From NCBI RefSeq assembly GCF_000455365.1, contig NZ_HG315687.1, forward strand, positions 1 through 64,000: a stretch of 64,000 bases of DNA, read 5' to 3'. The notes below the pieces were generated by a model. It ran no database searches. It was not told where the DNA came from and saw only the letters and a program-made list of their open reading frames with translations. This DNA is from Halopiger djelfimassiliensis. GTDB lineage: Archaea > Halobacteriota > Halobacteria > Halobacteriales > Natrialbaceae. The position numbers and the translations under genes were made by a program. This document shows, one piece after another, positions 1-64,000 of this stretch. The number at the start of each line of letters is the position of its first letter. Positions within the stretch are counted from its first letter, which is position 1.

Positions 1-146
1 GGTGCGACCTCGCGGGAATCCCCCATCGACCCCCGCCGACCGCCGGACTCGAGCGGGCCGGTTCGGCACGACCGCCGAACGCGACCCAAACACGCACCTC
101 GGACGCGCCGCTATCCGTGTCGAGCGAACGGAATGTCGTGCGAGAC

Positions 147-285
147 GTTTATGTCTCGGGAGCGGGTACGCAATCATGGCTTCAGACCTTTCCGGGTTGG
201 AAGCCACGTCTCGGGTGCCTCTAACACCCGGGGCATTTCAGCGCATGCCCCCTGCGACCGATTGGAGACTGTAGCTTCCGGAAAG
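147..285 (+). ncRNA. Possible structured small RNA with its promoter
   Basis: A TATA-like element (gtttatgt, 147-154) predicts transcription from about 176. The transcript could form hairpins 178-183/200-205, 212-217/225-230 and 231-236/245-250, all with perfect arms. A long-range 8-bp match pairs 188-195 with 278-285; it would close the second and third hairpins or form a pseudoknot with the first. A 32-codon ORF starts at the ATG at 176 and stops at 274, so a leaderless micropeptide is the alternative. Its third codon positions include many A and T, unlike neighbouring genes, so I favour RNA. I do not recognise a known family. The pairing is read by eye, with no covariation test. Confidence 0.35.
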
Positions 286-562
286 AACTAACGCACAGAT
301 AGACTTATATCTACTGATGAGTGTGCGAAACTATCGCCATCGAGGGCTTCATCGACGCTGCACTCGGATCGAGAACGATGGGACGGGTTGGGTGGCTCGA
401 GTCGCTGTCGGGGCGGCCGAGCACGAAGAACCACCGAGTAGGGCCAAACGCTAGCAACTCGACCGTCAATCCGGTTTGCGGTCGGGGTTGTCGCTTACCG
501 CCGTGATCACGGCTGCGACAACGGTCGTGAGATTCATGCACCCGGAGCGCCAACCGGGGCGC
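286..562. other. Intergenic stretch without a supported gene
   Basis: A TATA-like string (cttatat, 304-310) lies here and could drive a transcript towards the tiny ORF at 563. Short ORFs on both strands lack haloarchaeal codon bias or acidic composition, and I do not accept any of them. Confidence 0.4.
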
Positions 563-652
563 ATGAACAGACGGAACAAAGTCCTCGCGTTCCTGTTTGC
601 CGTGCTCATGGCGACGTCGATGGTCGCCATGCCTGCGATGCATCTCTTCTAG
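563..652 (+). CDS. Putative 29-residue hydrophobic micropeptide
   Basis: This ORF encodes MNRRNK followed by a hydrophobic Leu/Ala/Val/Met run to its end, the pattern of a single transmembrane or signal-like helix with a basic N-terminus. It is too short to be an ordinary secreted protein. It may be a membrane micropeptide, or the surviving signal peptide of a lost exported protein, since the stop follows the hydrophobic core directly. It lies 42 bp from the 3' end of the convergent helicase gene. No homologue or function is recognised. Confidence 0.35.
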   Translation: MNRRNKVLAFLFAVLMATSMVAMPAMHLF

Positions 653-694
653 GCTTGCGGCCCCCCGCCACGGTGGGTGGGAACCCGCCTGCGT

Positions 695-2575
695 CTACCC
701 GTCGGTATCCCAGACGTCAGCCAGCGGGCTCGAGTCCGACGACCGGCGTCTCCGACCCGACCGCCCGCCGTCGCGGTCGGTTCCCGGGTCGCTCGTCGTC
801 CCGGCCGTCGACCCCGTTCCGGAACTCGCGGTCGTGGTTCCGGTCCCCGACCCTCGTCGCCGGCCGCGCGTCGGCGTCGACGAGGTCGTCCCGAGCGCCG
901 CTCGCGGCTCGAATTCGGGGAGGTCCGGGCGTTCCATCCGGTCGACCTGCGATTCGAACCAGTCGGGCATATCAGTCCGCGCACGCTCGAAGAGATCCAC
1001 CAGACTCGAGTCCGCGAGATAGGTCGCCCCGTGATCGTCGGGTGCCCGAACGACGCGGCCACAGGCCTGAATGACCGTGCGCAACGTGGTGCGATAGTAC
1101 CACGCCCATTGTCCCTCCTCTAAGCGGTGGGCGACCCGCGAGTCGCCGGTGTTGAGAAACGGCGCTTTACAGAGGACCTGCCAGCGACAGAGTTCACCTT
1201 TGAGATCCAGCGCTTCCTCCATCTTGACCGAGAGGAAGACGTCGGGATCGTCGCTCGCCTTCCACCCCTCGAGGGCGGCGTCGCGGCCGTCCCGGTCGTG
1301 GACCCGGATTCGGTCGCCGACGCCGAAGTCACACAGGAGATCCGCGAGCCGTTCCTGAATGTCGTAGGAGTGGGCGTGAACCAGCCCCTTCTCGTCGGGG
1401 TGTCGCTGCATGAGCCGAACGATCGTCCGGGCGATCTTCGGCGTCGTTTCGTCGCGGTGTTCGTAGGTCATCTTCCCCTGTGTCACGTCGTACAGCGGGC
1501 GGTGTTCGACGGGGAAGGTGTGACCGACGTCGACCAGCGCGACGTTGTCAGGGGTCAGCCCCACCTGCCGGCAGAACGCGTCCTTGTTGAGGATCGTCGC
1601 CGACAGGAGCGCGAACCGGTTACCCCGATCCCAGACGGTGTGCTGGAGGTACTTCTCGGGGTTCATCGGCTTGATCGTCAGGGGGCCGCCGCGTGGCTCG
1701 TCATCGTCGTCGGCTCGAGCGCCGGGAGCGGGATCGGACTGATCGACCAGCCACGTCGTCGGGCTCTCCGGATCGCGGTAGTCCGAGACGAACCAGTCGA
1801 GTTCGCCGATGAGTTCCTGCAGGCGATCGCGCTCGCGTACCTCGGCGGGGGTAAGCGAGTCCTGCGTGAGCAGTTCGTCCTTGCGTCGGGTGCACGTCTG
1901 TGCGAGGTTGTCGGCGTACCGGACGGCGCGCTCGACGCCGTCGACCTCGGGGACGCGCAACTCGTCCCAGAACGGGACGGTCCGGGGACCTAACTGGATC
2001 GTCGCGTACATCTCGGCCCACTCGGCGAGGCCGTGGGCCTCGTCGACGACGACGACGTCGCGCTTGCGAAAGACCTCGCTGCCGGCGGTTTGCATGAAGT
2101 ACGCGAGCGTCATCGCCGCGATCTCCCGGTTCGAGGCGATCGCCCGGTCCGAAAAGTAGGGACACCGATGCTTGACCGAGCAGTCGTAGCCCCGTTCGCG
2201 GACGCAGGGTGCCTGGTTGACCGGCGTGTTGCGCTCGTCGGGCAGGATACAGGAGTAGTTCGACTTCCCGCGGATGACGTTCAGGTCCGAAAGCAGGTCG
2301 TCGGCCGCGACGTCGTCCAGTTGCGAGACCTGCGGCGTCGTGTAGTACGCGCCGGTGGCGTCGCTGGGGTCTGCCTCGTCGACGCGGCGAGCACAGCCCG
2401 CCACCGCCCGCGCGAGCAGCGACTTGCCGCTGCCGGTCGGCGCACGGACCAACACGACGTCGTTGCCGGCGTCGAAGGCGTCGCGAATGTCACGGAGAGC
2501 CTGCTCCTGATTCCCGCGGTAACTCGGCGCGGGAAACTCCTCGAAGATCCGCTCGGGATTCACCGTTCGACTCAC
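695..2575 (-). CDS. XPD/DinG-type Fe-S ATP-dependent DNA helicase
   Basis: This 626-residue superfamily 2 helicase is of the Rad3/XPD type and probably unwinds DNA 5' to 3' during repair. The Walker A motif APTGSGKS lies near residue 45, followed by four cysteines at about 108-140 (in NYSC, APCV, YDCS and HRCP) that would bind the family's 4Fe-4S cluster, and a DEAH box near residue 180. The second RecA domain includes a DHGATYL segment and an arginine-rich QACGRVVR motif. The C-terminal 60-70 residues are low-complexity Arg/Ser/Thr/Gly and probably disordered. The ATG start is well placed. Among haloarchaeal paralogues I cannot say whether this is the XPD orthologue or a DinG-like relative. 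Confidence 0.88.
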   Translation of the reverse strand: MSRTVNPERIFEEFPAPSYRGNQEQALRDIRDAFDAGNDVVLVRAPTGSGKSLLARAVAGCARRVDEADPSDATGAYYTTPQVSQLDDVAADDLLSDLNVIRGKSNYSCILPDERNTPVNQAPCVRERGYDCSVKHRCPYFSDRAIASNREIAAMTLAYFMQTAGSEVFRKRDVVVVDEAHGLAEWAEMYATIQLGPRTVPFWDELRVPEVDGVERAVRYADNLAQTCTRRKDELLTQDSLTPAEVRERDRLQELIGELDWFVSDYRDPESPTTWLVDQSDPAPGARADDDDEPRGGPLTIKPMNPEKYLQHTVWDRGNRFALLSATILNKDAFCRQVGLTPDNVALVDVGHTFPVEHRPLYDVTQGKMTYEHRDETTPKIARTIVRLMQRHPDEKGLVHAHSYDIQERLADLLCDFGVGDRIRVHDRDGRDAALEGWKASDDPDVFLSVKMEEALDLKGELCRWQVLCKAPFLNTGDSRVAHRLEEGQWAWYYRTTLRTVIQACGRVVRAPDDHGATYLADSSLVDLFERARTDMPDWFESQVDRMERPDLPEFEPRAALGTTSSTPTRGRRRGSGTGTTTASSGTGSTAGTTSDPGTDRDGGRSGRRRRSSDSSPLADVWDTDG

Positions 2576-2693
2576 GGATCGGCCGGGTCCTAAAGGCTAC
2601 GGACCGTTGCGCGCGCCGAAACCGAGCCGGTTCGATCGACGACTCGATCGATCGATCGGTAGGGGCCAGCTACCCGCGGATAGCCGACCGATT

Positions 2694-2814
2694 ACAAATA
2701 CGAACTCGGCCGTTCGCTTCGAGCGTGGAAGGGTCGCTCAGCGGTAGAGCACCGCGGTGCCACCCGGCCCGCGGCGGCACTTCGCCTCGTGGCGTTCGAA
2801 TCCCACCCCTTCCG
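2694..2814 (+). tRNA. tRNA-like element with no usable anticodon loop
   Basis: A perfect 7-bp acceptor stem pairs 2727-2733 with 2807-2813. A canonical D arm follows (stem 2736-2739/2747-2750, loop agcggta), and the T loop is the classic ttcgaat at 2795-2801. The T stem forms only if c2793 is bulged. Where the anticodon arm should be there is a 9-bp hairpin (CCGCGG 2752-2757 with 2769-2774, then gcc/ggc) with a bulged T and a 4-nt ACCC loop, so no 7-nt loop with U33 exists. Bases 2775-2788 resemble a long variable arm. A TATA-like tacaaatac at 2694-2702 is correctly spaced for transcription. It could be a tRNA pseudogene, an unusual intron-bearing tRNA or a tRNA-mimic RNA. I assign no amino acid. 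Confidence 0.45.
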
Positions 2815-3057
2815 CTTGCGGCTGCGATCACCGCGGCTGTCAGTTGCTCCTGACGGGCGGACTCCCCGCGGTCGCGCTCGTACCCGTGATCGCGTCTCGG
2901 ACCCGGTCGTCGCCTCCACCGTCGCAGCCGCCCGATTTCGATTTTCGTATGCCGGTCGCCCCCCACCGAGGACACACTGGTTCCGGAACTGATACACGGA
3001 CCTGTTGGGCCGTGGCGTTATACGGATCCATCGAGTACCTCGCTCGAGAACGGAACC

Positions 3058-3342
3058 ATGGGGAAAACCGACCGCAACCCGGACGACTGGGACCTGTCTA
3101 TCGAAGACGAACCGGAACCGAGCAACCGCGTGATCGGGGCCGTCGCGAGCGCGGCGAACGTCGACCCGTTCGAGTGTCCGCCGCTCTACGAAACCGTCAA
3201 TCCGTCGGCGTTAAACGACCTGTTCGACGAACGGGCCGTTCACGGACGGGTCACCTTCGACTACGCCGGATACGAAGTAACGCTTGCCAGTAACGGCGAC
3301 GTCACGCTCGCCGATCCTGACGAGCCGCCGGAAACCGACTGA
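3058..3342 (+). CDS. HalOD1 output-domain protein
   Basis: This 94-residue acidic protein has the look of the haloarchaeal HalOD1 output domain: a helical segment (VIGAVASAANVDPFECPPLY), the NPSALNDLF motif and a terminal beta-hairpin (GRVTFDYAGYEVTL). HalOD1 domains occur alone or attached to response-regulator receivers and are thought to act as signalling output modules; their partner molecules are unknown. No receiver or sensor gene is adjacent. It is convergent with the small zinc protein at 3373. Confidence 0.8.
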   Translation: MGKTDRNPDDWDLSIEDEPEPSNRVIGAVASAANVDPFECPPLYETVNPSALNDLFDERAVHGRVTFDYAGYEVTLASNGDVTLADPDEPPETD

Positions 3343-3372
3343 CTCATCGACGACCGGATCGTCGCGTCGGTC

Positions 3373-3618
3373 TCACAGCACCCCGAGCCGGGACGTTTCC
3401 CCGTCGACCTGCTCGAGGCGAGTGACGTCCTCGGCGGTCGGCTCGTCGGGCAAGGCCTCGATACACGGATAACACAGCAGGTGTTCCGTTCCGTCCTCGA
3501 ACTCCAGGGTCATCGCGGTCCCGTCGCTTCCGTCGGCCTCGCCGAACGTCCAGATGTTTGCGACGCCGCCAGCGACCGAAACCGTGCGCCCGCAGCCGTC
3601 ACAGGAGTCCTGTGCCAT
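3373..3618 (-). CDS. Small two-CxxC zinc-ribbon protein (DUF7561-like)
   Basis: This 81-residue protein has CDGC near residue 6 and CYPC near residue 49, a likely four-cysteine zinc site around a short beta-rich core (IWTFGEADG, MTLEFEDGTEHLL). The layout matches a haloarchaeal family I recall as DUF7561. Possible roles include protein interaction or nucleic-acid binding, but nothing in the sequence decides. It starts 81 bp from the divergent YkgJ-type gene at 3700. Confidence 0.7.
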   Translation of the reverse strand: MAQDSCDGCGRTVSVAGGVANIWTFGEADGSDGTAMTLEFEDGTEHLLCYPCIEALPDEPTAEDVTRLEQVDGETSRLGVL

Positions 3619-3699
3619 ACACGAGCATCAGTCCCGAGCGCTGAAAGTCGTTCCCCCGGGACCGATCGACGTTTACCGGTCGCAGTGCTACTGTACCCC

Positions 3700-4650
3700 A
3701 TGGAGGTGAACTGTGAGGGCTGTGCCGGGTGTTGTCTGGACTGGAAACCGCTACTCGAGGAGACCGAGGGCGGGACCGCCCGGCGCGCACGCGGTTCGTT
3801 CGGCGACGGCGAGGCCGACCGACGAGTGCCGCTCGACGACGATCCCAACTTCGTCCCGCTTACCCGCGAGGAGGTCCGGACGTTCCTCGAGCGGGGGCAG
3901 GCCGCCGCGTTGACCCCGCGGTTCTGGCACGCCCGGGAGGAAAACGAGGGCGTCGAGATCGACGGCTACCGCGTCGCGGCCGTCGCGGGCCGACCGGCGT
4001 TTTTCGTCGGGCTTCGGAAGCCGCCGAAGCCGGTCGCGCCGGTCGGCCGGTCGGAGCCGTCGTGGCTCCCGACGTGTGTTTTTCTCGATCCGACGACGCT
4101 CCAGTGTCGCATCCACGACACCGAACTGTACCCCGACGAGTGCAGCGCCTATCCCACGCACAACCTCGCGCTCGAGCACGAAACCGAGTGCGAGCGGGTC
4201 GAAGCGGCCGCCGGCGGCGAGCGGTTGCTCGATCGGGACGTCGAACACGAGCCAGAGAGCCTCCTGCTCGGCGTTCAGGCGATCGGCGAGAAACTCTTCT
4301 GCCATCCCGATCCCGACGCGCTCGAGGGACTCATCCGACGGTGTGCAAACGGCGACCTGACGGCCGCGGATCGGGCCGAGTGTCTCGCGGTCGCGGCCGC
4401 CTCCAGCCCCGGGACCCTCGCGACGTCCGACCACCACTACGAGTGGGGACGAGAGCGGGCGCTCGCGGCGATGGTCGACGGCGACGAACCGGCTCGGAAC
4501 GACGATTCCTCGTGGGTCGGCCCCGCGATCCGCGAGTGGCACCGACGACGGACGGCGGCGGACGGAGCGGTGCCGTCGGCCGATATCGCGGCCGCTATCG
4601 AAACGGCCCGTGGCGCGCCGGAGACGCCGGGGTGGGACGCACTCGAGTAA
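3700..4650 (+). CDS. YkgJ-family cysteine-cluster protein
   Basis: This 316-residue protein opens with MEVNCEGCAGCC, and later contains CVFL, QCRIH and DECSAYPTHN. That is the cysteine pattern of the YkgJ (CxxCxxCC) family, proposed to bind zinc or an Fe-S cluster. The C-terminal half is helical and haloarchaea-specific (around HHYEWGRERALAAM). I chose the ATG at 3700 because the motif begins at residue 5, as is usual for this family, although the frame stays open upstream to 3481. The function is unknown; related proteins have been linked to protein modification and flagellar loci. Confidence 0.8.
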   Translation: MEVNCEGCAGCCLDWKPLLEETEGGTARRARGSFGDGEADRRVPLDDDPNFVPLTREEVRTFLERGQAAALTPRFWHAREENEGVEIDGYRVAAVAGRPAFFVGLRKPPKPVAPVGRSEPSWLPTCVFLDPTTLQCRIHDTELYPDECSAYPTHNLALEHETECERVEAAAGGERLLDRDVEHEPESLLLGVQAIGEKLFCHPDPDALEGLIRRCANGDLTAADRAECLAVAAASSPGTLATSDHHYEWGRERALAAMVDGDEPARNDDSSWVGPAIREWHRRRTAADGAVPSADIAAAIETARGAPETPGWDALE

Positions 4651-4713
4651 GGGAACCGACTCCTACGCGCGTCGCTCCCGGGCGACCGGACCGAAGAGAG
4701 GAAAGGACAGCCG

Positions 4714-4887
4714 TTAGTCCGACTTGATCTGCTCGAACTGGTCTAGCAACTCCTCGGTCGAGTCGCCGGAATCGTACTCGACTTCCCCGTGATAGATCGT
4801 CCGCTCGTCGTCGAAATCCGCATCCACCTTCGAAGCCTGCTGCTCACGGCGTTCGTGTTCGTCTTCGTCATAGGCACCCATTGACAT
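4714..4887 (-). CDS. DUF5786-family small acidic protein
   Basis: This 57-residue, very acidic protein (GAYDEDEHERRE near the start, STEELLDQFEQIKSD at the end) matches a haloarchaeal family I recall as DUF5786. The frame stays open for another 500 codons upstream, but that extension is Arg-rich shadow sequence opposite the gene at 5011. An AT-rich promoter-like stretch (about 4888-4915) sits directly upstream, which fits a leaderless start at the ATG at 4887 or the one six bases further in. The function is unknown. Confidence 0.8.
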   Translation of the reverse strand: MSMGAYDEDEHERREQQASKVDADFDDERTIYHGEVEYDSGDSTEELLDQFEQIKSD

Positions 4888-5010
4888 GGCAAGTATGTAC
4901 ATAGTAGGGGTGTAGCACACATCAATGTAACGGTCCCTCATGTTCCGTTCCCACGCCGACGGGAGAGGCGCGGGAACTGACGTAAGACGTATGGCTTCCC
5001 GATCCGTAGC

Positions 5011-6024
5011 GTGGCTGTGGCACGGCCGCTTCGCTTTCGATATTCGCCGGCGTCCTGGAGCGAGCAACGCGTTCGACACGAAATTCTCCAGCCGCTCCGA
5101 ACGAACATCGGCGCTCACGCGGTGACGCCGCGGTTCGAGATCGGCGGGAACTGGGCGACCCACCGCTTCGAGATGCAAAACGGCGACGTCGCCCTCTTCG
5201 CTCGCAACGGCGAGGAAGCCTACTGGATGGGCAACACGGAGACGCCGTCCGCGCTGTGGCGCACCGACAAGTTCGGCTGGGGAGAGATCCCGTATCACGT
5301 CTCGCGGTGGACACAGCGGGAGTTGCTCGCCACGCTGCACGAGGAGGACCCGTGGCTCGCCGAGTACCCGCACCTGTCGTGGTTTTTCCTGCCCGTGTTC
5401 ATGTCCAAGGACGGCCGCGAGTCGACGCGAGCGTTCTTCCGGGAGCACGCTGCCGGCTTCCCGGACGCCGGCCGGCGGGAGACGACGCGGTTTTTCGAGG
5501 CGTTCCTCCGGACCGGAGCGCTCGACGAGTACCGACACGTCATGTCGGGCAAACTCGGGACCAGCGATCACGTCGATCGGGTCCGCATGAGCGCCACCAT
5601 GGGCGAGTTCATCACCGCGAAACTGCTCACCGATGCCGGGTACGACGTCGTCCCAGAAATCGAAGTCACGACGGGACACTCGCTCGACTTTCGGGCCGAG
5701 GCAGAGGGGACGAACGTCCTCGTGGAGGTCACCCGGCCACAGCCGCCGAAACACCGCGCCGCGTCGGGGCCGGTCGCCGCCGTGCGCGATACCGCCGAAA
5801 CCAAAACGAACGGCCAACTGGCCAAACACGGCGGCGGTGCCGTTCTCTTCGTCGACTGCTCGAGTTTCCGCGACGACACCTGGAACGCCGTCCGCGCCGA
5901 ACGCCCCGACGTGCGACACCGCCCCGCGGTCGTCTACCGCGCCCGGCCCGATGGCCACGTCGAAGGCTACCGGAAAGGATCGGTACCGCTCGAACTGGAC
6001 GCTGCGATCGAGTTTCTCGACTGA
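5011..6024 (+). CDS. DUF5784-family protein with a nuclease-like core
   Basis: This 337-residue haloarchaeal protein (recalled as DUF5784) starts at a GTG; no in-frame ATG is near. The second half holds an order typical of PD-(D/E)XK nuclease folds: a helix with a glutamate (MGEFITAKLLTDAGY), a strand ending in Asp (HSLDFR), then a strand with VLVEVTRP in place of the usual ExK. The lysine position is Thr, so activity is doubtful. The N-terminal half is rich in Trp and charged residues and unlike anything I know. Neighbours are small proteins with no shared pathway. Confidence 0.75.
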   Translation: MAVARPLRFRYSPASWSEQRVRHEILQPLRTNIGAHAVTPRFEIGGNWATHRFEMQNGDVALFARNGEEAYWMGNTETPSALWRTDKFGWGEIPYHVSRWTQRELLATLHEEDPWLAEYPHLSWFFLPVFMSKDGRESTRAFFREHAAGFPDAGRRETTRFFEAFLRTGALDEYRHVMSGKLGTSDHVDRVRMSATMGEFITAKLLTDAGYDVVPEIEVTTGHSLDFRAEAEGTNVLVEVTRPQPPKHRAASGPVAAVRDTAETKTNGQLAKHGGGAVLFVDCSSFRDDTWNAVRAERPDVRHRPAVVYRARPDGHVEGYRKGSVPLELDAAIEFLD

Positions 6025-6059
6025 GTTCGGCCGCGACGAAAACAGGACGGAAACGTTCG

Positions 6060-6347
6060 TTAAAAGGACACCGCGTCGGGCGAGTACGGACTGCCGACGG
6101 GGGTCGGATCGCGGTCGCTGTAGCCGACGCGTCCGACTGCCTTGTCGCTCACCGCGGAGTAGACGGCAAATCGAGCGTCTTCCGGGGACTCGAAGGTTTC
6201 CGACTCGAGGCGGGCGAGTACATCGCCGACCGTCTCGGTACCGTTCGGGAGTTCGAGGGTTCGATCGCCGTACTCCTCGATTAGTTCGTCGGTCGTGGCG
6301 GGATACTCGTGGTCGTCGATGACCTCGCCGGTGCCGTTGAGCAGCAT
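6060..6347 (-). CDS. DUF5789-family protein
   Basis: This 95-residue acidic protein starts with a strand pair (MLLNGTGEVIDDHEYPAT), has a central helix (GDVLARLESETFESPEDARFAVY) and ends in a Gly/Pro-rich tail. It matches a haloarchaeal family I recall as DUF5789. An AT-rich promoter containing ttataat (about 6383-6389) lies upstream of its ATG. Role unknown. It shares the divergent intergenic region 6348-6493 with the PHP gene. Confidence 0.75.
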   Translation of the reverse strand: MLLNGTGEVIDDHEYPATTDELIEEYGDRTLELPNGTETVGDVLARLESETFESPEDARFAVYSAVSDKAVGRVGYSDRDPTPVGSPYSPDAVSF

Positions 6348-6493
6348 TACGCCCTATCCTCCGTGAACAATGATTATAAACATTTTCCATATACGACCTG
6401 CAGGACGACCATATTCCTTATACTGCTAGTATGGCCTCGGTCGCGGAGTCGAACGAAGAAATCCATTTACGGGCGAGGCTGCTCGGGTAACCT

Positions 6494-7312
6494 ATGCCCT
6501 ACGCCGATCTGCACGTCCACACGACGCGGTCGGACGGCGGCCTCGACCTCTCGGAGGTTCCCGCTGCCGCACGCCGGGCCGGCGTGGACGTCGTCGCGGT
6601 GACGGACCACGACCGGTTGCAACCGTTTGCCGACCCGATCGTCGAGCGCGACGGCGTGACGCTCATCAACGGGATCGAACTCCGCGTCGAGATCGACGCC
6701 GACGGGTCGACTGACGCGCCGGACCGCCGCTCCGTCGGCGGCCAGCGCGTCGACCTGCTGGGATACGGGCTCGAGCCGACCCCGGAACTCGAGGGCCTCG
6801 TCGACCGCATCCAGACGAACCGCATCGAACGCGGGCGGGCGATCGTCGACCGCGTCGAGGGCCGCCTCGGCGTCGATCTCGGCGTCACCGTCACCGACGG
6901 GTTCGGCCGCCCCCACGTCGCTCGCGCCATCGACGCCCACCCCGACCTCGAGTACGACTACGAGGACGCCTTCGAGCGCTTCATCGGGGACGACGGCCCC
7001 TGTTTCGTCCCGCGGGACGTGCCGTCGTTCGACCGCGGCCGCGACGTCCTCGCCGACGCCGGAGCGCTCGTCTCGCTGGCCCATCCGTTGCGGTATCCGG
7101 AGCCCGAACGTGCTCTCGCGCTTGCGAGCGACCTCGACGCCGTCGAGTTGTGGTACCCGTACGGCCGCGACGTCGATCGAACGCCGGTCGAACGAACGAT
7201 CGACCGGCACGGACTCCTTCCCACTGGCGGCAGCGACGCCCACGACGAGACCCTCGGCGTCGCCGGCCTCTCGCAAGCCGCCTTCGAGCGACTCGAGCTG
7301 ACAGCACCCTGA
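6494..7312 (+). CDS. PHP-domain metal-dependent phosphoesterase
   Basis: This 272-residue PHP protein carries all family metal-binding segments: HVHTTRSDG near residue 7, VTDHDRL near 36, LSLAHPLRYPE near 194 and GGSDAHDE near 241. PHP enzymes hydrolyse phosphoesters with a tri-metal centre; relatives include RNase AM-type enzymes (YciV/RnmA) and histidinol phosphatases. A TATA-like catttac (about 6462-6468) lies about 27 nt before the ATG, predicting a leaderless mRNA. The substrate cannot be deduced. A second PHP protein at 25498 is only distantly similar. Confidence 0.85.
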   Translation: MPYADLHVHTTRSDGGLDLSEVPAAARRAGVDVVAVTDHDRLQPFADPIVERDGVTLINGIELRVEIDADGSTDAPDRRSVGGQRVDLLGYGLEPTPELEGLVDRIQTNRIERGRAIVDRVEGRLGVDLGVTVTDGFGRPHVARAIDAHPDLEYDYEDAFERFIGDDGPCFVPRDVPSFDRGRDVLADAGALVSLAHPLRYPEPERALALASDLDAVELWYPYGRDVDRTPVERTIDRHGLLPTGGSDAHDETLGVAGLSQAAFERLELTAP

Positions 7313-7367
7313 TGAAAACCTGGCCGAGAGCGGAGGGTTCAATGCATCGTGGCTCCAATGGCCGATT

Positions 7368-7532
7368 ATGAACTGTCACTACTGTGACCGTGAGGCCGCC
7401 TTCGCCGCCGAATCGGAGGGCCTCAAAGTGGGTCTGTGTGAGGAACACTTCCGCGAGCGGTTACAGGAACTCGCCGAAGCCGACGGGCTCGAAGCCCTCA
7501 AGGAGAAAGTCGACGTCGACCGGGCCGAGTAG
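7368..7532 (+). CDS. DUF6757-family small zinc protein
   Basis: This 54-residue protein begins MNCHYCDREA and has LCEEHF near residue 24, giving a CxxC...CxxH zinc site, followed by a charged helix (RLQELAEADGLEALKE). It matches a very common haloarchaeal micro-protein family recalled as DUF6757. Function unknown. The gene starts 55 bp after the PHP gene on the same strand and could be cotranscribed with it. Confidence 0.75.
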   Translation: MNCHYCDREAAFAAESEGLKVGLCEEHFRERLQELAEADGLEALKEKVDVDRAE

Positions 7533-7562
7533 TTCGCCGCCTTTTCGCGTCGGAGCTAGGGA

Positions 7563-7916
<354 letters not shown>

Positions 7917-8110
7917 TTAAAATTACGGACTCAGTTCACGAACGTGCGACTGAGAGGCAAACGCTCTGGTCGCCGGACAGCCCGGCGACCGGGAGTCGCT
8001 GGAGTCGGAAACGAACGTCCACCGAACGACACCCTCGGGAGTGAGATGGGACGGAAGGACGGGCACATGCAGGGTCACCCGGTTTCTGTCCCCGAACGAA
8101 CAATACGGAA

Positions 8111-8266
8111 ATGGCATTCGAACCACCGGTGACGTGCCCGATCTGTCAGGATACCTTGACTCCCGATCGAACGCTCGAGGATCACCTCGTCGGGACCCAT
8201 ACGCACCGCGAAGTCGTCCGGTACCTGCTCTTCCGGCGCGAACGGGTTGGAGCCGGAACGATCTAA
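8111..8266 (+). CDS. 51-residue C2H2 zinc-finger micro-protein
   Basis: This short ORF contains CPICQ followed by DHLVGTHTH, the spacing of a C2H2 zinc finger (CxxC-x12-HxxxxH), then a basic tail (LLFRRER). Haloarchaea encode many zinc-finger micro-proteins of this size, some with roles in stress or adhesion control. It is not adjacent to a clear partner. Codon use is normal for the genome, which supports it as a gene. Confidence 0.6.
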   Translation: MAFEPPVTCPICQDTLTPDRTLEDHLVGTHTHREVVRYLLFRRERVGAGTI

Positions 8267-8313
8267 CGGGCAACGCCTCGAGAAGCAACGAGCGGTCGTC
8301 GAGACTCGCGCCG

Positions 8314-8511
8314 CTACCGGACGGAGGTGGTCGCTGACGGATCGGGTCGATCGTCCGACGGCACGAGCGGGGAGAGCGCACTGGCACCGCAGGGACACCC
8401 GTCGACGCTACCGATGGGAACGAGATCGTCGGTCGGCGTCACCCAGACCGCGAACGTTCTGTCACACTCGGTACAGCGTGCCGCCGTTTTTCGCCGCGTC
8501 TCTGCTGCCAT
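8314..8511 (-). CDS. Small zinc-ribbon protein
   Basis: This 65-residue protein has CTECD near residue 13 and CPCG near residue 39, consistent with a compact zinc ribbon, between a basic N-terminus and a Ser/Asp/Pro-rich tail. The frame continues upstream, but that part overlaps the MFS gene region in the wrong frame and is Arg/Ser-rich, so I start at the ATG at 8511. Function unknown. Confidence 0.6.
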   Translation of the reverse strand: MAAETRRKTAARCTECDRTFAVWVTPTDDLVPIGSVDGCPCGASALSPLVPSDDRPDPSATTSVR

Positions 8512-8623
8512 TGGACGGGATTGCACATCGGGATAGATAACTGTCCCGTCGTTTCGAGTGGGATCCTCGGGCTGTTGTAGCGACCGTGACAACGGGATCG
8601 TCGCGGACACAGCGACGGTCGGG

Positions 8624-9802
8624 TCAGTAGCCGAGCGAGAGCGCCCAGTTGACGACGAGCGCGACGAATACGAGGGAGAGCAACGCGGCGAGGACGCCGA
8701 ACGAGACGCCCCAGCCGAAGAAGTCCGCCACGAGCCCGGTAACGACCGAGCCGAGCGCGCCGACGAAGCCGTAGACTGTCCGGACGAGTCCGAAGCCCGC
8801 TCCCCGTTCGGACTCGGAAAGGACGTCCATGAACCGCGGCAACAGGGCTGCCCCCCAGCCGAGGCCGGTCCCGAGCAACAGAACCGCGGCGACGAGGGCG
8901 AAAACGCCGGAGACGACCACCAGCAGGACGAAGCCGGTCGTGGCAAGGACCATACAACCCGCGGTCGCGAAGTCGCGCCCGTACCGGTCCGACACCGCGC
9001 CGACACCGACCTGCGTTACGGCCTGGACGACGAAGTACGCCGCGAAGACCGTCCCGGCGAGTTCGTCCGACTGCCCGCGATACTCGACGAGAAACGTCGG
9101 CAGAAACGATGACGTCGCCTGCCAGACGAACGCGCCCGCGATCGCCAGACAGACCGGAAAGGCGATTTGTGGCCGCGAGAGCAACTCGAGGAGGGGGCCG
9201 AGTTCGAATCGCTCGGCCATCGGCTGGTCGGGGCGGCGCGGTGCCGTCGGACGGACGCGCCACGCAAAGAGGACGAAAACCGGGATAGCAACCGCAGTGC
9301 CGATAGCGACGGCGGGTCGCCAGCCGTACCGGACGCCGATCCAGACCGCGATCGGCGGCGCGACGAGTCCGGCGGCGGGACCGCCGCTGTTGTGGATACC
9401 GATCGCGGCTCCGATTTCGTCGTATGTCCGCGTCAGAAGCGTCGTCGCGACGCTGTAGTGGAGTCCGGCGACGGCCCCGAGCAGGACGGTCCCGATCACG
9501 AAGCCCTCGAACACCGGCGCGAGCGCGAGAAAGCCGCTCGCGATCGCCGTCCCGCCGACGGCGACGAGGACGACCGGCCGTTCGCCGTACCGGTCGGCGA
9601 GGATGCCGCTTGGAAACTGCGAGAGGAAGTACGCCATCCACATTCCCGTCAGCGAAACGCCGATCAGGGAGTTCGAAACGTCGAACGCGTCGATGATCTG
9701 TGGGACAACCGGACTGATCGCCAGCCTCCCGACCATCGTCGCGAAGAACGCGAGCGTACACAGCGTGAGCACCGTCTCCTGATATCGCCAGCGCATCGTC
9801 AT
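8624..9802 (-). CDS. MFS transporter
   Basis: This 392-residue major facilitator protein has about twelve transmembrane helices in two bundles with a short cytoplasmic loop near residues 185-200. The signature GILADRYGERPVV lies between helices 2 and 3, and its repeat GAVSDRYGR sits in the second half. The substrate is unknown; the sequence resembles general efflux or anion:cation symporter-type members rather than sugar carriers. The gene stands alone, 126 bp from the lipoprotein gene at 9929. Confidence 0.85.
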   Translation of the reverse strand: MTMRWRYQETVLTLCTLAFFATMVGRLAISPVVPQIIDAFDVSNSLIGVSLTGMWMAYFLSQFPSGILADRYGERPVVLVAVGGTAIASGFLALAPVFEGFVIGTVLLGAVAGLHYSVATTLLTRTYDEIGAAIGIHNSGGPAAGLVAPPIAVWIGVRYGWRPAVAIGTAVAIPVFVLFAWRVRPTAPRRPDQPMAERFELGPLLELLSRPQIAFPVCLAIAGAFVWQATSSFLPTFLVEYRGQSDELAGTVFAAYFVVQAVTQVGVGAVSDRYGRDFATAGCMVLATTGFVLLVVVSGVFALVAAVLLLGTGLGWGAALLPRFMDVLSESERGAGFGLVRTVYGFVGALGSVVTGLVADFFGWGVSFGVLAALLSLVFVALVVNWALSLGY

Positions 9803-9928
9803 ACCGTCACGTCTCAGCCGGCCATCGAGCGGCTATTCGTTCGTCGCCGGCCCCGACGGATGAGCGTATTGATTCCGGCAGCCGAGCAGCACTCGAGCGT
9901 ATCAACTCCCGGACACGTGACCGCGTTC

Positions 9929-11425
9929 TTACGGCTGCTCGAGCACGCGTCCGGTCGCCTCGAACGCGGTGCCACCGTACGTCACCGTCCGCGTTCCGCC
10001 GTCGTCGTAGCCGACGGGTCCCAGGGCGGTGCTCCGGTCGGTCTGCAGGCGGACTTCCGTGACCCCGTTCTCGAAGAACGGGAGCGTGTTGCGAAACGCC
10101 CGGAACGGACGACGCGACAGTTGTTCCTCGATGAGTCGCTTGTCGCCGTCAGCACCGTCCGTGCGCGTGACCGTGAACGTCGCCGGCCGGCGCGCGTCGT
10201 CGTGGTTTGGCAACCGGACGACGATCGTCTCGCCCTCGCGTTCGACCGACGCCTCGGACTCCGGGGCGATCGAAAGGGTCGGTGCCTCGAGATCGAGCAT
10301 CGCCGCGTGGGTCTCGTCGTCGAGGCTGTAGCCGACGGTGTAGGCGTACCGCCCGCCGCCAAGGTGGCCGACGGTACGAACGCCGTCGACCGGGATCGGC
10401 TCGCCGTGATAGAGGTGAAGTTCGGTCTCGTCGATCTCGCCAGGGGTGATGGATCCGGCCGGGAGGGGCCATCCCCACGGCTCGACGGGAAACCACTTCC
10501 CGTCGACCAGTTTGTAGAGTCGCCACCGGTACGGGTTCCCGACCATCGGCTCTCGAGCGCGGTTGACGAGGTCGAACTCGACGGCTCCGGGTGCGGTGAC
10601 GGACTCGACGTCGGGACGGAGGGACACCTCCGTCGTCGGCCCGGCGTCGTGATACCACGCCGTCTCCGAATCGGGGATGGAGGGGACGGCCGCGTCGGCG
10701 AACCGCGACGGGGCTGTCGGCCCCGGTTCGTCGGTGGGCCAGATCGCGATCGAGAACCCGTCGCCACGCCGGGAAAACCGGTACGTTCCGGAACCGATCG
10801 GCGGTTCATCGCGATCGTGATGGCCGACCAGCGAGTACTCGAGGGCGAGCCGTTGCTCGCCCTCGAGCGTGATCGTCTCGGGGAACCACTCGTCACGGAC
10901 GGAGGCGACGCGCCAGCGCCCGTCCGCGTCGCGGTCGACGGCGGGAGCCGTCTCGACGAGGTCGTGGTCCGCGGTTGGAACGAGATAGACGATGCCGCCC
11001 TCGTCATCGCGACTCAACGGGGGGTCGTCGAGGACGACGAGCCGACGCGGCCTGAACGTCTGGGCGAACGGCCGCCCGTTCTCGATCACGGCCGTCAGGC
11101 GGGCCGGCGAGTCGTTCGTCGCCGGCGCTGCTAAATCGATCTCGAGACGGAGCCCATCCGCCGTCGAAAAGCGACCGCCGACGACCGCCGCCGACAGCGG
11201 GGCGGTCTCGAAGTCGACGACGGTCGGGACGTCCTCTAGCGGCGACGCGACGTCCCGATCCGCCGGGACCGATCCGGGTTCGTGGCCAGCCGAGCCCGTT
11301 TCGTTCGACGATCGTTGTGAATCGCCGGCAAGTTTCAGACACCCGGCGACGAGGGCAGTACTGCCCGAAGCGGTAGCGAGGAACGTACGGCGGTCCATGC
11401 GGGAGTAGTCCAGCGGTTCCGACAT
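9929..11425 (-). CDS. Tat-exported lipoprotein of unknown function
   Basis: The N-terminus has a twin-arginine motif ([13 protein letters not shown]) followed by a short hydrophobic stretch and a lipobox-like LVAGC, typical of haloarchaeal Tat lipoproteins anchored outside the cell. The remaining 460 residues look like a string of beta-rich domains (several RLxxVIENG and [10 protein letters not shown]-like segments), suggesting immunoglobulin-like folds. No catalytic motif is visible. A second possible start is the ATG at 11398, which would put the RR motif at residues 3-4. Confidence 0.7.
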
Positions 11426-11528
11426 AAGTTTTCAGGAAAGGAACACGACCGCCGTCGCCGCCGCGACGCCGACGGGTGGGATGGACGGCGAACGCACCGC
11501 TTTTGCACGTCCCGTCAGTAACGCCGGT

Positions 11529-12533
11529 ATGGACCTCACCCATCGCCCCCGGCGGCTCCGACAGGACCGGGTTCGCGGGCTCGTCAGCGAGACGCGCCTC
11601 GAGCCATCGGATCTCATCGCGCCGGTGTTCGTCGACGCGACGACCGACGAGCGACGGCCGATCGAGTCGATGCCCGGCCACGAACGGGTCCCGATCGACG
11701 ACGCCGTCGCCCGCGTCGAGGAAGTCCGCGAGACCGGCGTCGAAGCCGTCATGCTCTTCGGGATTCCGGAGTCGAAAGACCCGGAGGGACGCCGCGCCTG
11801 GGCCGAAGACGGCGTCGTTCAGGAAGCGGTCCGGCGGATCACCGACGCGACCGACGCCTACGTCATTACCGACGTCTGTCTCTGTGAGTACACCGACCAC
11901 GGCCACTGTGGCCCGCTCGAGGACGGGTTGCGGACCGACGACGACCACGGCCCGGCCCGCGATCCGACCCTGACCGTCGACAACGACGCGACCCTCGAGT
12001 CGCTCGAGCGGATCGCCGTCTCCCACGCCGCGGCGGGCGCGGATATGGTCGCTCCCAGCGGGATGATGGACGGGATGGTGGCCGCCATCCGGACGGCGCT
12101 GGATCGGGAGGGCCACGAGCACGTCCCGATCATGAGCTATGCCGCCAAGTACGAAAGCGCCTTCTACGGCCCGTTCCGGGACGCGGCCGACGGCGCGCCG
12201 GCGTTCGGAAACCGCCGACACTACCAGATGGACCCCGCGAACGCCCGCGAAGCTCTCCGTGAGGTCAGGCTCGACGTCGAACAGGGGGCCGACGTCCTGA
12301 TGGTCAAACCCGCCCTGCCGTACCTCGATATCGTCGGCACCGTTCGCCGGGAGTTCGACCACCCGGTCGCCGCCTACAACGTCTCCGGCGAGTACGCCAT
12401 GCTCCACGCCGCCGCCGAGAAGGGGTGGCTCGATCTGGAGGCGGTCGCCCTCGAATCGCTGCTGTCGATCAAACGCGCGGGCGCGGACCTGATTCTGACG
12501 TACTTCGCGGAGGACGTCGCAGAGCGGCTGTAA
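11529..12533 (+). CDS. hemB: Delta-aminolevulinic acid dehydratase (porphobilinogen synthase)
   Basis: HemB condenses two 5-aminolevulinates to porphobilinogen, the second step of the C5 haem pathway. The 334-residue protein carries the zinc-cysteine segment [14 protein letters not shown] near residue 115 and the two active-site lysines in [11 protein letters not shown] near 200 and [11 protein letters not shown] near 255. I start at the ATG giving [11 protein letters not shown], as in the family; the open frame upstream lacks homology-like sequence. hemL, hemC, the uroporphyrinogen-III methyltransferase gene and hemD follow within 10 kb on the same strand. Confidence 0.95.
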
Positions 12534-12934
12534 GCCGTCCCGGCCAGATGCGGCATCGTTTCGACGCCATGCTGGACGACACGTTCGTCGGCGGCGGCCG
12601 GCTATTAGACGATCGTCAACTCCCGGGGAGATCCCCGCCGTCGCGCGGCAGATATTGTCGCGCGCGAGCGATCGCCGGCCGATACGTCACGTGAAACCGA
12701 CGATCGGTCGAAGTTATTGGCCGATCTCCGACGGTAGCGCCCGACGGTGGTTGACGAACGCGGAATAGATGGCCGTCGTTCGAAAAACACGTCGTTTCCA
12801 ATCCCCTTATATGGATTAAATCCACATTAGATTTGGACGGTTTATCCTATTACCTATTGTTTCCACACGTTTGTCAACACTAAACCTTAAATAGAACAAG
12901 TACAACCAAATAGAGCGTGATTCAGAATACAATC
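12534..12934 (+). promoter_or_regulatory. AT-rich control region ahead of the ammonium transporter
   Basis: The first half holds no supported gene. From about 12790 the base composition turns AT-rich. It contains a perfect 13-bp palindrome, TGGATTAAATCCA (12812-12824), a near half-site (tttgga, about 12833-12838), and two TATA candidates: ttaaatag (12887-12894) and aaatag (12908-12913). The second lies about 26 nt before the ATG at 12935. The palindrome is a plausible operator for a nitrogen-responsive regulator. That is inference; I know of no defined haloarchaeal nitrogen operator of this sequence. Confidence 0.5.
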
Positions 12935-13015
12935 ATGGCCGATGCACTCAATAAGAACCTTGTTTGTATAGTTATTCCCTGCAAATGTGGCGAGGACATG
13001 GAGGTGACCGGTTGA
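12935..13015 (+). CDS. 26-residue upstream ORF overlapping the amtB start
   Basis: This small ORF (starting MADALNKN, with IPCKCGED near the end) stops in a TGATG string whose ATG is the start of the ammonium transporter. Its last codons contain ggaggtga, a strong Shine-Dalgarno sequence for that start. A TATA-like aaatag at 12908-12913 suggests the small ORF itself begins a leaderless mRNA. It may serve as a translational lead-in or attenuation peptide. The CKC pair could also be incidental. Whether it is translated is untested. Confidence 0.45.
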
Positions 13016-14715
13016 TGGATCCGACGCTTCTACAGATCGATCCGCAGGTCGTCGCCGACGGAGTCAATCTCCTGTGGGTGCTGATCGCGACCTTTCTGAT
13101 CTTCTTCATGCATGCTGGCTTCGCCATGCTCGAGGCGGGCCAAGTGCGCTCGAAGAACGTCGCGAACCAGCTGACGAAGAACCTGCTGACCTGGAGCGTC
13201 GGGGTGACGGTGTTCTTCCTGCTCGGTGCCGCGATCGAAAGTTTCGCCGGCGGTACCGGGATATCGTTCGCGTTCGCGGCCGACAAGGCCAATGCGTGGG
13301 TCGACTGGCTGTTCGGCGCTGTCTTCGCGATGACGGCGGCGACCATCGTCTCGGGAGCCGTCGCCGGACGCGCGAAGCTCCGGGCATACGTCGGGTACAC
13401 GTTCGTGCTCGCCGCGGTCATCTACCCGGTCGTCTCCGGGATGGGCTGGGGTGACGCGGGGCCGCTCACCGCCGACGGGATGCTCGGTGACGCGCTCGGC
13501 GTCGGCTTCCATGACTTCGCAGGCGGGATGATCGTCCACGGGATGGGCGGCATCGCCGGCCTCACCGCCGCGTGGGTCCTCGGCCCGCGTATGGATCGGT
13601 ACAACGAGGACGGTACCGCGAACGTCATCCCGGGTCACTCGCTGACCTTCGCTGCGCTCGGCACGCTGATCCTCGCGTTCGGCTGGTACGGGTTCAACGT
13701 CGGAACCGCCGCGACGGTGTTCGATCCAGCGGCCGCCGCGGACGGGACGCTCGCTCTCGGCGACTTCGCTACCGTCGGCCGCGTCGCGATGACGACGACG
13801 ATCGCGATGGCCTGCGGCGCGATCGGGGCCGGCCTGATCGCCTGGCTCAAGACCGGTAAGGTCGACACCCTCTACGTCGCCAACGGGTTGTTGGCCGGCC
13901 TGGTCGGCATCACCGCGATTCCCGACACCACCGCCTGGTGGGGCGCGTTCGTCGTCGGCGGCGTCTGCGGGGCACAACTGCCGCTCGTCTTCGAGTTCGT
14001 CGAGACACGCCTGCAGATCGACGATGTCTGTGCGGTCTTTCCCGTACACGGCTCGGCGGGGGTCATCGGGACGCTCCTGTTCCCGTTCGTGGCGGCCCCG
14101 GGTGAAGTCGCCAGCGTCGGCCCCGCGTTCGCGGCTCAGATTGCGGGCGTCGCCGTCATCACCGCCTGGACGGTCGCTGCGACCGCGATCATCTTCGGCG
14201 CGTTCACGGCCGTCGGCCAGGCTCGAGTCACACCCGAACACGAACGGGAGGGACTCGACGTCTCCGAACACGGCGTCGACACGTACCCCGAGTTCGGCCA
14301 GCCGGACGTCGCTGCCGACGGCGGCCCCGCCACCGAGGTCCTCCGTGCGGACGGCGGCGACTCCACCGACGGCGACCTCGAGATGGTTACGGCGATCGTC
14401 CGCCCCGACCGTCTCGGGGCGATCAAGACGGCGCTTGCGGACGTCGGCGCGCCGTCGTTGACCGTCACGAACGTCTCCGGTCGCGGCTCCCAGCCCGCCA
14501 AGAAGGGACAGTGGCGCGGCGAGGAGTACACGGTCGATCTCCACCAGAAAGTCAAGATCGAGTGCGTCGTCGCCGACGTTCCCGCCGCGGACGTCGTCGA
14601 CGCCATCGCCGAGGCCGCAAACACCGGTGAACCCGGCGACGGGAAGATCTTCGTGTTGCCCGTCGAGGACGCCTACCAGGTCCGGACCGGCAAAACCGGA
14701 CGGGACGCCGTCTAA
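13015..14715 (+). CDS. amtB: Ammonium transporter fused to a GlnK/P-II domain
   Basis: Residues 1 to about 410 form an Amt channel with around eleven helices; [24 protein letters not shown]-like and [11 protein letters not shown] segments are typical. After an acidic linker, residues about 455-566 are a full P-II domain: [19 protein letters not shown] at its start, a T-loop ([21 protein letters not shown]), and the C-terminal [23 protein letters not shown] proteins normally block AmtB as separate trimers, so this protein carries its own plug. The T-loop has Trp where bacterial P-II has the uridylylated Tyr51, so control by uridylylation is unlikely. The start at 13015 follows a strong ribosome-binding site inside the upstream ORF. 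Confidence 0.92.
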
Positions 14716-14880
14716 GTGCGCGGCTCGAGGGGATCGCCGTCGACCCTTTCCGTTCGTCGATGGGAACGCTCGAGTCGGCCGCTCGTTGCGACACACTCGA
14801 GGCGTACACGTTCGGCAGCTAACGGCGGCTCGCGGGGGAATCTCGGTACTACTTTCCCGTCGGCTTTCATACAGCCGGGT

Positions 14881-16221
14881 ATGAGCGACGACAACTCACG
14901 CGAGCTGTACGACCGGGCGCTGTCGGTCATGCCCGGCGGGGTCAACTCGGCGGTTCGTGCGGCGATCGAACCCTATCCCTTCTTCGTCCGGAAGGGCGAC
15001 GGCGGCCACGTCATCGACGCGGACGGCAACCGCTATATCGACTGGGTGATGGGGCTCGGTCCGCTCCTGTTGGGCCACACGCTGCCGGAACAGGTACAGG
15101 CGGGGATCCAGCAACGGGCCAGCGAGGGGCCGATGTACGGTGCGCCCACCGAGATCGAGGTCGATCTCGCGGAGTTCGTCGTCCGCCACGTCCCCAGCGT
15201 CGAGAAGATCCGGTTCGTCAACTCCGGTACCGAGGCGACGACGTCGGCCGTCCGCCTCGCGCGGGGCTACACCGGCCGGAACAAGATCGTCGTCATGCAG
15301 GGTGGCTACCACGGCGCTCAGGAGTCGACGCTGGTCGAGGGTGATGCCGAGAACCCACGCCCCTCCTCGGCGGGGATTCCGCAATCGTTCTCCGAGCACA
15401 CCCTGCCGGTCCCGTTCAACGACGAGGACGCGATGCGGGCGGTCTTCGAGGACCACGGCGACGACATCGCCGCCGTCCTCACCGAGCCGATCCTCGGCAA
15501 CCACGGCATCGTCTACCCCGAAGACGGCTACCACGAGTTCCTTCGCGAGATCACCGCGGAACACGGCTCACTGCTGATCTTCGACGAGGTCATCACCGGC
15601 TTCCGCGTGGGCGGGCTGGGGTGTGCCCAAAGCGAGTTCGGCGTCACGCCCGACCTGACCACCTTCGGCAAGATCATCGGCGGCGGCTTCCCCGTCGGCG
15701 CTATCGGCGGCCGCGCCGACATCATCGAACACTTCACGCCCTCCGGCGACGTCTTCCAGGCCGGCACCTTCTCCGGCCACCCCGTCACGATGGCCGCCGG
15801 CCTCGAGACCCTGCAGTTCGCCGCCGAAAACGACGTCTACGGGCACGTCGATCGACTCGGCGACCGATTGCGCCGCGGCCTGACCGACATCGTCGCCGAT
15901 CAGGCCCCGAGCTACACGGTCACCGGCACCGCCAGCATGTTCAAGGTGATCTTCACCCGGGACGGTCCCGACTCGCTCGAGGGCCAGTGTGAGGCCGGCT
16001 GTCGACAGGACGCCGACTGTCCGCGCTACGACTACGCGCCGAAAAACGCCGCCGACGTGAAAAACGCGGAAACCGAGCGCTGGCGGCGCATCTTCTGGGG
16101 CCAGATGAAAGACCAGGACGTGTTCCTCTCGCAAAACCAGTTCGAGTGCCAGTTCGTCAGCTACGGCCACACCGACGAGGACGTCGACCGGACGCTCGAG
16201 GCCTACAAGGAAGCGCTGTAG
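14881..16221 (+). CDS. hemL: Glutamate-1-semialdehyde 2,1-aminomutase
   Basis: HemL converts glutamate-1-semialdehyde to 5-aminolevulinate with PLP. The 446-residue protein begins with [19 protein letters not shown], contains FVNSGTEAT near residue 112, [11 protein letters not shown] near 235 and the PLP lysine in [12 protein letters not shown] near 265. Residues 360-400 include a Cys/Asp-rich insertion ([18 protein letters not shown]) present in archaeal forms. The frame is open upstream, but the family N-terminus fits the ATG at 14881. It lies 165 bp downstream of the Amt fusion gene, which links nitrogen supply and tetrapyrrole synthesis by position. Confidence 0.95.
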
Positions 16222-16304
16222 GGCCGCAGGTCCCCGCCGGAGGCGAGTCGGGGTGCAGGGATCGACACACGTATCCACCGCGGTCGGGAACGTCAGCCCA
16301 GTCG

Positions 16305-16988
16305 ATGACCCCGGTGTCGACGAGCGTCGACGAGACCGACTGGGCGCGGGTCGTCGAGCGGCTCCTGTATCTCTTTCCGCCGGTGGTCGGCGTCGGTATC
16401 GTCGGCGTCCTCCAGGAAACCGAGCCCGGCGTTCCCGGACTCCAGCGGGGGTTGCTCCTGCTTAGCTCCGTTGGATACACGTTCCTTACGTTCGGACTGG
16501 CGACGGCGCTCTTTTTCGACGCCCGACGGGTTCGCCGGCGGCCACGAGCCAGCGGGAACTGGCAGCCGAACCCGTGGCTCAACGCGGTTTTCGCGCTCGT
16601 CTGGGCACCGGTTGCCGGCGTGAGCTATCTCGCGCGCCGACACGGACGCTTCGGAACGCCGCCCGGTCGGGCCGACTGGTGGCTCATCGTCGCGCTCTCG
16701 CTCGGAACGACGGTATTCGGCACCGTCGCAGCGGGGGTTGCGGTCGTCTTCTCGCTCCCCGGACTGCTCTCGACGGCCGTTGGAACGGCCGGCGCGGTCG
16801 CCTTCGGGACGTTTCCGGTCGCGATCCACCAGGACGCGGCCTACGTCAGCGCCACGAGCGACTCGTGGCGGCCGAACCCGGGGCTGTACCTCGGGTTAGC
16901 GTTTCTGAGCCTGTTCGCACCGCCGCTACAGCCGCTCGTCGCCGGGTACTACCTCCTCCGGCGACGGCGGACGCTCGGAACGCCGTAG
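16305..16988 (+). CDS. Haloarchaeal integral membrane protein
   Basis: This 227-residue protein has five or six hydrophobic helices (for example LYLFPPVVGVGIVGVL, LLLLSSVGYTFLTFGL, NAVFALVWAPVAGVSYL, LIVALSLGTTVFGTV) separated by short Arg-rich loops, and the duplicated motif NWQPNPWLNAVF / SWRPNPGLYLGLA. The repeat suggests an internal duplication of a three-helix unit. I recognise no function. The ATG at 16305 avoids an Arg-rich extension that overlaps hemL. Confidence 0.65.
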   Translation: MTPVSTSVDETDWARVVERLLYLFPPVVGVGIVGVLQETEPGVPGLQRGLLLLSSVGYTFLTFGLATALFFDARRVRRRPRASGNWQPNPWLNAVFALVWAPVAGVSYLARRHGRFGTPPGRADWWLIVALSLGTTVFGTVAAGVAVVFSLPGLLSTAVGTAGAVAFGTFPVAIHQDAAYVSATSDSWRPNPGLYLGLAFLSLFAPPLQPLVAGYYLLRRRRTLGTP

Positions 16989-17023
16989 CGACACAGGCGA
17001 CGAAAGAACGGAGCGGGAACGTC

Positions 17024-19336
17024 TCAGTCGTCGTCGCTAACCGGCTCGATGGAGTCGTCGCCGAAGATCCGATCGGCGATGACGTGGCTGCGGGTTTCCT
17101 CGGCCGTCGCCTTCCGCTGGAAGAGCAACTTCGCGGCGACGTCCCACGCGAAGACGGCCGCCCCCAGAATCAACAGCGTGTCCCCGGGCATGCGCAGCCA
17201 GAACAGCGTCTGGATCAGCCCGCCGTTGTAGAACTCGAGGCTGCGCGAGGCGGCGTACCCCTCGGTAAAGGCGACCTCGAGTTGCAGGAAGCCGACCGGC
17301 AACAGCGAGAGGAACAACATGAGCGCGAGGCCGGCGTTGCACAGCCAGAACGACCAGCGGAGTCGCCTGTCCGTCCACTTCTCGGCCCGGGTGGTCACCC
17401 GGAGGATGTAGACGGCCATTCCCATCGCGAGGAAGCCGAACGCGCCGAACATCGCGCCGTGGGCGTGGGCGACGGTGAGGTAGGTCCCGCTCTGGAAGTA
17501 GCTGATCACCGGCAGGTTGATGAAAAAGCCGATGACGCCCGCGCCGAAGAAGTTCCAGACGCTCGAGGCGACGATGAAGTAAAACGCCATCCGGTAGGGG
17601 AAGTCCGTCCCCGCGGTATCCATCGCGCGGTAGTGGCCAAGCGCCTCGTAGAGGATAAACAGCAGCGGGATGAACTCGAGCGTCGAGAAGACGCTCCCGA
17701 TGGGGAGCCACACTTCGGGGAGGCCGGCCCACCAGTAGTGGTGAGAGACGCCGATGATACCGCTTCCCATCACGAGCGCGGCCTGGAAGATGACGGCCTT
17801 CTCGGCGGACTTCTTGGACAGGAGGTTCATCGAAACCAGCGTCAGGGCGATGACGACGAGGACGAAGAATTCGAAGACGCCCTCGACCCACATGTGGACG
17901 ACCCACCAGCGCCAGAACTCGGTCATGACGAAGTTCGTCTTGGGCGTGTAGAGGAAGCCTGCCATGAACAGCAGCCCGATCGAGCCGCCCGCGTAGACGA
18001 TCATGTGGGCCAGCCCGTAGCGAGGCTCGCGGTCGAGCAAGGGTTTGAAGCCGCGCGCCACGAGTGCGGTCCACCCGAGGAAGCCGACCAACAGCCCGGT
18101 CTGCCAGATGCGCCCGATCTCCAGGTACTCGAGACCTTCGTTACCCAGCAGCCACCACAGTTGACCGTCGAAGGCGTTGTTGATGCCGAGCCAGATACCC
18201 GCGAGGCCGCCGACGGCGACCACGAGCAACGCGCCGACGAGGCCTTTGACGTACAGCGCCTGTCGACGCGGCTCACGGCCGGTCAGAAGCGGCGCGAGGA
18301 ACAGGCCGGCACCGAGCCACATCGTCGCGATCCAGAGGACCCCCAGATCGACGTGCCAGGTTCGAACGATCGTCCACGGGAGATACTCGAGGATGTCGAT
18401 CCCGACGGCTTCGTGAAGCCCGAAGAAGTCGTCGCGCTCGACGTAGTAGTGGGCGAGCAATCCCCCCAGCAGCGTCTGGGCAACGAACAACAGCGCACCG
18501 ATGAGGACGAATCTGGTACTCAGGAGTTGACTCGGCGTCAAATCGATATCGCGCGGGTGAGGGATCGAGACGCCCTCGGACTCGGGCTCGGGTAGTTCGA
18601 CGGCCCGGTAGAGCCAGATGGCGATCCCGGCACCGGCGACCAGCAGGACCATCGCGATGACACTCCAGGTCATCACCGGTCCGCCGGCGTCGTTGCCCGC
18701 GGCGGGCGAGTACGGGAAGTCGTTGGTAAACGAGGCGTCCGAACCGGGGCGGTCGGTGTGGGAGATCCAGGCGGTCCACAGCGCGAAGTCGGCGAACTGC
18801 TCGGCCTCTTCTTCGCTCGGAATCAGTCCCTCTTGAACGCCACGCTCGCGGTCGCCCTCGTGGTAGCGCTCGACGTACTCTTCACGGACCTGCTCGTGGG
18901 CGTACGCCTCGGCCGCGGAGTACTCGACCCGCTCGCCGTGCGTACTCGACTGGAGTTCCTGTCGGACCGTTTCGTCGATCCCGGCCTGTTCGGCCGTCTC
19001 GAGGTCCTCGTAGGCCGTCTCGTACTCTTCTTGCGCGTAATAGTCGCGCATGTACTCGGTCTTCAACTCGAGCGCGTCGGCAGTGTAATCCGTATCGTAG
19101 TAACTACCGCGGCCCAGCATCGACCCCTGATTCATCAAGCCGTTCTCCTGAAAGACCATCTTCCCGGACTGGACGTCGGCGCTCGTCGCGACGGTCTCAC
19201 CGTCGGGGCCGACGATGGTATCGGGGATTTCCGGTTCGTTCGCGTAGGACAGCCACGCCCCACCGCCCATGACGATGAGGTTCACGACGAAAATCGTCGC
19301 GAGAAACATGGCGAGTTGCTTTCTGGTTACCTTCAT
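17024..19336 (-). CDS. norB: Quinol-dependent nitric oxide reductase (qNOR)
   Basis: This 770-residue membrane enzyme reduces NO to N2O with quinol electrons. The first 230 residues are the extra qNOR N-terminal segment (one helix plus an acidic periplasmic domain), followed by about twelve helices with the haem-copper-type ligands: TWHVDLG, HMWVEGVFEFF, GVSHHYWW and AHAHGAMFG. No haem-c motif is present, so this is the single-subunit type. I start at the ATG giving MKVTRKQL rather than a TTG 33 bp upstream. Next to it, on the same strand, is a truncated haemoglobin, which fits NO detoxification or denitrification. Confidence 0.92.
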   Translation of the reverse strand: MKVTRKQLAMFLATIFVVNLIVMGGGAWLSYANEPEIPDTIVGPDGETVATSADVQSGKMVFQENGLMNQGSMLGRGSYYDTDYTADALELKTEYMRDYYAQEEYETAYEDLETAEQAGIDETVRQELQSSTHGERVEYSAAEAYAHEQVREEYVERYHEGDRERGVQEGLIPSEEEAEQFADFALWTAWISHTDRPGSDASFTNDFPYSPAAGNDAGGPVMTWSVIAMVLLVAGAGIAIWLYRAVELPEPESEGVSIPHPRDIDLTPSQLLSTRFVLIGALLFVAQTLLGGLLAHYYVERDDFFGLHEAVGIDILEYLPWTIVRTWHVDLGVLWIATMWLGAGLFLAPLLTGREPRRQALYVKGLVGALLVVAVGGLAGIWLGINNAFDGQLWWLLGNEGLEYLEIGRIWQTGLLVGFLGWTALVARGFKPLLDREPRYGLAHMIVYAGGSIGLLFMAGFLYTPKTNFVMTEFWRWWVVHMWVEGVFEFFVLVVIALTLVSMNLLSKKSAEKAVIFQAALVMGSGIIGVSHHYWWAGLPEVWLPIGSVFSTLEFIPLLFILYEALGHYRAMDTAGTDFPYRMAFYFIVASSVWNFFGAGVIGFFINLPVISYFQSGTYLTVAHAHGAMFGAFGFLAMGMAVYILRVTTRAEKWTDRRLRWSFWLCNAGLALMLFLSLLPVGFLQLEVAFTEGYAASRSLEFYNGGLIQTLFWLRMPGDTLLILGAAVFAWDVAAKLLFQRKATAEETRSHVIADRIFGDDSIEPVSDDD

Positions 19337-19447
19337 CACGTTCGGTACTCGGCCTTCAGTCCCCGTCAAATAACCCAGTAGTTCCTACGAACTGGAAAAA
19401 AGCAGGAACACGTTCGCGTCGGGGATTACAAGGTCGGGACCTGAAGG
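19337..19447 (-). promoter_or_regulatory. norB promoter with a GAAC/GTTC palindrome
   Basis: Read on the minus strand, a TATA-like ttattt (19368-19373) lies about 32-37 nt before the norB ATG. Upstream are a palindromic ggaacacgttcg (19405-19416) and tacgaactgg (19386-19395). That last 10-mer recurs exactly before the globin gene (19851-19860). The palindrome core is GAAC-N2-GTTC. It resembles the CGAA-N4-TTCG element that I recall for haloarchaeal denitrification promoters (NarO), with one mismatch; that recollection is not checked. Confidence 0.5.
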
Positions 19448-19813
19448 TTAGTTCGGAGCCGTCACGATCGCATCGCGGTACCGCTCGATCTCCTCGAGAA
19501 CGGTTTGCCGATCGCTCTCGTCGACGTCGAACGATGCCAGCGCCTCGTCGAGGTGGGTCGCGATCGCCTCGAAGTCGTCCGGGCCGATCCCGAGGTCGGC
19601 GTGGGCCGCTTCCATGTCCTCGCCCGAGTACTCGACGGGGCCGCCGGTGACGGAACTGATAAACTGAGCCTGATGGGCGCGTTGTTTCTGCATATCCACG
19701 TCGTCGAAGTAGTGTGCGACCTGTTCGTCGGCCATGATACGATCGTAGAACTCGTCGACGACGTCGGCGATTACGTCCTCGCCGCCGAGTCGGTCGTAGA
19801 GGGTTTCGCTCAT
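19448..19813 (-). CDS. Truncated haemoglobin (group I-like)
   Basis: This 121-residue globin has the truncated-haemoglobin N-terminus TLYDRLGGEDVIADVVDEFYDRI, the E-helix region YFDDVDMQKQRAHQAQFI, and the proximal histidine in AAHADLGI. Such proteins bind O2 and NO, and many dioxygenate NO to nitrate. Its position beside qNOR and a shared promoter motif argue for a role in NO handling. A TATA element (tttatgta on the minus strand, 19837-19844) predicts a leaderless transcript at the ATG. Confidence 0.88.
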   Translation of the reverse strand: MSETLYDRLGGEDVIADVVDEFYDRIMADEQVAHYFDDVDMQKQRAHQAQFISSVTGGPVEYSGEDMEAAHADLGIGPDDFEAIATHLDEALASFDVDESDRQTVLEEIERYRDAIVTAPN

Positions 19814-19836
19814 CGAACGTGTGTACTAAACTGAGA

Positions 19837-19864
19837 TACATAAAGGACGGTACGAACTGGTTCG
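19837..19864 (-). promoter_or_regulatory. Globin promoter and perfect CGAACTGGTTCG palindrome
   Basis: The palindrome at 19853-19864 is a perfect 12-mer (CGAA-N4-TTCG) about 9 bp upstream of the globin TATA box (19837-19844), a position where archaeal activators commonly bind. It shares the core TACGAACTGG with the norB promoter region. I infer a common regulator. Confidence 0.55.
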
Positions 19865-19978
19865 GCCGAAATCCCCCGATAGAAATACGTCTCGGGAGCG
19901 GACGGTGTGCACTCGAGCGGGCGTCCGTCTCGTCGGGCAAGCGTGCGCTTTTCATACCCCAGGCACCGACTGGCGCGT

Positions 19979-21109
19979 ATGAGAACACGTGGGACGTTGC
20001 GACTCGCGACGCGGGGCTCCGCGCTCGCTCGACGACAGGCCTCGCTGGTCAAGGAGGCCCTCGAGGAGCGCCGGTACGAGGTCGAACTCGTCACGGTGGA
20101 GACGACGGGGGACCAGATCAGGGACGAACTGATCCATCGGCTCGGGAAAACGGGCGCGTTCGTCCGCGAACTGGACGAACGGGTTCTCGACGGGGACGTC
20201 GACGGAGCGATCCACTCGATGAAAGACATGCCGACCGAACAGCCGGGAGAGCTTGTGACCGCGGCGGTCCCGGAGCGGGGTGCGCCCGGCGACGTCCTCG
20301 TCACGCCCGACGGAGCGACCCTCGCGGAGTTGCCCGAGGGGGCGACCGTCGGGACCTCGAGCCTCCGTCGGCGCGCGCAACTCCTGTCCGAGCGGCCCGA
20401 CCTCGAGGTCGAGCCGCTGCGTGGAAACGTGGACACGCGCCTCGAGAAGTTGCTCGCGCCCGCGCTCCAGGCGGAACACCAGGAACGATCTGAGGCGGAC
20501 AAGGAGCGAAAGGCAAACACCGGCGACGAGGAGTTCGAACCCGAGTACGACCGCACCGTCGACGAGTGGTTCGACGACCTCTCGGAACTCGAACGCCAGG
20601 CACTCGGTCGCGAGATCGAGACCGAGTACGACGCCATCGTCCTCGCTCAGGCAGGCCTGGAACGGAGCGGTCTCGCGTACTCCGTCGACTATCAGGAACT
20701 GCCGACGGAGACGTTCGTCCCCGCGCCGGGACAGGGGGCGCTCGCGGTGACCGCGACGGACGGGGAGACGGCCCGCGAGATACAGTCCGCCATCGATCAC
20801 CCGCGAAGCCGCGTCGAGACGACCGTCGAGCGCACCGTGCTCGCCGAACTGGGCGGCGGCTGTATCGCGCCGCTCGGGATCTACGCGATCGTTCAGGGGG
20901 AGTACGTGTACACGACCGTGAGCGTCTTCGACCGCGACGGCGAGGAGTCGGTCACCGGCAGCCGGGACCTGCCGATCGAGGGCCACGCCGACGCGGCCCG
21001 CGAGTTCGCCGCCGATCTGGCGGGCCGTGGCGCGGCGGCCCTGATCGAGGACGCCCGGACCGACGAAGAGGGCGACGTCTCCGCCGAAGATAAGCCCGCG
21101 GGGAAATAG
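19979..21109 (+). CDS. hemC: Hydroxymethylbilane synthase (porphobilinogen deaminase)
   Basis: HemC polymerises four porphobilinogens to hydroxymethylbilane. The 376-residue protein has LRLATRGSALARRQ near the start, GAIHSMKDMPTEQP near residue 77, GTSSLRRRAQL near 122 and the dipyrromethane-cofactor cysteine in LGGGCIAPLGI near 295. Residues about 160-205 are an acidic, charged insertion (around KERKANTGDEEFEPEYDR) absent from bacterial forms and typical of haloarchaea. A TATA-like ttttcata (19949-19956) predicts a leaderless start at 19979. The uroporphyrinogen-III methyltransferase gene follows after 14 bp and hemD directly after that. Confidence 0.95.
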   Translation: MRTRGTLRLATRGSALARRQASLVKEALEERRYEVELVTVETTGDQIRDELIHRLGKTGAFVRELDERVLDGDVDGAIHSMKDMPTEQPGELVTAAVPERGAPGDVLVTPDGATLAELPEGATVGTSSLRRRAQLLSERPDLEVEPLRGNVDTRLEKLLAPALQAEHQERSEADKERKANTGDEEFEPEYDRTVDEWFDDLSELERQALGREIETEYDAIVLAQAGLERSGLAYSVDYQELPTETFVPAPGQGALAVTATDGETAREIQSAIDHPRSRVETTVERTVLAELGGGCIAPLGIYAIVQGEYVYTTVSVFDRDGEESVTGSRDLPIEGHADAAREFAADLAGRGAAALIEDARTDEEGDVSAEDKPAGK

Positions 21110-21123
21110 CTAGCCGTATTGAA

Positions 21124-21930
21124 ATGGCAGGACGCGACATCGAACCCGAGTCCGGAACCGTCTATCTCGTCGGCAGCGGCCCCGGCGATCCGGAGCTGCT
21201 GACCGTCAAGGCGAAACGACTGCTCGAGCGCGCGGACGTCGTGCTCCACGACAAGCTGCCGGGACCGGAGATCATTGAACTGCTCCCCGCGGACCGGCGG
21301 GAGGACGTCGGCAAGCGCGCCGGCGGCGAGCGAACGCCTCAGTCGGCGATCAACGAGCGACTGGTCGAACTCGCCAGCGAGGGGAAATCGGTCGTCCGGC
21401 TCAAGGGCGGCGATTCGTTCGTTTTCGGCCGCGGCGGCGAAGAAGCCCAGTACCTCGCCGCCCACGAAATCCCCTTCGAAGTAGTGCCCGCAGTCACCTC
21501 GGCGATCGCCGCGCCCGCCGTCGCCGGAATCCCCGTTACCCACCGCGATCACGCCTCCTCGGTGTCGTTCGTCACGGGTCACGAGGACCCGACCAAAGAC
21601 GAGTCCGCGGTCGACTGGGCGGCCCTGGCCGCCACCGGCGGCACTATCGTCGTGTTGATGGGCGTCGGTCGGCTCCCCGACTACACGGCGGCCCTGCGCG
21701 AGGCGGGGATGGACCCCGAAACGCCGGTCGCGCTCGTCGAACGCGGCACCTGGCCCGGCCAGCAGGTCGCGACGGGAACCCTCGAGACGATCGTCGACGT
21801 CCGCGACGAGGAAGGCATCGAACCGCCCGCGGTGACGGTGATCGGCGACGTCGCCGGCACCCGCGAGTCGGTCGTCGACTTCCTGCGAAACGATTCCACG
21901 GGGGCCGTGGACGCCCCGGAGGACCGGTGA
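21124..21930 (+). CDS. cobA: Uroporphyrinogen-III C-methyltransferase
   Basis: This 268-residue SAM-dependent enzyme methylates uroporphyrinogen III at C2 and C7 to precorrin-2, the branch point to siroheme and cobamides. Motifs are VYLVGSGPGDPELLTVKA near residue 15, RLKGGDSFVFGRGGEE near 95, and the TP-methylase VVPAVTSAIAAPA region near 122. It is a stand-alone SUMT without the CysG oxidase/chelatase part. It lies between hemC and hemD, and its stop shares one base with the hemD start (TGATG), implying coupled translation. Confidence 0.93.
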   Translation: MAGRDIEPESGTVYLVGSGPGDPELLTVKAKRLLERADVVLHDKLPGPEIIELLPADRREDVGKRAGGERTPQSAINERLVELASEGKSVVRLKGGDSFVFGRGGEEAQYLAAHEIPFEVVPAVTSAIAAPAVAGIPVTHRDHASSVSFVTGHEDPTKDESAVDWAALAATGGTIVVLMGVGRLPDYTAALREAGMDPETPVALVERGTWPGQQVATGTLETIVDVRDEEGIEPPAVTVIGDVAGTRESVVDFLRNDSTGAVDAPEDR

Positions 21931-22676
21931 TGAGCGACTCGCCGACCGTCGCCGTCTTCCGTCCCGACGACGACCGCATCGAGGCCGCCGTCTCGCTGCT
22001 CGAGTCGCTCGATGCCGACCCCGTTCCGGACCCGATGCTCGCGATCGATGCGACGGGCGCGACCCCACGGACCGACGCCGAGTACGTCGTCTTTACGAGC
22101 AAGACCGGCGCGGAACTGGTCTCGCGGGTGGGCTGGGAGGCCAGCGACGAAACCGTCTGTGCGATCGGCCCCGCGACGGCCGAGGCGCTGCGCGAGGAGG
22201 GGTACGCGGTCGATCTCGTTCCCGAGGAGTACACGTCCAGCGGTCTCGCCGCCGCACTCGAGGGTCGCGTGGCCGGGAGTCGCGTCGAGGTGGCCCGCAG
22301 CGACCACGGCAGCGACGTGTTGCTCGAGGGGCTGGTAGACGCGGGCGCGTACGTCCACGAGACGACCCTGTATCGGCTGGTTCGGCCGGAAGACAGCGGG
22401 GAATCGACCGCGCTGGCCGCCGCCGGCGAACTCGACGCCGCCTGCTTTACCTCGTCGCTGACCGTCGAGCACTTCCTCGACGCCGCCGAGGCCGGCGGCG
22501 TTCTCGAGGCGGCCCGCACCGGCCTCGCGGACGCCGTCGTCGGCGTCATCGGGGAGCCGACGCGCGAGACGGCTCTCGAGCACGGGATCGACGTCGATCT
22601 GGTCGCCAGCGAGGCGACGTTCGAACGGCTCGCAAGCGAGACCGTCGCGGAAGCGACGGCGACGGACCGAGCCTGA
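21930..22676 (+). CDS. hemD: Uroporphyrinogen-III synthase
   Basis: HemD cyclises and inverts hydroxymethylbilane to uroporphyrinogen III. The 248-residue protein has the weakly conserved two-lobed HemD layout: EYVVFTSKTGAELV near residue 50, CAIGPATAEALREEG near 75, and DAACFTSSLTVEHFL near 170. The family is poorly conserved, and the assignment rests partly on being third in a hemC-cobA-hemD operon. I use the ATG at 21930; a GTG sits one codon upstream. Confidence 0.88.
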   Translation: MSDSPTVAVFRPDDDRIEAAVSLLESLDADPVPDPMLAIDATGATPRTDAEYVVFTSKTGAELVSRVGWEASDETVCAIGPATAEALREEGYAVDLVPEEYTSSGLAAALEGRVAGSRVEVARSDHGSDVLLEGLVDAGAYVHETTLYRLVRPEDSGESTALAAAGELDAACFTSSLTVEHFLDAAEAGGVLEAARTGLADAVVGVIGEPTRETALEHGIDVDLVASEATFERLASETVAEATATDRA

Positions 22677-22719
22677 CATCCCCGCAAGTATTTTGATCGG
22701 CCGTTCGAACCGTCGATCG

Positions 22720-22791
22720 ATGACCGAAACGGGCCGGAACCACACGCGGACGAACCGAAGCGTCGACGGCGGTCGGCGAGGGAACCGATGA
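22720..22791 (+). CDS. 23-residue upstream ORF overlapping the CapA gene
   Basis: A small ORF starting MTETGRNH ends in an ATGA overlap with the next gene. An attttgatc TATA-like element (22690-22698) lies about 26 nt before its ATG, so it would be the leaderless first ORF of the mRNA. It is Arg/Asn/Thr-rich without a recognisable domain. Its likely meaning is positional (translational coupling), if it is translated at all. It may be a coincidence. Confidence 0.3.
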   Translation: MTETGRNHTRTNRSVDGGRRGNR

Positions 22792-23918
22792 ACGGGAGTC
22801 GCCGGCGGTTTCTGGCGGCCGCGACCGCGACCGTCCTCGGCGGCTGCGCCGAACCGGGCACCGACGCGACCGGAACGGGGGGTCGAAACGTCGGAGACCG
22901 GGCTGTGGCTGACGTCCACCACGACCGCGAGGGAACGACGATCGGATTCGCTGGGGACGCCATGCTCGGGCGCAACCTCGACGAGCGCTACGGGCAAGAC
23001 GACGCCTCGCCGGCCGCCGTCTGGAGCGACCTCCGGCCGCGGCTCGCGTCCCTCGATGCGGTCTGTTGTAACCTCGAGTGCTGTCTCTCGACGCGCGGGG
23101 AGCGGTTTCCGGACCGGGCGTACTACTTCCGCGCCGATCCGGAGTGGGCCGTTCCGGCCCTCGAAGCCGGTAACGTCCGGTTCGTCTCGCTGGCGAACAA
23201 CCACATGCTCGATTACGGGCCGACCGCACTCGTCGACACCGTCGAAGCGCTGGACGAAGGCGGGATCAACCATGCAGGGGCCGGCAAGGGGCCGGCGGAT
23301 GCCCACGCCCCGGCCACGTTTACCGTCGACGGCGTCGACGTCGCCGTCGTCTCCTTCGCGGATCACTTCGAGGAGTACGGCGTAACTGACGACCGACCGG
23401 GAACGGCGTACATCGAGTGCGACCGCGAAAACGACGAGACGCGTCGCATCGTCGAGGACGCGCTCGAGCGGGCCCGCGAACACGAACCCGACCTGCTCGT
23501 CGCGTCGTTGCACTGGGGATCGAACTGGGTCGAAGAGCCCGGCGCGGAGTACGTCGCGTTCGGCCACTGGCTCGTCGACCAGGGTGTCGACCTCGTCCAC
23601 GGCCACAGCGCCCATATCCCACAGGGGGTCGAACGGTACGGGGACGGCCTTATCCTGCACGATACCGGCGACATCGTCGACGACTACGCCGTCAAACCCG
23701 AACTCAGAAACGACCGGACCTTCCTCTTCGAGGTCGGCGTCGACGACGACGGCACGCTCGAGGACCTCCGGCTCGTGCCGGCCCGCATCGACGACTACGC
23801 GGTCCATCAGGCGGACGAAACCGACGCCGAGTGGCTACACGAGACGATGGTCGACCGCTCGGAGCCGTTCGGGACGACCTACGAGCGGGACGGAACCCAC
23901 CTCCACCTCTCGCTGTAA
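22788..23918 (+). CDS. CapA-family (PGA_cap) exported lipoprotein
   Basis: This 376-residue protein starts with a twin-arginine signal (SRRRFLAAATATVLGGC) with a lipobox-like GGC, then a CapA fold: GFAGDAMLGRNL near residue 45, VCCNLECCLSTRGERF near 90, VSLANNHMLDYG near 133, LHWGSNW near 240 and HGHSAHIPQGVE near 270. This metallophosphatase-like family includes the poly-gamma-glutamate capsule protein CapA/PgsA. Other capsule genes (capB, capC) are absent nearby, so a polyglutamate role is not supported here. Confidence 0.85.
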   Translation: MNGSRRRFLAAATATVLGGCAEPGTDATGTGGRNVGDRAVADVHHDREGTTIGFAGDAMLGRNLDERYGQDDASPAAVWSDLRPRLASLDAVCCNLECCLSTRGERFPDRAYYFRADPEWAVPALEAGNVRFVSLANNHMLDYGPTALVDTVEALDEGGINHAGAGKGPADAHAPATFTVDGVDVAVVSFADHFEEYGVTDDRPGTAYIECDRENDETRRIVEDALERAREHEPDLLVASLHWGSNWVEEPGAEYVAFGHWLVDQGVDLVHGHSAHIPQGVERYGDGLILHDTGDIVDDYAVKPELRNDRTFLFEVGVDDDGTLEDLRLVPARIDDYAVHQADETDAEWLHETMVDRSEPFGTTYERDGTHLHLSL

Positions 23919-23982
23919 CGCGAACGGGGTTCGACGGTCGAGTCCGCGGGTTTATGACGAACGCCGCACCAAGGGTTCGCCA

Positions 23983-25482
23983 ATGGCAGGGCCGATTCCC
24001 GATCTCGAGGAGCGTGCGACCCGCTGTGCCCGACGGCTGTGTGCGGCCGACCGCGTGCTGTTGGCCTCCCACATCGACGCCGACGGCCTAACCAGCGCCG
24101 CGATCGCCGCGAAAGCCCTCGAGCGGGCGGGGATTCCCTTCGAGACGGTCTTCGAGAAGCAACTCGACGCGGACGCGATCGCCGCGATCGCGGCGACCGA
24201 CTACGACACGGTCTACTTTACGGACTTCGGGAGCGGCCAACTCGATATCATCGGCGACCACGAGGACGCGGGCGATTTCACGCCGGTCATCGCCGACCAC
24301 CACCAGCCCGCAACGATCGACGGGGACGGCGAACCGTCACGCGCGGACACCGAGTACCACCTCAACCCGCTGTTGTTCGGGATCGACGGGGCCGCAGAGC
24401 TCTCTGGGGCCGGCGCGAGCTACGTCCTCGCACGAGCGCTCGCGGACGTTGCCGACGGATCGGACGCGGCGGTTGCGGCCGACGGAAGCGGAGTGGACAC
24501 CGCCCCTGCGCGGTCGGACAACCGCGATCTCGCCGCGCTCGCCGTCGTCGGTGCCGTCGGCGACATGCAGGCCTCCGGCGGCGAACTCCACGGCGCGAAC
24601 GCGAAGATCGTCGACGAAGGCGTCGACGCCGGCGTGCTCGAGACCGGCAAGGACCTCGCCCTCTATGGCAAACAGACCCGGCCGCTCCCGAAACTGCTCG
24701 AGTACGCGACCGACGTCCACATCCCCGGCATTTCGAACGACGAACGGGGGGCGCTGCGCTTTCTCGACGGACTCGACCTCGAGTTGAAACGGGACGGGGA
24801 GTGGCGGCGCTGGTCGGGACTGACAAACGAGGAGAAGCGAACCGTCGCCAGCGCGCTCGTCAAACGCGCCGTCTCGAGCGGCGTCCCGCCGAAGAAGATC
24901 GACCAACTCGTCGGCACCGCCTACGTCCTCAGCGAGGAGCCGGTCGGGACCGAACTCCGGGACGCAAGCGAGTTCTCGACGCTGCTCAACGCGACCGCCA
25001 GATACGAGCGGGCCGACGTCGGGCTCGGCGTCTGTCTCGGGGATCGCGGGGCGGCCCTCGAGCGCGCCCGGACGCTCCTGTGCGATCACCGCCGCAATCT
25101 CTCGGAGGGGATCGACCTCGTGACTCGCGAGGGGGTCACGGAAGAAACGAACGTCCAGTGGTTCCACGCGGGCGATCGCATCCGCGAGACGATCGTCGGC
25201 ATCGTCGCGGGGATGGCGATGGGAAACGAGGGGATCAGCCGTTCGAAACCGATCGTCGCGTTTGCGGAGAAATCCGAGTCCGAACTCAAGGTATCGGCAC
25301 GGGGAACCCACGGACTCGTTCGACGTGGGCTTGACCTCTCGGCCGTGATGAGCGAAGCCTCGCGAGCAGTCGAAGGCGACGGCGGCGGTCACGACGTCGC
25401 AGCAGGGGCGACGGTTCCGAAAGGGAAGGAAACGGAGTTCATCGAACGGGTCGACGAGATCGTGGGCGAACAACTCTCCTGA
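23983..25482 (+). CDS. DHH-family phosphoesterase (RecJ-like)
   Basis: This 499-residue protein has the RecJ/DHH motifs in order: ASHIDADGLTSAAI near residue 30, YFTDFGSGQ near 80, VIADHHQPAT near 103, and the C-terminal DHHA1 motif GGGHDVAAGA near 467. Archaeal members include GAN, the GINS-associated nuclease, and other single-strand exonucleases acting in replication and repair. This one may be any of the several haloarchaeal RecJ paralogues. I start at the ATG giving MAGPIPDLEERA; the open frame upstream overlaps CapA. Confidence 0.88.
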   Translation: MAGPIPDLEERATRCARRLCAADRVLLASHIDADGLTSAAIAAKALERAGIPFETVFEKQLDADAIAAIAATDYDTVYFTDFGSGQLDIIGDHEDAGDFTPVIADHHQPATIDGDGEPSRADTEYHLNPLLFGIDGAAELSGAGASYVLARALADVADGSDAAVAADGSGVDTAPARSDNRDLAALAVVGAVGDMQASGGELHGANAKIVDEGVDAGVLETGKDLALYGKQTRPLPKLLEYATDVHIPGISNDERGALRFLDGLDLELKRDGEWRRWSGLTNEEKRTVASALVKRAVSSGVPPKKIDQLVGTAYVLSEEPVGTELRDASEFSTLLNATARYERADVGLGVCLGDRGAALERARTLLCDHRRNLSEGIDLVTREGVTEETNVQWFHAGDRIRETIVGIVAGMAMGNEGISRSKPIVAFAEKSESELKVSARGTHGLVRRGLDLSAVMSEASRAVEGDGGGHDVAAGATVPKGKETEFIERVDEIVGEQLS

Positions 25483-25497
25483 CGCGCGGCGGCCGGT

Positions 25498-26250
25498 TCA
25501 GGACCGATCCATCGACGCCGGCACGGTCGGCACAAGCGGCGCGTTCGACGTGAGTAGATACGTCGACTTGCGGACCGCACCCTTGGCGTACTGGACCGTA
25601 CTCTTGTGGATCGGGGTCCGTTTGCCCCGGATCTGCGTTCGGCCCTCGAGGATGGCCTCGACGAGTTCGTCGCCGTCGATGTCGGCCTTGGTCGGGTTCT
25701 CGGCGTCCGGCGTCACGAGGATCTCGGTGTAGGCCTTGCCGACGTTGGGCAGGTAGTGGGCGTCGCTCGCGCCGATCTCCGGATAGCCACGTCTGCGGGC
25801 GAACGTCCGGGCCCGCCGGTTTCGATAGCCGGTAAAGAGCATCGAGTTGTAGGTCTCGATCGCGTCGGCGTCCTCGATATGGCGTTTCCGGACGCCGTGG
25901 CGGCTGCGCTGGAAGGGATGTGGAACGATCGCGATACCGCCGAGTTTCCGGACGGCCGCGACGGTTTCCATGAACGGCTGGCCGGGATCGGGTCGTTCCT
26001 CGACGCCGATCGCAAGCAAGTGGCCGTGTCGCGTCGAGACTTCGACGCCGGGGATGCCGACGAGGCCGTAGTCCGGGGCGAGGTCGGCGGCCCGGATCGA
26101 TTCGCCGATCTCGTCGTGGTCGGTGATGACGACGCCGTCGAGGCCGATGTCGGCTGCATGTTCCAGAATGAGTTCGATCGGCTCGTGCCCGTCGTAGGAG
26201 TCGTCGGAGTGAACGTGAAAATCGATTGCAAACGGAATGTGAGTCGTCAT
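25498..26250 (-). CDS. PHP-domain phosphoesterase
   Basis: This 250-residue PHP protein has the metal-site segments DFHVHSDDSYDG near residue 10, VVITDHDEIGE near 39, GIPGVEVSTRHGH near 70, IVPHPFQRSRHG near 108 and IGASDAHYLPNVG near 160. The clustering of His and Asp is typical of active members. It is of the shorter PHP-only type, like polymerase-linked and histidinol-phosphatase-like enzymes. It is convergent with the DHH nuclease gene, 15 bp apart. The N-terminal extension in the longer frame is not protein-like, so I use the ATG at 26250. Confidence 0.85.
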   Translation of the reverse strand: MTTHIPFAIDFHVHSDDSYDGHEPIELILEHAADIGLDGVVITDHDEIGESIRAADLAPDYGLVGIPGVEVSTRHGHLLAIGVEERPDPGQPFMETVAAVRKLGGIAIVPHPFQRSRHGVRKRHIEDADAIETYNSMLFTGYRNRRARTFARRRGYPEIGASDAHYLPNVGKAYTEILVTPDAENPTKADIDGDELVEAILEGRTQIRGKRTPIHKSTVQYAKGAVRKSTYLLTSNAPLVPTVPASMDRS

Positions 26251-26556
26251 AGGAGTCAGCGGGGTGGGTACCCTCAATAGCTCGTTGGGCCGCATAAACG
26301 CTGTGCTGCGCGCCGAGTCACGCGAACCCACCAATTCAATATAGCATTATAAGATTTATCGATGGAGTAGTCGGCCGTTTCGAAACCGGATTCTCCAGTC
26401 GGTGTTCCGGACCAACGCGCCGCTGGTTGCTCGAGCGGGCGCTAAAACGCGAACACGCAGGAAGACCAGTTACGATTCCGACCGGCCTCACGATGAAAAC
26501 GTGAAAGCCACCATCACTGCGACCGAACGACCGGAATCGTCGCCCGCCAGCGGGTA
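26251..26556. other. Intergenic region, partly AT-rich
   Basis: This stretch holds AT-rich tracts (26325-26365, with tataagattt-like strings) and a TATA-like cataaac (26294-26300) that could serve the minus-strand PHP gene. I see no gene. The two iron-regulator boxes begin just to the right. Confidence 0.4.
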
Positions 26557-26607
26557 TTAGGTTGGCCTAAAATTCGGCAGGTTTATCATGTTTTAGGTCA
26601 CCCTAAA
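26557..26607 (+). promoter_or_regulatory. Two DtxR/Idr-type boxes flanking a TATA element
   Basis: TTAGGTTGGCCTAA (26557-26570) and TTTAGGTCACCCTAAA (26592-26607) are palindromes of the TTAGG-N4-CCTAA type bound by DtxR-family metal repressors, including haloarchaeal Idr proteins. A TATA-like gtttatca (26581-26588) lies between them, so a bound repressor would block TBP/TFB. The centres are 36 bp apart, close to 3.5 helical turns. The next gene downstream is DUF7551. Such boxes usually mark iron-repressed genes. Confidence 0.75.
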
Positions 26608-26709
26608 CAATACGAAGCGACGGACCGCGATCCAGTGTCGGCGGAGTCGAGCGGGCCGGCGTCTGGCTGTAGAACGCGGTCACGTACGGGATCAACGCCC
26701 AGAGAACCA

Positions 26710-27630
26710 ATGGTCGGAACGACGCTCCGAGAGATACGCCACCGCATCGAACAGTTGGCAACCGACGACGGGGACTACTACGTCATCTGTGGCCGGACGG
26801 GGGAGTTTCCCGTTCCGGTCGCCGGCAAACGGTTTCCGACGCGAAAAGCCGCGGCCGACGCCGCTCGAGCGACCGAGCAGTACCGCGCCGCGCTCAGACG
26901 ATACGATCCGCAGGCACCCTTTTACGAGCCGATCGTCTGCCAGCGACACTCCGTGACGGAGGCGGCGGACCTTCGGGACGCCTCGGTCCGGAAACCGGAC
27001 CCCGAACGATCCCACCGTTCACACGGCTCGATCGGGACCTCGTCCGAAGACGACACCGACGCCGACGACGAGAGCCCGTTGATCAGCTTCTGTCACGACG
27101 TCTCGGGGGCCGTTTTCGAGGCCCTTTCGGCTCGGGATCACGCGGCCGCCGAAACGGCGATCATGGACACCTATCTCGCCGCCGCGGAGGCTGTCACCGA
27201 CCGGGATGCGCTCTGTCTGGTGTTGCTCGAGACGATGGCGACGGAGCTCGGCCGGCACCTCACCGCGGACGAGCGGGGCCGCCTTCTGCGGACGGCCGCG
27301 GCGAACCTCTCGCCGGTTACCCGCGGCGACGATCCGGTCGAGGGGAGCCTGTCGCACCTGCGAACGCTCTCGTTAATCGGCGAATACGACGTGACGCGGT
27401 CGACAGCCGACGCCGCCTGGACCGTCTCCCTTCACGGGTACGCCATCGAAAGCGACGGGCGACGGTTCCCGATGCTCCCGATCGGAATCGATATGCTGCG
27501 GCGAACGGCGGGTTCGAGCCAGTCGCTCGGCGTCGCGGACGTCACGGCGCTTGGGGACGGCGATTGGGAACTCGTCGTGACAGACGGCGACTCGGAACCG
27601 GGCAGTCTGGTCTGTACGGGGAGGATATAA
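26710..27630 (+). CDS. DUF7551-like haloarchaeal protein behind iron boxes
   Basis: This 306-residue protein starts with a conserved region (VGTTLREIRHRIEQLATDDG, then YYVICGRTGEFPVPVAGKRF and EQYRAALRRYDPQAPFYEPIVC) that I recall as DUF7551. The middle (residues 145-220) is helical with ISFCHDVSGAVFEALSARDH; the end is beta-rich. No catalytic motif is visible. It is the first gene after the two metal-regulator boxes and is followed one base later by the DUF7260 gene, with gggagg as ribosome-binding site. A GTG at 26635 is an alternative start that would give 25 more residues. Confidence 0.7.
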   Translation: MVGTTLREIRHRIEQLATDDGDYYVICGRTGEFPVPVAGKRFPTRKAAADAARATEQYRAALRRYDPQAPFYEPIVCQRHSVTEAADLRDASVRKPDPERSHRSHGSIGTSSEDDTDADDESPLISFCHDVSGAVFEALSARDHAAAETAIMDTYLAAAEAVTDRDALCLVLLETMATELGRHLTADERGRLLRTAAANLSPVTRGDDPVEGSLSHLRTLSLIGEYDVTRSTADAAWTVSLHGYAIESDGRRFPMLPIGIDMLRRTAGSSQSLGVADVTALGDGDWELVVTDGDSEPGSLVCTGRI

Positions 27631-27631
27631 C

Positions 27632-28435
27632 ATGGGTGAGACGGCGATCCATCGCGCACTCGAGTGTGTCGACGCCGAACGCGACGCGGTCGCGGAACGC
27701 GAGGCCGGGTTCGAGGCGTTCGTACAGCGCGTTCGGGACGTCCCGACGGAAGCGGCCGCGCCCGTCGGAAGCCAGTCGGCGACGCAGGTCGCCTCGACGC
27801 CGGCACAGAACGTCGTCTCGGTCCCGAATACCTCGCCGACCCCGACGCCGTCTGCGGACGGCTGTGAGACCGTTCGGCGGGCCTTCGCGGAAACGATACT
27901 CCCACACAGTGATGACGACGACAAATCGCTCGTCGAAACCATTGCGGCGGAACTGACCGAGGACATCGCCGTCGCGCTCGCATCGGACGCCCAGTGGACG
28001 CCGGCGCTCAAGGAGACCGTCCTCCAGAAGGCGACCGAGCGCCGACGGCAAGCCGACCTGCTGCAGGAGACCCTCGAGACCGAAACGCAAACGCTGGCGG
28101 ACGCGGCCGAGGAGATCGACGAGATCAGCGCGTGGCTCCAGACGACCGCCGAGGAGTCGCTGTTCGACTACGGGTTCGAGGAACTCCGGACGAAACACGA
28201 CCGCCTCGAGACGTTCCGAACGCGTCTGGAAACGCTGCTCGAGGAGCGACAGCGACAGTTTTCCGAGTCGACGAACCGGTACGGTCGGGGCGGGACATCG
28301 TATCGGACGCTGGTGTCGTACCTGTACACCGACGGAACCACGCAGTATCCGGTCCTCTCGACCGGCGTTCGGTTATACGAGATCTGTGGCTCCTGCCAGC
28401 GAACGGTTCGAACGCATCTCACGCGACGCGTCTAA
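27632..28435 (+). CDS. DUF7260-like coiled-coil protein
   Basis: This 267-residue protein (start MGETAIHRALECVDAERDAV) matches a haloarchaeal family I recall as DUF7260. Predicted helices dominate: a heptad-like stretch around residues 130-215 (LLQETLETETQTLADAAEEIDEI and later RLETFRTRLETLLEERQ, split here by a short gap) suggests a long coiled coil. The middle has a Pro/Thr linker. The C-terminus has a pair of cysteines (ICGSCQRT). It is almost fused to the DUF7551 gene (1-bp gap), so the two products probably act together. Function unknown. Confidence 0.65.
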   Translation: MGETAIHRALECVDAERDAVAEREAGFEAFVQRVRDVPTEAAAPVGSQSATQVASTPAQNVVSVPNTSPTPTPSADGCETVRRAFAETILPHSDDDDKSLVETIAAELTEDIAVALASDAQWTPALKETVLQKATERRRQADLLQETLETETQTLADAAEEIDEISAWLQTTAEESLFDYGFEELRTKHDRLETFRTRLETLLEERQRQFSESTNRYGRGGTSYRTLVSYLYTDGTTQYPVLSTGVRLYEICGSCQRTVRTHLTRRV

Positions 28436-28453
28436 CACGGCGCGGGCGGCCAG

Positions 28454-28843
28454 TTATCCCGGTTCGGAGAGCCCGTTCGGGACGAGGTCGGCGAAGGAAA
28501 CCCGGTCGAGGATGCTGCCGATCTCGATCGGATTCGTCGGTTCTTCGACGTGGTCGTGGATCCGGTGCATACACTCGAGCAGACCGTCGACGGCTGCCTG
28601 CCGCGTCGAGACGCGGCCGATGGCTTCGGTGATCGCCCGATCGGCCAGCAGGTACCGGTATCGGAGTTCCCAGCAGTGACTGAGTCCCAGTCCCGGATGG
28701 CACCGATCGGGGGTTGTCCGGTCCGCGATCAACTCGAGCGGAGGGCAATTGCGACGGTACGAAAACCGCCCGTCACGGAGTTCAGCGGGTCCCCACCCCG
28801 GCGGGAGGGCCTCGCGGGGAATGGGGTGTTGATCGGTCGTCAT
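28454..28843 (-). CDS. Haloarchaeal hypothetical protein, convergent with DUF7260
   Basis: This 129-residue protein begins with HPIPREALPPGWGPAELRDG, has CHPGLGLSHCWELRYRYLL near residue 50 and a helical C-terminus (DGLLECMHRIHDHVEE). It resembles small proteins that I have seen annotated only as hypothetical. The frame runs on upstream for 190 codons, but only the segment from the ATG at 28843 has normal codon use. It faces the DUF7551/DUF7260 pair with an 18-bp gap and may belong to the same uncharacterised locus. Confidence 0.55.
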   Translation of the reverse strand: MTTDQHPIPREALPPGWGPAELRDGRFSYRRNCPPLELIADRTTPDRCHPGLGLSHCWELRYRYLLADRAITEAIGRVSTRQAAVDGLLECMHRIHDHVEEPTNPIEIGSILDRVSFADLVPNGLSEPG

Positions 28844-28993
28844 GTAGGTCGATATCGACGGTGACTCGGGTGTCGGTTCCGCTTGCGTACGCACCCCCCT
28901 ATGTAGGGACCCCCTACGGTCCCAGCGTGACGACCGGTTCCCATGTGCCGGCCGATCGTCCGACTTTTGTCTCCGCTCGCGCTCGTATTCGAC

Positions 28994-29323
28994 ATGGCCG
29001 ACTCCAGCGCGGATTTCGATCCCGAAAAGTTCGAGGACAAGTACGCCAACTACTTCCCGGAACTCCAGCAGGCGTACAAGAACGCGTTCAACCGGATGAA
29101 CGACCGGTACGACTCCGAACTCGTCCACGCGATCGACCAACAGGTGTTGAACGAGAGCGAACCGTTCTACGAGGGCGACGGCGAGTTCCGCGTCGAGCTG
29201 CCGGACGATCCGTACGATCGGCTCTCGGGCGTCCTCGTCGAGCAGGAGCGGTTCGAGTCGGTCCTCGAGACCCACGTCGAGGAGATCGAGGCGGAACTCC
29301 AGCGGGTCTTCGGGTTCGTCTGA
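28994..29323 (+). CDS. DUF5783-family protein
   Basis: This 109-residue acidic helical protein includes EKFEDKYANYFPELQQAYKNAF and QQVLNESEPFYEGDGEFRVEL, matching a haloarchaeal family I recall as DUF5783. The last 30 residues form a helix (VEEIEAELQRVFGFV). It begins with MADSS at an ATG that follows a region of mixed composition. Its role is unknown. It precedes nifU on the same strand with an 82-bp gap. Confidence 0.8.
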   Translation: MADSSADFDPEKFEDKYANYFPELQQAYKNAFNRMNDRYDSELVHAIDQQVLNESEPFYEGDGEFRVELPDDPYDRLSGVLVEQERFESVLETHVEEIEAELQRVFGFV

Positions 29324-29405
29324 GCCGGCGCTCGGTCCGCACCGCTGTCGGCAGGCGAACATGGAGGACGGAAGGTTTAGGGGGGCTGATACCCAAGGGT
29401 GCGCT

Positions 29406-29771
29406 ATGAGCACCGAGACCCAAAACGACGGGGACGACCTCGAAGACCGCGTCGCGAACTTCCTGCGACGGAACTTCCCGCAGATCCAGATGCACGGCGG
29501 CAGCGCAGCGATTCAGGACCTCGATCGCGAGACCGGTGAAGTCACCATCGCACTCGGTGGGGCCTGCAGCGGCTGTGGCATCTCCCCGATGACGATTCAG
29601 GCGATCAAGAGCCGGATGGTCAAGGAGATCCCCGAGATCGAGCAGGTCAACGCACACACCGGCATGGATGCCGGTGGCGACATGGGCGGCGGAATGAGTC
29701 CGTCCTTCCCCGGCGAAACCGTCGAGGACGACGACGGCGAAGCCGACGAAGGGCCGGAAGCACCGTTCTAG
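29406..29771 (+). CDS. nfuA: NifU-like Fe-S scaffold domain protein
   Basis: This 121-residue protein is a lone NifU C-terminal (Nfu) domain: VANFLRRNFPQIQMHGGSAAI near residue 15 and the CSGCGISPMTIQ motif near 52, whose CxxC holds a 4Fe-4S cluster between two subunits for delivery to clients. The tail is Gly/Met-rich, then acidic. In this window clients could be the ferredoxins at 7563 and 60732 or the Fe-S helicase. The start at 29406 gives the family N-terminus; the longer frame is not supported. Confidence 0.88.
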   Translation: MSTETQNDGDDLEDRVANFLRRNFPQIQMHGGSAAIQDLDRETGEVTIALGGACSGCGISPMTIQAIKSRMVKEIPEIEQVNAHTGMDAGGDMGGGMSPSFPGETVEDDDGEADEGPEAPF

Positions 29772-29853
29772 GTCGTCGCCGTCGCTTCGCTCCGACCGGT
29801 ATTCGAGTTTTCCTCGCGACAGCTATCCGATAGCGGCGAGTAGACGGACCCGA

Positions 29854-30753
29854 TCAGCGCAGCCCTCGACCCCGCTCCCACGTTCGAACGAGCGCCGTCA
29901 GCGTCCGGTTGATCGGGACCTCGAGTCCCAGTCGGTCGGCCTTGTCGACGACGTAGCCGTTGATGGCATCGATTTCCGTACGCCGGTCCGCCAGCACGTC
30001 CTGGTACATCGAGGACGTGTTCGTGGCCGTCTCCGCTGCGACCTGTGCTATCGCCTCGATCGCCGTCCGGTTCGAAAGGTCGATGTCGGTCCCGCGAGCG
30101 ACGCGAGCCGTCTCACGCGCCGCCGTACGAGCGATGTCGTTTGCCGGCGGCTCGAGGACGGCCCCGTTTTCGGTCGCCGTCAGGGCCGTCACCGCGTTGA
30201 TCCCGGCGTTGACCGCGAGCTTTTCCCACTGCCGGGAGGGCATATCGTCGGCGACGGTCGTCTCGAGTCCTGCCGCCGAGAACGCGTCCCCGACCCGGTC
30301 GGCGCGTTCCGACCGTCCGCCCGTCGGGGGACCGAGCACGATTTCGCCGGTCCCCGTACACTCGACGACGCCCGGATCCCGGCGGATCGCGCCGTAGGTC
30401 GCCGTCCCCGCGAGAACCGGCGCATCGAGACGCGCCGCGAGGCGTTCCTCGTTTCCCATCCCGTTTTGCAACGAGAGGATCGCGTCGAACGATCCCGTTT
30501 CCAGTGTGTCTGCCGCCGAATCGGTGTCGAAGGACTTGACCGTGACGACGACGAGGTCGGCCGCGAGGTTCCGGCCGTCGGTCGTCGCCTCCGGGGTGAC
30601 GCGGGCCTGGACTCGTCCCTCGACCCGAAGACCGGACCGGGAGATGGCGTCCGCGTGTGCCCGGCGTGCCACCAGCGTGACGTCGTGCTCGCGAGCGAGC
30701 ATCCCCCCGACGAGACTCCCGAGGCTGCCAGCACCGAAGACGACGACCTCCAT
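29854..30753 (-). CDS. panE: 2-dehydropantoate 2-reductase (ketopantoate reductase)
   Basis: This 299-residue PanE/ApbA-family oxidoreductase opens with the NADP-binding VFGAGSLGSLVGGML, has LSLQNGMGNEERL near residue 95 and a conserved lysine in KLAVNAGINAVTALT near 178. PanE reduces ketopantoate to pantoate in CoA synthesis, although archaea make pantoate by variants of this route and some homologues act on other 2-keto acids. No coenzyme A genes flank it. It is convergent with nothing and lies 47 bp from the DUF7130 gene upstream of it. Confidence 0.82.
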   Translation of the reverse strand: MEVVVFGAGSLGSLVGGMLAREHDVTLVARRAHADAISRSGLRVEGRVQARVTPEATTDGRNLAADLVVVTVKSFDTDSAADTLETGSFDAILSLQNGMGNEERLAARLDAPVLAGTATYGAIRRDPGVVECTGTGEIVLGPPTGGRSERADRVGDAFSAAGLETTVADDMPSRQWEKLAVNAGINAVTALTATENGAVLEPPANDIARTAARETARVARGTDIDLSNRTAIEAIAQVAAETATNTSSMYQDVLADRRTEIDAINGYVVDKADRLGLEVPINRTLTALVRTWERGRGLR

Positions 30754-30800
30754 ATAGCTCGCAGTGGGGGAAGCCCGCTAAAAACAGTTTTCGTCCGGCC

Positions 30801-31100
30801 TCAGTCCTCGGTCCAGTAGTAGAGGGATTCCCGCGTGGCACCACAGGACGGACAGCGGTCGGGAAGGTCCCGCTCGAGTGCCCCCAGTTCACCGCAGTCC
30901 AGACACCGCCACATGAGTTCGGCCTCGCCGAAGTTCTTGCCCGCCCGAACGTGGTGGACGCTCATCCCCTCGAGTCCCTCCCGGAAGGACACGTAGAAGC
31001 CGTCTTCGTCGATCCCGCGGACGTGCCCGATTTTCGTCCCGTCCTCGGTGTAGACGTCCGTTCCGAACCCGATCCGTGGGAGTTCTCGTTCCATCCCCAT
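30801..31100 (-). CDS. DUF7130 rubredoxin-like zinc-ribbon protein
   Basis: This roughly 99-residue protein has a PRC-barrel-like N-terminal half (GFGTDVYTEDGTKIGHVRGID) and a C-terminal zinc ribbon MWRCLDCGE / CPSCGATRE, ending YYWTED. The pair CxxC...CxxC is rubredoxin-like, though the spacing suits zinc better. A TATA (tttatc on the minus strand, 31125-31130) predicts a leaderless start at 31100, so I prefer that ATG over a GTG 15 bp upstream. A paralogue with the same ending lies at 32446; the two flank an alpha/beta hydrolase. Confidence 0.75.
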   Translation of the reverse strand: MGMERELPRIGFGTDVYTEDGTKIGHVRGIDEDGFYVSFREGLEGMSVHHVRAGKNFGEAELMWRCLDCGELGALERDLPDRCPSCGATRESLYYWTED

Positions 31101-31512
31101 GTGAATCGGTGACACCCGGAGGAAGATAAAGGGAGTCCCAGTGTTACTGCGGGTGAATTCGACGAGTTCGTGAGTGTTTCGAACCTCTGGACGCTCCGTC
31201 TATAAATTACATTGTGCGATATAAAATATCCCGGCGACGGGAAGCGATCGGCGGGTCGACGTGTACGGTATGACAGAATCACCCATGGTAATAGAAATCG
31301 ATATAATCCCGCAGTCCAGACGAATGGAGAGTGATCTCCGTGACCTCGTATTCGTCTGCTGTCGATTTCCTCGCCGAAACCCTCCGGTTCGGCTTCGAAC
31401 GACGCATCGATCGGCCTACTCCCGGAACAGGCCGCAGTAGAAACCGGCGGAGAGGTCGCCCCGCTTGTCCCGTATCGAGCCACGACGCCCCCGCGACGGA
31501 CGGCCATCGATC
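31101..31512. other. Intergenic region with AT-rich promoters and possible gene relics
   Basis: Tataaattac (31201-31210) and ataaaatatc (31221-31230) are TATA-like. Downstream, a 56-codon ORF at 31270 starts with an acidic hydrophobic stretch but turns Arg-rich, and another frame has a protein-like AVDFLAETLRFGF segment. The frames look like fragments of a decayed gene; I do not call either. Confidence 0.3.
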
Positions 31513-32418
31513 ATGACCGGAACCGGCGTTACCACGGTCGGCGACTGTCGAATCGCCTATCGGCGGGCGGGAACGGACGGACCGCCGATCGTATTGCTCC
31601 ACGGTGCCGGGATCGACGACGCGACGGTTTCCTGGCGACACACCATCGACGCGCTCTCCGACGAGTACCGGGTCTACGCACCCGACTGGCCGGAGTACGG
31701 GGAGAGTACGGGTTCGGTCGCGCACACGATCGACACGTACGTCGAGGTCCTCGACGGGTTCGTCGAGACGCTCCCACACGACCGCGTCTCGCTTGCCGGC
31801 ATCTCGATGGGCGGCGGCGCGGCTCTCGGATACGCGCTCGAGCGCCCCGAGCGTATCGCGTCACTGACGCTCGTCGACAGCTACGGACTGGGCGAGCGGC
31901 TTCCGAACGCGATCCCGTGGAAGCTCCTGACCCAGGTTCCCGGAGCCGCCGAGTTCGGAAAGGTCGCCTGTAGCATCACTCACGAAACCGTTCGGCTGGT
32001 TCTGGACAGGCTCGTCGCCGACGCCGGCGCGCTTCCCCAGCCGTTCATCGAAGACGTCAGAGGAAAGCTCATGACACCGGGATCGATGCAGGCGTTCAAG
32101 GCGTTCCAGCGGAACGAACTCTCGTTCGACGGGCAGGTGGCGACGAACTTCGTCGACGAACTCGAGTCGCTGTCGGTCCCGACGCTGCTCGTCCACGGCA
32201 AACAGGACCCGCTCGTCCCCCCGGAGTGGTCGGTACGGGCCGCGGATCGGATCCCGGACGCCGAACTGGATCTGATTGGAAACTGCGGTCACTGGGTCTC
32301 GCGGGAGCGACCGAACCGGTTCAACCGGCGGCTTCGGGAGTGGCTCCCCGACGAGCAACGCGTCACTGCCCGCCGGTATTCAAAGGGTCGGATGCCGGGC
32401 GTTACTCGCCGGCACTGA
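31513..32418 (+). CDS. Alpha/beta hydrolase
   Basis: This 301-residue enzyme has the serine-hydrolase layout: VLLHGAGID oxyanion region near residue 30, the nucleophile elbow SLAGISMGGGAAL near 97, VHGKQDPLVPP with the acid near 230, and the catalytic histidine in NCGHWVSRERP near 257. This class includes meta-cleavage hydrolases and general esterases. The C-terminal 25 residues are basic. The gene lies between two DUF7130 genes on the opposite strand. Confidence 0.8.
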   Translation: MTGTGVTTVGDCRIAYRRAGTDGPPIVLLHGAGIDDATVSWRHTIDALSDEYRVYAPDWPEYGESTGSVAHTIDTYVEVLDGFVETLPHDRVSLAGISMGGGAALGYALERPERIASLTLVDSYGLGERLPNAIPWKLLTQVPGAAEFGKVACSITHETVRLVLDRLVADAGALPQPFIEDVRGKLMTPGSMQAFKAFQRNELSFDGQVATNFVDELESLSVPTLLVHGKQDPLVPPEWSVRAADRIPDAELDLIGNCGHWVSRERPNRFNRRLREWLPDEQRVTARRYSKGRMPGVTRRH

Positions 32419-32445
32419 ACGCTCGACGACGGGCCGAGACGCGTC

Positions 32446-32784
32446 TCAGTCCTCGGTCCAGTACATCAGATCCTCCCGTTGGGTACCGCAGTTCGGACAC
32501 GTCTCCGGAAGTCCGGCATCGATATCGCCCATCTCGCCACACTCCATACAGCGCCACATCAGGTGTGCTTCGCCGAACTCGTGGCCCGAACGGGCGTGCT
32601 CGACGCTCATCGCCTCGGCCCCCTCGCGGGTCGTGACGAAAAACCCACTGCGCTCGAACCCCCGAACCCGGCCGATTTCGGTTCCGTCCTCGTCGTAAAC
32701 CCGCTGGCCGAGACCCACGTCGTGGACCGCTTCGACGGCCTCCGATTCGCCCTCTCTCGACGGTGTTTCCCCGGTTTCAACCAT
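32446..32784 (-). CDS. DUF7130 rubredoxin-like zinc-ribbon protein, second copy
   Basis: This 112-residue protein matches the gene at 30801 in order and motif: RVYDEDGTEIGRVRGF, then a variable strand, then MWRCMECGE, CPNCGTQRE and the ending YWTED. It has an extra 15-20 residue acidic N-terminus. TATA (ctttat on the minus strand, about 32811-32816) predicts a leaderless start at the ATG at 32784. Two near copies within 2 kb around a hydrolase suggest a local duplication. Confidence 0.75.
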   Translation of the reverse strand: MVETGETPSREGESEAVEAVHDVGLGQRVYDEDGTEIGRVRGFERSGFFVTTREGAEAMSVEHARSGHEFGEAHLMWRCMECGEMGDIDAGLPETCPNCGTQREDLMYWTED

Positions 32785-32877
32785 ACGCTCTCTCCGCCGC
32801 TGAGACGGATAAAGACACAGCGCGCATTGTTCGAGGGAGTCGCTTCGGGACGGCGAGTCGATCACCCCCGACGTCGG

Positions 32878-35800
32878 TTACATGAAGTCCTCGATACCCG
32901 ACTGTTTGTTCTTGTCGTTCTCGAAGATGCTCTCGAGGGATCGTTCGAGCACCTCGAGCCGCTGTTTCGTGTAATCCCGGCAGTCGTACTCCTCGGCGAC
33001 CTGAATGGCCGTCTGCATGTACTTGTTGACAGAGCCCTCGTGGACGGTGAGGTTGACCCGGCCACCACATTCCCGACAGTCCCCGGTCAGGGGCATCCGG
33101 CGGAACTTCTCGCCGCAGTCGAGACACCGGGTTTCCTGCCGGGAAAACGCCCGGAGGTTCCCGATGAGGTCCGGCAGGAAGTGATACTCGATGACCCGCT
33201 CCGCGACGTCGGTTTCGTCGACGGCCTCGAGTTTGCGCGAAAGCTCGAGTTGCGCGTCCATCTTCTCCATCATCGATCCCAGCGTCTTGTACGCCGAGAG
33301 GTCGGGACCCATCGCGATGTCGCTCGTATCGTGGGTGTGCTCGAAGCCGGTGTATTCGCCGTCGGTGCCGAGCGTCTCCTCGGCGATCCGGATGTCGACC
33401 TCGCCGGGATCGGCCTGCTCGCGGGTGGCGAGGTAGAACTCGCGTGGGTACTGGGAGACGATGTCCATGTTGTGGGCCTCGTCGTCGATCTCGGAGGGAT
33501 CGATGCGGGAGGACATGACCAGGGGCGCGTCCATCTTACCACCCCTCTTGTCCGGAAGGAACGATTTACTAAAGTTGAGAAGTCCGTCGAGTAACAGCAT
33601 CACACAGTCCTCGTCACCGTCGCACTGACCGACGAATACGTCGTTGGCAACGAGCGTGTTCGTCCCCTCGACAGTGAGACAGTACGTATAGTCGATATCG
33701 CTTTCGACGATCTCGACTGACGTGACTTCGTCGAGCCAGACATCTCCACCGTCGGCAAAGAGACGCTGCGAGCGCAGTTCCGTCGACGCGAGAACGTCGT
33801 CGATCGTCTCCTGTTTTCGCTCGAGGTGGAATCCGACGTGTTCGGCGAACCGCGCGGCGTTTTCGGATGTGATCTTGAGGACGTGTGTTTCGAATTCCGG
33901 GATTGGTTCTTCGTCTCCGTAGAATTCGGAAATAGCTCCGGTAGATGGCTGTCGCGTTTCCCGATACGTCTTCGCGGCGACCCCGAACCGTTTCAGCGCG
34001 GCAACGAGATCGTTCGCGAGTTCGTCGCTGATCGGATGTGCTCGAATCTCGATACGATCACTCGAGGCGCTTCCGTCGCCGCTGAAATACGCGGCTAAGA
34101 ATGCACGTAAGTGGGACCGAGGGCTATCGAAGAGATACTGGGGGATGCGTTTCGTCTCCGCAGTCGAGCCGAGGTCGAGTACGTCGGCGAACAGCGTCGA
34201 GACAAGCCGGCTCGAAACGGTTATCTTCCACTCGTTTTCTTCGAACGCCTCGATCGACAGGGCATCCCGGAACGCGTCGACGATCTCTTCTCTGGCCGCT
34301 TCGTCCGGTGTACAGATAGTCGTCTGGTAGAACGAGCCGTCCTCGCGACGAGTGAACCCTTCCGCAGCGTAGTACCCGAGTAGCGTCGCGATCGATTCGT
34401 CGATTTCGAAGCGGCGGCGAACGCTCGCGGTGTCGCGTTTCACGCCCAGTGTCACGTCGTCGGGGACACGCTCAAGGAGTTCGTCGCGGTCGAACAGCGA
34501 GAGAAGCGGACCGACCGGGACGCTGTCGCGATTGACCCAGTTATAGACTGTCGACTGAGAGAGATCGAGGCGTTCGGCAACTGGTTTGAGATACGCCCTT
34601 TCCGCCGTCGCGTCGTCGAGAAGGCTTTTGATTCGATCGGAGCCGAGGTCTCGAACCACGAGCGATTCATTGGGAATCGCGTCTGCGTCGATAAACGCAT
34701 CCAGTAGGTCGATCGTTTGCGACGTTCCCTCGACGTCGATCGACTTGGGAGTGGGAAGTTCGTCACCGGTCGAGAGCGTACGGGCATCGATCGATTCGAG
34801 CCCAGACGGGGTCCATCTGTGGAACGTGTGATCAGGGGTTACGGTCAGGGCTCGCCCGCTCCGAGTTTCGACGCGAACGAGATGATCGGGTGCAGGGTGT
34901 TTCGAGATCGACTCCACCGGACGCTCGACGGTCGTTCCGTCCGACGTTACCGATGGGGTGGAGAGACCGTCGACCTCCTGAACGAGCGTCCCGACATCGT
35001 CTTCGGTCGGGTCCGTCAACCGATCTTCGACGAGCCGTTCGATCGGTTCGTAGACTCGGCTGCCGTTCTCGTCCTGATACCAGATCTTCGTCTCGGGATG
35101 GAAACAGTTCCGTCGCTTTGCGGCGTGGAAGTACGGGTGGGCGTACCCAACTGCCGCGCTCGTAAATCCGACGACCCGACCAACCGTCGCCGCGCTCGTG
35201 TGCGGTGCCATCCCAAACACCAGTTCACCGACCAGATCCTGTCGGTCCTCGAGTTCGTAGAACGGTTCGAGCCCGTAGTACTGTTCCAGCAGATCGTCGA
35301 TGAAGTCCGCGGTCTGCATCATGTGCTCGGCCGCGCCGTCCGAGAGGACGATGTCCTGAACCTTGAGTTCGACCAGTTGGTCCTCGTGGGTCAGCGGCTC
35401 GCCGTGGATGTCCGTCTCGTAGCCAAGCGCCTGAAGCTGGCCGACGTCGACGTCGAGTTCGCTGGCCCGGACGGCCGTGACCGGCAGGTCGGTCATGTCG
35501 TAGCGGACGGTGCCGTCCTTGAACGCCGAGACGTCGTGTTTCGCCCGCAGAACCCCCTTCTCGATCGGTTCCGGGATCTTGTTCGTCGACGACAGCCCCT
35601 TGACGCCTTTGAGGATGTCGAAGGCGTTCTCGCGTTCGCCGACCGCCGACAGGGCGGATCGGAACTCGTCGTTGACGTCGATCTCGCGGGGTTCGACGCA
35701 GGTGGCCTCGATCTCACAGCGGTCACACTCCACGCGGCCGGCCTCGTCGGGTTCGACCCGCTGGTCGCAGTCGGGACACCGATAGTCCGGGACAGTCCGT

Positions 35801-38013
35801 GCGTTGCAGTCGGGACAGCGGTTCTTGAACGTCTCCGCCCCACAGTCGGGACAGCGCTGTCGGCCGACCTGTACCTCGACGACCCCGGGAGTATCGGACA
35901 TCGTCTCGGCGTGTTTGGCGGCGTCGGCGACGTTGCGCTGTGCGCCGCCGGCTTCGCCGATCGGGAACAGGGTATGGACCGGCGGACTCAGGTCGCGGCG
36001 CTCGGACTTTTCGGGCCGGCCCATCCGGTTGCCGATCCGTGTCGGCGCGCGTTCGCGGACCTCGAAGGGGGCGACCTCGTTGACCGCCTCGATCGCGTTG
36101 TCGCCGTCCTCGTCGTGCCCCCAGTTGCGGGCGCATTCCGAGAGGTCGTCGCCGGCCCACGTCCGCTCGAGTTCGATGCCGGCCTCCGGGGGTTCCAGCG
36201 TCGCCCCGTCGGCGACCGCCTGCCGGGGCTTGCAGCCGACCGTACGGACGAACGGCCGCCAGTCGTCGATTTCGATGCGGCCGTCGCCCTCGCGCTGGCG
36301 GTGCTCGATGACGATCGTCTCGAGGGCGTCGGCGACGGCGTCGTCGTACTCGAGGACGAGGATGCTGTCGTCCCCGTTGCCGTTGACGCTGCCGTCGCCG
36401 TCCCCCTCGATCCGCCCCTCGGCGACCGCCGCCGCGAGCGTCCGAAAGTCGTCGACCGAGAGATCGTGCCAGAGGTAGGTGTATTCGGGGTGTAAGGGCG
36501 AGTCGTACGCGAGCGCCCATTCGAGGGCGTCCTCGGGGGCGGGAAACTCGAGGTCGATCCGGGGGTCGTCCTCCAGTGCCTGAACGTCGACACCGGCGGC
36601 CTCGAGGTCCTGCACCCACCACTCGTAGGTGTAGGAGGCGGGCGCAAGCGGGTGGTTGTTCTCGACGAACTCGCCGTAGTTGACCAGGTACTCGCCGAGA
36701 TCGAGGATCTTCTCGACGCCGTTGCGGATCTCGAGGGCGTCCGCGGGATCGTCGATCCGGCGGACGTCGCCGTTTGCGAGTTTGACGGTCGGACCCTCGA
36801 TGGAGTCGACGGGGACGACCCCGGCCGCTTTGCCGGGCCGTTCGGTCTTGATCTGGGTTCCGGTCGCGAGGAAGTCGTCGACGAGGTGCATCGCCGCGGG
36901 GTGGACGCCGGCAGTCGCGAACCCGTGATTGCGCGCGCGGCCGTAACGCAGCCGGAAACCGCCCTCGGCACAGGGGTGGGAGAAGACGGGACGACCCGCG
37001 ATCAGGTCCCGGAGGAACTTCGTCGATTCGTCGACGCGGGGCGGCCCCTGCGGTCGGTCGGCGGACTCGTCCGTCGATTCCCCGCCGTCTGCCTCGTCCC
37101 CGTCCGTCTCGTCGGGTTCTTCCTCGTCATCGCCGTCGTCGGCGTCCGACTCGTCCACCTCGTCGCCGTCGTCGTAGTAGGTGCCGTCGATCAGGTCCTG
37201 CAGCCACGGCCAGTCGACCTCGTCGAGGTTAGACGTGTAGCGCTGGATCTTCGGGGCCTTGAGCGCGATCCCCTCCGCGAGGACGAGACACATCCCGCCG
37301 CGGGCGCTGTTGGTGTCGACCCGCTCTAGGTCCCGAAAACCGGAGACCTCCTCGTCGCCCGTCGCCTCGCCGTCCAACATGATCGGCATGTGCTCGGCGA
37401 TGAACTTCGTCTCCTTCCCCTTCGGCGTGTACTGCAGTCCCGTCTCCTTGTCGTAGAGGGCGATCTCCTCGGCGTAGCGTTCGATCTCGTCGTCGCGGGC
37501 TTTGTACTGATCGAGGCCCACGAGCGCGCGGGTGTAGTCGGCCACGAGCACCGACAGGGCCTGTGCGGTCCCGCCCGCGGAGCGGATCGGACCGGCGTAG
37601 TAGACGTTGACGAACTCGGTGCCGTCGTCGTTCGCTAAGATTTCGACCTTGTCGATCCCCTCGATGGGGGCGGCGACGACCCCCTCGGTCAGCAGGGCAA
37701 CCGCGGTCCGGACGGCCCCCTCGACCTTGCCGGCTTTCGTCTCGTAGTCGCCGACCCGACCCTCGGCGAAGTCCTCGGCGAGTTCGAGGGCGGCCTCCTC
37801 GCGGGACATCTCGCCCTCGAGTTCGCGGACCCGTTCGGCGACGCCGTCGATCCCGAGGATGTTCTCGACCCGGTCGGCCATGTCCTGGGCGACGGGGATC
37901 TCGACTTCGGGTTCGGGGTCCGCGCCGCGTTCTTTGGCGCGTTCGGCGACGTCGAACGCCTCGTCGAGTTGGGTTTCGAGCCGCTCGAAGTATCGCTCGT
38001 CTTCCTCGCGCAT
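32878..38013 (-). CDS. polC: DNA polymerase D large subunit DP2, intein-containing
   Basis: This is the catalytic subunit of the archaeal replicative polymerase D. The precursor is 1711 residues; removing the 494-residue intein leaves about 1217. N-terminal features include MREEDERYFERLETQLDEAF and YAGPIRSAGGTAQALSVL; residues 330-400 hold a long acidic insertion. Zinc-binding pairs (CPDCGAE, CPDCNAR, CPDCDQR) lie near 780-815. The intein interrupts the conserved catalytic segment KRRN/CDGDED. A further zinc pair CLDCGEKF...CRECGG follows near 1620. The start ATG lies 1 bp after the stop of the PPC-domain gene upstream, suggesting one transcript. Confidence 0.96.
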   Translation of the reverse strand: MREEDERYFERLETQLDEAFDVAERAKERGADPEPEVEIPVAQDMADRVENILGIDGVAERVRELEGEMSREEAALELAEDFAEGRVGDYETKAGKVEGAVRTAVALLTEGVVAAPIEGIDKVEILANDDGTEFVNVYYAGPIRSAGGTAQALSVLVADYTRALVGLDQYKARDDEIERYAEEIALYDKETGLQYTPKGKETKFIAEHMPIMLDGEATGDEEVSGFRDLERVDTNSARGGMCLVLAEGIALKAPKIQRYTSNLDEVDWPWLQDLIDGTYYDDGDEVDESDADDGDDEEEPDETDGDEADGGESTDESADRPQGPPRVDESTKFLRDLIAGRPVFSHPCAEGGFRLRYGRARNHGFATAGVHPAAMHLVDDFLATGTQIKTERPGKAAGVVPVDSIEGPTVKLANGDVRRIDDPADALEIRNGVEKILDLGEYLVNYGEFVENNHPLAPASYTYEWWVQDLEAAGVDVQALEDDPRIDLEFPAPEDALEWALAYDSPLHPEYTYLWHDLSVDDFRTLAAAVAEGRIEGDGDGSVNGNGDDSILVLEYDDAVADALETIVIEHRQREGDGRIEIDDWRPFVRTVGCKPRQAVADGATLEPPEAGIELERTWAGDDLSECARNWGHDEDGDNAIEAVNEVAPFEVRERAPTRIGNRMGRPEKSERRDLSPPVHTLFPIGEAGGAQRNVADAAKHAETMSDTPGVVEVQVGRQRCPDCGAETFKNRCPDCNARTVPDYRCPDCDQRVEPDEAGRVECDRCEIEATCVEPREIDVNDEFRSALSAVGERENAFDILKGVKGLSSTNKIPEPIEKGVLRAKHDVSAFKDGTVRYDMTDLPVTAVRASELDVDVGQLQALGYETDIHGEPLTHEDQLVELKVQDIVLSDGAAEHMMQTADFIDDLLEQYYGLEPFYELEDRQDLVGELVFGMAPHTSAATVGRVVGFTSAAVGYAHPYFHAAKRRNCFHPETKIWYQDENGSRVYEPIERLVEDRLTDPTEDDVGTLVQEVDGLSTPSVTSDGTTVERPVESISKHPAPDHLVRVETRSGRALTVTPDHTFHRWTPSGLESIDARTLSTGDELPTPKSIDVEGTSQTIDLLDAFIDADAIPNESLVVRDLGSDRIKSLLDDATAERAYLKPVAERLDLSQSTVYNWVNRDSVPVGPLLSLFDRDELLERVPDDVTLGVKRDTASVRRRFEIDESIATLLGYYAAEGFTRREDGSFYQTTICTPDEAAREEIVDAFRDALSIEAFEENEWKITVSSRLVSTLFADVLDLGSTAETKRIPQYLFDSPRSHLRAFLAAYFSGDGSASSDRIEIRAHPISDELANDLVAALKRFGVAAKTYRETRQPSTGAISEFYGDEEPIPEFETHVLKITSENAARFAEHVGFHLERKQETIDDVLASTELRSQRLFADGGDVWLDEVTSVEIVESDIDYTYCLTVEGTNTLVANDVFVGQCDGDEDCVMLLLDGLLNFSKSFLPDKRGGKMDAPLVMSSRIDPSEIDDEAHNMDIVSQYPREFYLATREQADPGEVDIRIAEETLGTDGEYTGFEHTHDTSDIAMGPDLSAYKTLGSMMEKMDAQLELSRKLEAVDETDVAERVIEYHFLPDLIGNLRAFSRQETRCLDCGEKFRRMPLTGDCRECGGRVNLTVHEGSVNKYMQTAIQVAEEYDCRDYTKQRLEVLERSLESIFENDKNKQSGIEDFM
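33625..35106 (-). other. Intein in DP2, LAGLIDADG type, ending in glutamine
   Basis: The intein begins with Cys (CFHPETKIWY) and runs 494 residues to VFVGQ, followed by the +1 residue Cys of CDGDED. The block B histidine lies in TVTPDHTFH (residues 88-95). Two LAGLIDADG homing motifs are present (LLGYYAAEG at 242-250 and FLAAYFSGDG at 336-345), between which the fold looks intact, so a homing endonuclease is likely. A helix-turn-helix-like VAERLDLSQSTVYNWV (176-191) precedes them. The terminal residue is Gln, not Asn, and the penultimate is Gly, not His. Such C-termini are known in PolII inteins of Pyrococcus and can splice. Confidence 0.93.
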
Positions 38014-38014
38014 A

Positions 38015-38434
38015 TCAGAGCCAGAGATCGAGGTCGGTGGCGTCGTCGTGGCGTCGCTCGAGTGGGGCCTCGAAGACCCGCATGTGGAGTTCGCCGGCCC
38101 AGACAGTCGCCGACTCGAGGTGGCCGGCGTAGGTCCGGCCCTCGTCGTCCGAGAGAACGGCGTGGGTGTGTGCGAAACGCTCATCCTCTAGCAAGGAGAC
38201 GTTGCCGACACAGCTTGCGACCTCGAGTGGCTCGTCGAACTCGATCGGCGCGTACTCGCGGTCGCGTTGGTCGTAGAACCAGAGTTCGGCGTCCCGGACG
38301 GCACCGAGCGCGGTAAACCAGGCCGCGTCGGCCTCGACCTCGGTCGCGAGCGCCTCGATCTCGGCCCGCCAGTCGGCACCGGTCTCGAGGCGGGCGACGT
38401 ACTCCCCCGCAGGTTCGACGGCTCGGTAGTTCAT
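38015..38434 (-). CDS. PPC-domain (DUF296) protein
   Basis: This 139-residue protein has the PPC (plants and prokaryotes conserved) domain: EYVARLETGADWRAEIEALA at the start, AWFTALGAVRDAELWFYD, and THAVLSDDEGRTYAGHLE. In plants the domain mediates nuclear-protein contacts next to AT-hook motifs; prokaryotic forms are trimers of unknown role, often called DNA-binding by analogy. No AT-hook is present. The stop is 1 bp before the DP2 start, so translation is likely coupled to the replicative polymerase. Confidence 0.82.
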   Translation of the reverse strand: MNYRAVEPAGEYVARLETGADWRAEIEALATEVEADAAWFTALGAVRDAELWFYDQRDREYAPIEFDEPLEVASCVGNVSLLEDERFAHTHAVLSDDEGRTYAGHLESATVWAGELHMRVFEAPLERRHDDATDLDLWL

Positions 38435-38661
38435 ACGACGCTACTGTGCTCCCGAGTGGAAAAAGAGCACCGTTCGTCCACGACGGGATCGACCGGGAAA
38501 CCGGAAGGTCATACATGTACGTTTATTCCCACCTTCGTAGCTTTTTGTACTTCATTGGCCAGATAAAAGGCCGTTACTCGGCGGACAGGTCCGGTATCGA
38601 GGTGGTTTCCGTGATTTGGGAGAGGATAACAAAGGGTGGCCGAACGTGTACCTCGAGGAGA

Positions 38662-40338
38662 ATGGTACAGAAGTCACCGTATCTGACCCGTCGTCGGGTT
38701 CTCGCCTCGGGAGCGGCGATTTCTACGGCGGCCGTGGCAGGGTGTATCGGTGGGGATGGAGACGACGGTCAGGGGAACATCATCGATCCGTCCGAGTACG
38801 ACTACGACCGGGAGGAGCCGGACGACGAGGAAGCCGCCCGACAGAGCACGATGGAGTACACACAGGAGTTAGAACGGGACGAGGACTTCGACCCGATCCA
38901 CTCCAACGACGCCTACAGCACGCAGGTGTACCAGCTGGTGTTCGACAGCCTCTACGACTGGGACGATGGACTGACTCTCGAGCCGAAAGTCGCCGTCGAC
39001 ATGCCGGACGTCGAGCGCGACGACACGCGGTATATCTACGAGATCCACGAGGGGATCGAGTTCCACAACGGCGAGGAGATGACGGCGAGCGACGTCGCTC
39101 ACTCCTTTATGGCCTTTCAGGAGGAGGACAGCGTCAACGAGGCCCAGTACGATATGATCGAGTCTGCCGAGGTCATCGACGACTATCAGGTGCAAGTCGA
39201 CCTCGAGCACCCCTACGGCCAGTGGGAACTCCAGACGATGGCGATCAGCGTCGTCCCCGAAAGCGAACGCGAGACCGAATCGGACCGCGAGGAGTTCAAC
39301 ACGAACCCCGTCGGCTCGGGGCCGTTCGTCTGGAGCGACTTCGAGTACAACGAGTACGTCACGCTCGAGCGCAACGACGACTACTGGGACGATCCGGAAC
39401 CGTACCTCGAGGAGATCACGTTCGTCGACAACGTCGACGACGCGAGCCGGATCAGCGAGATCCGGGCCGACGACACGGACGCCATCGCCGCCGTCCCCAA
39501 CGACGACTGGAGCGAACTGGAGGGCGACGACGACATCCGGGTCCACATCAGTGAGAGCCCGTCGTACATGCACCTGACGTTCAACTGCCGCGGCAGCGCC
39601 CCCACGAGCGACCCGGACGTTCGACGCGGGATCTGTCACGCGTTCTCGATGACCGACTTCGTCGAGACGCACATGAACAACACGGCCCAGCCGCTTGCGG
39701 CCCCGATTCCGCCGATCACGAACGAACAGTGGAACTTCCCGATCGACGAGTGGCGCGAGGAGTACTACCCCGAGTACGATCCCGATCGGGCCGAGGAACT
39801 GCTCGACGGAGCAGTCCCCGACGACTGGAACCCGTCGGTGCTCGCACCGGGCGACGTCCGGGGAGATCTCGCCGAACGAATCGTCACGCGGCTGGACGAA
39901 CTCGGCTACGACGCCGAAGCGCAAACGCTTGACTTCGGGACCCTGCTCGATCGGACCGTCTACAACGAGGATCCAAGCCCCGACGACTTTCAGGCGTACA
40001 TCCTCGGGTGGACCGGCGGTCCGGACCCCGACGCCTACCTCTACAACCTCTATCACGAGAGCCAGGTCGGGGTCAATCAGGCCCACTTCTACGAGGGCAG
40101 CGATAGCTTTCACGACGACATCGCCAAGGCCCGCGAGATGGCCGATCAGGACGAGCGGTACGACCTCTACGAAGGGGTGATGATCGAGATTCTCGAGGAA
40201 CTCCCCTCGTTACCGGCCTACTCCGAACACAACACGATGGCCTCCCGGAGATACGTCAAGGATCTGCACGCGCATCCGGAGGTGCAATCGAACCCGCGGA
40301 TCGTCTCCGGCTACGGGAACGTCTGGACCGACAACTGA
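38662..40338 (+). CDS. ABC transporter substrate-binding protein, peptide type (family 5)
   Basis: This 558-residue family 5 solute-binding protein begins with a Tat-like RRRVLASGAAIS and a lipobox in AAVAGCIGG, so it is an outward-facing lipoprotein. Conserved strings include GIEFHNGEEMTASDVAHSF near residue 130, NPVGSGPFVWSDFE near 215, LTFNCRGSAPTSDPDVRRGI near 305 and AYILGWTGGPDPDAYLYNLY near 445, all typical of dipeptide/oligopeptide or nickel-like binding proteins. Substrate cannot be read. It is first in a five-gene operon with two permeases and two ATPases. A gagga-type ribosome-binding site lies just before the ATG. Confidence 0.9.
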   Translation: MVQKSPYLTRRRVLASGAAISTAAVAGCIGGDGDDGQGNIIDPSEYDYDREEPDDEEAARQSTMEYTQELERDEDFDPIHSNDAYSTQVYQLVFDSLYDWDDGLTLEPKVAVDMPDVERDDTRYIYEIHEGIEFHNGEEMTASDVAHSFMAFQEEDSVNEAQYDMIESAEVIDDYQVQVDLEHPYGQWELQTMAISVVPESERETESDREEFNTNPVGSGPFVWSDFEYNEYVTLERNDDYWDDPEPYLEEITFVDNVDDASRISEIRADDTDAIAAVPNDDWSELEGDDDIRVHISESPSYMHLTFNCRGSAPTSDPDVRRGICHAFSMTDFVETHMNNTAQPLAAPIPPITNEQWNFPIDEWREEYYPEYDPDRAEELLDGAVPDDWNPSVLAPGDVRGDLAERIVTRLDELGYDAEAQTLDFGTLLDRTVYNEDPSPDDFQAYILGWTGGPDPDAYLYNLYHESQVGVNQAHFYEGSDSFHDDIAKAREMADQDERYDLYEGVMIEILEELPSLPAYSEHNTMASRRYVKDLHAHPEVQSNPRIVSGYGNVWTDN

Positions 40339-40410
40339 CCGCCTCCCTATCGTCCGGTTCGGTCAGGCAACCGGGCCGGACGATCCGTGACGACCGAAGG
40401 AAGATACGAC

Positions 40411-41409
40411 ATGGGACTACTCCGCTACACCACCGTTCGCATCCTGCAAGCGATCCCTGTGCTGATCGGGATCACCGTCATCACGTTCGTCCTCGCGAAC
40501 CTCGCGCCCGGCGACCCGGTGAAGCTGATGCTGCAAGGACAGGAGGTCGATCAGGAAGTCATCAGACGGATCGAACGACAGTACGGACTCAACCGACCGC
40601 TACACGAACGGTACGTTACGTACATGACGAACATCCTGCAGGGGGATTTCGGCCAGAGTATCCACCGCGGGCGGCCCGTCGAGGAGTTGATGCTCGACCG
40701 GGCACCGCCGACCCTCCTGTTGGTGCTGTCGGCCTACGCGTTCGCGCTGGTGACCGCGATTCCGCTCGGAATCATCGCCGCGACGCGGCGCAACGAACCC
40801 GCCGATCACGTCTCGCGGATCGTGGCGCTCATCGGCGTCAGCACGCCCTCGTTCTGGATCGGCATCATGCTGATCCTCGTTTTCGCCATCCAGCTCGGGT
40901 GGTTCCCCTCGAGCGGGCTGGTGTACCCGTGGCGCGGTCCCGATCACTACGGCTACAGCGGCTATCCGGAGCTTGCCTATCAGACGATCAAGCACCTGTT
41001 ACTGCCGATGGTCGCGCTCGGGACCTTACAGATGGCGACGCTGATGCGCGTCGAGCGCACCCAGATGATCGAATCGTTGCAAGGGGAGTACGTCAAACTC
41101 GCTCGAGCGTACGGCGTGCCCGAGCGGACGATCCTCCGGAAACACGCCTTTCAGGTCGCCCAGTTGCCGATCATTACGATCGTCGGCCTCAATCTCTCGA
41201 CGGCGCTTGGTGGGGCCGTCCTCACCGAGTACGTCTTCAACATCAACGGGATGGGGCGGCTGTTTCTGGAGGCGATCCAGCAGCTCGACTATCAACTGAT
41301 CATGGGGATCACGATCGTGATCGGGACGATGTTCGTCGTCGGCGTCATCATCACCGACATCTCGTACGCGTACATCGATCCCCGCGTTACCTACGGAGAG
41401 CGTGAGTAA
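40411..41409 (+). CDS. ABC permease, DppB type
   Basis: This 332-residue permease has about six helices, starting with the DppB signature LRYTTVRILQAIPVLIGITV and APGDP near residue 38, and the EAA loop around GVPERTILRKHAFQ near 242 that docks the ATPases. It pairs with the DppC-type permease 2 bp downstream. I use the ATG giving MGLLRY; a GTG 24 bp upstream is possible. Confidence 0.9.
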   Translation: MGLLRYTTVRILQAIPVLIGITVITFVLANLAPGDPVKLMLQGQEVDQEVIRRIERQYGLNRPLHERYVTYMTNILQGDFGQSIHRGRPVEELMLDRAPPTLLLVLSAYAFALVTAIPLGIIAATRRNEPADHVSRIVALIGVSTPSFWIGIMLILVFAIQLGWFPSSGLVYPWRGPDHYGYSGYPELAYQTIKHLLLPMVALGTLQMATLMRVERTQMIESLQGEYVKLARAYGVPERTILRKHAFQVAQLPIITIVGLNLSTALGGAVLTEYVFNINGMGRLFLEAIQQLDYQLIMGITIVIGTMFVVGVIITDISYAYIDPRVTYGERE

Positions 41410-41411
41410 GT

Positions 41412-42410
41412 ATGGCAATCGGCGAATCCCAGATGGACAGCGACGCTGGCCCCTCCGAAGACGTCGAGGCGAAGTACGGCTGGCGCTATACGCTGTCGAA
41501 GGTCATGGAGGATACGACCGCCCGATGGGGGCTGTACGTCGTCGTGTTCGTCCTGTTGATTTCGGCGTACACGATGATCGATAGCAACCTCTCGCGGCTC
41601 ACGTTCGGCGCGATGTCGGACTTTACGTTCGCGGAGACGCTCCCGATCTTCGACCATCCCGAACGCATCCCGCCGCCGGGGGAAGGCGAGCCGAACGTCC
41701 CGCCGGCGTTTCACGCCGATGGATCGTTGAGCACGCCGCTTGGGACCGATCCGAACGGGCGCGACTACTTCACCCGGATCGTCTACGGCGCACAGGTGTC
41801 GGTAAGCGTCGGAATCGCGTCGACGCTCATCGGCTTCGTCGGCGGGACGATCATCGGTGCCGTCTCCGGGTTCTACGGCGGCCGGATCGACGATCTGTTG
41901 ATGCGGATCGTCGAGACCGTCTACGCGATTCCGCCGCTGATCCTCATCATCGTCTTTACCGTGTTCGTCAGCGGCGGAAGCCCGGATATCACCTACGCGA
42001 TCGTCGGCGTCGGGATCACGTTCATCCCGGTGTTCGCACGGATCATCCGAAGCGAAGTCCTCTCGGTTCGCGAGATGGACTACATCGAGGCGGCCCGGGC
42101 ATCCGGCGTCAAGAACCGCAACATCATCCGCAGACACGTGATCCCCAACAGCTTCGCGCCCGTACTCGTCTACGCGACCCTCCAGATCGGCGTGACGATC
42201 CTCATCGTCGCCGGGCTCTCGTTTCTCGGCTACGGCGCACAGCCACCCACGCCGGACTGGGGCCAGATGCTCAACACCTCACACGGCTACATGCACTCGA
42301 ACGTCTGGCTCTCGATCTGGCCGGGACTCGCGATCCTGATCACGATTATGGGCTTTAACCTCTTCGGCGACGGCCTGCAAGACGCCCTCGACCCACGAAT
42401 CAACGACTAA
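41412..42410 (+). CDS. ABC permease, DppC type
   Basis: This 332-residue permease has an acidic 40-residue cytoplasmic N-terminus, one helix (LYVVVFVLLISAY), a long external loop (about residues 55-120, with GTDPNGRDYFTRIVYGAQVSV) and five further helices. The EAA loop ASGVKNRNIIRRHVIPN lies near residue 235. It is the DppC partner of the upstream permease and forms the membrane channel with it. Confidence 0.9.
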   Translation: MAIGESQMDSDAGPSEDVEAKYGWRYTLSKVMEDTTARWGLYVVVFVLLISAYTMIDSNLSRLTFGAMSDFTFAETLPIFDHPERIPPPGEGEPNVPPAFHADGSLSTPLGTDPNGRDYFTRIVYGAQVSVSVGIASTLIGFVGGTIIGAVSGFYGGRIDDLLMRIVETVYAIPPLILIIVFTVFVSGGSPDITYAIVGVGITFIPVFARIIRSEVLSVREMDYIEAARASGVKNRNIIRRHVIPNSFAPVLVYATLQIGVTILIVAGLSFLGYGAQPPTPDWGQMLNTSHGYMHSNVWLSIWPGLAILITIMGFNLFGDGLQDALDPRIND

Positions 42411-42413
42411 CCC

Positions 42414-43553
42414 ATGTCAGACCCACTCCTCAGCGTCGAGAACCTCAAGACACAGTTTTTCACCGAAGCCGGTACAGTTCGCGCAGTCGACGGGATCTCC
42501 TTCGAGGTGTACGAGGGAGAGATCGTCGGCCTCGTCGGTGAAAGCGGTGCCGGAAAGAGCGTCGCCTCGATGAGTTTGCTGCGGCTCGTCGAGAGTCCCG
42601 GCGAGATCGTCGCCGGGGAGATCACGTACAAGGGCGAGACCATCTTCGGACTCGAGGAAGGGCCGGACGGCGAACTCCGGGAGCGATCGGAGATGCTCTC
42701 GAACGAGGAGATCCGGACCCGAATCCGGGGCAACGAGATCGCCGTCATCTTTCAGGACCCGATGGAGTCGCTCAACCCCGTCTTCACGGTCGGCGGACAG
42801 TTGCGGGAGTTCATCGAACTCAACCGCGACCTCCCGGAAGACGAGGCACGGGCCGAAGCGATCGACATGCTCCGGGAGGTCGGAATCCCCGACCCGGAGG
42901 AGCGATACGAGGAGTATCCACACCAGTTCTCCGGGGGGATGCGCCAGCGCGTGCTGATCGCCATGGCGCTTGCCTGCGAACCCAGCCTGATCATCGCCGA
43001 CGAACCGACGACCGCCCTCGACGTCACCGTCGAGGGCCAGATCATCGATCTCGTCGACGAACTCCAGGCGAAGTACGGAACGAGTTTCATCTGGGTCACC
43101 CACGACATGGGCGTCGTCGCCGAGATCTGTGATCGGGTGAACGTGATGTATCTGGGCGAAATCGTCGAACAGTCCCCCGTCGACGAACTGTTCTACGAGA
43201 CGAAACACCCCTACACCGAAGCGCTCCTCGAGTCGATCCCCCGCCCCGATCGGACGGTTGGGGAACTCGATCCGATCGAGGGCGTCATGCCCGAAGCGAT
43301 CAACCCGCCGTCCGGCTGTCGGTTTCACCCGCGCTGTCCCGACGCGAAAGAGGTCTGTCAGCGCGTCCATCCCGACAACAGGGTCGTCGACCGGGCCGAC
43401 GGCCACCCCCACCGTGCGGCCTGTGTCAAACACGACGCCTTCGACGTCGGGTACGACGGGAGCAGGCCGCTCGACAACCTCGCCGACACCGGCGACGAAT
43501 CGGACGATCAGCTAACCGCCCGGACGAACGGCGGAGGTGATGACGGTGAGTAA
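42414..43553 (+). CDS. ABC transporter ATPase, DppD type
   Basis: This 379-residue ATPase has Walker [10 protein letters not shown] near residue 43, the signature FSGGMRQRV near 170, Walker [12 protein letters not shown] and the switch histidine in WVTHDMGV. The C-terminal oligopeptide-transporter extension contains [15 protein letters not shown], whose cysteines bind an Fe-S cluster in some family members. It begins 3 bp after the permease and overlaps the next ATPase gene by 14 bp. Confidence 0.92.
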
Positions 43554-44910
43554 GAGCGACCGCGACCCCGGACGGCTCGGCTCCGAGATGACGGGTGACG
43601 ACGTCGCCCACGGCGAGGCGCTGCTCCGGATCGACGGCCTGACGAAGTACTTCAACCAGGAGTCCGGATTGTTGGCCGGTCTCTCGTTCGAACCCGGCCG
43701 GTTCCCGCCGGTCAGTGTCGACCAGCAACGCGTCAAGGCCGTCGACGACGTGAGCTTCGACATCCGGCGGGGGGAAACGCTCGGTCTCGTCGGCGAGTCC
43801 GGCTGTGGCAAGAGTACGCTCGGCCGGACGATTCTGCGGCTGCTCGAGCCGACGAACGGGAGTATCTACTTCAAAGGAACCGATCTCGCCGCCCTCGGCG
43901 GCGAGGAGCTTCGACGAAAGCGGTCGGAGATGCAGATGATCTTTCAGGACCCGCAGTCCTCGCTGGACCCCCGGATGACGATCGGCCAGATCATCGAGGA
44001 GCCGATGCGGGCCCACGACATGCTAGACGAGGAGGGCCGGGAGGAACGGGCCAAGATACTGCTCGAGAAGGTCGGATTGGACCCCCACCACTACAACCGC
44101 CATCCACACGCGTTCTCGGGCGGCCAGCGCCAGCGGGTCAACCTCGCGCGGGCGCTGTCGGTCAATCCGGACTTCATCGTCTGTGACGAACCGGTAAGCG
44201 CGCTCGACGTCTCCATTCAGGCGCAAGTGTTGAACACGATGGAGAAACTCCAGGCAGAGTTCGGCCTCACGTACCTCTTTATCGCACACGACCTCTCGGT
44301 GATCCGGCACATCTCCGACCGCGTCGCGGTGATGTACCTCGGGCACGTCGTCGAACTCGCCGAAAAAGAGGAACTGTTCGAGAACCCACAGCACCCGTAC
44401 ACGCGGGCGTTGCTCGAGTCGATCCCCGTGCCCGATCCGCGGGAGACGGGGGCACGCGGGGTCCTCGAAGGCGAGGTGCCGAGTCCAGTCGATCCACCCA
44501 CCGGCTGCCGGTTCCGGACCCGGTGTCCGCGGTTGATCGCACCGGAGGGTGAGTCATGGAGCGACGAGGAGTGGGCGCGGACGCGGGCGTTCATGCGGGC
44601 AGTCAAGCGGCGGACGTTCGAACCGATGCCGGCCGCCGAAATCGAAGCCGAGTTCTTCGACGGCGAACTCCCGGCCGGCCGGGCGGGCGAGGTCGTCGCC
44701 GACGCGATCGATCTCGTCGCGTCCGACCGCGACGACCGGGCAGCTACCGACGAGCAGGGCGCGAAATCCGCTAACTGGGCGGCCGCGACCGAGTTGCTAC
44801 TCGAGTCGTTCGCCGAGCGGAGCATCTGTGCTCGCGAACGACCCGCCTACGAACTCGAGTCGGAACACGGAGCCGGGACGCACTTCGCGGCCTGTCACCT
44901 CCACCGATGA
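43540..44910 (+). CDS. ABC transporter ATPase, DppF type
   Basis: This 456-residue ATPase carries Walker [12 protein letters not shown] near 88, the signature [11 protein letters not shown] near 190, Walker [13 protein letters not shown] and IAHDLSVI. The C-terminal part has [11 protein letters not shown] and then about 110 residues beyond the normal end, with helices ([18 protein letters not shown]) and a Cys at each end. The extra tail is longer than the usual DppF. It starts within the upstream gene at an ATG behind ggaggtg, so translation is coupled. Confidence 0.9.
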
Positions 44911-45030
44911 CGGCTGACGGCGGACCGCTGTAATTCGCCGCCGATCGCGGATCGGCGGCCGTTTCCCACCAGAGAGAACAGATATCAGATATATCAGTAC
45001 AGCTCTCGGTCAGTAGGTACCCGCCCCGCT

Positions 45031-45045
45031 ATATACGCCGTATAT
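45031..45045. repeat. Perfect 15-bp palindrome ATATACGCCGTATAT
   Basis: Arms of 7 bp (ATATACG / CGTATAT) around a single central C lie 123 bp before the 52-residue ORF at 45168. Nearby AT-rich strings (gatatcagatatatcag, about 44979-44996) make this intergenic segment unlike the GC-rich surroundings. It looks like a transcription-factor site. The target gene is uncertain. Confidence 0.4.
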
Positions 45046-45167
45046 CGGATAGGTAGGACTCGAAACAACTGATCGAGTACCGTGGAAACCGCGACCGCGG
45101 CCGTCGGAGTGACACGATCTTTCACATCATAAATACTTATACGGCTGCCAGCTCTATTTACTCGTGT

Positions 45168-45326
45168 ATGAGTAAGATCCTCGCCGCCGTCACGGCCGGA
45201 ACGGAACGACTCGCAACGGCACGACGAACGATCCGCCACTCCCCGGAGTTCGGGGACGACCGCACCGCGAACGAGGACGGCCGCCCCGCGACGCGTATCC
45301 CGCCGGGTGGCTTCCTTACCGGATGA
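45168..45326 (+). CDS. Putative 52-residue small protein with a good promoter
   Basis: This ORF starts MSKILAAVTAGTERLA and ends GGFLTG. A TATA-like cttata (45135-45140) lies about 28-30 nt before the ATG, predicting a leaderless mRNA, and codon use (mostly C or G in third position) fits a real gene. Composition is Arg/Thr/Ala-rich with a short amphipathic N-terminal segment. I recognise no family and no neighbour suggests a role. Confidence 0.5.
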   Translation: MSKILAAVTAGTERLATARRTIRHSPEFGDDRTANEDGRPATRIPPGGFLTG

Positions 45327-45362
45327 GTCGCCGGCCCGATGCGGTCCGACGTTGCGGTCGCG

Positions 45363-45869
45363 TTACTCGAACACTGACGCCGGGTTTTTGAGGTACACGT
45401 CCTGTTCGGTCACCCGCTCGTAGATCTCGTAGAGCGTTTCCACGGCACCCTCGTCTGGATCGAACCGGATGTGTGGCGCGTTGTAATAGCCGCGACAGCT
45501 AAGCAGGAAGAAATACAGCGTTCGGTGATGGGTCGGCGTCGCGTCGACGACGCCCAGTGTCCGCCCGCCCAGATCGTCCGAGAAGTCGTTGAGCAACGAG
45601 GCGATATCGTCCTGAAGTTGCTCGTCGGGACGATACCGCGGGACGCCGAACGTCCGTTCCATGTACGTCGTCGCTGCCTCGAGAACCGGGTTCGAGTCGA
45701 GTCCGGTCGGATCCACGGTCCGGAACGTCTCGTACAGGCCGAGCACCGTCGACAGTTCCTCGCGGGTGACGGCGATCGGCACGACCGGATCGCCACGCGG
45801 GAGCGAGTACTCCGGAAACGTGTGTGCGCCGGGGTCGGGAAGGTCGGTAAACACGCGTTCGAGCGACAT
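45363..45869 (-). CDS. Haloarchaeal hypothetical protein
   Basis: This 168-residue acidic protein begins MSLERVFTDLPDPG and has FPEYSLPRGDPVVPI near residue 20, EELSTVLGLYETFR near 43 and a helical, Tyr-rich C-terminus (LYEIYERVTEQDVYLKNP). No domain is recognised. Codon bias is normal. I choose the ATG giving MSLERV over one nine codons upstream. Confidence 0.6.
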   Translation of the reverse strand: MSLERVFTDLPDPGAHTFPEYSLPRGDPVVPIAVTREELSTVLGLYETFRTVDPTGLDSNPVLEAATTYMERTFGVPRYRPDEQLQDDIASLLNDFSDDLGGRTLGVVDATPTHHRTLYFFLLSCRGYYNAPHIRFDPDEGAVETLYEIYERVTEQDVYLKNPASVFE

Positions 45870-45926
45870 GTATGATAGCACGGACCACAGAATCAAACCG
45901 GTTCGGGAGTCCGGCGATAACAGGCG

Positions 45927-46148
45927 TCACTCGATCCGGATCGTCGTCGAATCGCTCGGTCGATACCGGTTCTCGTGTGTCGCGACGAACGCCCGGATCT
46001 CGTACTCGCCGGGGTCGGGAACGACGGACTCGCGGCGGTTCTCCGTCCGCTCGAGTCGGCCGTTCCAGGTGATCGACGAGCCGTCACGCTCGAGCGCGTC
46101 GGCGTCGGTTCCGGACTGAAGATCGGATCGCGGCTGGCGCGCGTCCAT
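45927..46148 (-). CDS. Possible short Ig-like (BsuPI-type) fragment protein
   Basis: This 73-residue ORF has an Asp/Arg-rich first half and then SITWNGRLER...DPGEYEIRAFVATHENRY, which resembles the last strands of BsuPI-type or other immunoglobulin-like domains. The match is only to the C-terminal third of such a domain, with no signal peptide. It could be a remnant of a longer exported protein or a small intact protein. I keep it at low confidence. Confidence 0.35.
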   Translation of the reverse strand: MDARQPRSDLQSGTDADALERDGSSITWNGRLERTENRRESVVPDPGEYEIRAFVATHENRYRPSDSTTIRIE

Positions 46149-46304
46149 GGCGAGCGACTACTTCACGAACCCCGATAAACGCCGTGCCGATCGAGGCTCC
46201 GGAACCGGGACTGCGGTCTCGAGCGGCGATAACATCGCCGTCACCCGGGGAAACCGATGTCCAAGAACGGCTATTACAGTTCGGTTTCTACAGTTGGTTA
46301 CACG

Positions 46305-46751
46305 ATGTTACCAGTACTCGAAACGCTACCGCTGACCTTCGACGCCCCCGTCACGGGGGAGCTGTTTCTGATCGCGCGACTCCTGTTCGGGGGCACGCTC
46401 GCGTTCATGGGCCTGAACCACTTCCTTGACCTCGAGAACATGGCGGGCTACGCCGAGATGAAAGGGATTCCCGCGCCAACGTTCTCGGTCGCCTTCTCCG
46501 GCGGTCTGCTCCTTTTCGGCGGTCTCGGCGTCGCCGTCGGCGTCGCCCCGACAGTGGCCGCGAGCGCACTCGCGTTGTTCCTGCTCGTCGCGACGCCGAC
46601 GATGCACGACTTCTGGGCAGTCCCCGACGAACAGCGCCAGAGCGAACTGACTAGCTTTCTGAAAAACGTCGGCCTGCTGGGCGGGTCACTCGGTCTGCTC
46701 GCGCTCGGCGCGCTCGAGTGGCCGTACGCGCTCGGCGTCGGCCTCTTCTAA
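46305..46751 (+). CDS. DoxX-family membrane protein
   Basis: This 148-residue protein has four hydrophobic helices (LFLIARLLFGGTLAFMG, FSVAFSGGLLLFGGLGVAVG, ASALALFLLVATPTMHDFW, GLLGGSLGLLALGA) and the DoxX-like HFLDLENMAGYAEMKGIP. DoxX proteins are small membrane proteins linked in some species to quinol oxidases or redox stress. A longer frame from the ATG at 46257 adds 16 residues; I use the ATG at 46305 since MLPVLETLPLTF fits the family better. Confidence 0.75.
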   Translation: MLPVLETLPLTFDAPVTGELFLIARLLFGGTLAFMGLNHFLDLENMAGYAEMKGIPAPTFSVAFSGGLLLFGGLGVAVGVAPTVAASALALFLLVATPTMHDFWAVPDEQRQSELTSFLKNVGLLGGSLGLLALGALEWPYALGVGLF

Positions 46752-46801
46752 GAACCCGAGAACGGAGACGAAATCGGCGAACGAATCGACGGGTCCCCCA
46801 G

Positions 46802-46963
46802 TTATCGCCAGGCTCGAAGCGGCATCGCGTCGTCCGCCTGCATCGAAAGCCACGCGCCGTCGGCCGAGATGTCGGCGATGACGTACTCGTCGCTCGAGTC
46901 GGTCGAATCGATCGAACCGACGACCGTATCGTCGGACGGCATGGTGTGGGGGTTCGTCACCAT
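46802..46963 (-). CDS. DUF7556-like small acidic protein
   Basis: This 53-residue protein contains VVGSIDSTDSSDEYVIADIS followed by DGAWLSM and ends in RAWR, a pattern recalled as haloarchaeal DUF7556. A strong TATA (tttatata on the minus strand, 46986-46993) lies about 26 nt before the ATG at 46963. Function unknown. Its promoter is back to back with that of the CBS gene. Confidence 0.7.
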   Translation of the reverse strand: MVTNPHTMPSDDTVVGSIDSTDSSDEYVIADISADGAWLSMQADDAMPLRAWR

Positions 46964-47091
46964 GTATGGGAGTGACAACCACCCATATATAAACGCATCG
47001 AAACTGACTGTCCGTTCCGCCGACGGATGAGGTGCGTTCGCGGGCACGCGAAACACTGGGTTTATACTCATTTTCGCCCTACGTTGGGGAC
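46964..47091. promoter_or_regulatory. Divergent promoter of DUF7556 and CBS genes
   Basis: Minus-strand TATA at 46986-46993 and plus-strand TATA tttatac at 47061-47067 stand about 26-28 nt from their start codons (46963 and 47092). Both transcripts should be leaderless. No shared operator was seen in the 67 bp between them. Confidence 0.65.
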
Positions 47092-47943
47092 ATGAACGTA
47101 GCCGACGCGATGACGCCCCGCGAAGACGTGGTGACCGTGGCGCTACCGGGCACCCGTTCGGACGTTCTCGAGTACCTGCAAGAACGACCGTTCTCGTCCG
47201 TCCCGGTCGTCAACCCGACGGACGACGGGCCGGAGTACAGAGGGCTGATCTCGCGCGACGCACTGATCGAACAGCCCGACGAGGACCAACTCGTCATGCT
47301 GATGGACGACGTCCCGACGACGACGAAGGAGACGTCGCTCGAGGAAATCGCGCGCACGATGGTCGAAGAGAACGCGCGCCGCGTTCCCGTCGTCGACGGC
47401 GAGTTCGAAGGGATCGTGACGGTGACTGACGTGATCCACGCGATCGCGGCGGGCGAGCAGTCGGTCGACGGAGTCGTCGGGGACTACGCGAGCGAAAACG
47501 TGAACACGACCTACGAGGGGGCACCGCTGACCGTCGCCGAACGGGAACTCTCGTACGCGAACGTCCCGTACACCGTCGCGCTCGACGACGACGGCGACAT
47601 GAGCGGAGTCCTGACCGAGGTCGACATCATCGAGGTCGCCCGCATCGTCGAGGGAGAGGAGGAGACCGGCGATAACTTCGGCGATCAGGACGACGAGTGG
47701 TCTTGGGAGGGGATCAAAGCCGTCGGCAGTCGGTATCTGCCGACGCGGGACATCGAAATCCCGAACGGTCCCGTCCGGGAGTTCATGAGCGACGACGTGG
47801 TGACGGTCTCGGCCGAGACGTCGATCACGGAAGCCGCACAGCGGATGATCAGCAACGACATCGAACAGATCCCGATGGTCACGGGCGAGCAACTCGTCGG
47901 CATCGTCTGTGACGTCGACGTTCTGGAGGCACTTTATGAGTGA
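47092..47943 (+). CDS. Four-CBS-domain protein
   Basis: This 283-residue protein has four CBS motifs in two pairs: VADAMTPREDVVTVALP at the start, ARTMVEENARRVPVVDGEF near residue 88, TVAERELSYANVPYTVALDDDGDM near 145 and REFMSDDVVTVSAETSITEA near 227. CBS pairs bind adenosyl ligands (AMP, ATP, SAM) and act as energy sensors. Its stop lies 8 bp inside the glycyl-tRNA synthetase gene, so the two are translationally linked. A TATA sits about 27 nt before the ATG. Confidence 0.85.
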   Translation: MNVADAMTPREDVVTVALPGTRSDVLEYLQERPFSSVPVVNPTDDGPEYRGLISRDALIEQPDEDQLVMLMDDVPTTTKETSLEEIARTMVEENARRVPVVDGEFEGIVTVTDVIHAIAAGEQSVDGVVGDYASENVNTTYEGAPLTVAERELSYANVPYTVALDDDGDMSGVLTEVDIIEVARIVEGEEETGDNFGDQDDEWSWEGIKAVGSRYLPTRDIEIPNGPVREFMSDDVVTVSAETSITEAAQRMISNDIEQIPMVTGEQLVGIVCDVDVLEALYE

Positions 47944-49720
47944 ACACGAGCACGCAGCCGCGGACGAAAGCACGACGGAGGCAACGAGCGAAAAGCTGGT
48001 CGAACTGGCCAAGCGGCGGGGGTACTTCTTCCAGTCCTCCGGGGCCTACGGCGGCGTCGGCGGCTTTTACACCTTCGGTCCGCAGGGAGCGTCCCTGAAA
48101 GGCAACGTCGAGGACGCCTGGCGTGATCGGTTCGCCGTCGCCGAGGGCAACATGGAGATCGACGCGCCGACGATCATGCCCGAACCCGTCTTCGAAGCCT
48201 CCGGCCATCTGGACGGCTTCGACGACATGCTCGTCGAGTGTCCGGACTGCGGGGAGAGCCACCGCGCCGACCACGTCGTCGAGGACAACACCGAGTACGA
48301 GGACGCCGAGAGCCTTCCCATCCCCGAAGTCGAGGAGGTAATCGCCGAGTACGAGCTCGTCTGTCCCTCCTGTGGCGCGGGGCTTGCGGGCCAGGCCGTC
48401 GAGACGTTCAACCTCATGTTCGCGACGAACATCGGTCCCGGCGACTCCGACCCCGGCTACCTGCGCCCCGAGACGGCACAGGGCATCTTCGTCGAGTTCC
48501 CCCGCCTGAAGGAGTACGCACGCAATCAGCTTCCCTTCGGCGTCACCCAGATCGGCCGCGCCTACCGCAACGAGATCAGTCCGCGTCGCTCCATCATTCG
48601 CGTCCGCGAGTTCACGCAGGCCGAACTCGAGTACTTCATCGACCCCGAAGAGGACGACCCCGACCTCGAGCGCGTCGCGGACGTCGAGGTAACGCTGTAT
48701 CCGGCCGCCGAACAGAACGCCGAGGACGGGTCGCCGATCGAGACGACGATCGGCGAGGCCGTCGAGGAGGGCGTCATCTCGAGTCCGTGGGTCGCGTACT
48801 TCCTCGGCGTCGCCAAACCGTGGTACGAGGGGGTCGGCGTCGACATGGACCGGTTCCGGTTCCGCCAGCACCTCTCGGGCGAGCGCGCCCACTACGCCGC
48901 GGACTGCTGGGACGCCGAGGGCGAGATCGACGGCAACTGGATCGAACTGGCCGGCTTCGCCTACCGGAGCGATTACGACCTCTCGAAACACGAGGAGTAC
49001 TCCGAGGACCGGTTCACGATCTTCAAGCAGTACGATGAACCCAAGACCGTCGAGCGCGCGACGGTCGACCCCGACATGAGCTACCTCGGTCCCGAGTTCG
49101 GCGGCGCGGCCCAAGACGTCGTCGACGAACTCGAGGCCCTCGCGGCCCGCGACCGCGAGGCCTTCGCGGGCGAGACAGTCGCGATCGAACTCGAGGACGA
49201 GACCCACGAGATCCCCGTCGAGAAGACCGGCTTCGCGGTCGAAGAACAGACCGAAGCGGGCGAGCACATCGTCCCCCACGTCGTCGAACCCTCCTTCGGC
49301 GTCGGTCGGCTGGTCTACACTGTCCTCCACCACGCGTATCGGGAAGACGAGGTCGACGGCGAACAGCGGACCTACCTCGCACTCGAACCCGAGGTCGCGC
49401 CCACGTTCGTCGGCGTCTTCCCGCTGCAAAGCGACGACGACCTCGAGACGACCGCCCGGGAGATCGTCGACGACCTGCGCGGGGCCGGCCTGTCGGTCAC
49501 CTACGACGACTCGGGCAACATCGGCCGTCGCTACCGCCGACAGGACGAGGTCGGCACGCCCTTCTGCGTGACCGTCGATTACGAGACCCTCGAGAACGAG
49601 GCGACGACCGTCACGGTCCGCGAACGGGACACGACCGACCAGAAACGGCTGCCGATCGACGAGCTAGCGGAGACGCTGTCGGCGATTCGAGACGGCGAGT
49701 TGGCGTTCGAGGAGCTGTAA
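47936..49720 (+). CDS. glyS: Glycyl-tRNA synthetase
   Basis: This 594-residue class II synthetase of the archaeal/eukaryotic alpha2 type has KRRGYFFQSSGAYGGVGGFY near residue 25, FNLMFATNIGP near 160, LRPETAQGIFV (motif 2 region) near 178, RNEISPRRSIIRVREF near 210, and a class II motif 3-like PSFGVGRLVYTVL near 450. The C-terminus is the anticodon-binding domain (LQSDDDLETTAREIVDDL). Two CxxC pairs (CPDCGES, CPSCGAG) near residues 100 and 145 are an archaeal zinc-like insertion. It overlaps the CBS-domain gene by 8 bp. Confidence 0.96.
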   Translation: MSEHEHAAADESTTEATSEKLVELAKRRGYFFQSSGAYGGVGGFYTFGPQGASLKGNVEDAWRDRFAVAEGNMEIDAPTIMPEPVFEASGHLDGFDDMLVECPDCGESHRADHVVEDNTEYEDAESLPIPEVEEVIAEYELVCPSCGAGLAGQAVETFNLMFATNIGPGDSDPGYLRPETAQGIFVEFPRLKEYARNQLPFGVTQIGRAYRNEISPRRSIIRVREFTQAELEYFIDPEEDDPDLERVADVEVTLYPAAEQNAEDGSPIETTIGEAVEEGVISSPWVAYFLGVAKPWYEGVGVDMDRFRFRQHLSGERAHYAADCWDAEGEIDGNWIELAGFAYRSDYDLSKHEEYSEDRFTIFKQYDEPKTVERATVDPDMSYLGPEFGGAAQDVVDELEALAARDREAFAGETVAIELEDETHEIPVEKTGFAVEEQTEAGEHIVPHVVEPSFGVGRLVYTVLHHAYREDEVDGEQRTYLALEPEVAPTFVGVFPLQSDDDLETTAREIVDDLRGAGLSVTYDDSGNIGRRYRRQDEVGTPFCVTVDYETLENEATTVTVRERDTTDQKRLPIDELAETLSAIRDGELAFEEL

Positions 49721-49802
49721 GTCGTCCTCGAACGGAGTCCCATCCGGAACCGGTTGGCAGTGATCGACGGACTGAAGGTCGCTTTGTTCGAGGAGTGAGG
49801 TG

Positions 49803-50393
49803 ATGGCCGACGAACTGAAGCGCCGACTCGTTCACGCGAGCGGCTCGGGACTGGTCGCACTCTATCTGCTCGCGGACTACGTCGATCTGGGGCTGACGTG
49901 GCCCCGGTTTCGGGTCCTGATGGTCGTCCTCGCGGTCGGGACGCTCGCCCTCGAGTTCATCCGACTGCGCGTCGGGCTCGAGTGGTGGCTCTACGAGAAG
50001 CTCACCCGGGAGTACGAACAGGACCAGTTCGCGGGCTATGGCTACTACATGGTCAGTATGACGATCGTCGTCCTCGTGTTCCCCGCCGTGATCGCCCTGC
50101 CGGCGATGTTGATGCTCGCGCTCGGCGATCCGATCAGCGGGGCCGTCTCGGACGATTCGCTCAAAGCGGTCAAGGGACCGAAAGTGCTCGTTACGATGTT
50201 CGTCGTGAGCGCGCTCATCGCCGCCCCGTTTCTCTACACGACGCCGCTGGCGATCGTCGCCGCGGCCCTCGGCGCGACGCTCGCCGACGGCGTCACGGTC
50301 CGGCTCGACGACTTCGTCGTCGACGATAACCTGACGATCCCGATCTACGCCGCCTGTCTGGCGTATCTCGCCGTGGAGTTCGTCCCGGTCTGA
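49803..50393 (+). CDS. Dolichol-kinase/CDP-lipid-like membrane protein
   Basis: This 196-residue membrane protein has about six helices and the phosphatidate cytidylyltransferase/dolichol-kinase pattern: RRLVHASGSGLVALYLLADY near the start, LALGDPISGAVSD near residue 107 and GATLADGVTVRLDDFVVDDNLTIP near 155. Members act on lipid precursors in the membrane. I cannot tell phosphorylation from CDP transfer. The ATG at 49803 follows a GTG; either gives nearly the same protein. Confidence 0.72.
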   Translation: MADELKRRLVHASGSGLVALYLLADYVDLGLTWPRFRVLMVVLAVGTLALEFIRLRVGLEWWLYEKLTREYEQDQFAGYGYYMVSMTIVVLVFPAVIALPAMLMLALGDPISGAVSDDSLKAVKGPKVLVTMFVVSALIAAPFLYTTPLAIVAAALGATLADGVTVRLDDFVVDDNLTIPIYAACLAYLAVEFVPV

Positions 50394-50421
50394 CCCGACC
50401 CGACTCCAAGCGCCGCTGCCA

Positions 50422-50672
50422 TCACCCGTTCAGTCGCCATGGTTCGGCGTTGAGAACCGCTGCAAAGGTGATCCATACGAGATACGGCACGAGCAGCAAG
50501 CCGGCTCGGCGATCCGCCGAAACGCGATGATCGTCCCGGCGACGAGCGCCCAGAGGACAACGACGACCGAAAGCGCGAGTCCCAACAGGACGAACAGGGC
50601 CGTCCAAGCCACCGGGAACGCGATGTCGGGCGGATAGAACCACGGTTTCTCGAGCGCGCGTTTCACTTTCAC
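50422..50672 (-). pseudogene. tspO: Decayed tspO (TspO/MBR family)
   Basis: One minus-strand frame begins KPWFYPPDIAFPVAWTALFVLLGLAL and continues VVVLWALVAGTIIAFRRIAEPA, while the next frame continues with LLLVPYLVWITFAAVLNAEPWRLN. These pieces are the hallmark helix 1-2 loop and the final helix of TspO. The first helix, helix 3 and the loops around residues 60-110 are missing, and a frameshift separates the last part. An intact TspO would be about 150-170 residues, so this is a remnant of deletion plus frameshift. The gene is between the dolichol-kinase-like gene and hef. Confidence 0.75.
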
Positions 50673-50717
50673 CGCGCATTCTCAACCCTTAACCGCGACC
50701 GCGTCGAACCGGCGGCC

Positions 50718-53147
50718 ATGCCAGCACAGGACGAGGAACCGCCCTCCATCGAGCATCCGCTGCTCGAGCCCGATTTCCTCGAGCGCCGACTCTACCAGTT
50801 GAAACTCGCCGGAACGGCGGCGAACGACCACACGCTCGTCTGTCTCCCCACCGGGCTGGGGAAGACGACGGTGAGCCTGCTGGTCACGGCCCGCAGGCTC
50901 GAGGAGGTCGGCGGGAAGTCGCTGATGCTCGCGCCCACCAAGCCCCTCGTCCAGCAACACGCCGATTTCTACCGGGACGCGCTGCGGATTCCGGACGAGG
51001 AGATCGTCGTCTTCACCGGCGACGTCAGTCCCGACGAGCGCGCCGCCCTGTGGGACGGGGCGACGGTCGTGATGGCGACGCCGCAGGTGATCGAGAACGA
51101 CCTCGTCGGCAGCCGCGTCTCGCTGGCCGACGTCACCCACCTGACCTTCGACGAGTGCCATCGGGCGACCGGCGACTACGCCTACAACTACATCGCCGAG
51201 CGCTACCACGCGGACGCCCGCGACCCGCTCGTAACGGGGATGAGCGCATCGCCCGGCGGCGACGAGGAGGCTATCCTCGAGGTCTGTGAGAACCTCGGCA
51301 TTCGGGACGTCGAGGTGATGACCGAGGAGGACGCCGACGTCGAGGAGTTCACCCACGACACCGACGTCGAATGGGAGCGGATCGAACTCCCCGAAGCCGT
51401 GCTCGAAATCCGGGACGCCCTGAACGAGGTCATCAAAGAGCGTCTCGAGAAGCTCAAGGAACTGGGAGTGGCGAGTTCGACCCAGCCCGACCAGTCCCAG
51501 AAGGACCTGAACCGGATGCGGGCCGAACTCCAGCAGTTGATCAACAACGACCAGTCGGAGGGGTTCGAGGGGATGTCGCTCCACGCGGAAGTGATGAAGC
51601 TCCGGCAGGCCGTCACGCTCGTCGAGACCCAAAGCGTCGAGGCCGTCCGGCGGTACTTCGAGCGCCAGCGCAATCAGGCCCGTTCCTCGGGCGCGTCCAA
51701 GGCGAGCCAGCGGCTGGTCTCGGACCCCCGCGTTCGGGAGGCCATGCGCAAGGCCGATGGGTTCGACCAGCTCCACCCCAAATACCGGAAAACGCGGATG
51801 CTGCTGGCCGAGACCCTCGGCCTCGAGGGCGGCGAGCGGGTGATCGTCTTCACGGAGTCCCGCGATACCGCGGAGGCGCTGACGGACTTCCTGTCGGGGA
51901 GTTTCGACGCCAAACGGTTCGTCGGCCAAGGTGACCGCGAGGGGTCGGACGGGATGACCCAGAACGAACAACAGGAGGTACTGGACGAGTTCCGGGCGGG
52001 CGAGTTCGAAGTGCTCGTCTCGACCTCCGTCGCCGAGGAGGGACTTGACGTGCCGGAAGTCGACCTCGTGCTCTTTTACGAACCGGTTCCGACGGCGATC
52101 CGCTCGATCCAGCGCAAGGGGCGGACGGGTCGGCAATCCGAGGGGCGGGTGGTCGTTCTCATGGCCGAAGACACCCGCGACGAGGCGTACTTCTGGATCT
52201 CGCGCCGTCGCGAGAAGGAGATGGAGTCGGAACTGCGCGAACTGAAGGGGATGGCCGACGACCTCGCGGACGAACTCGACGATTCCCAGCAGGCCCTGAC
52301 CGATTTCGAGACCGACGGCGACCGCGGGGCGGAAGTGAACGACGAGGGGGCCGACCCCGACGCCGTCACCGATTCCTCCAGTGGAAGCGGGGGGGATTCG
52401 ACGCGGCCCGGGTTACAGGAGTTTTCGGACGCGGTGCCACAGGTCGAGGACAATATCGAGACACACGAGCCGTCGGCCGACGGCGACGCCGTCGCGGTCG
52501 TCGCCGACCAGCGGGAGATGGACGCCAACATCGCCCGGGATCTCTCGAAACGTGAGGAGATCGACGTTCGGCTCGAGACCCTCGACGTCGGCGACTACGT
52601 CCTGTCGGATCGGGTCGTCGTCGAGCGCAAGTCCGTCGCCGACTTCGTCGACTCGCTGGTCGAGGGCGACCGGTCGGTCTTCGAGCAGGTCGGCGCGATG
52701 GCCCGCCACTACTCGCGGCCGATCGTCATCGTGGAAGGCGACGGCCTGTACGAACAGCGGGACGTCCATCCGAACGCGGTTCGCGGCGCGCTCTCGAGTC
52801 TCGCGGTCGATTTCGGCGCGAGCGTCCTGCGGACCGAAGGCGAGGGCGAAACCACCGAACTGCTGGCGGTGATCGCGGGCCGCGAGCAGGAGAACGCGGA
52901 CCGAACGGTGTCGGTCCACGGCGAGAAGGGGTCGAAGACGCTGGCCGAGCAACAGGAGTACGTCGTCTCCTCGATCGCCGAAATCGGCCCCGTCACCGCC
53001 CGCTCGCTGCTCGAGGAGTTCGGCACCGTCGAGGCGGTGATGATCGCGAGCGAGGACGAGTTACGGGAGGCCGACGGCGTCGGCGAGGTGACCGCCGAGC
53101 GGATCCGTGAAGTAATCGGCAGCGAGTACACGGGAACCGGCCGCTGA
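50718..53147 (+). CDS. hef: Hef-type helicase-nuclease (XPF/FANCM family)
   Basis: This 809-residue fork-processing enzyme acts on stalled replication forks and branched DNA. The helicase half has Walker A LPTGLGKTT near residue 43, TFDECHRATGDY (DECH box) near 147, and RKGRTGRQSEG motif VI near 465. A linker near residues 540-580 is acidic and Ser-rich. The nuclease half has the XPF signature (DYVLSDRVVVERKSVADFV near 630), and the C-terminus holds the helix-hairpin-helix pair (GPVTARSLLEEFG, ADGVGEVTAERI). It is full length and intact. Confidence 0.95.
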   Translation: MPAQDEEPPSIEHPLLEPDFLERRLYQLKLAGTAANDHTLVCLPTGLGKTTVSLLVTARRLEEVGGKSLMLAPTKPLVQQHADFYRDALRIPDEEIVVFTGDVSPDERAALWDGATVVMATPQVIENDLVGSRVSLADVTHLTFDECHRATGDYAYNYIAERYHADARDPLVTGMSASPGGDEEAILEVCENLGIRDVEVMTEEDADVEEFTHDTDVEWERIELPEAVLEIRDALNEVIKERLEKLKELGVASSTQPDQSQKDLNRMRAELQQLINNDQSEGFEGMSLHAEVMKLRQAVTLVETQSVEAVRRYFERQRNQARSSGASKASQRLVSDPRVREAMRKADGFDQLHPKYRKTRMLLAETLGLEGGERVIVFTESRDTAEALTDFLSGSFDAKRFVGQGDREGSDGMTQNEQQEVLDEFRAGEFEVLVSTSVAEEGLDVPEVDLVLFYEPVPTAIRSIQRKGRTGRQSEGRVVVLMAEDTRDEAYFWISRRREKEMESELRELKGMADDLADELDDSQQALTDFETDGDRGAEVNDEGADPDAVTDSSSGSGGDSTRPGLQEFSDAVPQVEDNIETHEPSADGDAVAVVADQREMDANIARDLSKREEIDVRLETLDVGDYVLSDRVVVERKSVADFVDSLVEGDRSVFEQVGAMARHYSRPIVIVEGDGLYEQRDVHPNAVRGALSSLAVDFGASVLRTEGEGETTELLAVIAGREQENADRTVSVHGEKGSKTLAEQQEYVVSSIAEIGPVTARSLLEEFGTVEAVMIASEDELREADGVGEVTAERIREVIGSEYTGTGR

Positions 53148-53180
53148 CGGCTCGAGCACGTCGCGGGGCCGGCAGGGAGG

Positions 53181-54326
53181 TTACCCCTCGTAGCCCGCGT
53201 ACTCCATCAGGTCCGCGAAGACGTCGGTGTCCATGACGTCCCGGTAGACGATGGCGTTGACCATCCCGCCGGGGTAGGCGTTCCCGTTCATCGCGTGGTC
53301 GACCTTGTGACAGTGCAGCAGGTAGATGCCGGGATCGGCGTCGGCCTCGAACTCGATGGTGTGTCGTTGCGCGGGGGCGATGTTCGTCACGTCCTGTTCG
53401 TACTGGGCGGCTTCTGGGATCTGGCCGCCGTCTTTCTCGACGACTCTAAAGCGGTGGTTGTGCGTGTGCATCGGATGGGACATGTAGCCGGCGTTGACCA
53501 TGTGGAGGCGAACGGTGTCCCCGCGGTCGACGATGATCGGCGAGCCGTCCTCCGGGTGGATGGTCCGCGGGAGGCTCTTGCCGTTCATGGTGAACACGTC
53601 CGGGTTCCGATCCCGAGGGCTGTAATCGACGTCTTCGCCCGCGAACTGCCGGTTCAGCCGGGAGTCCCAGTCTTTCACGGTGAAGAAGTACTCCTTGTCG
53701 GCGGGCTCGTACCCCTTCGGGTCGACGCGGAAGATGCCGTACATCCCCATGTCGATGTGGCGGTGAGTCTGGTAGTGGCAGTGATAGAGGTGGGTCCCCG
53801 GGACGTTCGCCGGAATCGTGTAGGTGTGTTTCTCGCCGGGATCGACCGTGATCCCGGTCGTCGTCGGCACGCCGTCGTTCTCCCAGGTCTTCTTCGCGCC
53901 GTGGAAGTGCAGCGTGTGCGGGTGGTCGTTGTCCGTGTTGTCAAGCGTCACTTCGATGTCGTTCCCTTCGGTCGTCCGGAGGATCGGCCCCGGGACGCTG
54001 GGCTCGCCGTCATCGGCTTGGAACGCCCAGACCCGCGGGAGTTCGACCGGGCCGCCCATCGAATCGAGCGGGTGGACGGCATGTTGGGCCGACACCGAAC
54101 GCAGCGTGACGCTGCCGCCCTGTTCGTCGACCTGGACGACCTCGGGGGGACTCGTCCAGGGAAGCGACGAGGAGTCGTCGGCCGGCGGCTCCGCGGCCGC
54201 CGGCTGCGGCTGGGACCCACCCTGATTCGTCGTACAGCCGGCCAGCGCCGCCGTTCCGGCACCCGTTGCGGCGATAAACTCGCGTCGCGATACCCCCAGT
54301 CCGGGCGCACCAATACGATCTCTCAT
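53181..54326 (-). CDS. Two-domain multicopper oxidase, Tat-exported
   Basis: This 381-residue exported protein has a twin-arginine signal (SRREFIAATGAGT) with lipobox AALAGC. Cupredoxin domain 1 has HTLHFHGAKKTW and LYHCHYQTHRHIDMGM; domain 2 has HPMHTHNHRF and LLHCHKVDHAMNGNAYPGGM. Both domains therefore show type 1-like Cys-His-Met sets and His pairs for the shared trinuclear centre, as in two-domain laccases. NirK-type nitrite reductase is a possible alternative, but NirK lacks a second HCH motif. It probably oxidises phenols or metals outside the cell. Confidence 0.82.
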   Translation of the reverse strand: MRDRIGAPGLGVSRREFIAATGAGTAALAGCTTNQGGSQPQPAAAEPPADDSSSLPWTSPPEVVQVDEQGGSVTLRSVSAQHAVHPLDSMGGPVELPRVWAFQADDGEPSVPGPILRTTEGNDIEVTLDNTDNDHPHTLHFHGAKKTWENDGVPTTTGITVDPGEKHTYTIPANVPGTHLYHCHYQTHRHIDMGMYGIFRVDPKGYEPADKEYFFTVKDWDSRLNRQFAGEDVDYSPRDRNPDVFTMNGKSLPRTIHPEDGSPIIVDRGDTVRLHMVNAGYMSHPMHTHNHRFRVVEKDGGQIPEAAQYEQDVTNIAPAQRHTIEFEADADPGIYLLHCHKVDHAMNGNAYPGGMVNAIVYRDVMDTDVFADLMEYAGYEG

Positions 54327-54497
54327 GACAGCTTATCCTACGAAGACCCACCGTATAACGGGGGTAGCTGGTTCCTACCGGACGGGAACTGACGGAACCG
54401 GGTCGGTACCGAAAGACGTCCCTCGAGTCGACTCCCGGTCTCGTCGGCGCACGCAGCGTCGGTTCGCACTGGTCGTGGCTCGAGCGGTTGGAGAACC

Positions 54498-55205
54498 TTA
54501 GCGGAGCGTGTTCAACGTCTCGCTGGCTTCGCGAGCGGCCTCGAGACACGCCGTCGCGTGACGCGGGTCGTCGGTCGCGGCCGCCTCGCCGGCGAACTTC
54601 TCGAGGGCGCGAACGAGCGACTCGCGGGCGGCCTCGAGGTCGCCGTCGACCGGCGTCGACGTGCCGGAACGCTGTCCGCGACGCCCCACCGAGCGGCGTT
54701 CGTCGCCGGCGGATCGGTCGGTCGATGCCGACTGTGAGGGCGGCGTTCGGACCGGTTGTGACCGGGCCGCGGTTTCAGGGGCCGACTCCCGATCGGTCGG
54801 CGTCGCGTCGGCCCCGCCGCGTTCCTGACGCTCCCGGCCGGACGGGTCGATGGCCGCATCGCCGTCGGTCGTCGCGTCGGTACCGGCAGCGGGCGTCGAA
54901 TCCGTCCCCGGCTCCGCCGCTCCGGTTTCGGTCTCGGTATCGGCACCGTCGGCTTCGTCTTCGGCCGGCTGGGCCTCGAGATCGGTCCCCTCGACGGCGT
55001 CGGGGTTGCCGTGACAGCTCGGACAGAAGGTCGTCCCGTTTTGCTTGAACAGCGGGTCGCCACAGGTCCCACAGTGGGTGTTGGTCATCGTCGCACCCTT
55101 GAGAAGCAGGTCGCTCATCCGCTGGGTGGCCTCCCGCTCGGCCTTGTCGCGCTCGTACTTCTCCCGAAGTTTCTCGCGCTCGGCTTCCTTGTCGAAGTCG
55201 CTCAT
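54498..55205 (-). CDS. SSCA1 (Sjogren/scleroderma autoantigen 1)-family zinc-ribbon protein
   Basis: This 235-residue protein begins with a charged helix (EAEREKLREKYERDKAEREATQ) and RMSDLLLKGATMT, then a zinc ribbon HCGTCGDPLF...FCPSCHG, the layout of archaeal relatives of human SSCA1 (p27). A long, acidic, Ser/Thr/Glu-rich linker (residues 75-180) precedes a C-terminal helical pair (LEAARESLVRALEKFAGE). The role in archaea is unknown. Confidence 0.82.
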   Translation of the reverse strand: MSDFDKEAEREKLREKYERDKAEREATQRMSDLLLKGATMTNTHCGTCGDPLFKQNGTTFCPSCHGNPDAVEGTDLEAQPAEDEADGADTETETGAAEPGTDSTPAAGTDATTDGDAAIDPSGRERQERGGADATPTDRESAPETAARSQPVRTPPSQSASTDRSAGDERRSVGRRGQRSGTSTPVDGDLEAARESLVRALEKFAGEAAATDDPRHATACLEAAREASETLNTLR

Positions 55206-55323
55206 GTCCGTCTAGAGGGTCTCGGGTGTCGAAAAGGCTACGACACGACTCGAGACCGGACGTTCGACGGCGACCATTCGATGGGATCGCTTCGACTCGA
55301 GCCGCGAGCCGACAGGGGTCAAC

Positions 55324-55752
55324 TCACTCGATGCGACGGTACATCGCCTTCGAGTCGGGACGGGTCTCTTCGTACCCGAACTGTTCGTAGAACCCGTCGA
55401 CGTCGGCCACGAGGTTCACGTACGCGTTCGGCGGAGCCGTCCCTTCGAGGAAGGTCTCGAGGGCGGACATGATCCGCTTCCCCAGTCCCCGGCGCTGGTG
55501 GTCCGGATGGACCGCCATATCCGTGATCTGGTAGACGGTCCCGCCGTCGCCGACGATTCGGCCCATGCCGACGACCTCGTCGGTCGGTTCGTGAACCGCA
55601 ATCGCGCCGTACAGCGAGTTCGGCAAGCCGCGTTCGATCCCCTCGAGCGATCGCGGCGGCATCCCGGCAGCCTCGCGCAACGCGGCGAAGGTCTCGGGAT
55701 CGGGGAGTTCCTCGCGAACGCTGTAGGGGTCGGCCTCGCTTGAATCGGGCAT
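55324..55752 (-). CDS. GNAT N-acetyltransferase
   Basis: This 142-residue GNAT enzyme shows the acetyl-CoA-binding segment [18 protein letters not shown] (motif A) near residue 80 and the typical end [20 protein letters not shown]-terminal part (residues 1-45) is family-variable and probably binds substrate. Its target is unknown. It is one of several small enzymes in this stretch without shared pathway. Confidence 0.82.
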
Positions 55753-55821
55753 GTGAGTCCCGAGACGCGCCGTGGAAAAGACAGTGGCGGGTTCGTCACA
55801 GCACGTCATGTGGACCTCGAG

Positions 55822-56286
55822 TCAGGGGCCGTCCTCGAGCGCGGCCTCGACGGCGTCGACGGCCGCCTCGGGGGTCTCGACGGGTTCGATCTCGAGGGCG
55901 GGAACGTCGTGAGTTCCGAGTCCGACGACGGGACGATCGTAGATCGCTGCAAAGCCGATCTCCGAGAGCGTTCCGGCGCTGCCCGCGAGGGCGATGACCG
56001 CGTCCCCGTTCAGCGGAACGAGCGCGTTCCGGGCGTGGCCCAGACCGGTCGCGATCGGGTGATCGACGTAGTCGTTGGCCTCGGCGGGGCGCTCGCCCGG
56101 AAGGATGCCGATCGTCGTTCCACCTGCCGCCTTCGCACCGCGGCAAACGGCCTCCATCGTTCCGCCGCGACCGCCACAGACGACCGTGTGGCCGCGCGCG
56201 GCGAGTTCGCGGCCGACCGAAGCCGCGAGGTCGGTTTCCGCTGCCGTGATCGTCCCGCCGCCGATGACGCTAACACGAAGGGGCAT
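55822..56286 (-). CDS. LOG-like (TIGR00725-type) nucleotide-binding protein
   Basis: This 154-residue Rossmann-like protein carries [13 protein letters not shown] near the start, [22 protein letters not shown] near residue 34 and [16 protein letters not shown] near 100 (the PGGxGTxxE-type motif of LOG proteins is altered to SAGTLSE). Related proteins include cytokinin-activating LOG phosphoribohydrolases and molybdenum-cofactor carriers. The enzymatic role is not clear because of the altered motif. It points away from mdh, with which it shares the upstream region. Confidence 0.75.
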
Positions 56287-56442
56287 GTACGAGGCGGCGT
56301 TCCGAGTCCCTATTATCGGTTCGGTCCGAGAGTAACGTCTTCGTGCCGCTCGAGCGGTCGAACGTGGCCGGCGGCCCGGCTCGTGGACCTAGTGGTTCGA
56401 CGATCGACGTATCGAATATCGTCACATTCAGGCTTGCGTAGG

Positions 56443-56460
56443 AAATCCGACGGATTTAAC
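56443..56460 (+). promoter_or_regulatory. mdh promoter: 15-bp palindrome overlapping the TATA box
   Basis: AAATCCGACGGATTT (56443-56457) is a perfect palindrome with 7-bp arms around a central A. Its right arm runs into a TATA-like gatttaac (56453-56460) about 28-35 nt before the mdh ATG, with an aggagg ribosome-binding site in between. A protein on this site would compete with TBP, so I infer repression of mdh. Confidence 0.5.
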
Positions 56461-56487
56461 GCAGGCGCGGCAGGAGGATTACGTGGT

Positions 56488-57402
56488 ATGACGAAAGTTA
56501 GCGTAGTCGGCGCGGCCGGAACGGTCGGGGCCGCTGCGGGCTACAACATCGCGCTTCGGGACATCGCGGACGAACTCGTCTTCGTCGACATTCCGGACAA
56601 GGAAGACGATACGATCGGGCAGGCTGCCGACGCCAACCACGGGGCAGCCTACGACTCGAACACCACGATCCGGCAGGGCGGCTACGAGGACACCGAAGGC
56701 TCGGACGTCGTCGTCATCACCGCCGGCATCCCGCGCCAGCCGGGCCAGACCCGCATCGATCTGGCGGGCGACAACGCGCCAATCATGGAGGATATCGGCT
56801 CCTCGATCGCCGAATACAACGACGACTTCGTCACCGTCACCACGTCCAACCCCGTCGACCTGCTGAACCGTCACCTCTACGAGGCGGGCGACCGCGCACG
56901 CGAGAAGGTGATCGGTTTCGGCGGCCGCCTCGACTCCGCCCGGTTCCGCTACGTCATCTCCCAGCGCTACGACGCGCCGGTCCAGAACGTCGACGCAACC
57001 ATCCTCGGCGAGCACGGCGACGCGCAGGTCCCCGTGTTCTCCAAGGTCCGCGTCGACGGTCAGGACCTCGAGTTCGACGACGACGAAAAGGAAGAGCTGC
57101 TCGAGGAACTGCAGACCTCGGCGATGAACGTCATCGAGAAGAAAGGCGCAACCGAGTGGGGGCCGGCCACCGGCGTCGGCCACATGGTCGAGGCCATCCT
57201 GCGAGATACGGGCGAAGTCCTCCCCGCGAGCGTCAAGCTCGAGGGCGAGTACGGTCACGAGGACACCGCCTTCGGCGTCCCCTGTAAGCTGGGCTCCGAC
57301 GGCGTCGAGGAGATCGTCGAGTGGGACCTGACCGAGTTCGAGCGCAACCAGCTCGGCGAGGCCGCCGAGAAGCTCTCGGATCAGTACGACGAGATCGCGT
57401 AG
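56488..57402 (+). CDS. mdh: Malate dehydrogenase
   Basis: This 304-residue NAD-dependent enzyme interconverts malate and oxaloacetate in the citric acid cycle. It has the Rossmann start [36 protein letters not shown] with the specificity arginine, TTSNPVDLL and the catalytic [14 protein letters not shown] near residue 172. It is of the LDH-like MDH type known from Haloarcula, and the sequence is acidic on its surface as expected. A palindrome overlaps its TATA box. Confidence 0.95.
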
Positions 57403-57410
57403 TCCGATCG

Positions 57411-58847
57411 TTAGCGACCGCCTTTTTCCCGTCGGTTCCGAACGCGGACCTCGGTCGGCCCGGGATCGAGCGTCACCCCGAGCGACGGCTCGAGCGAGTC
57501 GGCGACGCGGTCGAACTCGACGCGGCCCGCGATCGTCGCGAGCGCGAGTTGCAGCTCGGTCATCGCAAAGCGCATCCCGAGACAGTGTCGCGGGCCGCCA
57601 CTGAAGGGGAAGTACGCGTACTCGGGTCGGTCCGGGTCTGACTCGAGCCTTCGGCATCGCCCGTCGTCACCCTCGTCGTCCGCGAGCCAGCGCTCGGGTC
57701 GAAACGTACCGGGATCCGTCCACCAGCGGCCGTCGCGCTGGATACCGTATATCGAGAGTTGGAGGGTCGTCCCGGCCGGCACGCGATACCCCGACAGCAC
57801 CACGTCCGATTTCGGTTCGCGGTAGACGCCCGTCGCCGGCGGGTAGAGTCGCAGCGCCTCCCTGACGACGGCCTCGGTGTACGCGAGCCGATCGAGGTCC
57901 TCGACCGTCGGCTCCCGGCCGCCGCAGACGGCCTCGAGTTCGCGGTCGAGTTCGGCCCGGACCGCGGAATCACCCGCGAGCAGCCAGCACGTAAACGCCA
58001 GCGACGTCGCGGTCGTCTCGTGACCGGCGAAGAGAAACGTGATGAGCTGATCCCGCACCGCCTCGGGAGGGAGCCGGGAGCCGTCGGGGTACTCCGCGCG
58101 GGCCAGCAGTGAAAGGAGGTCGTCGCCCGCCGCCTCCGACGCGCGACGCTGCGCAACCAGATCGTCGACGAGCGACTCGAGGTCGGCCATCGCGGCCTCG
58201 TACTCGCGTTCGACGCGATCCGGGAACCACGAGGGCAGGATCGATCCGAGCGCGAGTCGCCCGGGAGACGCGTAGTCGTTGACGGCGTCCGCTGCCCGCG
58301 TGACGACGGCAGCGCGATCGGACTCGAGCGGGAGATCGAACAGCGTTCGGGTGAGGACGCGCAGTGCGTACGTCGACATCGCGTCCCGAAGCGCGACCGT
58401 CTCGCCCTCGTCCCAGTCGTCGACGAGCGCCGCCGCCTCGTCGACCATCGCGTCGGCGTACGAGCGGATTCGATCCGGCGTGAACGACGATTGCAACAGT
58501 TGTCGCTGGCGACGCCACCGCTTTCCCTCGGTGAACAGGATTCCGTCGGGCGCGATGAGTTCGCCGAAGTCGGTTTCGAACTCGCCCTTCCGGAACTCGT
58601 CGGCGCGCGAGACCAGCACCGTCTCGACGGCGGCGGGTTCGAAAACGAGCGCGAACTCGGTGCCGTAGGCCTCGTAGGCGACGACGTCGCCGCGCGCTCG
58701 GGCCGACCGGAGAAACCCGAACGGATCGCGGGCGATCGACAGCGTGGTCCCGAGCAACGGAATCCCCCGCAGTCGTGGCGGTCGTTCGGCGTTCGTCCCC
58801 GTCCCTTCCGCGGCGTCGCTGGACCGCAACGAGTCCGTCTCGGTCAT
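57411..58847 (-). CDS. Cytochrome P450
   Basis: This 478-residue P450 has the I-helix oxygen-activation motif LFAGHETTATSL near residue 275, the ExxR motif EALRLYPPATG near 330, and the haem-cysteine segment FSGGPRHCLGMRFAM near 420. It is soluble, without an N-terminal membrane anchor. Haloarchaeal P450s of this kind are thought to modify carotenoids, bacterioruberin precursors or other lipids, but nothing here shows the substrate. It diverges from a Bat-type regulator 80 bp away. Confidence 0.9.
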   Translation of the reverse strand: MTETDSLRSSDAAEGTGTNAERPPRLRGIPLLGTTLSIARDPFGFLRSARARGDVVAYEAYGTEFALVFEPAAVETVLVSRADEFRKGEFETDFGELIAPDGILFTEGKRWRRQRQLLQSSFTPDRIRSYADAMVDEAAALVDDWDEGETVALRDAMSTYALRVLTRTLFDLPLESDRAAVVTRAADAVNDYASPGRLALGSILPSWFPDRVEREYEAAMADLESLVDDLVAQRRASEAAGDDLLSLLARAEYPDGSRLPPEAVRDQLITFLFAGHETTATSLAFTCWLLAGDSAVRAELDRELEAVCGGREPTVEDLDRLAYTEAVVREALRLYPPATGVYREPKSDVVLSGYRVPAGTTLQLSIYGIQRDGRWWTDPGTFRPERWLADDEGDDGRCRRLESDPDRPEYAYFPFSGGPRHCLGMRFAMTELQLALATIAGRVEFDRVADSLEPSLGVTLDPGPTEVRVRNRREKGGR

Positions 58848-58927
58848 GTTCGAACGGAGGCGTGGATCGGACGTCGGATTTCTCCCGAAGTGCTGAACTT
58901 CTTTATAGTGGACGACGAGATACCAGT

Positions 58928-59584
58928 ATGCAATCGGCGGATCTGACGCTTCGCCTGCCGGAGTGGATGCAGCTTCCTGTACCCGTACCGGGGGTGGAAC
59001 TCGAGTTCCATCGGGAGGAACTGCTCTCCTGGCACGTCGACCTCGAGACGGAACGGGTACGGTTTCTCTCGCTGATCGTCGGCGATCGTGGCGCGATTCG
59101 GGAAGCAGCGGCCGATCTGGACGTCGTCCATCGGTTCGATATCACGCCGGTCGACGAGGAGACGTTCTACGCCTACGCCGTGATGGACGTCCGCGCCGCC
59201 GACGAGCGTCTGATGGGTACGTTCGACGAACCGGGACTCGTGATCGTCCCGCCGATCGTCTACACCGGTCCGGAAACCGTCCACGTTACCCTTCTCGGCG
59301 AACCCGAAGCGCTGGCGGGCCTGCTCGATCGATTCCCCGAAGACGTCGGCGTCGAGGTCGAGCGGGTGAGCGATCATCAGCGCCGGGCCGAGACGCTCGC
59401 GGGCAGGCTGACCGCACGACAGTTCGAGGCGATGGAAACGGCTCGCGAACTCGGGTACTACGAGGTGCCGCGAACGGCGTCGCTGGCCGAGGTGGCGACC
59501 GAACTGGGCTGTTCCGAAAGCGCGGCGTCGACGCTGCTCAGGACGGTCGAATCGGAACTGGTCGACGCGGCACTGGGACGGTAA
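58928..59584 (+). CDS. Bacterio-opsin-activator-type HTH regulator
   Basis: This 218-residue protein ends with the Bat-family (HTH_10) domain LTARQFEAMETARELGYYEVPR...LAEVATELGCSESAASTLLR, which binds DNA near haloarchaeal promoters. The first 150 residues are a beta-rich regulatory region (LPVPVPGVELEFH, LSWHVDLETERVRFLSLIV) with no clear ligand site. A TATA-like ctttatag (about 58899-58906) precedes the start, giving a leaderless mRNA. It is divergent with the P450 gene and is the natural candidate for its regulator. Confidence 0.85.
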   Translation: MQSADLTLRLPEWMQLPVPVPGVELEFHREELLSWHVDLETERVRFLSLIVGDRGAIREAAADLDVVHRFDITPVDEETFYAYAVMDVRAADERLMGTFDEPGLVIVPPIVYTGPETVHVTLLGEPEALAGLLDRFPEDVGVEVERVSDHQRRAETLAGRLTARQFEAMETARELGYYEVPRTASLAEVATELGCSESAASTLLRTVESELVDAALGR

Positions 59585-59809
59585 ACGGTCGCGTGGTCCA
59601 GTGACGGAACACACCAGTCCGCCCCGGCACGAAAGAACGCAGGCCAGTGACTCTCAAAGGCAGTCAGCCGCCGGTCACGATGTCGAACGGATTCGTGCGA
59701 TCGCCCATGGAAAAGTATCTGTTTTGTTTTATTCATGCTATAGTATAGTAGTATAAACCCCCAATGACGGGATTTATCCGGATCGAGTCACATAGCATCT
59801 CGGTAACAT
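59585..59809. other. Intergenic region with TATA-rich sequence
   Basis: Tagtatagtagtataaac (about 59740-59758) and gatttatcc (59771-59779) are TATA-like; the latter probably drives the pilin gene at 59810. A 14-codon minus-strand ORF (59667-59711) follows a minus-strand TATA but is too short to call. Confidence 0.4.
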
Positions 59810-60691
59810 ATGGGGGGTACGGGAACCGATCGGAGACGAGGGGTTTCGCAGGTAGTCGGCGTCGTCCTTTTGATCGGGATCGTTCTCCTGGTGTCGGCCG
59901 TGGCCAGTTACGCCGTTCTCGGGCTCGTCGAGCGGCCCGATCCCGCACCGAACACGGTGATCGAACTCGAGCAAACGGACGACGGAGACGGGTATCAACT
60001 ACTCCACGAAAACGGCGACGAGCTAGAAGGCGACCGGGTCGAACTCCGGGGTGTCGCCGACGAAGAGGCACTGCACGGGCAGACGTTCGGCACGGCCGAC
60101 AGCGTCGGCGTCGTGCCGCTCGAAACGGAGGTCAAACTCGTCTGGCACGGCGATCACACGAGCTATCTCCTGCACACTTTCGAGGTCGAATCGGTGCCGT
60201 TCGAGGTCGATTACCGGTGTGAAGAGGCCGAAACGCGGATCGAGAACAACGGCGATCTGGACCTGAACGGGGCGGTGATCGATTGCGACGTAACGGAGGA
60301 AACCGACACGGGGAAGACCGATATCAACATCGATCTCGATGCCGGCGCTGCAATCACCGGCACCGTCGATACCGACGGCGACGTCGATCTCGACGGATCG
60401 ACGGTGGCGGGCGATGTGACGACGGACGCCGACGACATCACGATCACCGACGACAGCGAGGTCTACGGTGACGTCGTCGCGCAATCCGAGACGAATATCG
60501 ATATCGACGGCGGGTCACGTGTCCGCGGTGTCGTCGTCTCGGACGGCGGGGACGTCGACCTCGACGACGTCACGGTCGAGGGCCACGTCTACGCCGACGA
60601 GAACGACTTCACCTGCTCCGGCGACACGACGATCGGTCCCGACGGGGCGAGTTGTAGCGAGTACGATCCGAAGAGTCCGAGCGAATACTGA
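59810..60691 (+). CDS. Type IV pilin-like protein with a bactofilin-like beta-helix
   Basis: The N-terminus is a class III/archaeal type IV pilin: a basic DRRRGVSQ followed by the hydrophobic helix VVGVVLLIGIVLLVSAVASYAVLGL, with a prepilin-peptidase-like cut near the glycine. Residues about 40-135 form a beta-rich region. Residues about 145-275 are repeats of a right-handed beta-helix type (TDINIDLDAGAAITGTVD, then DGDVDLDGSTVAGDVT, then VYGDVVAQSETNID), as in bactofilins. The combination suggests a pilus- or membrane-anchored polymer-forming protein. No pilus-assembly genes are adjacent. Confidence 0.75.
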   Translation: MGGTGTDRRRGVSQVVGVVLLIGIVLLVSAVASYAVLGLVERPDPAPNTVIELEQTDDGDGYQLLHENGDELEGDRVELRGVADEEALHGQTFGTADSVGVVPLETEVKLVWHGDHTSYLLHTFEVESVPFEVDYRCEEAETRIENNGDLDLNGAVIDCDVTEETDTGKTDINIDLDAGAAITGTVDTDGDVDLDGSTVAGDVTTDADDITITDDSEVYGDVVAQSETNIDIDGGSRVRGVVVSDGGDVDLDDVTVEGHVYADENDFTCSGDTTIGPDGASCSEYDPKSPSEY

Positions 60692-60731
60692 TTCGGATCC
60701 GGAAAGGGACGCGAGCGTTTCGGACCGGAGC

Positions 60732-60977
60732 TTACGGAATCAGCTGCTCGCCGTCGTCGTCGTAGATCACGATCGCATCGACGGGGCAGGTCCGGGCCGC
60801 GAACTTCGCGTCGAGTTCCGCGTCGTCGGGCACCTCGCGGACGAAGACGCCGTCCTCGACCTCCTCGCTGCCCTCGAGTTCCGCCTTGCCCTTCGATTTG
60901 TCTTCCTCGAAGGCGTCCCACTCGGCAACACACTGGAACATCCCGATACAGGTGTCCTCGTCGAACTCGACTCTCAT
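60732..60977 (-). CDS. Single-cluster ferredoxin
   Basis: This 81-residue protein has CIGMFQC near residue 11 and ARTCPVDAI near 63, with a C-x5-C pair followed by an isolated Cys and CP, as in 3Fe-4S/4Fe-4S single-cluster ferredoxins of the fdx type used by P450s and related systems. The middle is acidic. It starts at an ATG with a clear upstream space. A P450 gene lies 2 kb away on the same strand, but no reductase is nearby. Confidence 0.8.
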   Translation of the reverse strand: MRVEFDEDTCIGMFQCVAEWDAFEEDKSKGKAELEGSEEVEDGVFVREVPDDAELDAKFAARTCPVDAIVIYDDDGEQLIP

Positions 60978-61090
60978 AAGCGGAAGTTGGGTCGATCGCC
61001 GTAAATCGTTAGCGATCGCCGTGATGATCGATGATAACAGGAATCAAATGTCATCGTGTTTTTATTATCGGGCGGCCCGTCGGCACGGAT

Positions 61091-61891
61091 ATGTCACGTG
61101 ATCGGCCCGGATCACCGGTACAATCGGATCGACGGGCGACTCGAGTGACCGCCGATCCGCTCGGCAAAGCGATGCTCGCACACCAGCGCGACGAACCGGG
61201 ACGACTCGTCTACAGGGACGGAGCGGACGTTCAGGACGGCAACGTCGCGGCGTTTTACTTCTCGACTCCCGAGTCGTGGGGGCCGGAGACGGTCGAGTGT
61301 CTCGAGCGACTCGCCGATCGCGAACCGATCCTCGACGTGGGCTGTGGGGCGGGGAAACACCTGCTGTGGTGGGCCGACCGGGACGTCGAAGCCGTCGGCG
61401 TCGACGCGAGCCCGAACGCGATCAGGGCCGCCCGCGAGCGCGGACTCGAGGAGGGGCGGCTGTTCGTCGGGGACATGTTCGATCTGCCGATCGAAACGGG
61501 TGCGGTCGGTGCCGTCCACGCCGTCGGAACCCAGATCGGACTCGGCCGGTCGCTGGCCGGTATCCGAACGGTGCTCGCCGAGTTCGCTCGCGTCACGGCC
61601 GACGACGGGAGAGCCGTCGTCGACAACTACGATCCCACGCGGCTGGACGACGGGTTCTTCGGCTACCGATCGGATCCCCGCACCGGGATCGCCCACCGGT
61701 GTTTTCACCTCGAGTTCGAGCGCGAAACCCCGGACGGGGACCGCCGCCGGGAACTCGGCCGGACGTTGCAGTTTCTGCTCTGTTCGCCCGCTCGTCTTCG
61801 CGAAGCGACGATCGGGACGCCGTGGTGCGTGACCGCCACGCGGCGGGCGAACGGCGACGCGTACTATAGAGCAGTACTGGAGCGGCGATAA
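61091..61891 (+). CDS. SAM-dependent methyltransferase
   Basis: This 266-residue class I methyltransferase has the SAM motif PILDVGCGAGKHLLWWA near residue 80, VEAVGVDASPNAIRAAR (motif post I) and MFDLPIETGAVGAVHAVG near 140. The N-terminal 45 residues are haloarchaeal and include PLGKAMLAHQRDE. The target is unknown. I choose the ATG at 61091 because an open frame upstream is not protein-like. Confidence 0.8.
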   Translation: MSRDRPGSPVQSDRRATRVTADPLGKAMLAHQRDEPGRLVYRDGADVQDGNVAAFYFSTPESWGPETVECLERLADREPILDVGCGAGKHLLWWADRDVEAVGVDASPNAIRAARERGLEEGRLFVGDMFDLPIETGAVGAVHAVGTQIGLGRSLAGIRTVLAEFARVTADDGRAVVDNYDPTRLDDGFFGYRSDPRTGIAHRCFHLEFERETPDGDRRRELGRTLQFLLCSPARLREATIGTPWCVTATRRANGDAYYRAVLERR

Positions 61892-61961
61892 CCCTCGCTC
61901 GAGCGCGGGGTATCCTCGGAGGAACGCTTTTCCGACCGGTCGTGGAAGCCAGCCGGACGGG

Positions 61962-63170
61962 ATGGTCGCGTTCTCGGGTGCGGTGCTGGTCGCGATCGCC
62001 ATCGTCACCTGCCTCGGGATGGCGTGGGTCCTCGGAGCCAACAGCAACTCGCCGCCGTTTGCCCCGGCGATCGGCGCGAACGCGATTTCGACGATGCAGG
62101 CGGCGTTCGTCGTCGGGGTACTCGCCGCCGCGGGCGCGCTCACACAGGGTGGCAGCATCTCGCGGACGATCGGTGCGGGACTGATCGACGGCGTCACGAT
62201 CACGCCGCTTGCGGCCATCGCGGGACTGCTGACCGCCGCGACGTTCATGGGAATCGGGATCTACACCCGCTATCCGGTGCCGGCGGCGTTCGCGACGACG
62301 GGAGCGATCGTCGGCGTCGGGCTCTCGCTGGGCGGCGATCCCGCGTTCGACACCTACCGGCGGCTCGGGACGTTCTGGGTGCTGGTCCCGATCATGTCCG
62401 GCGGGCTCGCGTACCTCACGGCGACGATTCTCCGGCGGGACGACGTTCCCGAAACCGTCAGCGTCCCGCTGCTTGCGGGCGTCGTCGGCGTGATCGTCGC
62501 GAACGTTCGGCTCGGCGTCATCCCCGATCCGGAGGCGACACAGGGGACGCTGGCGCGGTTTCTCGCCCGGCAGTTCGGCGGCGGGCCGGCACTCGTCGGC
62601 GGCGTGGAGACCGGCGTGGTGGTCGTCACGGCCGGGTTCGGCGCGCTCTCGTACTACTGGATCCGCCGACGCGTCCGGGTCTCCGTCGAGAAGGGAATCC
62701 GGTCGTTCGTGGTCGTTCTCGGTGGTATCGTCGCGTTTTCGTCGGGTGGGTCACAGGTCGGGCTCGCGACCGGACCGCTCGAGCACCTCTTCCGGGTCGA
62801 GCTCGGGCTGCCGTCGATCGCCCTGTTGTCACTCGGCGCGACCGGAATCCTCGCGGGCGCGTGGATGGCCTCGCCGCGGCTCCTGCAGGCGACCTCCCGG
62901 GAGTACGCCCAGCTCGGCGTGCGGCGTTCGATCGCGGCGCTCGTCCCGGGCTTTATCATCGCACAACTCGCGATCGCGCTGGGGATCCCGATCTCGGTCA
63001 ACAACATCATCCTCTCGGGGGTCATCGGCAGCGGCCTCGCGGCGGGGTCCGCCGGCGTCTCCAGACGGAAGATCGGAGTCACCGTCACCTTCTGGCTGTT
63101 GACGCTCGGGACGTCGACCCTCGTCGGCTTCGGACTCTACCGGCTGCTCGCGGCGACGATCGGCGGCTGA
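61962..63170 (+). CDS. PiT-type inorganic phosphate transporter
   Basis: This 402-residue protein has about ten helices in two repeats that carry the PiT signature at each end: GANSNSPPFAPAIGANAIST near residue 25 and GIPISVNNIILSGVIGSGLAAG near 345. These Na+/H+-coupled carriers take up phosphate. The first repeat has GANSNS instead of GANDVAN, a variant of the family that may alter the substrate. Its neighbour is UspA, convergent. Confidence 0.85.
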   Translation: MVAFSGAVLVAIAIVTCLGMAWVLGANSNSPPFAPAIGANAISTMQAAFVVGVLAAAGALTQGGSISRTIGAGLIDGVTITPLAAIAGLLTAATFMGIGIYTRYPVPAAFATTGAIVGVGLSLGGDPAFDTYRRLGTFWVLVPIMSGGLAYLTATILRRDDVPETVSVPLLAGVVGVIVANVRLGVIPDPEATQGTLARFLARQFGGGPALVGGVETGVVVVTAGFGALSYYWIRRRVRVSVEKGIRSFVVVLGGIVAFSSGGSQVGLATGPLEHLFRVELGLPSIALLSLGATGILAGAWMASPRLLQATSREYAQLGVRRSIAALVPGFIIAQLAIALGIPISVNNIILSGVIGSGLAAGSAGVSRRKIGVTVTFWLLTLGTSTLVGFGLYRLLAATIGG

Positions 63171-63191
63171 GAGCCTACAGAACCCCGGTCG

Positions 63192-63629
63192 TCACTCGAG
63201 CACAGTCACCGGACCGGCGGTGCGTTCGACGACCGTCGCGGCGACGCTTCGGCCGAGAAATCGCCGTACGAGGCCCTTCGTGCTGGCGTCGTGACCGTAC
63301 ATGACGACGTGATCGATCCCCTCGTCGGTCGTATACCGCGGCACGACGGTCCCCGGTCGTCCCGCCACGGTCTCGATCCGAACCCGATCGGTCCCGCCGG
63401 CAGCGTCGACGGCCTCGAGCAAGTTCGTCGCCCGACGGCGCGCCTGTGTCGTTCGGTCCTCGCGCTCGAGCACGCCGCCCTCGCTGAGCGGCGCGTCCAG
63501 CGGCGTCACGACGGCCAGCAACGTAACTTCGGCGTCGGGAAACGTCTCGAGTGCGTATTCGAGCGCTCGGTCCTCGCTCGGGCGGCCGAGGGTCGGCACG
63601 AGGACGCGATCGGGGGCCGAAGCGACCAT
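63192..63629 (-). CDS. UspA-family universal stress protein
   Basis: This 145-residue UspA protein begins with VASAPDRVLVPTLGRPSEDRALEY (strand plus helix) and has YGHDASTKGLVRRFLGRSVA near residue 113, close to the family's Gly-rich nucleotide loop, then VERTAGPVTVLE. Haloarchaea encode dozens of such proteins, and no condition can be inferred. The short upstream sequence to the window end holds no further clear gene. Confidence 0.85.
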   Translation of the reverse strand: MVASAPDRVLVPTLGRPSEDRALEYALETFPDAEVTLLAVVTPLDAPLSEGGVLEREDRTTQARRRATNLLEAVDAAGGTDRVRIETVAGRPGTVVPRYTTDEGIDHVVMYGHDASTKGLVRRFLGRSVAATVVERTAGPVTVLE

Positions 63630-63862
63630 ACGCGGACTTCGGCAGCCACCGGTATCGGTCTATCGCCCCGCAGGGGTCGGGAGACGACCGCGACCCGGCG
63701 GCGGTTGCGCCGTTGAAAGTGCTGGCGCTGGGCATCGCGGGCGTACGCGCCACGTCCCGTCCGCCGTTCGAGTACTCGGAGAACCGTGTTTGCTGCACAG
63801 CACCGTCATACCGCCGCTCGAGCCACGATCCCGAAACAGCAGCCGCGACACCGACCAGTCAG
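63630..63862. other. Intergenic stretch to the folded sequence
   Basis: No supported gene. Open frames here are Arg/Ser/Pro-rich shadows. Confidence 0.4.
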
Positions 63863-63983
63863 TATCCTAACGTTCTTTAGGATAGATTGCGTACCGCACG
63901 GATGCGCACGAAAGTGCGCATGAGCCGGAGTGCCTGGTTGGTGCCGCGCACTCCGGCTCGGACACACGCCCCCGCGGAGCGGG
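63863..63983 (+). ncRNA. Densely folded sequence at the right edge
   Basis: Five perfect-arm hairpins follow one another: 63863-63869/63878-63884, 63888-63891/63895-63898, ATGCGCAC-GAAA-GTGCGCAT (63902-63921, a GNRA tetraloop), a 12-bp helix 63922-63933/63948-63959, and 63971-63975/63979-63983. The GAAA loop favours the plus strand. Such density is unusual here and could be a structured RNA or the leader of a stable-RNA operon continuing past 64000. No family is recognised, and the right part is cut by the window. Confidence 0.4.
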
Positions 63984-64000
63984 AGCAATCCACCATTGGC

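Follow-up and report, generated by a model that had tools for sequence, protein, structure and literature searches.

Paired iron boxes flank the promoter of a DUF7551–DUF7260 gene pair, a probable part of haloarchaeal iron acquisition

The gene pair and its promoter

We analyzed a 64,000-nt stretch of DNA from Halopiger djelfimassiliensis (contig NZ_HG315687.1, positions 1 to 64,000; hereafter the window), focusing on two adjacent genes and the promoter region in front of them. The original prediction had described two TTAGG-N4-CCTAA palindromes on both sides of a TATA element, and the analysis bore this out. The DtxR/IdeR-type iron box 1 (TTAGGTTGGCCTAA, 26557–26570) and iron box 2 (TTAGGTCACCCTAA, 26593–26606), neither assigned to a strand, are both exact palindromes, match the core consensus TTAGGNNNNCCTAA exactly and start 36 bp apart. 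Box 1, which was found upstream of homologues too, lies just upstream of a BRE-like CGGCAGG (26575–26581) and a TATA-like TTTATCAT (26582–26589); these elements (26575–26589, plus strand) sit between the boxes and read towards the gene pair. This flanking of the core promoter by the boxes was conserved. The TTCGRTGGACTTAT block between the boxes was kept in relatives, as was TTCGRTGGA-CTTAT, which represents BRE and TATA reading towards the pair.

Judging by the spacing from the TATA element, transcription of the pair would start at about 26608–26612, and box 2 would occupy approximately −17 to −4. A 5′ untranslated region of about 100 nt follows (26607–26709, plus strand). Many distant relatives had no such region, and their box 2 ended 1–2 bp ahead of the ATG, a layout that points to leaderless transcripts. 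No conserved leader peptide or small reading frame was found in relatives between box 2 and the ATG at 26710. Besides these two boxes, the 64-kb window contained no TTAGG-N4-CCTAA site even at 2 mismatches (4.5 expected by chance). Given this chance expectation, single near-matches mean little, but a pair of perfect copies at 36-bp spacing is meaningful.

Gene 1 (26710–27630, plus strand) encodes a 306-aa protein, and gene 2 (27632–28435, plus strand) encodes a 267-aa DUF7260 protein whose ATG at 27632 starts 1 nt after the gene 1 stop; together they make up a two-gene operon. The start of gene 1 at 26710 was supported by a block conserved in relatives and by a GGAGG-like sequence before it in most of them. 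Pfam assigned DUF7552 to residues 5–79 (window 26722–26946) and DUF7551 to residues 124–302 (window 27079–27615) of the gene 1 protein; the boxes had been predicted to precede DUF7551 and DUF7260, both of which are present, but the DUF7552 domain had been overlooked. Residues C27, C128, H129, E137, E148, Y155, E160 and C169 of the gene 1 protein are near-invariant. The C-terminus of the DUF7260 protein carries C252-x2-C255...H262, and this CxxC...H pattern was kept in most members. AlphaFold2 returned confident models for the gene 1 protein (pLDDT 87.7) and the gene 2 protein (pLDDT 89.2), the latter predicted as an all-helical coiled coil. Neither protein had a hydrophobic stretch suggesting a membrane segment, and Pfam detected no FhuF or SIP domain and no DNA-binding or signalling domain in them.

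The iron regulon and conservation of the boxes

The original prediction had interpreted the boxes as iron-regulator sites, and this interpretation gained support from the motif, which is identical to the redefined DtxR/IdeR consensus, a 14-bp core (PMC8464063), and from the other boxes of the genome, which precede iron-uptake and siderophore genes. The whole genome (3.78 Mb) contained 21 exact TTAGG-N4-CCTAA sites, compared with 2 for the pattern read backwards as a control. Genes behind the other boxes encode six Peripla_BP_2 proteins, a FecCD permease, an SBP_bac_6 protein, an ABC/TOBE_2 ATPase and a DUF5059-halocyanin protein. Class-III aminotransferase and PLP decarboxylase genes were likewise located behind a 36-bp double box, and such a pair would typify siderophore synthesis of the diaminobutyrate type. 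Of the two DtxR-family regulators encoded in the genome, one contains a FeoA domain and is presumably SirR-like, and the other is short and presumably Idr-like. The DUF7551–DUF7260 pair itself stands alone in this genome, not beside uptake genes, with PHP, DUF5783 and NifU genes as its neighbours; a related flavoprotein gene follows a boxed SBP gene elsewhere in the genome.

Further boxed genes were recorded as separate observations. The box of the DUF5059 protein, which has a copper-binding halocyanin domain, lies just before the gene (G000:C2:935273, L058) and possibly reflects a copper-for-iron swap in electron transport. Unexpected regulon members, all with exact iron boxes before them, were glycosyltransferase genes (RGP and GT2 families) and a Gluconate_2-dh3/GMC oxidoreductase pair (G000:C1:775891-785412, L052).

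The original prediction had made its reading depend on the presence of boxes before homologues. All 31 of the closest homologues fetched had an exact box upstream, always 36 bp apart where there were two, and in more distant homologues (about 36–45% identical) the box pair was often present at 34–36 bp. Among 123 full-length DUF7552-DUF7551 genes, an exact box lay within 520 bp upstream in 76, and in 33 more a same-strand box lay no more than 4.5 kb upstream, although a box kilobases away is by itself no proof of a single transcript. A box, either direct or heading a same-strand gene row, was found for 109/123 homologues, none was found for 11, and 3 loci did not extend far enough to decide; these are related and so not independent sequences, though many genera and several families were covered. 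The chance expectation from genome density was about 0.3% per homologue.

Seven of the 11 unboxed homologues (L175, L178, L182, L184, L186, L187 and L198) form one well-supported clade, in which an FAD-protein gene follows directly and all conserved Cys/His residues are kept. Because this clade has the flavoprotein gene instead of a box, the biochemical role of the protein may be wider than iron. Among the other unboxed homologues, L201 and L226 had a box farther up the same strand, at 5.1 and 6.6 kb, respectively. Boxes were also present before DUF7552-DUF7260 two-gene forms and some lone DUF7260 genes.

Across all fetched loci, 74/77 distinct box pairs less than 200 bp apart were spaced at 34–36 bp. 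The double box occurred in 77/116 haloarchaeal genomes, and no reversed pattern was among the matches listed. This frequency and the 34–36 bp spacing therefore indicate that the TATA sandwich is a class-wide promoter type, which this operon exemplifies. Another kind of double box recurs in one genus (G175:C1:1031532, G144:C3:439940, G151:C1:999168, G196:C1:1275453); its boxes are spaced at 29 bp around a conserved TGTCGATGTT spacer, and it differs from the 34–36 bp class.

Genomic context and distribution

We surveyed 18-kb neighbourhoods of DUF7551 genes, mostly from other families, using 20 stretches of the same genomes as controls. Siderophore-binding, FecCD or flavoprotein genes were located within about 9 kb of 28/62 DUF7551 loci compared with 0/20 controls (Fisher, 7e-5). 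Similarly, an iron box was present in 53/62 DUF7551 neighbourhoods compared with 1/20 control stretches. In Halobacterium hubeiense and Halobellus limi, the pair lies together with HEAT-repeat, flavoprotein, iron permease, ATPase and binding-protein genes; the Halosolutus gelatinilyticus locus contains binding proteins, a flavoprotein and DUF7551; and in Haladaptatus halobius the pair is followed by a DtxR-family regulator and then by a ferric transporter, DpsA and a ferritin-like gene. Pyr_redox_2 matches in the flavoproteins fell mainly in the FAD parts and no CxxC was conserved; these features suggest short relatives of thioredoxin reductase that lack the NADPH domain.

DUF7551 (PF24420) was detected in 142/242 haloarchaeal genomes sampled and DUF7260 (PF23921) in 201/242, and a phylum-wide sample gave no matches to these families outside the haloarchaeal order. 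The flavoprotein was present in 223/242 genomes, so its genome-level co-occurrence with the DUF families is uninformative. The DUF domains were not found fused to flavoprotein or uptake genes. The literature searched, a set that most earlier haloarchaeal regulon studies lie outside, contained no mention of DUF7552, DUF7551 or DUF7260.

Three further genes were observed around these loci. The HEAT-repeat protein (L164:250-1257 and 15 relatives), which recurs in haloarchaeal siderophore operons, has conserved Arg/Lys residues and a zinc-ribbon-like C-terminal end. Some genomes have, next to the pair, a tiny protein that is first basic and then acidic and has a W..YL..F core (L164:9715-9870, L169:9181, L270:10719-10904, L163:7838-7999); we rejected it as a regular part of the system, as it lay beside the pair after DUF7260 in two loci only. 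In Haloferax larsenii, a DUF7260 gene (L166:7743-8594) with no iron box comes after a nosZ-nosD-ATPase-permease (copper) row.

Proposed function and relation to known systems

The predicted DUF7551 structure consists, in order, of five helices, two strands, a helix and two strands. C128-H129 and C169 fall close to the beginnings of helices 1 and 3, respectively, and E160 falls at the end of helix 2; in an antiparallel bundle, these residues might come together at one and the same end. The Foldseek search of DUF7551 gave BcsD, H-NOX and TRAPP subunits as the nearest structures, with a weak best match (E 6e-3, probability 0.99, TM by target 0.46), and the top matches were mostly several families of this one fold. 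The predicted order of elements in DUF7551 weakly resembles that of the H-NOX/BcsD/TRAPP fold, and its sequence and conserved residues differ. No sequence-profile match of DUF7551 to any known family of this fold was obtained, its profile matched no PDB sequence, and a loose-threshold Pfam search for remote relatives gave no coherent match. The fold search with DUF7260 returned coiled-coil noise only.

Taken together, the pair appears to have a DtxR-regulated promoter whose boxes are almost certainly functional sites. The pair very probably belongs to haloarchaeal iron acquisition, as an apparently undescribed component, because these switches and genes recur inside iron-uptake operons across haloarchaea; the earlier suggestion that it may belong to an iron-limitation response is well supported by box conservation and the siderophore-uptake operon context. 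The absence of uptake-gene neighbours in its own genome is the main gap in the siderophore argument. The best explanation overall, which we consider on balance probable, is an iron-regulated, siderophore-linked pair with a tentative part in iron release; within it, the case for regulation is strong, that for the siderophore link is good and the mechanism is speculative.

When iron is plentiful, Fe2+-loaded DtxR-family repressor dimers would very probably occupy the two boxes, enclose the BRE/TATA between them and keep out TBP/TFB and RNA polymerase, and under iron shortage the promoter would be freed and the two-gene operon made. The products would quite likely serve as soluble intracellular accessories of ferri-siderophore uptake, acting downstream of a FecB/FecC/FecD-type transporter. 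Tentatively, the DUF7552-DUF7551 protein, with Cys27, Cys128-His129, Cys169 and its glutamates, might hold iron, a ferri-siderophore or a thiol and cooperate with the FAD flavoprotein encoded alongside it in operons, whereby iron would be released from the siderophore, and the coiled-coil DUF7260 protein, which carries CxxC...H at its C-terminus, might be its partner or scaffold. A Cys/His protein of H-NOX/TRAPP-like fold, DUF7260 and the short FAD flavoprotein could then make up an undescribed intracellular iron-release module under the double-box promoter type, a proposal in which we place low confidence.

Among the alternatives, the one that survives best, unlikely but with an appreciable chance, regards DUF7551 as a ligand-binding sensor of siderophore or iron, built on the H-NOX/BcsD/TRAPP-like fold, which together with the coiled-coil DUF7260 tunes the transporter or gene expression and releases no iron. 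The top Foldseek matches come mostly from a fold family whose members include sensors, and the small DUF7552 domain is found with DUF7260 alone as well; however, the fold match is weak (E 6e-3), neither a DNA-binding nor a signalling domain was detected by Pfam, and the steady flavoprotein pairing points to redox work.

Less probable still, the pair could be a passenger of the iron regulon, serving another low-iron need (thiol-redox balance, another metal or the sparing of iron enzymes) with no direct siderophore step. Its repeated position inside siderophore-uptake operons of several families argues against this, whereas the unboxed clade with the flavoprotein and without uptake genes, the DUF7260 relative beside the copper-dependent nos operon of Haloferax larsenii and the solitary position of the pair in its own genome are consistent with it.

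A role in heme handling, in which a diverged, H-NOX-like DUF7551 would bind heme and either move or sense it when iron is short, is very improbable. H-NOX structures are among the Foldseek matches, and axial ligation could come from the conserved His and Cys. However, the proximal heme ligand of H-NOX is a His in the helix before strand 1, and DUF7551 has no conserved His in that helix, as judged by the order of elements and not by residue superposition.

Finally, the readings that the palindromes arose by chance or serve the divergent PHP-domain gene on their other side (25498–26334) were rejected as having a negligible probability, since the boxes accompany the DUF7551 gene from genus to genus and directly adjoin its start codon in distant relatives, and the BRE/TATA orientation points to the pair.

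Compared with known systems, the pair and its promoter share with DtxR/IdeR boxes and the haloarchaeal Idr/SirR/TroR (FerR) iron regulon the common 14-bp core (PMC8464063), the kinds of target and the DtxR-family genes. They differ from these in that the targets are two DUF families of unstudied function and that two boxes, at a fixed 34–36 bp, flank the TATA element, where the known layout has a single overlapping site of 19 bp. A ferR signal lies before the fhu genes of Haloferax volcanii (PMC11349517). FhuBCD/FecBCD-type siderophore operons of haloarchaea have an SBP, a FecCD permease and an ATPase with like boxes, and many copies of the pair, from many other genera, lie inside such operons; DUF7552-DUF7551, DUF7260, the HEAT-repeat protein and the short FAD flavoproteins are the additions here. 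We know of no described siderophore operon with these components. FhuF- or SIP-type ferri-siderophore reductases would resemble the pair in the proposed cytosolic iron release and in conserved cysteines, whereas the likely electron carrier here is a separate FAD protein. To our knowledge, the release of iron from imported siderophores in archaea is largely unstudied.

These results give two widespread, named but unstudied protein families a testable place in the iron regulon and often in siderophore operons. The strict promoter layout, with two DtxR boxes around the TATA element in two thirds of the genomes sampled, is usable to predict iron-regulated genes.
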